Numbered from the stretch's first letter, positions 1 through 35,135 are shown. The stretch is 35,135 nucleotides of DNA from an uncultured Ilumatobacter sp. (GCA_938044705.1 CALIOL010000011.1:1-35135); one strand, 5' to 3'. Program-made: numbers and translations. Notes: generated by a model not told the origin, from the sequence alone.

Positions 1-18
1 ACCACCGGTTCCCCATGA
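1..18 (+). CDS. possible 3' end of an upstream gene (partial)
   Basis: Reading from base 1 gives T-T-G-S-P and a TGA stop at 16-18. That stop overlaps the ATG of the next gene as ATGA, the usual form of translational coupling. In other actinobacteria the gene just upstream of rodA is the PP2C-type phosphatase pstP, so this could be its tail. Five residues cannot identify it; the call rests on overlap geometry and known gene order only. Confidence 0.3.
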   Translation, partial: TTGSP

Positions 19-1487
19 CCGACACGCTCGACGCTGACCCCAACGCCGACCTCGAGCCCGAGCGGCTCGGACGGCGCGAGCGCCGGGCCCTCGCTCCCCT
101 CGCCTACCGGCGCCGCAACGCCGAACTCACGCTGATGATCATGGCGGCGGTCATCACTGTCGCTGCCTACACGATTGCCTCCCTCGGCTCGAACGCCGAG
201 ATCCCGCCTCAACTCTTCGGATTCGTCGCACTCGTCCTCGGGTTGTTGCTCGGCGCTCACTTCGTCGTACGCAAGTTCGCCACCGGGGCCGACTCGACCC
301 TGCTGCCACTCGCCGCACTGCTCCACGGCATCGGTTTCGTGATGATCACCCGACTCGACGACGAGCTCGCTGGCTTGCAGTCGCTGTGGAGCCTGCTCGG
401 CATCACCGTGTTCGTCACCGTGCTGTTCTTCGTTCCACGCGCCACCGACCTCGCCCGCTACCGCTGGATCCTCTTCTTCGGCGGAACCGGCGCACTGCTC
501 CTACCGCTGGTCCCCGGACTCGGCCAGCAGATCAACGGTGCACGGATCTGGGTGAGTCTCGGACCGATCAACTTCCAGCCCGGCGAGTTCGCGAAGATCG
601 CGCTCGCCATCTTCTTTGCCGCGTACTTCGCGGAGAACCGTGAGCTGATCGCGGCGAAGACGTGGAAGGTCGGCCCAGTCCGACTCCCCGAGCCGCGCTT
701 CATCCTCCCGGTCATGGTCGCCTGGGGATTCGCCGTGGTCGTCATGGTCGCGGAACGCGATCTGGGGTCGTCGCTGCTGTTCTTCACGCTGTTCGTGGTG
801 ATGATCTGGGTGGCGACCGAGCGAGTGGGGTGGCTCGTCCTCGGCGCCGTGCTGTTCGGGGGTGCCGCCTACTTCTCGTGGACCAGGTTCACGCACGTGC
901 AGACTCGCGTCGACATCTGGCTCGACCCGTGGTCCGATTCACTCGGTCGCGGCTACCAGATCGTGCAGTCCCTGTTCGGCCTCGCCGACGGCGGTATCAC
1001 CGGTACCGGCCTCGGCCGCGGTGACCCCAACCAGATTCCCGAAGCCCAGAACGACTTCATCTTCGCAGCGATCGGCGAGGAGCTCGGCCTGATCGGTGCC
1101 ACGGCGATCCTGATGTCGTACCTCCTGATCATCGGCTCGGGCCTGCGCACCGCGCTGCGCACGGAGCGCGAGTTCGAGAAGCTGCTGGCGGTCGGACTCA
1201 CCACCATCCTCGGCGTCCAGGCGTTCATCATCATGGGTGGCGTCATCAAGCTCATCCCACTGACCGGCATCACGTTGCCGTTCGTGAGCTACGGCGGTTC
1301 GTCCCTGGTGTCGAACTACATCCTGCTGGCCCTTCTGGTCCGGGTGTCCGACTCGGCGTCGCGTCGTATCGGCGAAACCCCTGACGAGCCCACCCCCGCG
1401 GAGCGCTTTACGGCGTGGCGACTACGTCGACAGGTTCGCAAGGACCGCAAGCACGCCGCCGACCGCGAACAGGTCGGAGCGTCGTGA
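15..1487 (+). CDS. rodA: RodA/FtsW-family peptidoglycan glycosyltransferase (SEDS)
   Basis: A 490-residue multi-pass membrane protein of the SEDS family, which polymerises lipid II into glycan strands together with a class B penicillin-binding protein. After a charged cytoplasmic N-terminus of about 35 residues come roughly ten or more hydrophobic segments. The C-terminal signature PFVSYGGSSLVSNYILLAL (about residues 424-442) is diagnostic of FtsW/RodA/SpoVE. The cytoplasmic tail is rich in Arg and Lys. Its position directly before a PBP2-type transpeptidase gene and a PASTA kinase gene matches the actinobacterial rodA-pbpA-pknB cluster, so rodA is favoured over ftsW. The ATG at 15 overlaps a candidate upstream stop, and its own stop overlaps the pbpA start as GTGA. 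Family identity is certain; rodA versus ftsW is inferred from context. Confidence 0.92.
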   Translation: MTDTLDADPNADLEPERLGRRERRALAPLAYRRRNAELTLMIMAAVITVAAYTIASLGSNAEIPPQLFGFVALVLGLLLGAHFVVRKFATGADSTLLPLAALLHGIGFVMITRLDDELAGLQSLWSLLGITVFVTVLFFVPRATDLARYRWILFFGGTGALLLPLVPGLGQQINGARIWVSLGPINFQPGEFAKIALAIFFAAYFAENRELIAAKTWKVGPVRLPEPRFILPVMVAWGFAVVVMVAERDLGSSLLFFTLFVVMIWVATERVGWLVLGAVLFGGAAYFSWTRFTHVQTRVDIWLDPWSDSLGRGYQIVQSLFGLADGGITGTGLGRGDPNQIPEAQNDFIFAAIGEELGLIGATAILMSYLLIIGSGLRTALRTEREFEKLLAVGLTTILGVQAFIIMGGVIKLIPLTGITLPFVSYGGSSLVSNYILLALLVRVSDSASRRIGETPDEPTPAERFTAWRLRRQVRKDRKHAADREQVGAS

Positions 1488-3004
1488 ACCGCCAGATCCG
1501 CCAACTCGCGATCGGCCTCATGACGTGCTACGTCGTGCTGTTCGCGACCCTCAACTACTGGCAGGTCGCTCAAGAAGAGGAGTTGTCCGCCAACATCGAA
1601 AACACCCGGGCGGTGCGACGTGAGTTCAACAAACCTCGCGGGGACATCATCACCGCCGATGGCGTCATCGCAGCCCGGTCGGTCGACAACCCCGACCCCG
1701 ATGCCGACTTCGAACGCATCCGCGAGTACCCGACCGGCGACCTGCTGTCTGGGACGACCGGCTACTTCACGCTCAACTTCGGGGCGACGCAGGTCGAACG
1801 CGACTACGGCGACGTGTTGACCGGTTCCACAAGCGAGCAGCAGCTCCGATCGCTTGCGGACATCTTGCAGAACGAGACCGACAACTCCGGCACGGTGCAA
1901 CTTGCGCTGCGTCACGACCTGCAGGAAGTCGCGAAGTTCGCACTCGGAGGCAACACCGGATCCGTTGTCGTGATGGAGATCGAGACCGGAGCGGTGCGAG
2001 CGATGTACAGCAACCCCGGCTACGACCCCAATACGTTCGTCACCCAGCCGTTCGAAGAGGCCCAGGACACGATCGTCGCCTTGCAGGACGCACCGGGCGA
2101 TCCACTGCTCGCCGCGGCATACCAGCAACGCTTCATGCCGGGTTCCACCTTCAAGGTCATCACGACCGGAATCGGGCTCGAAGCCGGGGTCCTGTTCCCC
2201 GAGCGCGAGTTCGTGCGCGAAAGCGAATGGGTCCCGCCACAGACCACCGATCCGATCCAGAACTACCGCGGCTCCACGTGCGGCGGCGACCTCGCCGAGG
2301 TCTTCCGTCGCAGCTGCAACATTCCGTTCGCCCAGACCGCCATCGAACTCGGGCCCGACGCCATGGTTGCCGGCACGGAGGACTGGGGAATCGGCGAGGA
2401 GCTCCCGATCGACCTCCCGCGCCCAGCTGCGAGCACGTTCGGCGACACCAGCAATCTCGACCAGCAGCTTCCGTTGCTCGGTATCCGGGGCTTCGGTCAG
2501 AACGAAGACCAGATGGTCCCGTTGCACATGGCGATGGTCGCGGCGACTGTCGCAAACGGTGGCGACATGATGTCCCCGTACCTGGTCGAAGCAACGTACG
2601 ACCATGAGGGACGGGTCCTGGACCAAACCGAGCCCGAAGTGTGGAAGACCCCGATCTCACCGCAGAACGCCGCGTTGCTGACCGAGTTCATGACCGGCGT
2701 GACCGAAGGCGACCGGGGCACCGCCGGCAGCGTGAACCTCAACGGCGGTGTGCGATTCGCTGCGAAGACCGGCACGGCCGAACTGGGCGTCATCGGCGAT
2801 CCGGACCTCGTCCATGCGTGGATGATCGGCTTCGCACCCCTCGAGGCCCCGCAGTACGCAATCGCCGTCGTCCTGACCGACCTCACCTCCACGATCGCGG
2901 ACGCCGCGACCGGCGGACGGGTAGCGGGCCCCGTCGTGAAAGGGATGTTCGACTACCTCTTGACCGGAGAGGGCGCCAACGTCGTGCTCGGAGGGCCCCG
3001 ATGA
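1484..3004 (+). CDS. pbpA: class B penicillin-binding protein (peptidoglycan transpeptidase)
   Basis: A 506-residue D,D-transpeptidase that cross-links peptidoglycan outside the membrane and partners RodA. It has one N-terminal membrane anchor (about residues 8-25) and a dimerisation region. The transpeptidase motifs are S-T-F-K (catalytic Ser221, Lys224), S-C-N (277-279) and K-T-G (428-430). The GTG at 1484 is preferred over an in-frame GTG at 1415: it overlaps the rodA stop as GTGA, has GGAG four bases upstream, and avoids a 23-residue Arg-rich extension inside rodA. The length is typical for actinobacterial PbpA. The last codons contain a strong GGAGG (2990-2994) that could serve the next small reading frame. 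Confidence 0.93.
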   Translation: MNRQIRQLAIGLMTCYVVLFATLNYWQVAQEEELSANIENTRAVRREFNKPRGDIITADGVIAARSVDNPDPDADFERIREYPTGDLLSGTTGYFTLNFGATQVERDYGDVLTGSTSEQQLRSLADILQNETDNSGTVQLALRHDLQEVAKFALGGNTGSVVVMEIETGAVRAMYSNPGYDPNTFVTQPFEEAQDTIVALQDAPGDPLLAAAYQQRFMPGSTFKVITTGIGLEAGVLFPEREFVRESEWVPPQTTDPIQNYRGSTCGGDLAEVFRRSCNIPFAQTAIELGPDAMVAGTEDWGIGEELPIDLPRPAASTFGDTSNLDQQLPLLGIRGFGQNEDQMVPLHMAMVAATVANGGDMMSPYLVEATYDHEGRVLDQTEPEVWKTPISPQNAALLTEFMTGVTEGDRGTAGSVNLNGGVRFAAKTGTAELGVIGDPDLVHAWMIGFAPLEAPQYAIAVVLTDLTSTIADAATGGRVAGPVVKGMFDYLLTGEGANVVLGGPR

Positions 3005-3150
3005 ATCGAGCGACGTGCCGTCACGAACGCGTCTCAGCGACGTCACTTGGAAGAGGTTGCTGGCGAGTCGAGGGTGAAGAGGCCCCGACAACCACGCCAG
3101 ATAACCTCTCTCAGCGGCCCAAACAGGGCGGCGGGAGCGCAACACAGTGA
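3001..3150 (+). CDS. possible small ORF bridging pbpA and pknB (49 aa)
   Basis: This frame fills the gap between pbpA and pknB exactly. Its ATG overlaps the pbpA stop as ATGA, and its TGA overlaps the pknB GTG start as GTGA. GGAGG at 2990-2994 stands six bases before the ATG, a good ribosome binding site. The product would be a polar 49-residue peptide with two cysteines, no membrane segment and a Gln/Gly/Ser/Thr-rich end. Against it, I count about 59% G/C at third codon positions (29 of 49), clearly lower than in neighbouring genes, and I recognise no family. It may be a real coupled small protein, a translated leader that couples pknB to pbpA, or chance. Confidence 0.35.
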   Translation: MNRATCRHERVSATSLGRGCWRVEGEEAPTTTPDNLSQRPKQGGGSATQ

Positions 3151-5348
3151 CGAACAACGGCGACGCAACGGTCATCAACGACCGCTACGAAGTGCACAAG
3201 CGCATCGGGCGTGGCGGCATGGCGGATGTCTTCTCGGCGCGCGACCTGCTCCTCGACCGCCAGGTCGCCATCAAGGTCCTGTTCCCCGAGTTCGCGACCG
3301 ACGACAACTTCGTCGAGCGCTTCCGCCGCGAAGCGCAGTCGGCGGCAAACCTGAGCCACCCCAACATCGTCAACGTCTACGACTGGGGCAAGTACGAAGG
3401 CACGTACTTCATCGCGATGGAGGAAGTGCAGGGTCGCACGCTTGCCGACGTTCTGAAGACCAACGGCCAGCTGACCTCGAAGCAGGCCGCGGAGATCGCC
3501 AGCGAAGTTGCGGCAGCACTGGGCTTCGCTCACGAAAAGGGCACGGCACACCGCGACATCAAGCCGGCCAACATCCTGATCGGCAAGAACGGACAGGTGA
3601 AGGTCGCGGACTTCGGCATCGCCCGCGCCATGAACGCCCCGACCGAGTCGAACCTGACCCAGGTCGGTTCCGTGATGGGCACCGCCACGTACTTCTCGCC
3701 CGAACAGGCGCAGGGCGCCCAGCCCGACCCGCGCAGCGACCTCTATTCGCTCGGCATCGTCATGTACGAAATGGTCGCCGGGCGCGCCCCGTTCACCGGA
3801 GACAACCCGGTGAGCATCGCCTACAAGCAGGTGCACGACTCCCCGCAACCACTCGTGCAGATCGTGGCCGACGTGCCGAAGGCCTACGAGGCAATGGTTG
3901 CCAAGTTGCTCGCCAAGGATCCGAAGGTCCGATACCCGAGCGCCGGCGCGTTGCGTGACGACCTGCGTCGCTTCCGCAACGACGAACCGGTCCAGGCGTT
4001 GGTGGCTGCGGCGAACAAGAAGCGTCCGGCCGCTGCGGTCGATGCCGCAGCCGAGGGGGCCGCCTTCGCTGCGACTATCGCCCAAGGAGCGGTACCGGCG
4101 AGTGGCGTCTCCCCGGTCAACCCGCAGTCCACCGCCGTTCCCTCGACGGGCATGTACGAAGCGGGCTACCCCACGGGAGCGTCAGCCGAAGCCGCGTACT
4201 ACGACACCGGCGGCTCCCGCACCGGCTGGTACGCACTCGCAGCGTTCATCGCCCTCGTCGCACTCGTGGCCGGCGGCGTGCTGCTGTTTCAGGCGCTCAA
4301 CGCCGAGGACGCCGAAGCACCACCCGAGCAGATCGTGCTCGCGAACTATGTCGGACGATCGCTGGAGCAGACCACCACCGAACTAACCGAGCTGGGTTTG
4401 AACTTCCGATCCGAAGCCGAGGAGAACGCGACGGTCGCTCCGAACTTCATCCACCGCACGGAGCCAGCGGCCGGCACGATCGTCCTCGAAGACGAGCTGA
4501 TCGTCGTCTTCTTCAATCCGACCCAGGAACTCCAGGTGGTCCCGCAGGTGATCGGAATCCAGCTCGACGTCGCGAGGACGCTGCTCGAGTCTCAGGGGTT
4601 CGAAGTCGGCACGGTCACCACCACCAACGAACCCGACCGTGCGCCGGGCCAGGTCCTGAGCAGCGACCCCGCACCGGACACGCCGGTGGCCCAGGGAACG
4701 GTCATCGACCTCGTGGTAGCTGCCGAGAACGAGAGCTTCGAGGTGCCCGCGGTCATCGGTTTCACTCGCGACCAAGCAATCGAACAACTCGAAGCCGAGC
4801 CATTCGAGTTCGTCGTCACGGTGGAGGAAGTCACCAGCGACGACATCGCCGCTGGCGAAGTGATCTCGATCACCCCGAACCAGGGCCAGCTTGTCGAACG
4901 GGGCGGAGCGGTGACGATCCGCGTGTCGTCGGGGCCTGCACCCGTTGCGGTCCCCGTCGTCGAAGGCTTGACCGAAGGCGAGGCAGTCAACACCTTGCGT
5001 CGCCTCGGCTTCGTCGTCATCGTCGAGCGTGTCGAAGTGACCCCGGGCAGTCCAGACGACGGCCGCGTCACCGCTCAATCGCCGGCAGCGGCAACACAGT
5101 TGGAGCAGGGCGCCACGGTCAACATCACCGTCGGACAGGCGACCGTTGCGATCACGACGTTGCCTCCGCCTCCGCCGACCGTCGCCACGACCGTCCCGCC
5201 AGTCACCGAGCCACCCGTCGTCACCGAGCCGCCGGTCGTCACCGAGCCGCCGGTCGTGACCAATCCTCCGGCAACGGATCCACCGGCAACGGATCCTCCG
5301 GCGACCGACCCACCGGCGACCGACGCTCCAGCAACCGACCCACCCTGA
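3147..5348 (+). CDS. pknB: PASTA-domain Ser/Thr protein kinase (PknB type)
   Basis: A 733-residue membrane kinase that senses muropeptides or lipid II and phosphorylates cell-wall and division proteins. The cytoplasmic kinase domain spans about residues 14-278, with the glycine loop GRGGMADVF, Lys43, HRD at 135-137 and DFG at 155-157. After an Ala/Pro-rich juxtamembrane region there is one membrane segment (about 361-384). Four extracellular PASTA repeats follow (about 395-665), then a Pro/Thr tail of short repeats. GTG at 3147 is supported by GGGAG at 3133-3137 and by the residues leading straight into the kinase fold. It follows pbpA, and convergent trpG lies downstream. Mycobacterial clusters carry pknA beside pknB; no pknA is seen here. 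Confidence 0.95.
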   Translation: MTNNGDATVINDRYEVHKRIGRGGMADVFSARDLLLDRQVAIKVLFPEFATDDNFVERFRREAQSAANLSHPNIVNVYDWGKYEGTYFIAMEEVQGRTLADVLKTNGQLTSKQAAEIASEVAAALGFAHEKGTAHRDIKPANILIGKNGQVKVADFGIARAMNAPTESNLTQVGSVMGTATYFSPEQAQGAQPDPRSDLYSLGIVMYEMVAGRAPFTGDNPVSIAYKQVHDSPQPLVQIVADVPKAYEAMVAKLLAKDPKVRYPSAGALRDDLRRFRNDEPVQALVAAANKKRPAAAVDAAAEGAAFAATIAQGAVPASGVSPVNPQSTAVPSTGMYEAGYPTGASAEAAYYDTGGSRTGWYALAAFIALVALVAGGVLLFQALNAEDAEAPPEQIVLANYVGRSLEQTTTELTELGLNFRSEAEENATVAPNFIHRTEPAAGTIVLEDELIVVFFNPTQELQVVPQVIGIQLDVARTLLESQGFEVGTVTTTNEPDRAPGQVLSSDPAPDTPVAQGTVIDLVVAAENESFEVPAVIGFTRDQAIEQLEAEPFEFVVTVEEVTSDDIAAGEVISITPNQGQLVERGGAVTIRVSSGPAPVAVPVVEGLTEGEAVNTLRRLGFVVIVERVEVTPGSPDDGRVTAQSPAAATQLEQGATVNITVGQATVAITTLPPPPPTVATTVPPVTEPPVVTEPPVVTEPPVVTNPPATDPPATDPPATDPPATDAPATDPP
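5202..5345 (+). repeat. tandem short repeats in the pknB 3' end
   Basis: Three copies of an 18-bp unit (V-T-E-P-P-V), a V-T-N-P-P unit and five copies of a 15-bp unit (A-T-D-P-P, one with Ala for Pro) encode the extracellular tail of the kinase. Third-position changes between units show the repeat is kept at protein level. Such Pro/Thr tails are low-complexity wall-spanning segments and vary in copy number by slippage. Confidence 0.85.
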
Positions 5349-5369
5349 TCGGGTGACCGGGCAGCCCGT

Positions 5370-5948
5370 TCAGTGCTCGACGCGGCGCAGCCAATTGCGC
5401 AGCAGATCGTGACCTGATGCAGTGAGGATGCTCTCCGGGTGGAACTGAACACCTTCGACGTCGAGTGTGCGATGCCGAACACCCATGACGACACCGTCGG
5501 CGCTGCGAGCGGTCACCTCGAGTTCGCTCGGTATGGAGTCAGGGCGCAGCGTGAGCGAGTGATATCGAGTTGCGGTGAGGGGCGTCGGCAGCCCTTCGAA
5601 CACCCCCGAGTTCTCGTGCTCGATCGCTGACGTCTTGCCGTGCATCAACTCCGGCGCGCCGACGACCTCGGCACCGTAGACATGGCCGATGGCCTGGTGG
5701 CCGAGGCAGACGCCGAGCACCGGCGTGTCGATCGCCGCGAACGCGCCGATCGCCTCGCAGATGATCCCGCTCGACTCCGGTCGCCCCGGCCCTGGCGACA
5801 GCAGGACCCCGTCGGGCTCCATCGCAACCGCTTCATCCACCGTGACGTCATCGTTGCGAACCACGGTCGGGTCGGCTCCGAGCTCGCCGAGATACTGAAC
5901 GAGGTTGTAGACGAAGCTGTCGTAGCTGTCGATGACGAGCACGCGCAT
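5370..5948 (-). CDS. trpG: glutamine amidotransferase subunit of anthranilate/aminodeoxychorismate synthase
   Basis: A 192-residue class I glutaminase that hydrolyses glutamine and passes ammonia to a TrpE- or PabB-type partner for tryptophan or folate synthesis. The catalytic Cys81 lies in GVCLGHQ, and His170 and Glu172 lie in QFHPES. The N-terminus MRVLVIDSYDSFVYNL is typical for TrpG/PabA. The frame is open upstream to 6038, but the ATG at 5948 fits the family N-terminus and has a CACACT hexamer six bases before it (leaderless promoter). It is convergent with pknB and divergent from crgA, the same arrangement as in mycobacteria. No synthase partner gene is in this window, so trpG versus pabA cannot be decided; many actinobacteria use one protein for both. 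Confidence 0.9.
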   Translation of the reverse strand: MRVLVIDSYDSFVYNLVQYLGELGADPTVVRNDDVTVDEAVAMEPDGVLLSPGPGRPESSGIICEAIGAFAAIDTPVLGVCLGHQAIGHVYGAEVVGAPELMHGKTSAIEHENSGVFEGLPTPLTATRYHSLTLRPDSIPSELEVTARSADGVVMGVRHRTLDVEGVQFHPESILTASGHDLLRNWLRRVEH

Positions 5949-5954
5949 GCTCAC

Positions 5955-5960
5955 AGTGTG
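5955..5960 (-). promoter_or_regulatory. -10 box of trpG (leaderless)
   Basis: On the minus strand CACACT stands six bases before the ATG at 5948, which puts the transcript start at or next to the start codon. There is no Shine-Dalgarno sequence. It is one of a recurrent YANNNT pattern in this window. Confidence 0.45.
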
Positions 5961-6016
5961 CCGGACCCGGCGCGACTCCGTGGCCTGCGTTTGCGAGGAG
6001 GAGTGCCTCACATGAG

Positions 6017-6022
6017 TACACT
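6017..6022 (+). promoter_or_regulatory. -10 box of crgA (near-leaderless)
   Basis: TACACT stands nine bases before the crgA ATG, giving a transcript start within about three bases of the codon. A TTGCGA at 5991-5996 is too far (20 bases) to be a good -35 box. No ribosome binding site lies at normal spacing before the ATG. Confidence 0.45.
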
Positions 6023-6031
6023 CGACAGACG

Positions 6032-6388
6032 ATGGCACCTCCGAAGAGAAAGACCGGCGGCGGACGCGTCACTCCGAAGGGCACCCGACCGGGTGATCGT
6101 GCGGGAGGCGCAGGCTCGGCTGCGTCGTCCGACGACTCAACGGTGACGTCGTCCAAAGGGTCCTCGTCGCGGGGCCCCGTCGCTGCATCCTCGCGTTACA
6201 CCCCGAAGGAACAGCGGCGTCAGTTGATCCCGCCGAACCTGGTCCCGGTGCTGATGGTGGCACTGCTGATCATCGGCGGACTCGTCATCATGGCCGGCTA
6301 CCTCGCGTTCGATGCATCGCGCTGGGCAACGGGCATTGGACTCATTTGCATCCTTGGTGGCTTGTGGTTCGCCACCAAGTGGGAATAG
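6032..6388 (+). CDS. crgA: cell division protein CrgA
   Basis: A 118-residue actinobacterial division protein that, in mycobacteria and streptomycetes, binds FtsZ, FtsQ, PBPs and Wag31 at the septum. A Lys/Arg/Gly/Ser-rich cytoplasmic N-terminus (1-52) is followed by the conserved S-S-R-Y-T-P box and two membrane segments (about 70-93 and 97-115). The protein ends W-F-A-T-K-W-E. The N-terminus is longer than in many CrgA proteins. The gene sits divergent from trpG, next to the rodA-pbpA-pknB cluster, as in Mycobacterium. The ATG at 6032 is placed by the -10 box just upstream. Identification rests on the short family motif, topology and context. Confidence 0.88.
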   Translation: MAPPKRKTGGGRVTPKGTRPGDRAGGAGSAASSDDSTVTSSKGSSSRGPVAASSRYTPKEQRRQLIPPNLVPVLMVALLIIGGLVIMAGYLAFDASRWATGIGLICILGGLWFATKWE

Positions 6389-6427
6389 CACCACCCTGAC
6401 GTGCCCGTCGCGGCACGATCCGTGACC

Positions 6428-6447
6428 GAATGACATCGATGTCATTC
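6428..6447. repeat. 20-bp perfect palindrome between convergent genes
   Basis: GAATGACATC is followed at once by its exact reverse complement. The element lies between the ends of crgA (+) and the zinc-ribbon gene (-). It could fold as an 8-bp stem with a TCGA loop (a shared terminator, but with no T-tract) or be a protein-binding site. The arms are AT-richer than the surroundings. Confidence 0.7.
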
Positions 6448-6478
6448 ATCCCCAATGTTGTCCCCAACCTGTGGATAA
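6446..6478. promoter_or_regulatory. cluster of DnaA-box-like motifs
   Basis: TGTGGATAA at 6470-6478 is a perfect consensus DnaA box (TTATCCACA) on the minus strand. TTGTCCCCA at 6458-6466 differs in one base from the actinobacterial box TTGTCCACA and points toward it, three bases away. TCATCCCCA at 6446-6454 is a weaker third match. No AT-rich unwinding element or dnaA gene is nearby, so this is not evidence of an origin. Confidence 0.4.
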
Positions 6479-6479
6479 G

Positions 6480-6746
6480 TCACTCGTAGAGTGGCGCGAC
6501 TTCGGCCATCTCTTCGAGGCAATGCTTCGGAGGCGGCGGATCCTCATCCGGCGCCATCGTCATTCTGAGCTCTACGCCACACACGTCGCAGCGATAATTG
6601 CGCTTGATCTTGCGCAACTCGCCGGGTGGCAGAGGTTCGGGTGGCAGGCGTGTGAAGCTTCGCAGCATTCCAATGCCGGTTTTCCACAGGACCCAGCCGA
6701 ACAGGACGCCGAACCCGACCCAGATGATCGTGTCGAACGCCGGCAT
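6480..6746 (-). CDS. small membrane protein with a C-terminal zinc ribbon (unknown function)
   Basis: An 88-residue protein with one N-terminal membrane segment (about 5-25), a basic linker (R-K-I-K-R-N), then C-D-V-C at 53-56 and H-C at 75-76. The four residues could bind one zinc ion, as in short rubredoxin-like or FmdB-like ribbons. It ends with an acidic tail. I recognise no named family. It is convergent with crgA and stands upstream of a thiolase gene on the same strand order. A TAGCGT hexamer six bases before the ATG indicates a leaderless start. Codon use looks normal for the window, and the ordered Cys/His motif supports a real gene. Confidence 0.75.
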   Translation of the reverse strand: MPAFDTIIWVGFGVLFGWVLWKTGIGMLRSFTRLPPEPLPPGELRKIKRNYRCDVCGVELRMTMAPDEDPPPPKHCLEEMAEVAPLYE

Positions 6747-6752
6747 GGCATC

Positions 6753-6758
6753 ACGCTA
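6753..6758 (-). promoter_or_regulatory. -10 box of the zinc-ribbon gene (leaderless)
   Basis: TAGCGT on the minus strand is separated by six bases from the ATG at 6746. No Shine-Dalgarno sequence is present. Confidence 0.45.
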
Positions 6759-6782
6759 TCGGTACGACACGCTCGGCCCGGA

Positions 6783-7967
6783 TCAGGCGTCGATGCGCTC
6801 GAGAATGAGTGCGTTGGCCATGCCGCCGCCCTCGCACATGACCTGCAATCCGTAGCGCCCTTCGATGCGTTCGAGCTCGTTGAGGAGTGACGCGATGAGC
6901 CGGGTCCCCGACGCTCCCAACGGATGACCGAGCGCGATCGCGCCACCGTTCACGTTGACCCGATCGATCAGCGTCGGGTCAGCAGAACCGACCTCACGCA
7001 ACCACGCGATCACCGCCGAGGCGAACGCCTCGTTCACTTCGAATCGATCGATGTCGTCGAGCGTCAGCCCCGCACGCTCCAACACTCGGCGAGTCGCCGG
7101 AATGTTCGCCGTCAACATGAGCTGCGGGTCATCGCCCAGGACCGCGAAATCGACGAACCGCGCACGTGGAACCACTCCGAGCTCGGCGGCACGTTCCGCC
7201 GACATGATCAATGCAGATGCTGCGCCATCGGTGATCTGCGATGCGTTACCCGCAGTGACCCTCCCGCCTTCTGCCTCGGTTCGAAACGATGGTGCGAGAC
7301 GTGCGAGCGCCTCGGCGGAGGTCTCCCTGATGCCGCCGTCACGCTTGACCGCCTCGCCATCGTCGCCGGACACCGCGATGATCTCGTGTTCGAAGCGGCC
7401 CTCGGCCGTGGCGACCGCCGCCCGTTGCTGACTCCGCAAGCCGTAGGCATCCATCTCTTCGCGGGAGATATCCCAGCGGTCGGCGATCATCTCGGCGGAC
7501 TCGCCCTGCGGTACCAAGCCCCCGCGATCCGCGTAGCGCGAGCTGACGCTCGGACCGAACGGGAAGCCGTACCTGCCGTCCGCAGTCGACGCTCCCATGG
7601 GAATTCGCGTCATCACCTCCACGCCGGACGCAACGACGACGTCGTACGCGCCCGCCATCACACCCTGTGCAGCGAAGTGCACCGCCTGCTGACTCGACCC
7701 GCACTGCCGGTCCACGGTGGTGCCGGGAATGTGCTCCGGCCACTCGGCAGCCAGGACCGCATTGCGGGCGATGTTCGTGCCCTGCTCGCCGACCTGCATG
7801 ACGCAGCCCATGATCACATCGTCGACGACGCCCGGGTCGATGCCCGTCCGATCGATGAGCGCGCTCAACGTCTCGGCGGCGAGGTCGACCGGATGCCAAT
7901 GCGACAACGACCCGTCCCGGCGACCGAACGGGGTTCGGACGACGTCGACGATCACCGCGTCGCGCAT
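6783..7967 (-). CDS. thiolase (acetyl-CoA acyltransferase)
   Basis: A 394-residue thiolase that either cleaves 3-ketoacyl-CoA in beta-oxidation or condenses acyl-CoA units. The nucleophile is Cys89 in V-D-R-Q-C-G-S-S-Q-Q. The other active-site residues are His348 in ALGHPLGASG and Cys378 in CEGGGMANA. Length and motif spacing are those of degradative FadA-type thiolases; substrate length cannot be read from the sequence. ATG at 7967 begins the family N-terminus MRDAVIVDVVRTPFG and has GGTGA seven bases upstream. An ATG at 7982 is the alternative and would add five residues. No partner hydratase/dehydrogenase gene is adjacent. It is divergent from the epimerase gene. Confidence 0.92.
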   Translation of the reverse strand: MRDAVIVDVVRTPFGRRDGSLSHWHPVDLAAETLSALIDRTGIDPGVVDDVIMGCVMQVGEQGTNIARNAVLAAEWPEHIPGTTVDRQCGSSQQAVHFAAQGVMAGAYDVVVASGVEVMTRIPMGASTADGRYGFPFGPSVSSRYADRGGLVPQGESAEMIADRWDISREEMDAYGLRSQQRAAVATAEGRFEHEIIAVSGDDGEAVKRDGGIRETSAEALARLAPSFRTEAEGGRVTAGNASQITDGAASALIMSAERAAELGVVPRARFVDFAVLGDDPQLMLTANIPATRRVLERAGLTLDDIDRFEVNEAFASAVIAWLREVGSADPTLIDRVNVNGGAIALGHPLGASGTRLIASLLNELERIEGRYGLQVMCEGGGMANALILERIDA

Positions 7968-7988
7968 CGTTCGGTCACCCATCGCGAC

Positions 7989-8005
7989 AGTCTTGACGCG
8001 CGTCA
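7989..8005. promoter_or_regulatory. thiolase promoter region with a 12-bp palindrome
   Basis: TGACGCGCGTCA at 7994-8005 is a perfect palindrome in the 100-bp divergent gap between the thiolase and epimerase genes. On the minus strand AAGACT at 7989-7994 could be a -10 box, starting a transcript near 7982. The palindrome would overlap the promoter, so it may be an operator. This is a weak prediction. Confidence 0.3.
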
Positions 8006-8069
8006 CACCATTGCCCAAACCGGAAGCGCACACTGGCGCGCCGAACGTCGGATTCGTGGTGAAATGGCG

Positions 8070-8801
8070 ATGATGCTGAACGCCGCGAACCCGTACCCCG
8101 GCCTGGCTGCCGACGACATCGCGTGGATCACCGAGGCCGACATGATCGAGGTGGATCGCGTGATGATCGAGGATCTCCACATCGAGTTGTTGCAGATGAT
8201 GGAGAACGCCGGACGCAACCTCGCTCGCCTCGTCCTGGATCTCGCATCGCCCGACCGGGTCGCCGTCGCAGCCGGCTCAGGGGGAAACGGGGGCGGCGGA
8301 CTCGTCGCAGCGCGGCACCTGGCGAACGCGGGCGTCGACGTGGTGGTGACGACCACTCGCCCTGCCACAGAACTGTCCGCTGCTGCGGCGCACCAGTTCG
8401 ACATCCTCGGGCGGATGGGCGTGCAGTCCTCCGATGCACTGGTCGACGCCGATGTGACCATCGATGCCCTCATCGGCTACTCGCTGACCGGAGCTCCACG
8501 CGGGCGGAGCGCATCGCTGATCGAGCAGGTCAACGACGCACCGACGGTGATCTCGCTCGACACGCCCAGTGGCTTGGACGTCACGACGGGTGCAGCACCG
8601 GGACGTGTCGTCGCCGCCGATGCGACCATGACGCTTGCGCTGCCGAAGATCGGCCTGCGCGACACGGACGCGGTGGGCGAGCTGTTCATCGCGGACATCT
8701 CGGTCCCGCGTCGTGCAGTCGAGCGATACGGCCCGACCCCTGACTATTCGCAGTCAACGATCCTGCGCGTCGAGCTCGATCGACTCGACGATCCGAAGTA
8801 G
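8070..8801 (+). CDS. nnrE: NAD(P)H-hydrate epimerase (YjeF_N domain)
   Basis: A 243-residue protein with only the YjeF N-terminal domain, which epimerises damaged NAD(P)HX so that a dehydratase can repair it. Visible features are the helix MIEDLHIELLQMMENAGRNL, the nucleotide-binding turn AGSGGNGGGGL, D-A-L-I-G-Y-S-L-T-G and the S-L-D-T-P-S-G-L-D-V motif. The C-terminal dehydratase domain of bacterial Nnr fusions is absent, so the epimerase stands alone. Several in-frame ATGs exist (8064, 8070, 8073); 8070 has GGTGA seven bases upstream. An upstream open frame back to 6924 is antisense to the thiolase gene and is not coding. Its 3' end overlaps the convergent MarR gene by 48 bp. Confidence 0.85.
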   Translation: MMLNAANPYPGLAADDIAWITEADMIEVDRVMIEDLHIELLQMMENAGRNLARLVLDLASPDRVAVAAGSGGNGGGGLVAARHLANAGVDVVVTTTRPATELSAAAAHQFDILGRMGVQSSDALVDADVTIDALIGYSLTGAPRGRSASLIEQVNDAPTVISLDTPSGLDVTTGAAPGRVVAADATMTLALPKIGLRDTDAVGELFIADISVPRRAVERYGPTPDYSQSTILRVELDRLDDPK

Positions 8802-9206
8802 CGCAGCGATGTCGTCATCGTCGAGGTGCGTGGCGAACCGCGACTGCACGGCGCGTCGATAGCTCACGTTCATCTCACGCCAGAGCCGCCGACCGGACTT
8901 CGTCAGTTCGATGTCGACCGCACGCTTGTCGGCGTCATCGACGTGACGGTGCCGCGCGATCCACCCCTCTTCTTCGAGCCGGTCGAGGCGACGACTCACG
9001 CTGGACGCAGGAATGCGCAGATCGCTCGCAACATCGAGCGGGCGAGCGACTCCACCGAGGCGCTGCAACGACGTGAGCACGTCGAACCAGCCGATCGTGA
9101 TGTCCCATTCCGCGCGGAGCTCTTCGTCGATTCCCCGTTCCAGCTCGGCCACGAGTGCTTGCATGCTGCGCCACGCACCGACGCGGACGTTGTCAAGGCG
9201 TGGCAC
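8754..9206 (-). CDS. MarR-family transcriptional regulator
   Basis: A 150-residue winged-helix regulator. The recognition region runs P-L-D-V-A-S-D-L-R-I-P-A-S-S-V-S-R-R-L-D-R-L-E-E-E-G-W, followed by the wing with R-H-V-D-D-A-D-K-R-A. The helices at both ends form the dimer interface. MarR proteins usually repress nearby genes and release DNA on binding small phenolic ligands. It starts with GTG at 9206, 15 bases after the stop of the aminotransferase gene, so the two are probably cotranscribed. Its 3' end runs 48 bp into the convergent epimerase gene. The target is not evident; the aminotransferase or thiolase genes are possible. Confidence 0.88.
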   Translation of the reverse strand: MPRLDNVRVGAWRSMQALVAELERGIDEELRAEWDITIGWFDVLTSLQRLGGVARPLDVASDLRIPASSVSRRLDRLEEEGWIARHRHVDDADKRAVDIELTKSGRRLWREMNVSYRRAVQSRFATHLDDDDIAALLRIVESIELDAQDR

Positions 9207-9221
9207 GTCAACTCAGCCCGA

Positions 9222-10463
9222 TCAGCTGGTGGCGCGGATCGCGGCGGAGAACGCGGCAACCGCTTCGTCGACTTCGCTGGAGGTGATGATCAGCGGCGGG
9301 CTCCATCGAATCGTCTTGCCCCTCGTGCCGGCCGTCATCAAGATGACCTTGCTCTCGCGTAGGCAGTGATCCACGATTGCTTGCGCACGTTCTGCGGTAT
9401 CGAACTCCGTTGCGACCATCAGCCCGCGTCCGCGCACGTGGACCATTGCCTGGTCGAGCTGCTGCAACTCTCGCAACGCATCGGTGAGTTGATCACCGCG
9501 CGCCTTCACGTTGTCGAGGAACCCCGGCTCCTGGAGAACCTCGATGGTCGCCAAGGCCGCCGCGCAAGCGATCGGATTGCCGTTCGAGGAGCCGCTGTGG
9601 CTCCCGGTGACCCAACTGTCGTCGAGTTCACGGCGGGTACCGAGCGCCGCGAAGGGGAACCCCGAGGCGATGCCCTTGGCCATACACACGATGTCGGGCG
9701 TCACGTCGAGGGCCTCGGTCGCGAACATCTTGCCGGTCCGACCGAAACCGCTCTGGGTCTCGTCGGCGACGAGCAGGATGCCGTTTCGTTCGCATCGTTC
9801 GGCCACCCCGGTGATGAACCCCTTCGGCGTCGGGATGTAGCCACGTTCACCGATGACCGGTTCGATCACGATCGCGGCGACCTTCGACGCCGCCACTTGC
9901 GTGGACATCAGCCGGTCCAGACCACGAAGCGCTCGACTCACTTCGGCTTCCTGATCGGACGCATGCGGGTCTGGGAACGGCGCGATGAAGACGCTGCCCG
10001 GCAGCGGGCCGTACCCCTCGCGGTCGATCGCCCGACTGCTCGACATCGCGAGCGTGTAGTGCGTGCGACCGTGGAAGGCGCCATCGAACACCACGACGTT
10101 GCGACGCCCCGTCGCATGCTTCGAGAGCTTGACGGCCGCTTCGAGAATCTCGTCGCTCGTACTGCCGAAGTAGAAGGTGTCGATCGACTCCGGTGTGATC
10201 TCGGCGAGCTTGGCCGCCAACGGTTCGAGCTTGTCGTGGCGATAGACGTTGATCTGCGAATGGATGATCTGGGCTGCCTGCTCGGCGATGGCCTGGGTCA
10301 CCTTGGGATGGGCGTGACCAGTCGATGCAGCCGCCATCCCCCCGGTGAAGTCGAGGTAGTCCTCGCCGTTGACGTCGATGACGCGGCAGCCGATCCCTCG
10401 CTCGATGTGGAGGTCGGTCGCCTTCGCCCAGACGCCCGACAGGTGTGATCCGGTCGCGGTCAT
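9222..10463 (-). CDS. class III PLP-dependent aminotransferase
   Basis: A 413-residue fold-type I aminotransferase of the GABA/ornithine/omega-amino-acid group. PLP-binding Lys263 lies in C-M-A-K-G-I-A-S-G-F-P, and the cofactor aspartate in V-A-D-E-T-Q-S-G-F-G-R-T-G-K. GAFHGRTHYTLAMS is the conserved substrate loop. The usual G-A-E-A phosphate-binding stretch reads G-S-T-S-D-E-I-L-E-A-A. It resembles 4-aminobutyrate aminotransferases, but substrate cannot be assigned with confidence. The ATG lies nine bases after the lon stop; a TAGGCT hexamer overlapping that stop suggests its own leaderless promoter. MarR follows on the same strand. Confidence 0.9.
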   Translation of the reverse strand: MTATGSHLSGVWAKATDLHIERGIGCRVIDVNGEDYLDFTGGMAAASTGHAHPKVTQAIAEQAAQIIHSQINVYRHDKLEPLAAKLAEITPESIDTFYFGSTSDEILEAAVKLSKHATGRRNVVVFDGAFHGRTHYTLAMSSSRAIDREGYGPLPGSVFIAPFPDPHASDQEAEVSRALRGLDRLMSTQVAASKVAAIVIEPVIGERGYIPTPKGFITGVAERCERNGILLVADETQSGFGRTGKMFATEALDVTPDIVCMAKGIASGFPFAALGTRRELDDSWVTGSHSGSSNGNPIACAAALATIEVLQEPGFLDNVKARGDQLTDALRELQQLDQAMVHVRGRGLMVATEFDTAERAQAIVDHCLRESKVILMTAGTRGKTIRWSPPLIITSSEVDEAVAAFSAAIRATS

Positions 10464-10469
10464 CCGGCG

Positions 10470-10475
10470 AGCCTA
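10470..10475 (-). promoter_or_regulatory. -10 box of the aminotransferase gene (overlaps lon stop)
   Basis: TAGGCT on the minus strand is six bases before the ATG at 10463, and its first three bases are the TAG stop codon of lon. If real, the aminotransferase has its own leaderless transcript in addition to any read-through from lon. Confidence 0.4.
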
Positions 10476-12812
10476 TGCGGCGTCGAATGCGACCTGTGCC
10501 ACCTCGTCGTAGGTCGCGGCGAGGTGAATCGTCATCTCATTGCGCACATTTTCCGGCACGTCCTCGAGGTCCGGCCCATTCCGCTTGGGCAGCACCACCT
10601 CGGTGATGCCCATCCGGTGCGCTGCGAGCACCTTCTGTTTGACGCCGCCGATCGGCATGACCTGACCTTGCAGGTTGATCTCGCCCGTCATGGCAACCGA
10701 CGACTTGACCGATCGACCGGTCAACAGCGACACGAGCGCTGTGGTCATGGTGATGCCAGCGGACGGCCCGTCTTTCGGGACCGCACCGGCCGGGACGTGC
10801 ACGTGGAATCGCTGACGCAACGCGTCGTCGTCGAGGCCGAGCTGCGTGGCGTGACTTCGCACATAGTTCAACGCGATCTGCGCCGACTCCTTCATCACGT
10901 CACCGAGCTGACCGGTCAGGGTCAGACCCGGTTCGGCATCGGGTCCGGTCGGAAACGCAGTGGTTTCCACGAACAAGACGTCGCCACCGACACCGGTGAC
11001 CGCGAGGCCGGTGGCGACCCCCGGTGACGACGTTCGGTGTTGGATCTCGTCGTCGACCTTGGGTCGACCGAGCCAATCGCTCAGTTCGTCATCGCTGATG
11101 TTCAGGGGTGTCTCCGTGCCCGTCGCCACCTTCGCGGTGACCTTGCGGACGAGGCGCCCCAGTTCCCGCTCGAGCGAACGGACGCCGGCTTCGCGTGTCC
11201 AACCGCGAATGATCGACGCGATCAGTTCGTCGCTGACCGTCAATTCGTCGACGGTGAGACCTGCTCGCTTCACCTGGCGAGGCAACAGGTATCGATTGGC
11301 GATGAACGTCTTCTCGGCCTCCGTGTAGCCGTCGAGCCGAATCAGATCCATCCGGTCGAGCAACGGTCCGGGGATCGTGTCGGCGACGTTCGCCGTCGCG
11401 ATGAAGACCACCTCGGAGAGGTCGAGGTCGACTTCCAGGTAGTGGTCGCGGAACGTGTGGTTCTGGGCCGGGTCGAGCACTTCGAGCAGTGCGGCGGTCG
11501 GATCGCCGGAGTATGCCCCGGCGCCCATCTTGTCGATCTCGTCGAGGAGGATGACCGGGTTCATGGTCCCGGCCTCCTGCAGCGCCTTCACGATTCGGCC
11601 CGGCTGCGACCCGACGTACGTGCGGCGATGACCGCGGATCTCGGCTTCGTCTCGGACACCGCCGAGCGCGACCCGGACGAACTCGCGCCCCATCGCGTTC
11701 GCGATCGACTCGCCGAGCGACGTCTTGCCGACTCCGGGAGGCCCGACCAACGTGAGCACCTGCCCCTCGCCGCGACGATCAGCGTCAGCGCGGCCGATGC
11801 CGCGGTCGTGGCGGAGTTTGCGTGCAGCGAGGAACTCGACGATGCGTTCCTTGACGTCGTCGAGCCCGTAGTGGTCGGCGTCGAGCGTGGCCTGCGCGGC
11901 GTCGAGGTCGAGCGTGTCACTCGACCGCTCGCCCCACGGCATCTCGAAGATCCGGTCGAGCCACGTACGAACCCAACCATGCTCGGGTGACTGCTCGCTC
12001 ATCCGTTCGAAGCGGTCCAGTTCCTTGTCGATGAAGTTCTTCACTCCTTCGGGCGCATCGAGCTCATCCAACTTGGCTCGGTACTCGCCGACGACATCGT
12101 CGTTGCCTTCGCCGAGCTCTTTGCGGATGGCGTTGAGCTGCTGGCGCAGCATGTACTCGCGCTGCTGCTTGCTCATGCCTTCGCTGACGTCGTTGCGAAT
12201 CGTCTCGGCCACCTGGAGCTCGTTGAGGTGGTTGCGTGCCCACGAGTGGAGGGCGTCGACACGCTCGGCAACGTCGACGGCGAGCAACACTCGGTGACGA
12301 TCATCGTCGCTGAATTCACCCCACAGGGCGACGGAGTCAGCGAGCTGGCCGGGGCTGTCGACGGTGCGGAGCAGTTCTGGGAGCCGGCGACTGTTGCGGA
12401 GTTCGGCGATGAGTTCCAGCGTGGCGCGAAGCTCGCGTGTGGCGGCTTCGACGCTGGGAGATGCAACGCCGTCGATGACCGGTTCGACCAGGGCGTAGCG
12501 AGCGCTCTCGTCGCTCGGGGTGGCCACCTCGATCACTCGGGCTCGGCGCTCGACCTGGACGATCGCCGCCGCCTCTCCGGTCGGCAGGTTCCCGATGTTC
12601 GGGACCCGTGCGACCACCGCGAGGTCGCGTTCCGCTCCCCCGGTCAGCGCGAGACGGCCGTCGGAGTCGCGCACGGCGGCATCGATGGCTCGGCGGAGCT
12701 CGTCGGTGGAGAGCGCCAGTGTGACGGTGGCACCGGGGAGGACGACCGAAGGAAGGTGCGCAAGCGGCAGGCGCACGGATGTGGACGAGGTTGCAGTTGA
12801 CTGCTCAGACAT
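10473..12812 (-). CDS. lon: ATP-dependent protease Lon (LonA type)
   Basis: A 779-residue cytoplasmic AAA+ serine protease that degrades misfolded and regulatory proteins. It has the N-terminal substrate-binding domain (about 1-200), a coiled helical region, Walker A GPPGVGKTS, Walker B with LLDEIDKM and the sensor region. The protease domain carries the Ser-Lys dyad Ser684 in PKDGPSAG and Lys727 in G-G-V-K-Q-K. The length is close to that of E. coli Lon. The ATG at 12812 has a leaderless promoter (TAACGT, six bases before) with -35 TTGTGA, and a HAIR operator lies over the -35 box. Control by the heat-shock repressor HspR is therefore expected, as reported for lon in Streptomyces. The aminotransferase gene follows nine bases after the stop. 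Confidence 0.97.
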   Translation of the reverse strand: MSEQSTATSSTSVRLPLAHLPSVVLPGATVTLALSTDELRRAIDAAVRDSDGRLALTGGAERDLAVVARVPNIGNLPTGEAAAIVQVERRARVIEVATPSDESARYALVEPVIDGVASPSVEAATRELRATLELIAELRNSRRLPELLRTVDSPGQLADSVALWGEFSDDDRHRVLLAVDVAERVDALHSWARNHLNELQVAETIRNDVSEGMSKQQREYMLRQQLNAIRKELGEGNDDVVGEYRAKLDELDAPEGVKNFIDKELDRFERMSEQSPEHGWVRTWLDRIFEMPWGERSSDTLDLDAAQATLDADHYGLDDVKERIVEFLAARKLRHDRGIGRADADRRGEGQVLTLVGPPGVGKTSLGESIANAMGREFVRVALGGVRDEAEIRGHRRTYVGSQPGRIVKALQEAGTMNPVILLDEIDKMGAGAYSGDPTAALLEVLDPAQNHTFRDHYLEVDLDLSEVVFIATANVADTIPGPLLDRMDLIRLDGYTEAEKTFIANRYLLPRQVKRAGLTVDELTVSDELIASIIRGWTREAGVRSLERELGRLVRKVTAKVATGTETPLNISDDELSDWLGRPKVDDEIQHRTSSPGVATGLAVTGVGGDVLFVETTAFPTGPDAEPGLTLTGQLGDVMKESAQIALNYVRSHATQLGLDDDALRQRFHVHVPAGAVPKDGPSAGITMTTALVSLLTGRSVKSSVAMTGEINLQGQVMPIGGVKQKVLAAHRMGITEVVLPKRNGPDLEDVPENVRNEMTIHLAATYDEVAQVAFDAA

Positions 12813-12818
12813 GTGAAC

Positions 12819-12847
12819 ACGTTAGGTATCAACAACCTAAGTCACAA
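12819..12847 (-). promoter_or_regulatory. lon promoter
   Basis: On the minus strand TTGTGA (12842-12847) and TAACGT (12819-12824) are 17 bases apart, and the ATG of lon begins six bases after the -10 box, predicting a leaderless transcript. A second inverted repeat, TTAGGT-N7-ACCTAA (12822-12840), spans the region between the boxes. Confidence 0.55.
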
Positions 12848-12856
12848 CAACTCAAG
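12836..12856. promoter_or_regulatory. HAIR element (HspR operator) upstream of lon
   Basis: The plus strand reads CCTAAGT, seven bases, ACTCAAG. The HspR consensus is CTTGAGT-N7-ACTCAAG; here one half is perfect, the other matches 5 of 7, and the spacer is exactly seven. It covers the -35 box of lon, so binding would block transcription. HspR itself is not encoded in this window. Confidence 0.7.
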
Positions 12857-12865
12857 ATTCACACC

Positions 12866-12889
12866 GAAATCGGGAATACGCCCGATCTC
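12866..12889 (-). terminator. weak hairpin after the ABC permease gene
   Basis: ATCGGG (12869-12874), six bases, CCCGAT (12881-12886) form a short stem just past the permease stop at 12895, extended by two more pairs after a mismatch. There is no T-tract. It may separate the ABC operon from the lon promoter. Confidence 0.3.
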
Positions 12890-12894
12890 CGCCA

Positions 12895-13647
12895 TCACAA
12901 CTCGGTGGTTCGGCGAGCAAGCCACAGCCATCCCGCCGTCGACGCAGCACCGATCGCGAGCAGTGTGAGCAGGTGATTCGTCCCGCCGCCGTCGAGCGCG
13001 AGCCACGGCTCCTGGATCGCACGCATCACGTGGGTGAGCGGCAGATAGGTCGCGACCGTGTTCATCGTGCTCGACAACGCGTCCGGCGGTGGCCCACCTC
13101 CACCGAGGAGAAACATCGGAAAGAACACCAACGTGCCGACGCCTTGAGCGGCCCGCGCATTCGGCATCAGCCAACCCACGAGGATGCCGAAGCTCACGAA
13201 TGCGACGATCGCCACGGCCCCGTACAGCAGCGTGGTGGCCCAGTCGGACGGCCCGATCAATCCGTACGACAACGTCGCGGTGATCACGACCAGGATCGAC
13301 GACGCGATCGACAGGATCACCCCGACGACGGCCATCGCAGCCGGAAAGATCCACGGCGCCATACCCGACGCTCTGAACCTGCGCAGCACACCCCGTTCGC
13401 GGTAGGCAGCCACTTGGACCGGCACGGTCGTCAAACCCACAGCGCCGATGGCGACGGCGACGTACGCGACGCCGTAGTAGTCCGACGGGACGGCGCCGAA
13501 CGCATCGTCATCCGGGTCGAACACTCCACCGAGCACCAAGGTGCAGACGATCGGAAACGCCACGACGAATGCGATGACGAGCGGCTCGCGCAACACGAGC
13601 TTCAGCTCGGTCAGCGTGACGCGGGCAAGGACGGTGATCGAATTCAT
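12895..13647 (-). CDS. ABC-2 type exporter permease
   Basis: A 250-residue integral membrane protein with about six hydrophobic segments, typical of DrrB/YadH-like ABC-2 permeases that export drugs, lipids or peptides. The region AAYRERGVLRRFRASGMAPW after the second segment is the conserved cytoplasmic coupling helix. The extended glycine stretch LLGGGGPPPDAL precedes the last helices. It starts at ATG 13647, eight bases after the ATPase stop, so the two subunits are cotranslated. The frame stays open to 14058 but that part overlaps the ATPase gene. Substrate unknown; the neighbouring sensor kinase suggests induced efflux or stress resistance. Confidence 0.85.
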   Translation of the reverse strand: MNSITVLARVTLTELKLVLREPLVIAFVVAFPIVCTLVLGGVFDPDDDAFGAVPSDYYGVAYVAVAIGAVGLTTVPVQVAAYRERGVLRRFRASGMAPWIFPAAMAVVGVILSIASSILVVITATLSYGLIGPSDWATTLLYGAVAIVAFVSFGILVGWLMPNARAAQGVGTLVFFPMFLLGGGGPPPDALSSTMNTVATYLPLTHVMRAIQEPWLALDGGGTNHLLTLLAIGAASTAGWLWLARRTTEL

Positions 13648-13655
13648 CGGGGTAC

Positions 13656-14564
13656 TCAGCTTCCTGTGGTGGCAAGGATGGGAACGAGAACGTCTTCGAG
13701 GCAGGGCTGGCCGACCCTGACGTCCGACGGAATGGTCGAGCACGTCGAGAGCGCCGCGCCGACGTGAACCACGAGTTCCGCCGTGCCACGTACCTCGACG
13801 CGGCTCCCCAACTGGGCCAGTTGCTCGACGCCGTCGAGCTGGCTCAATGCGGCGACATCGAGCTCGGGGGGCGGTGTGAACGACATCTCCATCGCATACC
13901 CGAACTGCGCGATCAACTCGTCTGGCCGCCCGGTGCCGACAATCCTGCCGTCGCGCATGATGGCGACTCGGTCGCACAGCGCTTCTGCTTCGTCCATGAA
14001 GTGCGTGACCAGCACCACGGTCGTACCACCGGCGCGGAGGTCCTCGACGAGGTCCCACACGGTCCGGCGAGCAGCGGGGTCGAGGCCCTGTGTGAGTTCG
14101 TCGAGAAAGACGACATCGGGTCGGTTCATGAGCGCCAATGCCACGAACAGCTTCTGCTGTTGACCACCCGACAGGTTCCCGAACGCGGTCTTCCGCTGTG
14201 CCGTGAGGCCCCAGTCCGACAGCACCTGATCGATCGGCGCAGCGCGTTCGGTTGCGAACAGGGACAGGGCTTCGCCCACACGAAGCCGGTCCGGGAGCGC
14301 TGAATCTTGGAGCTGGCTGCCCACGAGCGCCCCCAGTGCTCGGCTGTCACGAACCGGGTCGAGCCCGCAGATCCGCATCGAGCCAGAGTCGGGCGAGCGC
14401 AGCCCTTGCAGGCACTCGACGGTGGTGGTCTTTCCGGCTCCGTTCGAGCCGAGCAGGCCGAAGACCTCGCCACGCTCGACGGTGAATGACACGTCGTCCA
14501 CGACCCGCGTCTCCCCGTACGACTTGGTCAGCCCGGCGACCTCGATGATCGGATTGTTGTGCAT
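13656..14564 (-). CDS. ABC exporter ATP-binding protein (DrrA-like)
   Basis: A 302-residue ATPase that powers the adjacent ABC-2 permease. Motifs in order: Walker A G-S-N-G-A-G-K-T-T, Q-loop around V-G-S-Q-L-Q, signature L-S-G-G-Q-Q-Q-K, Walker B V-V-F-L-D-E-L-T and switch His in V-T-H-F-M-D-E-A. The usual DEPT after Walker B is DELT; the catalytic Glu is kept. The C-terminal 80 residues form the accessory domain of drug and polysaccharide exporters. ATG 14564 begins the family N-terminus, and CACGAT six bases before it suggests a leaderless promoter. A perfect palindrome centred about 67 bp upstream matches one before the kinase gene. The response regulator gene ends 102 bp upstream. Confidence 0.92.
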   Translation of the reverse strand: MHNNPIIEVAGLTKSYGETRVVDDVSFTVERGEVFGLLGSNGAGKTTTVECLQGLRSPDSGSMRICGLDPVRDSRALGALVGSQLQDSALPDRLRVGEALSLFATERAAPIDQVLSDWGLTAQRKTAFGNLSGGQQQKLFVALALMNRPDVVFLDELTQGLDPAARRTVWDLVEDLRAGGTTVVLVTHFMDEAEALCDRVAIMRDGRIVGTGRPDELIAQFGYAMEMSFTPPPELDVAALSQLDGVEQLAQLGSRVEVRGTAELVVHVGAALSTCSTIPSDVRVGQPCLEDVLVPILATTGS

Positions 14565-14570
14565 GCACCG

Positions 14571-14576
14571 ATCGTG
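14571..14576 (-). promoter_or_regulatory. -10 box of the ABC ATPase gene (leaderless)
   Basis: CACGAT on the minus strand is six bases from the ATG at 14564. No recognisable -35 box stands 17 bases further upstream, as expected for a promoter that needs an activator. Confidence 0.4.
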
Positions 14577-14621
14577 GACCACTGCGACGCGAGATGCATC
14601 GGACGAGACGGTAGACCTTCG

Positions 14622-14650
14622 CTCCACCCACGGGTGGAGGGGTTCCACCC
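14622..14650. promoter_or_regulatory. operator palindrome of the ABC operon
   Basis: CTCCACCC, two bases, GGGTGGAG form a perfect dyad at 14622-14639. A third half-site TCCACCC at 14644-14650 makes another inverted pair with GGGTGGA at 14632-14638. The dyad centre is 66.5 bp upstream of the ATPase start codon. The same dyad lies before the kinase gene (16524-16541). The most likely binder is the LuxR-type regulator encoded between them. Confidence 0.7.
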
Positions 14651-14666
14651 GATGCGCGCCGCACGC

Positions 14667-15317
14667 TCAACCGTCGACGAGGCCGTGACGATGCGCGTGG
14701 ACGATCGCTGCGGCGCGATCACGCGCGCCGAGCTTCGAGAAGATCGAACCGACATGCGTCTTGACCGTCGCAACCGAGACGAACAGCGCCTCGGCGATCT
14801 CACCGTTGCTTGCGCCGCTCGCCATCAGCCTGAGGACGTCGTTCTCGCGCGCTGTCAGCTGATCGAGCGCCACCGCTGCGGCTCGCTGCGCAGATGCCTG
14901 CGCGCGGTACACATCGAGAACACGCGGCGTGACAACAGGGTCCAACCACGCTCCACCGCGAGCCACGACCTCGACCGCACGGATCAAGTCGTCAGCGGAG
15001 GTCTCCTTCAACGCGAAGCCAGCAGCGCCCGCTTCGAGTACGCTCACCAGGACGTCGTCGTCGTCGAAGGTCGTCAGGATCAGGACGGGCGGCGCGTCCG
15101 GCAACTCCCCGACGCAACGGGTCGCTTCGACGCCATCCATCCCGCGCATCCGGATATCCATCAGGACGACGTCGATGGTGTTCCGGCCGAGCTGCTCCAG
15201 CGCCTCTGCGCCATCGCGTGCCTCGGCCACGATCTCGAATCCGTCATCGGGGGTCAACACGTGTCGAAGACCAGCGCGAACGAGTTCCTGATCGTCGACG
15301 AGGAGCAAGCGGATCAC
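14667..15317 (-). CDS. NarL/LuxR-family response regulator (first module)
   Basis: A 216-residue two-component regulator. The receiver domain (about 1-120) has acidic residues D-D at 8-9, the phospho-acceptor Asp54 in V-V-L-M-D-I-R-M and the conserved Lys in F-A-L-K-E-T. The C-terminal LuxR helix-turn-helix (about 150-210) reads LTARENDVLRLMASGASN with V-A-T-V-K-T-H-V. The GTG at 15317 overlaps the kinase stop as GTGA. An open extension to 15500 lies inside the kinase gene and is rejected. It is followed, after 102 bp holding a palindrome, by the ABC exporter genes, which it probably activates. Confidence 0.92.
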   Translation of the reverse strand: MIRLLLVDDQELVRAGLRHVLTPDDGFEIVAEARDGAEALEQLGRNTIDVVLMDIRMRGMDGVEATRCVGELPDAPPVLILTTFDDDDVLVSVLEAGAAGFALKETSADDLIRAVEVVARGGAWLDPVVTPRVLDVYRAQASAQRAAAVALDQLTARENDVLRLMASGASNGEIAEALFVSVATVKTHVGSIFSKLGARDRAAAIVHAHRHGLVDG

Positions 15318-16465
15318 AACGTGGCCACCGGCTGTTCGAGCGGGAGGGCGACGTCGACCCGCCACACGGGTCCAGCGGGGCCGATCGAGAGGTTTCCGCC
15401 GACCGCTTGCACACGCTCGCGCATCCCGATCAGTCCGTAGCCGGCACCGCCACCGGTCGATGACAGCGCAACGATCGGGTTCTCGACCACGATCCGACAC
15501 TCGGTCGTGTCCACGATCACCTCGACGTCCGACCGCACCCCCGACGCGTGTTTCGCGGCGTTGGACAGCGACTCCTGCACGAGCCGATAGGCGGTCAGCC
15601 CGATCGCTGAACCCACCTGGTCGAGCGGTCCGGTCGTCATCAGCTCGACGTCTTGGCCCGCCGACCTGCGTTCTTGGACGAGCGCCGCGATGTCGCCGGC
15701 AGTCGGTGATGGCTCGTGACCCAACCCGTCCGCTGAACGCAACATGCCCATGCTTCTGCGAATCTCGGCGAGGCTCTCACGTCCGATCAGCTCCGCCGAT
15801 TCGAGCGCCGCCTCCGCGTTTTGCGGATTCCGGCGAATCGCACGACGCGCACCGGTCACATGCAGCAGGACGACGGTCAGCGAGTGGCCGACGAGATCGT
15901 GGACGTCGCGCGCCATTCGCCGCCGCTCGTCCAACACCGCCTGTTCGACGATCAGCGAACTCTGCTGCTCGAGTTGGCGAACGAGGTCTCGGTTCACCCT
16001 CGCCATCAGTCCGAACAGCCAACCGAGCAGCACCCCGAAGAACCAGAACGGCCAGCCGGAGTCAGCACCGTTCGTCAACCCGGCGACGACGGGGACGAGC
16101 GCGAAGGCGGCGCACAGGATGTTCGCCACTCGTCGACTCTCGATGCTGTACGTCGCAAGCAGCGCGGCGAGCGCGACGAAGAACATCGACCCTTCGGCGT
16201 ACCCGAAGAAGAACACGATCGTTGGGCCGACCACGACCAGCGGAAGGAGGACGATCGACCAGAGCCGCAGGACCAGGCCGTGAATCACCAACGTCACCGC
16301 GGGGAGGATCAGCAGCGGAATGACGAGGCCGTCGGGCCCATCGCCCCAGTTGTCTCCGATCGCGATGACGAGCGCGAGTACGCCCATCCCCGCCGTCAGG
16401 CGCATGAACGTCGCGTCACGATCAGCGAGCGTCGGCCGCGCCCGGGCGGCTCCAGCAGCGAGCAT
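15314..16465 (-). CDS. sensor histidine kinase, HisKA_3 type (first module)
   Basis: A 383-residue membrane sensor kinase. Five or six hydrophobic segments fill about residues 22-155 with almost no extracytoplasmic domain, an intramembrane-sensing layout. The dimerisation/phospho-acceptor helix has His189 in R-R-M-A-R-D-V-H-D-L-V-G-H. The ATPase domain has Q-E-S-L-S-N-A-A-K-H and G-Y-G-L-I-G-M-R-E-R. The open frame reaches 16669, but ATG 16465 is preferred: TACTTT stands six bases before it, and this start places the upstream palindrome at the same distance as in the ABC operon. ATG 16501 is the alternative. The gene is coupled to the response regulator by GTGA. Confidence 0.88.
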   Translation of the reverse strand: MLAAGAARARPTLADRDATFMRLTAGMGVLALVIAIGDNWGDGPDGLVIPLLILPAVTLVIHGLVLRLWSIVLLPLVVVGPTIVFFFGYAEGSMFFVALAALLATYSIESRRVANILCAAFALVPVVAGLTNGADSGWPFWFFGVLLGWLFGLMARVNRDLVRQLEQQSSLIVEQAVLDERRRMARDVHDLVGHSLTVVLLHVTGARRAIRRNPQNAEAALESAELIGRESLAEIRRSMGMLRSADGLGHEPSPTAGDIAALVQERRSAGQDVELMTTGPLDQVGSAIGLTAYRLVQESLSNAAKHASGVRSDVEVIVDTTECRIVVENPIVALSSTGGGAGYGLIGMRERVQAVGGNLSIGPAGPVWRVDVALPLEQPVATL

Positions 16466-16471
16466 GCTCTG

Positions 16472-16477
16472 AAAGTA
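16472..16477 (-). promoter_or_regulatory. -10 box of the kinase gene (leaderless)
   Basis: TACTTT on the minus strand is six bases from the ATG at 16465. The -35 position has no recognisable box. Confidence 0.45.
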
Positions 16478-16518
16478 GTGGCGCGCTGACTGTCGCGCCA
16501 TCAGCCGACGGGCGCTTC

Positions 16519-16546
16519 GAGACCTCCACCCTGGGGTGGAGGTCTC
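16519..16546. promoter_or_regulatory. operator palindrome of the kinase/regulator operon
   Basis: Thirteen-base perfect arms (GAGACCTCCACCC and its complement) flank TG. The inner 18 bp, CTCCACCC-N2-GGGTGGAG, are identical in arm sequence and spacing to the element before the ABC genes. The centre is 67.5 bp upstream of the kinase start. A further GGTCTC-N4-GAGACC pair overlaps its left part (16541-16556). The remaining gap up to the subtilase gene (16547-16709) shows no other strong element. Confidence 0.72.
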
Positions 16547-16718
16547 GGTGGAGACCAGATCAGCTCGTACCGCTTCGGACGGCCCGACTGACTTCTTCCG
16601 CGCCGCCGATGAACTCGTACTACGTTGCGAGGCGGGCACGGAATCCATCAATTGCTGACGACCGTTCATCGAGGGTCAGCGGGTACGTGAGCGTTCGTCT
16701 CTTCGAAACGGAGGATGA

Positions 16719-18269
16719 ATGCGTTACTGGAAAAGGGTTGCCCTCACGGCACTGATCGGCGTTGTCAGCGTTCCCGCTGCGACGTCTGCGAGTGCTGGTG
16801 AGACGCAACAGAACGAAGCCGCAACGGCCGAACTCGTTGCAAACAGCTACATCGTGATCCTCGAAGAGGGCGCGACCGCGAGTATCGACGTGGTCATGGC
16901 GTCGGTGCCCGAGCTGGCACTGGCTGCAACATCGGCCGACGGGTCGCACAACGGCACGCGTGTGACCCACCGCTACAGCACTGCGGTCGACGGTTTCGCC
17001 GCCGAGATGAGCACGAGTGCGGTGAAGCAACTGCAATCACATCCCGACGTCGCACTGGTCGAACGAGATCAGATCGTGTCGATCGATGCCACCTGGGGCC
17101 AGGACCGGATCGACGACAGGAACCTGCCGTTGGACGGAACGTTCAGCGCGACCGGTGATGGCACCGGCGTCCACGCCTACGTGATCGACACCGGGCTGCG
17201 CGAGAGTCACAACGACTTCGCTGGACGAGTCGGTCAGGGCTTCGACGCTGTTGGCGGCGGTGTGAACGACTGCAACGGTCACGGCACTCACGTCGCCGGC
17301 ACCGTGGCCGGAACGACGTATGGCGTCGCACCGGACGCGACCGTCCACGGCGTCCGAGTGCTCGGCTGCAACGGATCGGGTTCGAACTCCGGCGTGATCG
17401 CCGGCGTCGACTGGGTGGCGGCGAACGCAATCCAACCCGCCGTCGCGAACATGAGCCTCGGAGGCACCGCGTCGACTGCGCTCGACAATGCGATCGCCAA
17501 CGCCGTCGCCAGCGGGGTGACGATGGTCGTCGCTGCAGGCAACGAGAACCAGAACGCGTGCAACGTGTCCCCTGCCCGGGAGGATTCGGCGATCACCGTC
17601 GGAGCGACGACTCGTACCGATGCTCGTGCGAGCTTCTCGAACTTCGGAACGTGCGTCGACATCTTCGCTCCGGGTCAGGATGTGACCTCCACCTGGATCG
17701 GCTCCGACTCGGCGACGCGCACGATCAGCGGCACGTCGATGGCTGCGCCACACGTGGCTGGCGGCGCGGCGATCGTGTTGGAGGCAAACCCCTCGGCGTC
17801 ACCTGCCGCGGTGGGCAATGCGCTGCTCAGCGACGCCACAACGGGCGCGCTGTCCGGCATCGGCACCGGCTCGCCGAACCTGCTCCTGTTCGTCGGCTCG
17901 GATGGCGACACGCCGCCGCCGACAACCACGCCACCCACGACCACCCCGCCAACGGGTGACTGTGGGTCGAGCAGCGAAGCCTTCTCCGGCAACCTGAGCG
18001 GCACAGGCGACACCGAGATCGAGCCGAACGGTACGTACTACCAGGCTCCAGCGGGCCAGCACGTCGGTTGTCTCGCCGGCCCGGCAGGCACCGATTTCGA
18101 CTTGGAGCTGTACCGGTGGAACGGTTCGGGATGGTCGCTCGTCGCCAACGGCATCACCGCCGACAGCACAGAATCCGTCAGCTACCAGGGAGCGAGCGGG
18201 TTCTACGTGTGGCAGGTCGTGAGCGCCGGCGGGAGCGGCAGCTACGACTTCGGTCTCGATCGGCCGTAG
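16719..18269 (+). CDS. secreted subtilisin-family serine protease (S8)
   Basis: A 516-residue secreted protease. It has a signal peptide (about 1-26, K-R then a hydrophobic core and A-S-A), an I9-type inhibitor propeptide (about 43-120) and the S8 catalytic domain (about 128-390). The catalytic triad is Asp157 (V-I-D-T-G), His188 (N-G-H-G-T-H-V-A-G) and Ser340 (G-T-S-M-A-A-P-H), with oxyanion Asn275. A Pro/Thr linker (about 395-415) leads to a C-terminal domain resembling bacterial prepeptidase C-terminal (PPC) domains, usually removed after export. The domain order is that of aqualysin/proteinase K-like enzymes. ATG 16719 has GGAGG at 16710-16714. It is divergent from the kinase gene and probably scavenges extracellular protein. 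Confidence 0.95.
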
Positions 18270-18284
18270 TCGACGATTTTCGTT

Positions 18285-18319
18285 CGCAGGTCGGTGGAGC
18301 TCGACTCCGCCGACCTGCG
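18285..18319. terminator. strong hairpin between convergent genes
   Basis: A 15-bp stem (CGCAGGTCGGTGGAG with its complement, one G-T pair) and a five-base loop CTCGA lie 16 bases after the subtilase stop and 18 bases before the flavoprotein stop on the other strand. It can act in both directions. No T-tract follows, which is common for hairpins of high-GC actinobacteria. Confidence 0.75.
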
Positions 18320-18336
18320 GCGCGAGCATTGCGGCC

Positions 18337-19584
18337 TCAGGCGAGCGTGGCGGCGTGTGCCAGTGCGTCGTCCCAGCTCGCCTGTTCCATGAGCTGCCCG
18401 CGCATCTTCATCACCCAGCGCGGCGCGTTGACGCCGAGCGCTCCGTGCACCCGGTCGCCCGAGCGGTACAACGCCATGAATTTCGCGACACCGTCTTCGC
18501 CTGGCTCGGTCGACCCGAGGACGACTGCCACCTCGTCATCCTCGTGCACCCGACCGAGGAACTGCACGCGGATGTCGAACTGATCGCTCCAGAAGAACGG
18601 GACGGGAGCGTACGCCTGGGGTGCCTCGGCGCTTCGCCCGTTCGCCGCCAACAGGTTCTTCGCTGCTGCGGCACCCTGTTCGGCCGCATTCGTCCAGTGC
18701 TCGACGCGCATCTCTTCGTCGAACAGCGGGTTCGGCCACCGCAGCACGTCACCGGCGGCATAGACCCCCGTCACGGTGGTGCCATCGGCATCGAGCGCGT
18801 TGAGCGTTTCGTCGCACACGACACCGTCACGAATCTGCAGGCCGCTGTCGCCGAGCCACGCGGTGGCCGGCACGACACCGATCCCCACGACGACCACATC
18901 GGCCTCGATCAACTCGCCGCCTGCCAAGAGCACACCATCGTCGTGCAGCCGATCGACGGACACGCCACACCGGAGCGTCACACCGCGAGCTTCGTGCAGT
19001 GACCCGATCGCTGCGCCCATCTCCGCGCCGAGTCCTCGCATCAGTGGTGCCGGGCCGCCTTCGAGCACGGTGACCTCGTTGCCGAGCTGCTTTGCGGTTG
19101 CCGCGACTTCGAGGCCGATGAAGCCCGCTCCGATCACCACGACATGGCGACCACCTTCGGCGATCTCGGAGCGAAGTCGCATCGAGTCATCGAGTGTTCG
19201 CACCTCGTGCACGTGGCCGAACCGGCTCTGCTCGGGGAGACGGCGACACGCCGCTCCGGTCGCGATGATGCAGCCGTCGAACGCAAGGTCGGTTCCATCG
19301 GTCAGGTGGAGCACACGCGCATCGGTGTCCAGTCCGGCGGCTGCGAGGCCGAAGCGCCACTCCACATCGAGTTCGTCGAACGAGTCCGGTTGACGCAGGT
19401 GGATGCGGTCAGGCTCCCACTCCCCCGCCAACAGCTTCTTGGACAGTGGCGGCCGGTCGTAGGGACGGTGCTGCTCTGCACCGACGATCACCACCTCGCC
19501 GTCGAAGCCTTCGTTGCGCAACGTTTCCGCCGCACGCAAGCCCGCCAGCGATGCTCCGACGATCACGACCCGATTCAGATCCAT
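18337..19584 (-). CDS. FAD-dependent ferredoxin reductase-like oxidoreductase
   Basis: A 415-residue flavoprotein of the pyridine nucleotide-disulfide oxidoreductase fold, resembling NAD(P)H:ferredoxin/rubredoxin reductases that feed electrons to P450s or ring dioxygenases. It has an N-terminal FAD site V-I-V-G-A-S-L-A-G-L, the R-P-Y-D-R-P-P-L-S-K-K loop, a second dinucleotide site V-V-V-I-G-A-G-F-I-G-L-E for NAD(P)H, and the FAD-binding V-Y-A-A-G-D-V. The C-terminal reductase domain is at about 325-410. No redox-active Cys pair is seen. No ferredoxin or P450 gene is adjacent, so its partner is elsewhere. The ATG at 19584 has CATGTT six bases upstream. Confidence 0.9.
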   Translation of the reverse strand: MDLNRVVIVGASLAGLRAAETLRNEGFDGEVVIVGAEQHRPYDRPPLSKKLLAGEWEPDRIHLRQPDSFDELDVEWRFGLAAAGLDTDARVLHLTDGTDLAFDGCIIATGAACRRLPEQSRFGHVHEVRTLDDSMRLRSEIAEGGRHVVVIGAGFIGLEVAATAKQLGNEVTVLEGGPAPLMRGLGAEMGAAIGSLHEARGVTLRCGVSVDRLHDDGVLLAGGELIEADVVVVGIGVVPATAWLGDSGLQIRDGVVCDETLNALDADGTTVTGVYAAGDVLRWPNPLFDEEMRVEHWTNAAEQGAAAAKNLLAANGRSAEAPQAYAPVPFFWSDQFDIRVQFLGRVHEDDEVAVVLGSTEPGEDGVAKFMALYRSGDRVHGALGVNAPRWVMKMRGQLMEQASWDDALAHAATLA

Positions 19585-19590
19585 CGGGCA

Positions 19591-19596
19591 AACATG
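19591..19596 (-). promoter_or_regulatory. -10 box of the flavoprotein gene (leaderless)
   Basis: CATGTT on the minus strand stands six bases before the ATG at 19584; there is no Shine-Dalgarno sequence. Confidence 0.4.
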
Positions 19597-19637
19597 CCAC
19601 AGCTCGCCAGCTCAGGTGCAGCCCGCCCGCCCTCGGG

Positions 19638-20375
19638 TCACGAGAACTTGGTGACGGGTCGCGGCAGCGCCTCGCCGTCGATCTCGATGTCGACCTGCTC
19701 GTTGTAGAAGCAGACCAGCCCGGCGATACCCGCCGACTCTGGCAGCGGAGTGCGGTACCCCCACGCAATGTCTTCGTGGGTGGCTTCGCCCACCGTCACC
19801 GACCAGTAGTGCGCCCAACCCTTGTACGGGCATTGACTCTGGGACGCAGTGGCGGTGAGCAGATCCATGCGGACGTCGGACTTCGGCAGGTAGTACCTCG
19901 GCGGCAACGTGGCCTCGTACAACACGCTCGAGCGAACCGAGTCGGCAACGACGTCACCGTCGACGAGCACCCGTACGTGTTTCGACGATGGCAGCACGTC
20001 GATCCGCACCTCGGGGCTTCGAGGGTGCACGAAGACCTCGACGTCTTCTTCGAACCACGCGTCCATCGAATCCCACTCGAGTCGAACGCGATCACTCAGG
20101 TCGGGAACTTCGGGGTGCCGCCAACCGCCCGCTGCGACCACGTCGTCCCCCACGCGTAGATCGAGCACCTCTCCCACCCCACGTGCCCCACCGTCGAACG
20201 TCGAGGTGGTTGCGACGAGTTCGGCGTGCACATCGCCGACGGGCAGATACCACGCCGGGTAGTACTCGTGCTCCCAGACGAACAACGTCCGACGGCTGTC
20301 CACGACGAGACGTCCGTCTCGATAGCCACGTATCCACTTCGGGTTCTCTCGCGTCTTCAGATGATCGGCTGACAT
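19638..20375 (-). CDS. double DUF427 domain protein
   Basis: A 245-residue soluble protein made of two DUF427-type domains. The first (about 15-105) starts at W-I-R-G-Y-R-D-G-R-L-V-V-D-S-R; the second (about 130-225) carries V-L-V-D-G-D-V-V-A-D-S with L-P-P-R-Y-Y-L-P and C-P-Y-K-G-W-A-H-Y-W-S-V. The C-P-Y-K-G-x-A-x-Y-W motif is typical for the family, whose molecular function is unknown. The open frame runs to 20879, but ATG 20375 fits the domain start, has CAGACT six bases before it, and avoids the divergent thioesterase gene. Confidence 0.85.
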   Translation of the reverse strand: MSADHLKTRENPKWIRGYRDGRLVVDSRRTLFVWEHEYYPAWYLPVGDVHAELVATTSTFDGGARGVGEVLDLRVGDDVVAAGGWRHPEVPDLSDRVRLEWDSMDAWFEEDVEVFVHPRSPEVRIDVLPSSKHVRVLVDGDVVADSVRSSVLYEATLPPRYYLPKSDVRMDLLTATASQSQCPYKGWAHYWSVTVGEATHEDIAWGYRTPLPESAGIAGLVCFYNEQVDIEIDGEALPRPVTKFS

Positions 20376-20381
20376 CGGACG

Positions 20382-20387
20382 AGTCTG
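20382..20387 (-). promoter_or_regulatory. -10 box of the DUF427 gene (leaderless)
   Basis: CAGACT on the minus strand stands six bases before the ATG at 20375, in a 63-bp divergent gap. Confidence 0.4.
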
Positions 20388-20425
20388 GCGCACCGCCGCC
20401 ACTGCTCGTGCGGCGCGGCCGAAGC

Positions 20426-20431
20426 TACGGT
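20426..20431 (+). promoter_or_regulatory. -10 box of the thioesterase gene (leaderless)
   Basis: TACGGT stands seven bases before the ATG at 20439, with no ribosome binding site between them. Confidence 0.45.
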
Positions 20432-20438
20432 CGGGTCG

Positions 20439-20852
20439 ATGAGCGAGATGCCGACGGCGGACGAGGTCAACGCAATGATCGAGGAGCTCTTCCCCGGGAC
20501 CGGCAACACCTGCGCCGAGATCGGTGAAGGCTTCGCAACCGCGTCGCGCACCGTCGATGACACGATGCTGCGACCCGGCGGGTTCATCTCCGGACCGACT
20601 CAGTTCGGGCTCGCCGACGCAGCTCTCTGGTACATGGTGTTCGCGGCGATCGGCCGAGTCGAGCCGATGGCGATGACCTCCGAGCTGTCGATTCGCTATC
20701 TCCGTCCAGCTCAGGGCTCGGTCCTGTGGGCCCGTGCCGAGGTGGAGTCCGCCGGTCGACGCAACGTCGTGGGAACCGTGCACGTTTGGTGCGATGATCG
20801 TCGGCACAAGCCCACCGCCGTTGCGCAAGGCACCTACGCGATGCCGATGTAG
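20439..20852 (+). CDS. PaaI-like hotdog-fold thioesterase
   Basis: A 137-residue single hotdog-domain protein of the PaaI thioesterase group, which hydrolyses acyl-CoA or aryl-CoA esters. The region [20 protein letters not shown] covers the central helix with its conserved Asp/Asn-type catalytic area. Strands [11 protein letters not shown] and a C-terminal A-Q-G-T-Y-A-M-P follow. The substrate is unknown. ATG 20439 is placed by the -10 box; ATG 20448 is possible. A VOC protein gene follows after 25 bp on the same strand, probably cotranscribed. Confidence 0.82.
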
Positions 20853-20877
20853 ACGGCCGACCTCGACGGAGACACCC

Positions 20878-21303
20878 ATGCCCGACCTGCCACGTTTCCA
20901 TCACGCATTCCCCGTGCATGATCTCGCTGCCGCTCGCGGTTTCTACGGCGATGTGCTGGGCTGCCCGGAAGGGCGCCACTCCGAGCACTGGGTGGATTTC
21001 GACCTGTTCGGTCACCAGATCGTGGCGCACCTCGATACTTCCGGGGCCGCCCGCATCCGGACGCGCAACGACGTGGACGGCGATGCGGTGCCCGTGCCTC
21101 ACTTCGGACTGCTCCTCGAACCCGGAGACTGGCAGCAGCTCGCCGACCGCCTGCGTGAGACCGGCACCGAGTTCGTGATCGAGCCGCACGTTCGTTTCGT
21201 TGGCGAAGTCGGGGAACAGTCGACCATGTTCCTGCTCGACCCGTCGGGCAACGCGTTGGAGTTCAAGTCGTTCGCCGACGACGCCCAGGTCTTCGCCAAC
21301 TGA
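20878..21303 (+). CDS. VOC-family (glyoxalase/dioxygenase-fold) protein
   Basis: A 141-residue vicinal-oxygen-chelate fold protein with two babb modules. It begins [25 protein letters not shown], the usual start with a metal-ligand His. The second module has P-H-F-G-L-L-L-E and [14 protein letters not shown] with the C-terminal Glu ligand. Members include glyoxalases, ring-cleavage dioxygenases and antibiotic-binding proteins; the specific role is unknown. ATG 20878 has GGAGA five bases upstream. The open frame back to 20734 overlaps the thioesterase gene and is rejected. Convergent with the AlkB gene. Confidence 0.85.
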
Positions 21304-21327
21304 GATCGCCGAGCACCTGCCGTGCGA

Positions 21328-21960
21328 TCAGCGGGCGTCGTGGCGATACGTGATCGACAGGCGTGGGCCAGCGTGGCGGCGGCGCTTGGGTACACAGTGT
21401 TGCCATTCGTGCTGGCACGCACCCCCCATCACGAAGAGATCGCCGTGGCCGAGCCCCCACGTGAGTGAGGCGCCACCTTCTTCGCCGTGCTCGTCGTCGC
21501 GGTTGCGTCGCATCTGGAACGGCCGACTCTCACCGACGCTGAGGATTGCGACGATCGGGTCGGTCACCACGTTGCGGTGGCGGTCGCCGTGCCACGCAAC
21601 CGAGTCGTTCTGATCCCGGTAGAGGTTGTACCCGATGGAGTCGAAGTGCCGGTGGAAACGGTCCGCGAGCGCCCACCGAATGTCGGCGAGGATCGGGAGC
21701 GCGACTTCGTCTGACTCCGCCTCGTTCCACCACGACGTCAAGCGAGGCTCGTCAACCAGGCGGTCGTACATCGGGATGCCTCGCCGCTGCTCGAAGTCGA
21801 GGCAGTCCATGAGATCGTCGAACAGCGCGTCGGACCCACTGAGCCAACCCGGCACGTACTCGACCCACGACGCACCGCTGAGTTGACTGCGCGAAGCTGT
21901 ACTGAACGACGGATCGAACGATGGCTCTTCGGCACCGAAGAGTGAGGCCTGACGGAACAT
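21328..21960 (-). CDS. AlkB-like 2-oxoglutarate/Fe(II) dioxygenase
   Basis: A 210-residue DNA or RNA repair dioxygenase of the AlkB family, which removes alkyl groups from bases oxidatively. Fe(II) ligands are His124 and Asp126 in W-H-G-D-R-H and probably His188 in E-W-Q-H-C-V-P-K. Arg200 and Arg206 in R-L-S-I-T-Y-R bind 2-oxoglutarate. The nucleotide-recognition lid includes N-L-Y-R-D-Q-N-D. It looks closer to the short bacterial/ALKBH2-3-like type than to E. coli AlkB proper. ATG 21960 faces a 180-bp divergent gap shared with the MBL-fold operon. On the minus strand GAGGAT seven bases before the ATG is a weak leaderless -10 box. Confidence 0.88.
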   Translation of the reverse strand: MFRQASLFGAEEPSFDPSFSTASRSQLSGASWVEYVPGWLSGSDALFDDLMDCLDFEQRRGIPMYDRLVDEPRLTSWWNEAESDEVALPILADIRWALADRFHRHFDSIGYNLYRDQNDSVAWHGDRHRNVVTDPIVAILSVGESRPFQMRRNRDDEHGEEGGASLTWGLGHGDLFVMGGACQHEWQHCVPKRRRHAGPRLSITYRHDAR

Positions 21961-22090
21961 ACGTTCGATCCTCGCGAATCACGTCCCCGTCGTCAAGCGC
22001 GAACTCGACGCGACCGGAGCGAAGACCCTTCAGAAATCACGACGTCGATGTCACTCCCAGTGGAACGGTGCGCACTGCGCAAGCGCTGAA

Positions 22091-22116
22091 GGTTCTATGC
22101 TGGGCAGCATAGAACC
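22091..22116. promoter_or_regulatory. 26-bp operator palindrome before the MBL/FAH/CMD operon
   Basis: Twelve-base perfect arms, GGTTCTATGCTG and its complement, flank GG. The element ends 24 bases before the first gene and contains TATGCT (22096-22101), which could be its -10 box. Such long dyads are typical TetR-family sites, and the last gene of the operon encodes a TetR regulator. The rest of the 180-bp gap shows no other clear element. Confidence 0.75.
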
Positions 22117-22140
22117 TGTCGATAGGCATAGGAATCGCAA

Positions 22141-23121
22141 ATGAGTGTCACCGCTGGTGTATTCGCCAAGGGGTTAGTCGAGGTCGCCGATGGCGTCTTC
22201 GCCTACCTACAGCCAGACGGAACGTGGGGGTGGAGTAACGCTGGGCTCATCGTCGGCGAAGGCGAGTCCGCGCTCGTCGACACCCTGTTCGACCTTCGCC
22301 TGACCCAGCAGATGCTCGACGAGATGGCGCCGCACACGTCGCGCCAGCCGATTGCCAACGTGGTCAACACGCATGCGAACGGCGACCACTGCTACGGCAA
22401 CCAGCTGGTCGCAGCTCCGGGTGTCGACTTCATCACGTCGGCGTCAGCGATGGCCGAGATGGACGAGGTCCCACCAGCGCTGCTGGCCGCGCTCACCGAA
22501 GGCGTCGGCGACGACGCACTCGGCCGCTACATCACACACGCGTTCGGATCGTTCGACTTCAACGGCATCGAGATGCCCGACGTCACCGTCGGCTTCACCG
22601 ATCGCCACGAACTCGACGCCGGTGGCCGCCAGATCGACCTCCTCGAGGTTGGTCCTGCACACACCGGCGGTGACGTGTTGGCGTGGCTCCCGGAGGAGCG
22701 GGTGCTGTTCGCTGGCGACATCTTGTTCATCGAGGGCACGCCCATCATGTGGGCGGGTCCTGTGAGCGGGTGGATCGCGGCATTGGACACGATCATCGAC
22801 TTCGATCCGTCAGTGATCGTCCCGGGACACGGCCCACTCACGGACCTCGACGGTGTTCGCTCGCTGCGCGGCTACTTCGAGTTGGTCGATCGTCTCACCA
22901 CCGAGCGGCACGCCGGCGGTATGGCCCTCGACGACGCGATCCGAGACATCGACGACCACATCGATGACTCGCCGTTCTGCGAGTGGTCCGACCGAGAACG
23001 GATCGTGGTCAACGTGCAGACGATCTGGCGAGGGCTCGAGCCCACGTTCACCAACCCGGACGTGTTGACGACGTTCCAGATGATGGCCGACAACTACGTC
23101 GCCCGAGAGGAGAAGGCATGA
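22141..23121 (+). CDS. MBL-fold metallo-hydrolase
   Basis: A 326-residue metallo-beta-lactamase fold hydrolase. The metal motif is T-H-A-N-G-D-H-C-Y-G-N (His78, Asn80, Asp82, His83), so the second His of H-x-H-x-D-H is Asn. This variant exists in a subgroup of uncharacterised MBL proteins. Later ligands are His in G-P-A-H-T-G-G-D, Asp in F-A-G-D-I-L-F and His in P-G-H-G-P. A C-terminal helical region of about 70 residues follows. It is the first gene of an operon with an FAH-type hydrolase and a CMD-family protein, which suggests lactone or ester hydrolysis in a catabolic route (inference). AGGA stands seven bases before the ATG; the stop overlaps the next start as ATGA. Confidence 0.87.
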   Translation: MSVTAGVFAKGLVEVADGVFAYLQPDGTWGWSNAGLIVGEGESALVDTLFDLRLTQQMLDEMAPHTSRQPIANVVNTHANGDHCYGNQLVAAPGVDFITSASAMAEMDEVPPALLAALTEGVGDDALGRYITHAFGSFDFNGIEMPDVTVGFTDRHELDAGGRQIDLLEVGPAHTGGDVLAWLPEERVLFAGDILFIEGTPIMWAGPVSGWIAALDTIIDFDPSVIVPGHGPLTDLDGVRSLRGYFELVDRLTTERHAGGMALDDAIRDIDDHIDDSPFCEWSDRERIVVNVQTIWRGLEPTFTNPDVLTTFQMMADNYVAREEKA

Positions 23122-24059
23122 GATGGGTCACCTACGACAACGGAGGCGACGCGAAGGTCGGCATCGTGCGGGGCCGCGACATTCACGACAGCGGCGATGA
23201 TCGAACGCTGCTGGAACTCCTCCGTGCCGGCCCGGGAGAGATGGACGCCGTGGCCGCAGCGGCAAGCCGATCTGCACCGACCATCACCGTGGAGGAAGCG
23301 ACCCTCCACGCACCGCTCGAACCGCCGTCGGTGAGGGACTTCATGTGCTTCCTCGACCACTATCGCAACGCAACACTCAACCCGGACCTCGACCCGATCT
23401 GGAGCGAGCAACCAGCGTTCTACTTCTCCAATCCGCACGCCACGATCGGACCGGCAACACCAGCGCCGATTTCTCCCGGATGCGACATGTTCGACTTCGA
23501 ACTTGAAGTCGCGTGCGTCATCGGGACTGGCGGCACCAACCTGCACCCCGACGAAGCCGATGCCCACATCGCGGGCTACACGATCTTCTGCGACTGGTCC
23601 GCACGCGACCTGCAGTTCGTGGACATGCAACTCGGGTTGGGGCCGACGAAGGGCAAGGACGGCGCCACCACACTCGGGCCTGCCCTCGTCACCGCTGACG
23701 AGCTCGCAGACCGACGCTCGGGCAAGGGCTTCGATCTCCGCATGCGAGCCTGGATCAACGACGAGTTGGTCACCGACGGGTCGCTCGCCCAACTCGATTG
23801 GTCGTTTGCCGAGATGGTGGCGCACGCCTCTCGAGGCACCGAAGTGAGGGTCGGCGACGTGATCGGCTCGGGCACCGTTCCGATGGGTTGCCTGCTCGAG
23901 CGGGCCATGCGCGATGGCGAAGACTTCCGAGGCTGGCTCGCCGCGGGCGATCGGCTTCGTCTCGACGTCGATGTCCTTGGCACGCTCGACCTCGTGGTCG
24001 CCAACCAACTCCCGTCGCACCCAACTCGCGAAAGCACCGACACGCAAGGACCTAGCTGA
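23118..24059 (+). CDS. fumarylacetoacetate hydrolase-family protein
   Basis: A 313-residue FAH-fold enzyme; the family hydrolyses C-C bonds of beta-diketones or hydrates and decarboxylates 2-oxo acids from aromatic catabolism. The metal-binding site is in F-D-F-E-L-E-V-A-C-V-I-G. The stretch Y-T-I-F-C-D-W-S-A-R-D-L-Q and the loop G-L-G-P-T-K-G-K-D-G-A-T-T-L-G-P follow, then G-D-V-I-G-S-G-T-V-P-M-G-C-L-L-E. ATG 23118 overlaps the MBL stop and has AGGAGAAGG just upstream, a strong site. An open extension back to 22983 lies inside the MBL gene. Exact substrate unknown. Confidence 0.88.
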   Translation: MRWVTYDNGGDAKVGIVRGRDIHDSGDDRTLLELLRAGPGEMDAVAAAASRSAPTITVEEATLHAPLEPPSVRDFMCFLDHYRNATLNPDLDPIWSEQPAFYFSNPHATIGPATPAPISPGCDMFDFELEVACVIGTGGTNLHPDEADAHIAGYTIFCDWSARDLQFVDMQLGLGPTKGKDGATTLGPALVTADELADRRSGKGFDLRMRAWINDELVTDGSLAQLDWSFAEMVAHASRGTEVRVGDVIGSGTVPMGCLLERAMRDGEDFRGWLAAGDRLRLDVDVLGTLDLVVANQLPSHPTRESTDTQGPS

Positions 24060-24060
24060 C

Positions 24061-24675
24061 ATGGCCCGTATCTCACCGCTCCCGATCGAGCAGCTGGAAC
24101 ACCTCACCGAGCGGTTCGAGTTGACCGCGTCGCTCATGGGTTTCGTTCCGAACTCGATGCCGACCATGGCTCGGATCCCTGGACTCGCCGAGGCGTTCTC
24201 CGACCTGGCTGGCGTGGTGCTCGCGAATCCGAACGTTCCCATGGCGCTCAACCAAATGGTCGCCCAGGTGGCGTCGGCGGCCGCCGGGTGTCGCTACTGC
24301 CAGGCGCACACGGCGCACTCGGCGCACAACCTGGGCGTCCCCGCAGAGAAGTTGGCCGATCTGTGGTTGTGGGAGACGAGCGAGCACTTCGATGATGCCG
24401 AGCGGGCGGCGCTCACGCTGGCGTTCAACGCGGCGTCGGTCCCCAACACGGCGAGCATGGAGCACTTCGACGAGCTGAACAGGCACTTCGACGACGAACA
24501 GATACTGGGGATCGTCGCAACGGTCGCCCTGTTCGGGTTCCTCAACCGGTGGAACGACACGTTGGCGACCGACCTCGAAGACAAGCCGACCGCATTCGCC
24601 ACCGAGACACTTGCGTCGAGCGGCTGGCATGCTGGTCGACACGCTGACGACGGCGAATCGCCGTCACGCGACTGA
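24061..24675 (+). CDS. carboxymuconolactone decarboxylase/AhpD-family protein
   Basis: A 204-residue all-helical protein of the CMD/AhpD family. The motif A-A-G-C-R-Y-C-Q-A-H-T-A-H (Cys77, Cys80, His83) is the AhpD-type redox centre, as in peroxidase-like members. It could act as a peroxidase/reductase or, given its neighbours, in a catabolic step. The ATG comes one base after the FAH stop. The region of the open frame before 24061 overlaps FAH and is rejected. It is followed after 12 bp by a TetR gene. Confidence 0.87.
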   Translation: MARISPLPIEQLEHLTERFELTASLMGFVPNSMPTMARIPGLAEAFSDLAGVVLANPNVPMALNQMVAQVASAAAGCRYCQAHTAHSAHNLGVPAEKLADLWLWETSEHFDDAERAALTLAFNAASVPNTASMEHFDELNRHFDDEQILGIVATVALFGFLNRWNDTLATDLEDKPTAFATETLASSGWHAGRHADDGESPSRD

Positions 24676-24687
24676 TTACTGAGGGGC

Positions 24688-25278
24688 ATGGTGTCCAAAC
24701 CCAAACGCATGGAGGAGACGAGCACGGAGAGCCGAAGGCGAATCCTTGACGCCGCCGAGCGGCTGTTTGGCGAGCGAGGGTTCGTCGAGACCTCGCTCGC
24801 CGACGTGGCCGAGCTGTCGGGTATCTCACGCGGCTCGATTCCCTGGCACTTCGAGAACAAGCTCGGCCTGCTCATGGCCGTCGTGGACCGTGCGTCGGCG
24901 CGGGCCGGAGCCACACCGATCACCCCGGTCGTCGACGACTTGGAGAGTTCGATCCTCGAAGTCGGCAAACGCATGCGGGAGCCGCACATGGCGCTGCTTC
25001 ACACACTGCTCGCAGAAGCGAACAAGCCGGACTCACCGATTCGTGAGAGGTACGCGGCACATCACGAACGGGACCGAGATGCGGTTCGGGCCTGGCTCGA
25101 CCACTCCCCCACCGTCGAAGTCCGCGGCCTCGATCCGGCCGACTTGTCCACGTTGCTGTACGCGATGATCATTGGCATCAACGTCCAGTGGCGCATCGAT
25201 CCGGACAAGGTCGACCTCGACACCACCCTTACCGCGATGAGCAGGCTGCTGTCGGCGGCGACCACACCAGCAGAGTGA
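24688..25278 (+). CDS. TetR-family transcriptional regulator (of the MBL/FAH/CMD operon)
   Basis: A 196-residue TetR/AcrR regulator. The N-terminal helix-turn-helix covers about residues 17-62, with I-L-D-A-A-E-R-L-F-G-E-R-G-F and S-L-A-D-V-A-E-L-S-G-I-S-R-G-S-I-P-W-H-F. The C-terminal ligand domain is variable and unassigned. It closes the operon begun at 22141, so it most likely represses that operon and itself through the 26-bp palindrome at 22091-22116. The start is uncertain: ATG 24688 has AGGGG too close; the adjacent GTG 24691 and ATG 24709 are alternatives. Confidence 0.9.
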   Translation: MVSKPKRMEETSTESRRRILDAAERLFGERGFVETSLADVAELSGISRGSIPWHFENKLGLLMAVVDRASARAGATPITPVVDDLESSILEVGKRMREPHMALLHTLLAEANKPDSPIRERYAAHHERDRDAVRAWLDHSPTVEVRGLDPADLSTLLYAMIIGINVQWRIDPDKVDLDTTLTAMSRLLSAATTPAE

Positions 25279-25316
25279 GCGCCGCGGCGTGCCCGACCAG
25301 CACGACCTCCACGTCG

Positions 25317-25322
25317 TACCAT
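25317..25322 (+). promoter_or_regulatory. -10 box of the lipoprotein gene (leaderless)
   Basis: TACCAT stands seven bases before the GTG at 25330. This supports GTG as the true start and a leaderless transcript. Confidence 0.45.
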
Positions 25323-25329
25323 TCGACAC

Positions 25330-25869
25330 GTGGATCGTCCCTGGCGCCGCATTCCCGTGTTGCTCCCACTCGCCGGTCTCGGCTTGGTCGGATGCGGAGA
25401 CGGTGGCGGAGCCGTGCCCGTGCCCGGCGCCGATGACGTGGTCACGGCCCCGGTCGCTTCACTCGAGCTCCCGGCGGTCTCCGAACCGGTCACGAGTGGC
25501 GCTCCCATCACTGCGGCGCCCGCACCCACGACCGAGCGACCGACCAGCAGCGAAGCGCCCGCGGCATCGACCGCGCCAGCGACGACCGTTGCACCGGCCG
25601 CCACCGAACCTGCGGCCGAGACAGCGCCCGACGATGACGTGTTCCTCCGGCTCGGGGACGAAGGGCCCGAGGTGGCCACGATGCAGGCCAAACTCGCGTC
25701 GATCGAATATCTCCCGGCCGGATCGGACACGGGTGTGTTCGACGAGACAACGCGCGCCGGGCTCCGCCAGTTCCAGGCCGACTACGGACTCGGTGTCGAC
25801 GGAATCTTCGGCCCGATCACCGGTCGCGCACTCAACGCAGCCGTCTCATCCATCAACGTCGACAGCTGA
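25330..25869 (+). CDS. putative lipoprotein with peptidoglycan-binding domain
   Basis: A 179-residue exported protein. A basic start (R-P-W-R-R) and hydrophobic core lead to the lipobox L-V-G-C, so Cys22 should be lipidated. Residues about 30-103 are a Pro/Ala/Thr linker that spans the wall. The C-terminal 70 residues are a PG_binding_1 domain (L-R-L-G-D-E-G-P-E-V to G-I-F-G-P-I-T-G-R-A-L). No catalytic domain is present, so it probably anchors or senses the wall rather than cleaving it. It starts with GTG 25330, 51 bp after the TetR stop, with its own promoter, and is followed by two hairpin repeats. Confidence 0.85.
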   Translation: MDRPWRRIPVLLPLAGLGLVGCGDGGGAVPVPGADDVVTAPVASLELPAVSEPVTSGAPITAAPAPTTERPTSSEAPAASTAPATTVAPAATEPAAETAPDDDVFLRLGDEGPEVATMQAKLASIEYLPAGSDTGVFDETTRAGLRQFQADYGLGVDGIFGPITGRALNAAVSSINVDS

Positions 25870-25874
25870 CCCAA

Positions 25875-25982
25875 GCGGTGAGTCTGCGGCCGGGTTCGGG
25901 CGACGGAAACTCACCGCTGACGTGATTCCAGCGGGTGCGGTGAGTCTTCGCCGGGGTTCGGGCGACGGAGACTCACCGCTGA
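25875..25982. repeat. two tandem 46-bp hairpin repeats
   Basis: Copies at 25875-25920 and 25937-25982 match at 42 of 46 positions. Each begins GCGGTGAGTCT and ends ACTCACCGCTGA, so each folds on itself with arms of 9 to 11 bp around a GGTTCGGGCGACGG-containing centre. They fill the gap between convergent genes and end one base before the reductase stop codon. They could be tandem terminators or copies of a dispersed palindromic (REP-like) element. I saw no other copy in this window. Confidence 0.8.
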
Positions 25983-26984
25983 TTAGCGCAGTGACGGGCG
26001 ACCGAGCTCAGCCTGCGCGCGAGGAATGTAGGGCGCCTCGAGCTCCGCAATGTCCTCCTCGGTGAGTTCGATGTCGAGCGAATCGATCGCATCGTCGAGC
26101 TGCTCCAACTTCGTGACGCCGATGATCGGCGCCGTGACGGCCGACTTCGACGACACCCAGGCGAGCGCGATCTGCGCCATTGGACGAACGTGGCGTGCCG
26201 CCACTGCCTCGACCGCAGCGAGGATCGCCGCATCGCTGTCGGCGGTGTAGAGATGCTGGTCGATGCCGTCGGTCTGACCCCGTGTGGTCGTGTTCGCATC
26301 ATCACCGACCGACTTACGCGTGCCAGCCAGGTGACCTCGGGCGAGCGGCGACCACGGGATCACGCCGACGCCTTCGTACTCACACAGTGGGTGCATCTCA
26401 CGCTCGACTTCGCGGGCGAGCAGGTTGTAGTGATCCTGCATGGCAACCATCCGCGCCCAGCCGTTCTGCTCGCTCAGCGACAGCAGCTTGGCGAACTCCC
26501 ACGCGTACATGGAACTCGCCCCGAGGTAGCGAACCTTGCCTTTCTGCACCAAGGAGTCGAGCGCTGCGAGCATCTCCTCGGGCGGAGTGTGCGGATCGAG
26601 CCGATGAATTTGATACAGGTCGATGGTGTCGACACCGAGGCGCCGAAGGCTGTCCTCGCACGCCTGCTCGATGTGCTTGCGCGAGAGGCCACCCATGTTC
26701 GGCCCTGACCCCGTGGGGAAGTGCACCTTCGTCGCGATGACGAGCTCGTCTCGATTCCCGTGTTGGCCCAGGAACTTGCCCGTGACTTCCTCGCTCGCCC
26801 CGTTCGAGTACATGTTCGCCGTGTCGAAGAAGTTGATCCCGGCGTCCAGCGCGCGACGGTAGAACGGCTCGGATTCGTCGGGCTCCAACACCCAGGGGCG
26901 CCACGCTGACGACCCGAAACTCATCGTGCCGAAACACAGTTCGGACACTTGAAGACCGGTTCGACCGAGGCGCACATACTCCAT
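25983..26984 (-). CDS. aldo/keto reductase
   Basis: A 333-residue (alpha/beta)8 NADPH-dependent oxidoreductase of the YghZ/potassium-channel-beta-like group that reduces aldehydes and ketones. The catalytic tetrad is Asp54, Tyr59, Lys86 and His127 (F-F-D-T-A-N-M-Y-S, A-T-K-V-H-F, Y-Q-I-H-R-L-D). NADPH-binding elements are in Q-D-H-Y-N-L and I-P-W-S-P-L-A-R-G. Physiological substrate unknown. ATG 26984 has a leaderless promoter, and an inverted repeat brackets the promoter and start codon. It is divergent from the acyl-CoA synthetase gene. Confidence 0.93.
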   Translation of the reverse strand: MEYVRLGRTGLQVSELCFGTMSFGSSAWRPWVLEPDESEPFYRRALDAGINFFDTANMYSNGASEEVTGKFLGQHGNRDELVIATKVHFPTGSGPNMGGLSRKHIEQACEDSLRRLGVDTIDLYQIHRLDPHTPPEEMLAALDSLVQKGKVRYLGASSMYAWEFAKLLSLSEQNGWARMVAMQDHYNLLAREVEREMHPLCEYEGVGVIPWSPLARGHLAGTRKSVGDDANTTTRGQTDGIDQHLYTADSDAAILAAVEAVAARHVRPMAQIALAWVSSKSAVTAPIIGVTKLEQLDDAIDSLDIELTEEDIAELEAPYIPRAQAELGRPSLR

Positions 26985-27008
26985 GTGAGCGAACGTAGCC
27001 GCTCACAT
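26983..27008. promoter_or_regulatory. promoter and inverted repeat at the aldo/keto reductase start
   Basis: Nine-base arms ATGTGAGCG and CGCTCACAT flank eight bases. The minus-strand -10 box TACGTT (26992-26997) lies within the spacer, seven bases from the ATG, so the dyad covers the -10 box and the transcript start. This is the place for a repressor site. No obvious dedicated regulator gene adjoins. Confidence 0.5.
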
Positions 27009-27093
27009 CGAGGGTCCACTCGGGGATTCGCTTGCGCCCTGCGAGTGGTCGTCGAGTACCGAGCCGAACGCAGCTCACGAGTCGTCGAGCCAG

Positions 27094-27099
27094 TACGGT
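27094..27099 (+). promoter_or_regulatory. -10 box of the acyl-CoA synthetase gene
   Basis: TACGGT stands ten bases before the ATG at 27110; the same hexamer precedes the thioesterase gene. The leader would be at most about four bases. Confidence 0.38.
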
Positions 27100-27109
27100 C
27101 GACCCGGTC

Positions 27110-28678
27110 ATGGGGCTCTTCGACATCGTCAATCGCGCCGGTCTGCTCGACCCGCGACGCGTGCCTGCCCTCGCCACGGCCACGGCGAGGTGGGGGCCAA
27201 CCGTCGCTGCGCCCTACGCGGCCTCCGCGCTCGCCACGCCCGGTGGGCTGGCCCTCATCGACGACCACGGCGACGTCACCTTCGCCGACCTCGACCGGTG
27301 GTCATCCCGGCTTGCAGGAGGTCTGCACCGGCTCGGCGTTCAGCGCGGCGACCACCTCGGTGTGGCATGTCGCAACCACCGCGACTTCGTCGAGCTCACG
27401 GTCGCAGCCGCGAAGGCCGGCATCGGCGTCGTCTACCTCAACACCAGCTCCGCCGCCCCGCAGCTCGCCGACGTGATGGCTCGCGAGCAGATCACGGCGC
27501 TTGCGATCGATGCTGCGCTCCTCAATCTCATCGAACTCGACGGGTTCGACCGCCCAGTGATCGTGGCGGACCGGCACACGAACGAACCGTTGGATGCCCG
27601 CGTCCACACCCTGGAGTCCGTGCGCGATCAGCGCGGTCTCCGGCTACCGCTGCGAGCCTCGCTTCCCATTCCACCGGTCCTGCTCACCTCCGGCACGACG
27701 GGGACGCCAAAGGGCGCTCGGCGCAGCAACAAGTTGGACCCGAATGCCGCGACCGGGATGCTCGACCGGATTCCCTTCCGCCACGACGACGTCACCGCCA
27801 TCACTTCGCCGCTGTTCCACGCCTGGGGACTCGCGCAGATGATCTTGGCGTCAACGCTTGGCTCGACCGTCGCATTGACGACCACGTTCGATGCCGAAGC
27901 AACCTTGGCTCAGATCCAACGCGAGCAGGTCACCGTCTTGGCGGTCGTGCCTGCGATCTTGCAGCGTCTGCTCGCCAGTCCCGCACTCGATGACACCAAC
28001 CTCTCGTCACTGCGCATCGTCGCTTCGAGCGGGTCGGCGTTGCCCGTTCCGGTGGTCGAGGAGTGGCTGGATCGGGTCGGCCCGAACCTCTACAACCTGT
28101 ACGGATCGACCGAGGTCGGCCAAGCCAGCCTTGCAACTCCCGACGACTTGATGGCGGCGTCAGCAACGGCCGGTCGCGTCCTGGCTGGGTCGACCGTCGC
28201 GATCCTCGACTCGAACGGCGAAGAGCTTCCCGCCGGTGAAGTCGGGCGGATCTTCGTCGGCAACGGCGCCCAGTTCGAGCAATACACGGGCGGCGGCGGC
28301 AAAGAGGTCATCGATGGCCTGATGTCATCGGGTGACGTGGGTTTCATGGACGACCGCGGACTGCTGTTCGTGACCGGCCGAGCCGACGACATGATCGTCA
28401 GCGGCGGCGAGAACGTCTTCCCACAGGAGATCGAAGATCTGCTGCTGTCTCACCCCGCGATCAACGACGTTGCGGTCGTGGGCGTCGAAGACGACCGGCT
28501 CGGCCAGCGCCTTGCGGTGTACGCCGTCAAGGCACCGGGCGCACGGCTCTCGGCGGCGGCGACGAAGAAGTTCGTCGCCGAGAATCTCGCTCGCCACAAG
28601 ACGCCGCGCGATGTCCATTTCGTCGACGAGATCCCCCGCACGGCGACGGGCAAGATCCGGCGCAACCAGCTCGTCTGA
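27110..28678 (+). CDS. acyl-CoA synthetase (AMP-dependent ligase)
   Basis: A 522-residue ANL-superfamily enzyme that activates a carboxylic acid with ATP and CoA. The phosphate loop is L-L-T-S-G-T-T-G-T-P-K-G-A, the adenine motif Y-G-S-T-E, the hinge G-R-A-D-D-M-I-V-S-G-G-E-N-V-F, and the C-terminal catalytic Lys lies in P-R-T-A-T-G-K-I-R-R. It resembles mycobacterial FadD-type or medium/long-chain ligases; chain length is not readable. ATG 27110 begins M-G-L-F-D-I-V-N-R-A; the open extension to 27032 is in the promoter region. It is divergent from the reductase gene and convergent with the second response regulator, 12 bp away. Confidence 0.92.
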   Translation: MGLFDIVNRAGLLDPRRVPALATATARWGPTVAAPYAASALATPGGLALIDDHGDVTFADLDRWSSRLAGGLHRLGVQRGDHLGVACRNHRDFVELTVAAAKAGIGVVYLNTSSAAPQLADVMAREQITALAIDAALLNLIELDGFDRPVIVADRHTNEPLDARVHTLESVRDQRGLRLPLRASLPIPPVLLTSGTTGTPKGARRSNKLDPNAATGMLDRIPFRHDDVTAITSPLFHAWGLAQMILASTLGSTVALTTTFDAEATLAQIQREQVTVLAVVPAILQRLLASPALDDTNLSSLRIVASSGSALPVPVVEEWLDRVGPNLYNLYGSTEVGQASLATPDDLMAASATAGRVLAGSTVAILDSNGEELPAGEVGRIFVGNGAQFEQYTGGGGKEVIDGLMSSGDVGFMDDRGLLFVTGRADDMIVSGGENVFPQEIEDLLLSHPAINDVAVVGVEDDRLGQRLAVYAVKAPGARLSAAATKKFVAENLARHKTPRDVHFVDEIPRTATGKIRRNQLV

Positions 28679-28690
28679 CGAATCGGGTGA

Positions 28691-29335
28691 TCAGCCGGCG
28701 AGGTCGTGCTCGTAGGCCCAGATGACCAACTCGACTCGGTTTCGAGCTCCGAGCTTCGACATCGCCGCCGACAGGTGCGCCTTCACTGTGCTGAGCGACA
28801 CGAGCAACTCGCTAGCGATCTCGGCATTCGCCAACCCGCGCGCCACGCACACCACGACATCGGTCTCGCGGTCGGTGAGCGGCGACGCTTCGGCATCGGC
28901 GGGCGACTTCGGCGCGATCACGTTGGCGAGGAGTCGTGTCGTGATCTCGGGCGAAATGAGCGAGTCGCCTTCGGCCGCGGCTCGAATCGCGGCGATGAGC
29001 AATTCCGGCCCGGCGTTCTTCAGCAGGAATCCGGTGGCGCCAGCTTGGAGCGCCCCATAGACGTAGTCGTCGAGGTCGAACGTGGTGATGATCACGACCT
29101 TCAGCGGATCGACGACGTCAGGTCCGGCGACCAGCGTGGTCGCAGCGATGCCGTCGAGCTCAGGCATTCGCACATCGAACAGGCAGACGTCAGGTCGCAG
29201 GTGTTGCGCCTGGGTGACCGCATCTCGGCCGTTGTCAACCTCGGCGATGACCTCGATGCCATCGGTCGCATCGAGGATCATCCGGAAGCCGGTTCGGACC
29301 ATGTCCTGGTCGTCGGCGATGAGGACGCGAATCAC
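28691..29335 (-). CDS. NarL/LuxR-family response regulator (second module)
   Basis: A 214-residue regulator. The receiver domain has A-D-D (7-9), Asp54 in C-L-F-D-V-R-M-P and Lys in F-L-L-K-N-A. The LuxR helix-turn-helix is L-T-D-R-E-T-D-V-V-V-C-V-A-R-G-L-A-N-A-E-I with S-T-V-K-A-H-L. The GTG at 29335 overlaps the kinase stop as GTGA, the same coupling as in the first module. The extension to 29377 is inside the kinase gene. It probably controls the divergent ABC exporter at 30601. Confidence 0.92.
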   Translation of the reverse strand: MIRVLIADDQDMVRTGFRMILDATDGIEVIAEVDNGRDAVTQAQHLRPDVCLFDVRMPELDGIAATTLVAGPDVVDPLKVVIITTFDLDDYVYGALQAGATGFLLKNAGPELLIAAIRAAAEGDSLISPEITTRLLANVIAPKSPADAEASPLTDRETDVVVCVARGLANAEIASELLVSLSTVKAHLSAAMSKLGARNRVELVIWAYEHDLAG

Positions 29336-30504
29336 GAATCGACCCGTCCCAGCGGAATCGACGTCGACGTTCTCCACCCTGCCGCAGGTCGGGCCTCCGA
29401 CTCGAAGGTGCCACCCAGTGCCTCGACTCGTTCGCGCATGCCGATCTGACCGTATCCGCTGCCGGAATTGCGCGTCGTCGGCACGCCGTCGTTGTCGACG
29501 ACCATCTCGACGACGTCGTCGTGACGTGTCACGGCGACGTCGACGAACGTGACGTCACGGCTATGTCGACGAGCATTCGTGATCGACTCCTGGGCAATGC
29601 GGAACAACGCCGCGCCGACGCCAGCGGGAAGGTCATCGAGACGAGGGTCGCCGGTGATGTGGACACCAGGGCGGCCGGTCGGATCGGCGAGCACATCGAG
29701 CGAATCGGCCGAGACCGTGCGGGCGTGATCATCGTCGCTGCGCAAGATCCCGACCATGCGGCGCATCTCGTCGATCGAATCGTTCGCGATCTTCTCGATG
29801 GAGCGCAGCGCGTCGGCGGCTGCCTCCGGATTCGTCGCAGCGACGTACTGCCCGGCCTGAGCCTGGACGGCGATCGCAGAGACGTGATGGGCCACCGTGT
29901 CGTGCAGCTCGCGGGCGAGCGCGTTGCGTTCGGTCAGTCGGATCTGCTTGTTGCGGTCATCGACCAGGCGAGCTCGGTACCGCATCGCAAGCGCGAACCC
30001 ACCGACGACCAGCCACGGCACCACGAACAGCCAGTCGTCGAGACGCAGGTCGTCCGCCGACCACTCCACGGTCGCCGCAGTTGCGGCGCTCGCGACGAAG
30101 CCGATGGCGACGTGCTGCGGCGTCGCCCAACGACACAGCGAATACACCAGCAGGACGCCGGCGAGGCCAGCCGGCGACCCCGCATCCTCAACGGTCAGAT
30201 CGCGCAGCGCCACGGCGAGACACACCGCCGCCACGACGTCGACGCTCACGATCGCGATCAACGGCATCTGGCGCCGGAACGGGATGAACGCCACTGCGAC
30301 CATCGCGGGGACGAGATGAGCCCACGTCGGCACCGAGTCCTCGAATGGCAAGAAGGGAAGCGTCAGCAGCGCGAGCACGACCGCGAGCGCCCAGTCACGA
30401 CCACGGCGCGGCGGGATCGGCTGAACGACGGCGACCGCTTCGAGTCGTTCCCGGATCCGCAACTGCACGTCGTCACGGTACTCAGACCGGCCGTCGGCGC
30501 TCAT
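29332..30504 (-). CDS. sensor histidine kinase, HisKA_3 type (second module)
   Basis: A 390-residue membrane kinase with five or six hydrophobic segments (about 38-175) and little outside the membrane. His201 lies in L-A-R-E-L-H-D-T-V-A-H-H. The ATPase domain carries Q-E-S-I-T-N-A-R-R-H-S, V-V-D-N-D-G and G-Y-G-Q-I-G-M-R-E-R. ATG 30504 has GAGAGG upstream, and the residues before it in the open frame are antisense to the ABC gene. It is coupled to its response regulator by GTGA and divergent from an ABC-2 exporter. This layout is common for antimicrobial-peptide or lipid stress resistance systems. Confidence 0.92.
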   Translation of the reverse strand: MSADGRSEYRDDVQLRIRERLEAVAVVQPIPPRRGRDWALAVVLALLTLPFLPFEDSVPTWAHLVPAMVAVAFIPFRRQMPLIAIVSVDVVAAVCLAVALRDLTVEDAGSPAGLAGVLLVYSLCRWATPQHVAIGFVASAATAATVEWSADDLRLDDWLFVVPWLVVGGFALAMRYRARLVDDRNKQIRLTERNALARELHDTVAHHVSAIAVQAQAGQYVAATNPEAAADALRSIEKIANDSIDEMRRMVGILRSDDDHARTVSADSLDVLADPTGRPGVHITGDPRLDDLPAGVGAALFRIAQESITNARRHSRDVTFVDVAVTRHDDVVEMVVDNDGVPTTRNSGSGYGQIGMRERVEALGGTFESEARPAAGWRTSTSIPLGRVDS

Positions 30505-30600
30505 CCACCTCTCGGCCGAACATCGACCGCGAGTCGTCGTACTTTCGGACACGGAACAGTGTTCAGACGGCCGATTCCAACCCGAGCCGGCGAGCGCACG
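30505..30600. promoter_or_regulatory. divergent control region, second kinase and ABC exporter
   Basis: This 96-bp gap holds GAACA-G-TGTTC (30554-30564), a short perfect dyad that is a candidate site for the second response regulator. TACTTT at 30540-30545 (+) is a possible -10 box for the ABC genes. The first module's CTCCACCC motif is absent, so the two systems appear insulated from each other. Confidence 0.3.
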
Positions 30601-31590
30601 ATGGGATCCATGAACAGCACTCCCACCTCCAGCTCGACCTGCGAGGTCAGGCACTTGTCGAAGCGATACGGCGCCCACACCGTCGTCGACGACCTGACCT
30701 TCTCCATCCCCCGCAACCATGTCGTCGGTCTGATCGGACCGAACGGCGCCGGCAAGACGACCACCATGAAGATGTTGCTCGGCCTCGTTCGACCCTCGGG
30801 AGGCGAGATCAATCTGCTCGACCGCACCGTCGGCGACTCCGGGTGGGGCAGCGCGCTCAAGCGAGTCGGCTCGATGATCGAATCCCCACCGATCTACGAC
30901 CGCCTCACGGCACGCCAGAACCTCCGCTACCAGGCCCTGGCGGTCCGCGGAGCGGTGGACGAGAGCGAGATCGATGAACTCCTCCGACTCGTCGACCTCG
31001 CAGATCGAGCCGACGACCGCCCTCGGGGCTACTCGCTCGGCATGCGCCAACGTCTCGGCATCGCCATCACCTTGATCGGCAGCCCAGAACTCGTGATCCT
31101 CGACGAGCCCGGCAACGGACTCGACCCGGCGGGCATCATCGAGATCCGCAGACTGATGGGTCGACTCCCCGAGATGGGCACGACCGTGCTCGTTTCATCT
31201 CACCAACTCGCCGAGGTCCAACAGGCATGCGACCAACTCGTGATCCTGGCGAACGGTCGCACCGTTGCACAGGGAACGACCGCCGAGATCCTCGCCGGCC
31301 GCTCGCAACACGTCTTCCACGTGACGGTCGGAGACGACGAAGCCAATCGTGCGGCGCATGCGCTGCGGGTCGCTGACCTCTCCGTCGCCGAGCGCATCGG
31401 CTCGACCTTCGTCATCGCTCCCCCGAGCGATGTGACCGGCCGCGACCTCAACCGCCTCCTCGTCGCTGCCGACGTCTTCGCCTCCACCATCAACCAACCC
31501 GTCGTGTCGCTCGAAGAAGCGTTCCTCGACCTCGTCCAAGACACCAACGTCGCACTGCCCAACCCCGCTCTGGAAGGAGCCGCATCATGA
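30601..31590 (+). CDS. ABC exporter ATP-binding protein (BcrA-like)
   Basis: A 329-residue ATPase of the bacitracin/lantibiotic-immunity type. Walker A G-P-N-G-A-G-K-T-T-T-M-K-M, signature Y-S-L-G-M-R-Q-R, Walker B L-V-I-L-D-E-P-G-N-G-L-D-P and switch His in V-S-S-H-Q-L-A-E-V are all present. The C-terminal 90 residues end S-L-E-E-A-F-L-D-L-V, typical for the family. ATG 30601 or 30610 is the start (M-G-S-M-N-S-T); upstream codons in frame are antisense to the kinase gene. The stop overlaps the permease ATG as ATGA. Confidence 0.92.
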   Translation: MGSMNSTPTSSSTCEVRHLSKRYGAHTVVDDLTFSIPRNHVVGLIGPNGAGKTTTMKMLLGLVRPSGGEINLLDRTVGDSGWGSALKRVGSMIESPPIYDRLTARQNLRYQALAVRGAVDESEIDELLRLVDLADRADDRPRGYSLGMRQRLGIAITLIGSPELVILDEPGNGLDPAGIIEIRRLMGRLPEMGTTVLVSSHQLAEVQQACDQLVILANGRTVAQGTTAEILAGRSQHVFHVTVGDDEANRAAHALRVADLSVAERIGSTFVIAPPSDVTGRDLNRLLVAADVFASTINQPVVSLEEAFLDLVQDTNVALPNPALEGAAS

Positions 31591-32303
31591 TCCGCACCGA
31601 AGTCTTCAAGCTCCGCCACCACCGCACGCCCGCCGTGCTGCTCGGAACCCTGTCGGCGGCACTGGTGGTCGCACCGATCTACTACGCGATCAAAAACCCG
31701 GCCGATGTCGCGGACATCACGATGACGTTCTCCGCGGTCTTCAGCGTCGTGTCGGCGCTGCTTGCTGCGGTGTTCGGCGGATGGCTCGTCGGTCACGAGT
31801 TCCGTCAGGGAACGCTCCGCCGGGTGCTCGGCTCCGACGCACGACGGATGCGCCTCATCGCAACGAAAGCTGGTGTCGGCGTGGCCGCCCTCGTCGGTGG
31901 ACTCGCCGTCGCTGCCGGGGTCGGCGCGCTCGCCTCGGTGGCGTCCGCGGCGTCGTTCGGCGAGTCACTGGTGTGGGACGGCGTGTTTCGCGAACTCCTC
32001 TCCGGCGGATTCACCACCTTCGTGGTCGCCTCGCTCTCGTTCGGGTTCAGCGTGCTGTTGCGCAGCGACACCTACGCCATGCTCGGCTCACTCGGCCTGA
32101 TGATCATCGTTGGTCCGTTGCTGAGTCTGATTCCGACGGTCGGCAAGTACATGCCCTCCGCCCTCACGGATGACGTTTCCGCCTGGATCGGCGATTTCGG
32201 CGAGCTCCAGGTCAGCATCGTCCCAGCCTCGCTGGTGCTCGCTGCGACGATCGGCGCACTCATGGTCGCCGCAACTGCGAGCTTCCAGCGCCGCGACATC
32301 TGA
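31587..32303 (+). CDS. ABC-2 type exporter permease (BcrB-like)
   Basis: A 238-residue membrane protein with six predicted helices. It begins M-I-R-T-E-V-F-K-L-R-H-H-R-T, and the G-H-E-F-R-Q-G-T-L-R-R-V-L-G-S-D-A-R-R stretch is the coupling helix region of BcrB/NatB-like permeases. It is cotranslated with the ATPase (ATGA overlap) and forms the exporter controlled by the divergent kinase pair. Substrate unknown; peptide antibiotics or lipids are typical for relatives. It is convergent with the PfkB gene, three bases away. Confidence 0.88.
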   Translation: MIRTEVFKLRHHRTPAVLLGTLSAALVVAPIYYAIKNPADVADITMTFSAVFSVVSALLAAVFGGWLVGHEFRQGTLRRVLGSDARRMRLIATKAGVGVAALVGGLAVAAGVGALASVASAASFGESLVWDGVFRELLSGGFTTFVVASLSFGFSVLLRSDTYAMLGSLGLMIIVGPLLSLIPTVGKYMPSALTDDVSAWIGDFGELQVSIVPASLVLAATIGALMVAATASFQRRDI

Positions 32304-32306
32304 GTG

Positions 32307-33191
32307 TCAGCGAGCCGTTGATCTCCCGACGGCCTGAGCTGCAGCAGCGAGGCCAGCCTGTGCGCTGGCCTCGTCGTCGCGTCCGGACAGTCGTGCCGCG
32401 ATGAAGCCGGCTGCGAAGGCGTCACCAGCACCGAGGGTGTTGACGACGGTGACGGGGTGAGCTGGTGCGCTGAAGGTCGAACGGTTTCGACGGGCCACGA
32501 CGACACCGTCGGCGCCGCAGGTCACCACGACCGTCTCGGCGATGTCGAGCAAGCGGGTCGAGGACTCGCGTGGATCGTCCACCCCGGCGAGCACCGCTGC
32601 TTCGTCGTGGTTGGGGAACATCACCGCGGCACCACCGAACGCAGCGCTTGCTGCGGGGACAGAGCCGGAAGACCGGAGCATCTGGGCCGACGACGGGTCG
32701 ATCGACCACGGGATGCCCTGGCGCGACGCGAGGTCGACCAGTCGAGCGAAGACTTCGGCTCCGCCTTCGGCGAACCAGGTGTATGCGGTGAGGTGCAGCC
32801 AGTCCACGCCCTCGAACCAGCCGGTGTCGACGTCGTCGATCCGCAGCGTCGCGTCACTCGACAGGTCGGACACCATCGATCGGTCTCCGGTCGTGTCGAT
32901 GATCGCAGCGACAGCACGACTCGTTGCTCCCCACCGGACGATCGCTCGAACGTCGACACCGTTGCGTGCCAGCTCATCGGTCAACATCGCTCCGAGCGGA
33001 TCGTCGCCGACCACTCCGGCGAAGCGGGCACGTCCGCCAGATGCGACGGCACCAGCGGCAACGTTTGCCGCGGAGCCTCCCGCGGCGAGCGCCACGAGGC
33101 CTGGCGTGTCCGACCCCGTGACGATGTCGGACTCACCGACGACGGTGATGTCCGCGTTGAGGTCGCCGACACAGAGCAACCGCAGCTTCAC
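32307..33191 (-). CDS. PfkB-family carbohydrate kinase
   Basis: A 294-residue ribokinase/PfkB sugar kinase. Motif 1 reads A-A-G-G-S-A-A-N-V-A-A-G and motif 2 N-T-L-G-A-G-D-A-F-A-A-G-F, with catalytic Asp257. Substrate (ribose, other sugar or nucleoside) is not readable. GTG 33191 overlaps the TetR stop as GTGA and begins K-L-R-L-L-C-V-G-D-L-N-A-D, the family start; a GTG at 33209 is less likely. It is expressed with the upstream TetR regulator, which is unusual for a sugar kinase without a transporter beside it. Confidence 0.9.
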   Translation of the reverse strand: MKLRLLCVGDLNADITVVGESDIVTGSDTPGLVALAAGGSAANVAAGAVASGGRARFAGVVGDDPLGAMLTDELARNGVDVRAIVRWGATSRAVAAIIDTTGDRSMVSDLSSDATLRIDDVDTGWFEGVDWLHLTAYTWFAEGGAEVFARLVDLASRQGIPWSIDPSSAQMLRSSGSVPAASAAFGGAAVMFPNHDEAAVLAGVDDPRESSTRLLDIAETVVVTCGADGVVVARRNRSTFSAPAHPVTVVNTLGAGDAFAAGFIAARLSGRDDEASAQAGLAAAAQAVGRSTAR

Positions 33192-33835
33192 GCCAAGCCC
33201 CTCTCGCACAGAGCGAGGAACTGGTCGGTACCCGTCTCCCCTCTCGCTCGAAGCGCTTTGGGGCTCGGTGGCTGCTCGCCGAGCAGCACTCTGATCTGGG
33301 TGTCGCGGATGACCAGGCCGTAGAAGGTCTCGAACGCCGTCGCCGGGTCCACGACTGCGAGCACACCGGACGCAGACGTCGCTGCGAGGTATGACTCCAC
33401 GATCGGACCGACGCGATGGCGACCGGAGGCCAGGAGCTCTGCGGCGAGCACCGAGTTGGTCATCGCGGCTCTGTTCAGAGCGAGCGAACGCTGATCCGTC
33501 AGCAACCGCAACAGCCCCGTCGCAAACGTCGAGAGCGTGTCGCGTGGGTCGTCATCGCCGTCGAGGGCGCTGGCGACGCGCTCCGCAGTGGCGTCCGCGT
33601 TCGACCTGATCATCGCCGAGAACAGTCCGTCGCGGTTGCCGAACCATGAGTACAGCGTCTCTTTCGAGGCACCGGCCCGGCGGGCGATCTTCAGCATCGT
33701 GACCCCGTCGGCGCCCTGCTCGAGCAACTCTTCGAACGCCGCTTCGATCACCATGGCGCGCCGCTCGTCGCGGTCCTGTGTGGGAAGGCGCCCTCGTCGG
33801 CTCGCGCCTGATCGTTTCGTCGTCTTCGAAACCAC
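33188..33835 (-). CDS. TetR-family transcriptional regulator (with PfkB)
   Basis: A 215-residue TetR-type regulator. After a basic tail (K-T-T-K-R-S-G-A-S-R-R-G-R), the helix-turn-helix covers about 25-70 with V-T-M-L-K-I-A-R-R-A-G-A-S-K-E-T-L-Y-S-W-F-G-N-R. The C-terminal ligand domain is of the AefR-like type. GTG 33835 is chosen because TACGCT lies six bases before it; the frame stays open to 34204 but that part is antisense to the next gene. It probably binds the two CGTAC-N6-GTACG sites next to its start, repressing itself, pfkB and the divergent DUF1772 gene. Confidence 0.88.
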   Translation of the reverse strand: MVSKTTKRSGASRRGRLPTQDRDERRAMVIEAAFEELLEQGADGVTMLKIARRAGASKETLYSWFGNRDGLFSAMIRSNADATAERVASALDGDDDPRDTLSTFATGLLRLLTDQRSLALNRAAMTNSVLAAELLASGRHRVGPIVESYLAATSASGVLAVVDPATAFETFYGLVIRDTQIRVLLGEQPPSPKALRARGETGTDQFLALCERGLA

Positions 33836-33864
33836 TTGACAAGCGTACCCGATCGTACGATTAT
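33836..33864 (+). promoter_or_regulatory. promoter of the DUF1772 gene
   Basis: TTGACA (33836-33841, perfect -35 consensus), 17 bases, GATTAT (33859-33864). It is the strongest sigma-70-type promoter in the window and ends about 46 bases before the ATG at 33911, leaving a leader that holds the second operator. Confidence 0.65.
33842..33847 (-). promoter_or_regulatory. -10 box of the TetR-pfkB operon (leaderless)
   Basis: TACGCT on the minus strand stands six bases before the GTG at 33835. It decides the TetR start and overlaps both the first operator and the DUF1772 promoter. Confidence 0.5.
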
Positions 33865-33886
33865 CATATCCGTACTCTTCAGTACG
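33844..33886. promoter_or_regulatory. two CGTAC-N6-GTACG operators
   Basis: Site 1 (33844-33859) and site 2 (33871-33886) are both 16 bp, with identical 5-base arms CGTAC/GTACG and six-base centres (CCGATC and TCTTCA). The centres are 27 bp apart. Site 1 covers the TetR -10 box and the spacer of the DUF1772 promoter; site 2 lies just past that promoter's -10 box. This is the arrangement expected for a TetR regulator controlling both directions. Confidence 0.7.
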
Positions 33887-33910
33887 TTTACTCATAGAAC
33901 GGATACCACC

Positions 33911-34459
33911 ATGACCACGCTCGACCTTCCTCCGACGCCAATCCACTCCGACCGTCCGCCGCACTCGCCAACCCGAAGCCACCGCCATGCTGCTCTTGCG
34001 CTCGCCGTCGCGACCACGCTCACCGGGCTCTTCGCCGGGTTCTTCCTCACCTACTCCGCCTCCGTCGTGCTCGGTCTCGCACAGGTCGACGACGTCACCT
34101 ACGTGCGCAGCTTCCAAGCGATCAACGCAACGATCCGCAATGCAGTCTTCGCGATCTTCTTCTTTGGTTGCGTGCCATCGCTTGCTTGGGCATTCGTCAC
34201 ACACCGCAACGAAGGCCGCACGTCCAAGGCGTTCCTCGGTGCGGCACTTGCCGCGTGTGCATCGGTCGTGATCATCACGTTCGCCGGCAGCGTGCCGTTG
34301 AACAACGAGCTCGCGACCTACGTGAACCTCGACGCCACCACAGCAGCAGCCGCACGCGACGATTTCGAGTCGACGTGGAACACGCTCAACCTGCTGCGCT
34401 CGATCCTCGCCGTCTGCGGACTCATCGCGGTCAGCGCCGTTCGTCGCACCGCACGCTGA
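33911..34459 (+). CDS. DUF1772 (anthrone-oxygenase-like) membrane protein
   Basis: A 182-residue membrane protein with four helices (about 27-49, 76-97, 106-126, 159-177). The V-P-L-N-N-E-L motif after helix 3 and the W-N-T-L-N-L-L-R motif before helix 4 are typical for DUF1772, whose bacterial function is unknown; fungal relatives include anthrone oxygenases. The first 25 residues are a Pro/His/Ser-rich cytoplasmic stretch. ATG 33911 follows the strong promoter and the two operators. Convergent with the CoA-transferase gene, seven bases away. Confidence 0.8.
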   Translation: MTTLDLPPTPIHSDRPPHSPTRSHRHAALALAVATTLTGLFAGFFLTYSASVVLGLAQVDDVTYVRSFQAINATIRNAVFAIFFFGCVPSLAWAFVTHRNEGRTSKAFLGAALAACASVVIITFAGSVPLNNELATYVNLDATTAAAARDDFESTWNTLNLLRSILAVCGLIAVSAVRRTAR

Positions 34460-34466
34460 GCTCCAT

Positions 34467-35135
34467 TCAGCGCCAGGCTGCGGCCGACGTACCGAGCTGA
34501 CGCGGCGGTGACGGCCACGCTCCAGCGAACGGCGCTACTGCGGTGACGCGACCGAAGTCGGAGTCGACCGAGTCGAGCAGGCGGCGATCGACGGGCACCG
34601 GGCCGGGCCTGAACGGCGCCGGAGCCCGTCGGGCGACCAGCTCGTCGCGGACACGAAGCAGCGACGTACGCCCAAGCCACGACCCGCCGACCTCGCGTTG
34701 GTGCTGGACGAGGCGAGCAGCGAGACCCGCGCCGAGAAAGCCCGTTGCGTAGTCGAGCGCCTGCACGGGCAGACCGGTCGGCACCCCGGTCGGGCGGTGC
34801 TGCTCGTCTCGTCCGAACTCGCCGCCCGCCCAGCGCACACCCGTGGTCGACTGCACGATCGAGTCGAAGCCTCTCCGCCCCGCCCATGGGCCGACCCAGT
34901 CGAACGCACAGATCTGCACGATGACGATGCCCGGGCGGATCTCGGCGACCCGCTCGGGGGTGAATCCGTGCGACGCGAGCGCCCCGGGACGGTAGGCGTC
35001 GATCCACACATCGGCGTCGGCGATCAACGCTTCCATCGCGGCCCGACCCGCTTGCGAACGCAGGTCGATCGACGTGTTTCGCTTGCCGAATCCAGTCGAG
35101 ATCACCCCGACCGGAACCGACGGAAGGTGGTCGGC
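34467..35135 (-). CDS. CaiB/BaiF family III CoA-transferase (partial, 5' end outside window)
   Basis: The C-terminal 222 residues of a family III CoA-transferase, which moves CoA between acids. Visible conserved parts are G-K-R-N-T-S-I-D-L-R, A-D-V-W-I-D-A-Y-R-P-G-A-L, G-I-V-I-V-Q-I-C-A-F-D-W-V-G-P-W and F-D-S-I-V-Q-S-T-T-G-V. The reading frame is open to the last base of the window, so the start and catalytic N-terminal Asp region lie beyond it. The rest of the C-terminus (from about A-L-D-Y-A-T-G-F-L-G-A) is typical. Substrate unknown. Confidence 0.87.
   Translation of the reverse strand, partial: ADHLPSVPVGVISTGFGKRNTSIDLRSQAGRAAMEALIADADVWIDAYRPGALASHGFTPERVAEIRPGIVIVQICAFDWVGPWAGRRGFDSIVQSTTGVRWAGGEFGRDEQHRPTGVPTGLPVQALDYATGFLGAGLAARLVQHQREVGGSWLGRTSLLRVRDELVARRAPAPFRPGPVPVDRRLLDSVDSDFGRVTAVAPFAGAWPSPPRQLGTSAAAWR

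Follow-up and report, generated by a model that had tools for sequence, protein, structure and literature searches.

A predicted TetR-controlled catabolic operon built around an MBL-fold and FAH-type hydrolase pair in an uncultured Ilumatobacter

Operons autoregulated by TetR/AcrR proteins, such as those of TtgR, AcrR, ScbR and BetI, combine a regulator carrying an N-terminal HTH with a palindrome before the operon and a regulator gene in local position. Among the enzymes that such operons may be compared with here, C–C hydrolases of the FAH type are typical of catabolism, and their superfamily takes in fumarylacetoacetase (EC 3.7.1.2) as well as YisK, HpcE and FAHD1. The MBL superfamily includes chlorothalonil dehalogenase (Chd), SoxH-related hydrolases and PqsE, and the AhpD fold is that of the tetrabromopyrrole debrominase Bmp8. 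We analyzed a 35,135-nucleotide stretch of DNA from an uncultured Ilumatobacter sp. (referred to throughout as the window), in which relatives of each of these proteins are encoded side by side. The features of the locus are the following.

22090–22117, strand not applicable: perfect inverted repeat with 13-bp arms and a 2-bp GG spacer, predicted TetR operator
22141–23121, plus strand: MBL-fold metallohydrolase, 326 aa (PF00753)
23118–24059, plus strand: FAH-superfamily hydrolase, 313 aa (PF01557)
24061–24675, plus strand: AhpD/CMD-fold protein with CxxC, Bmp8-like subfamily, 204 aa (PF02627)
24688–25278, plus strand: TetR-family regulator, predicted autorepressor of the operon, 196 aa (PF00440)
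21328–21960, minus strand: AlkB-like gene, divergent, on the other side of the dyad

The four ORFs of the operon lie head to tail on the plus strand in the order MBL, FAH, CMD/AhpD and TetR, with a 4-nt ATGA overlap between MBL and FAH, a gap of 1 nt between FAH and AhpD and a gap of 12 nt between AhpD and TetR, exactly as a preliminary description of this DNA had reported. Each product scored above the gathering cut-off of its Pfam family, specifically 84 bits for the MBL (Lactamase_B, cut-off 22.7), 162 bits for the FAH (FAA_hydrolase, cut-off 23.9), 44 bits for the AhpD-like protein (CMD, cut-off 23) and 52.1 bits for the regulator (TetR_N, cut-off 24), which places the two hydrolases in their superfamilies and the third protein, with its CxxC, in the CMD/AhpD superfamily, and gives the regulator its N-terminal HTH. 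Upstream of the operon and on the same strand, the window also holds a thioesterase–VOC gene pair (20439–21303), and a ferredoxin reductase encoded on the minus strand (18337–19584) resembles aromatic dioxygenase reductases at scores below the cut-off.

With respect to regulation, the dyad reads AGGTTCTATGCTG-GG-CAGCATAGAACCT, contains the 18-bp core CTATGCTGGGCAGCATAG at 22095–22112, and is separated from the first ATG by 23 bp. It had been described as a perfect 26-bp repeat just before the first gene; its perfection and position stand, and its length is corrected to 28 bp, one base more on each side. The 26-mer occurs a single time in the 3.88-Mb genome with up to 3 mismatches allowed. When perfect dyads with gaps of up to 10 were counted in order-1 Markov resamples of the window, arms of at least 12 arose 0.075 times per 35 kb, and arms of at least 13 were absent from all 40 resamples. 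The terminator scan found no T-run at the dyad, which by that scan is therefore not a terminator. One other perfect dyad of such size is present in the window, CGAGACCTCCACCC-TG-GGGTGGAGGTCTCG at 16518–16547 (14-bp arms), shortly before a subtilisin-like ORF at 16719.

The recognition helix of the regulator is SRGSIPWHF. Searches of 200 genomes in each of two actinomycete families returned TetR homologues that nearly all carry the identical helix, and those with this helix have the 18-bp dyad CTRTGYTGGYCARCAYAG in common; CTRTGTTGGYCAACAYAG or close variants of it lie between the homologous TetR gene and its divergent neighbor, be that FAH-MBL or another gene. A matrix built from 30 sites beside TetR homologues, with the window left out, ranked the window's dyad core first at 18.4 bits, the next best site in the 35 kb scoring 6.2 bits; across 20 shuffled windows no site exceeded 12.3 bits. 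The consensus, with at most one mismatch, was found in 17 of 18 actinomycete genomes of 7–11 Mb, each time beside the TetR gene, and it is the sole site in 15 of those 17 (extra copies being two further imperfect sites in G1061 and a second, tandem copy in G1011); the reversed-pattern control gave 0–1. The Ilumatobacter genome has one exact consensus match, the window dyad itself. The choice of the relatives' sites was in part circular, since they were first selected for resembling the window core; they agree with one another at bases absent from the window (T6, Y10 and A13), occupy similar positions and are nearly unique per genome. Because matching dyads lie beside homologues with the same helix, and because the window-free matrix ranks it first, the dyad is almost certainly the operator of this TetR, as predicted from these comparisons. 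The earlier proposal of an operon with its own TetR acting at the palindrome is in this way strengthened by the motif that adjoins the homologous regulators. No description of a matching recognition helix or operator was found in the literature searched.

Two TetR homologues bring the regulator and the hydrolases together. The best homologue of the window TetR in G736, the genome of L078, scores 133 bits and the next 59, while G737, the genome of L100, has a single match at 143 bits; both of these adjoin an FAH-MBL gene. Elsewhere the TetR/operator unit adjoins genes for DUF2867, DUF6463, SDR, MFS, AMP ligase or enoyl-CoA hydratase proteins, and since it controls different genes in other genomes the regulator does not define one pathway. 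The TetR homologues of L218–L237, at 36–45% identity, have the operator in common, often 1–2 kb off and before SDR, MFS, AMP-ligase or enoyl-CoA hydratase genes; they make up a broader set of regulators in which one motif goes with many different targets. At the level of the phylum, a search of 396 genomes for the TetR at E 1e-20 found it in its own genome only, among the best 8 candidates per genome.

In terms of the enzymes, MBL and FAH are coupled. A scan of genome contigs with the single FAH protein as query gave no matches; an alignment query gave the 80 closest FAH loci, among which an MBL of the window type adjoins FAH in L064, L065 and L069. Two plasmids (L058 and L059; Pseudonocardia and Streptomyces clavuligerus) also carry the genes adjacently, with a one-base overlap and their own TetR upstream on the Pseudonocardia plasmid, and the genera with adjacent genes are Gordonia, Nocardioides, Pseudonocardia and Streptomyces. 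In 11 of the 80 FAH loci, one of them cut by a contig end, the two proteins are fused in one ORF (Nonomuraea, Saccharothrix and nine Mycobacterium). The adjacent and fused loci and the window fall into one clade of the FAH tree (34 rows, SH-aLRT 98), where only L066, L071, L072, L083 and L086 had no MBL nearby by tblastn, and at 16 distinct TetR loci both FAH and MBL lie beside the TetR gene. Since the genes are adjacent in several genera and fused in others, FAH and MBL very probably act on one pathway. The same conclusion is indicated by a second group of FAH proteins, whose partners belong to another MBL subfamily (L068, L070, L074, L077, L090 and L135). This second MBL subfamily is 30–36% identical to the window MBL, and its pairing is apparently independent. 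The literature searched yielded no description of FAH-MBL coupling.

Among the neighbors of related genes, a CoA-transferase pair with MFS occurs in L116 and L060, AMP ligases in L058, L060 and L069, a P450 with a second FAH in L064 and L071, and enoyl-CoA hydratase genes among related FAH-MBL loci; L071 adds a hydroxylase of the 3-hydroxyphenylpropionate type together with a protein that resembles extradiol dioxygenases. Such genes for CoA ligase, CoA transferase, MFS, P450, ring hydroxylase and extradiol dioxygenase fit the catabolic reading offered in the preliminary description. The Mycobacterium cluster of L071 (2456–10385), with a P450, an HpaG-like FAH, the 3-HPP-type hydroxylase, the extradiol dioxygenase-like protein and an AMP ligase, includes a clade-mate of the window FAH and has no MBL.

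The predicted model of the FAH (pLDDT 90.6) is closest in fold to fumarylacetoacetases, matching 4qku (Z 36.0), 5ti1 (Z 35.6) and the mouse enzyme 1qcn (Z 34.7) over 296–297 residues, with YisK about tied. The fumarylacetoacetase-type residues D74, H81, E128, E130, D159, R163, Q166, K180 and E261 are present, and D74, H81, E128, E130 and D159 are invariant in alignment A8. In order, the nine correspond to mouse residues that we take to be D126, H133, E199, E201, D233, R237, Q240, K253 and E364, a mapping anchored by the DWSARDxQ and DF...H motifs. Identity as fumarylacetoacetase proper was rejected, the TIGR01266 equivalog model giving 64.6 of the 375.3 bits of its cut-off.

The MBL (predicted model, pLDDT 93) carries the motif residues H78-x-N80-x-D82-H83, H174, D193 and H230. 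H78, D82, H83, H174, D193 and H230 are invariant in the alignment, and the second His of HxHxDH is Asn (N80); with one canonical His replaced, the metal site and reaction are uncertain. Its structural matches include 8d2z (Z 32.6) and Chd 6uxu (Z 29.2), and because matches come from Chd, alkylsulfatases, lactamases and PqsE alike, the comparison singles out no function. The best sequence match is Chd, whose zinc ligands are Asp116, His117, Asn216 and His257 (PMC12784990). D82, H83 and H230 of the window MBL align with Asp116, His117 and His257, whereas D193 stands at the Asn216 position and H78 and H174 are extra; given this replacement in the ligand set, the protein was not assigned as Chd. 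Subclass B1 metallo-beta-lactamase was likewise rejected (NF033088, 52.8 of 200 bits). The same genome encodes a paralogous MBL (G000:C324, 51%; L032 6445–9936) that sits between genes for a lycopene-cyclase family protein and a GMC oxidoreductase rather than beside FAH. Recent duplication of this paralogue was rejected as the source of the window gene, the paralogue lying inside the family MBL clade (99/99) and the window gene outside it. A position outside the vertically inherited family clade fits acquisition of the window MBL gene from elsewhere.

Taken together, we regard it as probable that this is an autoregulated catabolic operon in which TetR represses through the dyad and the MBL and FAH enzymes act together on one substrate. 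The product of the last gene would bind 22090–22117 and repress the whole operon, itself included, until a pathway compound releases it from the dyad. Of the two jointly working hydrolases, the MBL would most likely act first by hydrolyzing an ester, lactone or thioester linkage, and the 1,3-dicarbonyl acid so formed would next be split at a C–C bond by the FAH, leaving a small acid plus a 3-oxoacid that could enter central metabolism. This order is suggested by the residues and fold of the FAH, the residues of the MBL and the genes of related loci. The AhpD-like thiol protein may supply an accessory redox or reductive step, and the substrate could be a ring- or lactone-cleavage product, the class put forward earlier. 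For a triacetic-acid-lactone link and for the four-gene set, nothing relevant was found in the literature searched.

The next reading, which we consider unlikely, is an operon for detoxification or signal breakdown, in which TetR would sense a toxic lactone, an antibiotic or a signal that the hydrolases and the AhpD-like protein inactivate. Its appeal lies in a TetR N terminus that resembles AcrR and TtgR and, weakly, the butyrolactone receptor ScbR, in the control of MFS transporters and SDRs by the TetR/operator unit elsewhere, and in the shortness of an operon without CoA enzymes of its own. Related FAH-MBL loci, however, do include CoA ligase, CoA transferase and enoyl-CoA hydratase genes, FAH-type C–C hydrolases generally belong to catabolism, and the MBL does not reach the NCBIfam lactamase cut-offs.

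The AhpD-like protein raises a further alternative to the catabolic operon. The ten relatives in alignment A4 all keep its CxxC cysteines C77 and C80, and its best PDB match is Bmp8 (6ohi, E 2.7e-33, 118.6 bits; next unrelated match 43.6). In the Bmp8 variant 6ohj, as seen in the alignment, the first Cys of CxxC is replaced by Ala. Assignment as a peroxidase-related enzyme was rejected (TIGR01926, 54.8 of 81.8 bits). A dehalogenating pathway, in which this protein would remove halogen reductively as Bmp8 does and MBL and FAH would process the dehalogenated ring product, could draw on the Bmp8 match, on the retained first Cys and on Chd as the best sequence match of the MBL; we hold it to be improbable, in that Bmp8 may simply be the sole solved member of a broad subfamily, the MBL lacks the Chd ligand set, and most FAH-MBL loci have no AhpD-like gene. 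The fuller version, a new route whose Bmp8-like enzyme acts on a halogenated (hetero)aromatic, whose MBL-FAH pair opens and cleaves the product and whose TetR senses the halogenated compound, is a long shot. Dehalogenation by the AhpD-like protein is best treated as a lead from sequence likeness. The Bmp8-like subfamily is indeed broad, being found with OsmC and gluconolactonase genes or as tandem copies. One such locus (L055, 4415–5583) has two tandem Bmp8-like AhpD genes and a divergent TetR-like gene.

An AhpD-like gene accompanies FAH and MBL in one other locus only, that of an Acidimicrobiia MAG (L064), in whose genome no TetR of the window type was found. Among the loci compared, the full four-gene set occurs in the window only, and in a class search of 247 genomes FAH was present in 7 and the AhpD-like protein in 6, own genome included, with the genes together in none fetched. 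Conservation of gene order, suggested earlier as a check, thus holds for MBL and FAH as a co-conserved pair and fails for the four genes as a set; judged by these gene contents, the operon is a local combination of widely shuffled pieces. That the dyad is instead a terminator or another regulator's site (for example, for the AlkB-like gene) and the gene set a chance neighborhood is barely credible: the dyad does lie between divergent genes and the whole set is not conserved, but a T-run is lacking, in other families the motif accompanies TetR genes homologous to this one, and overlapping starts and stops together with fusions show that FAH and MBL are coupled.

The regulator–operator unit and the hydrolase pair are real, well conserved and ordinary in kind. 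The FAH-MBL fusions of actinomycetes, mycobacteria among them, would mark a two-step hydrolysis for which no description was found in the literature searched. The regulator and its predicted operator are defined well enough to serve as a handle towards the substrate, and the operator motif predicts targets for this TetR group in at least two actinomycete families.

As regards described systems, the AhpD-like protein matches Bmp8 over 175 residues and has the GCxYC and NRWN motifs in common with it, whereas no other bmp-type gene was recognized among the genes examined, and most homologues of the protein are found in unrelated contexts. The MBL has the same fold as Chd, SoxH-related hydrolases and PqsE, but reaches just 110 of the 280 bits set for SoxH_rel_PQQ_2. 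The FAH keeps the PF01557 fold and the metal and His/Glu catalytic positions of fumarylacetoacetase and its superfamily, and no homogentisate genes were recognized near it; it differs from fumarylacetoacetase in being paired with an MBL hydrolase, to which it is fused in relatives. The TetR has the N-terminal HTH, the palindrome before the operon and the local gene position of TtgR, AcrR, ScbR and BetI, and is set apart from them by the helix SRGSIPWHF and the operator CTRTGYTGGYCARCAYAG.
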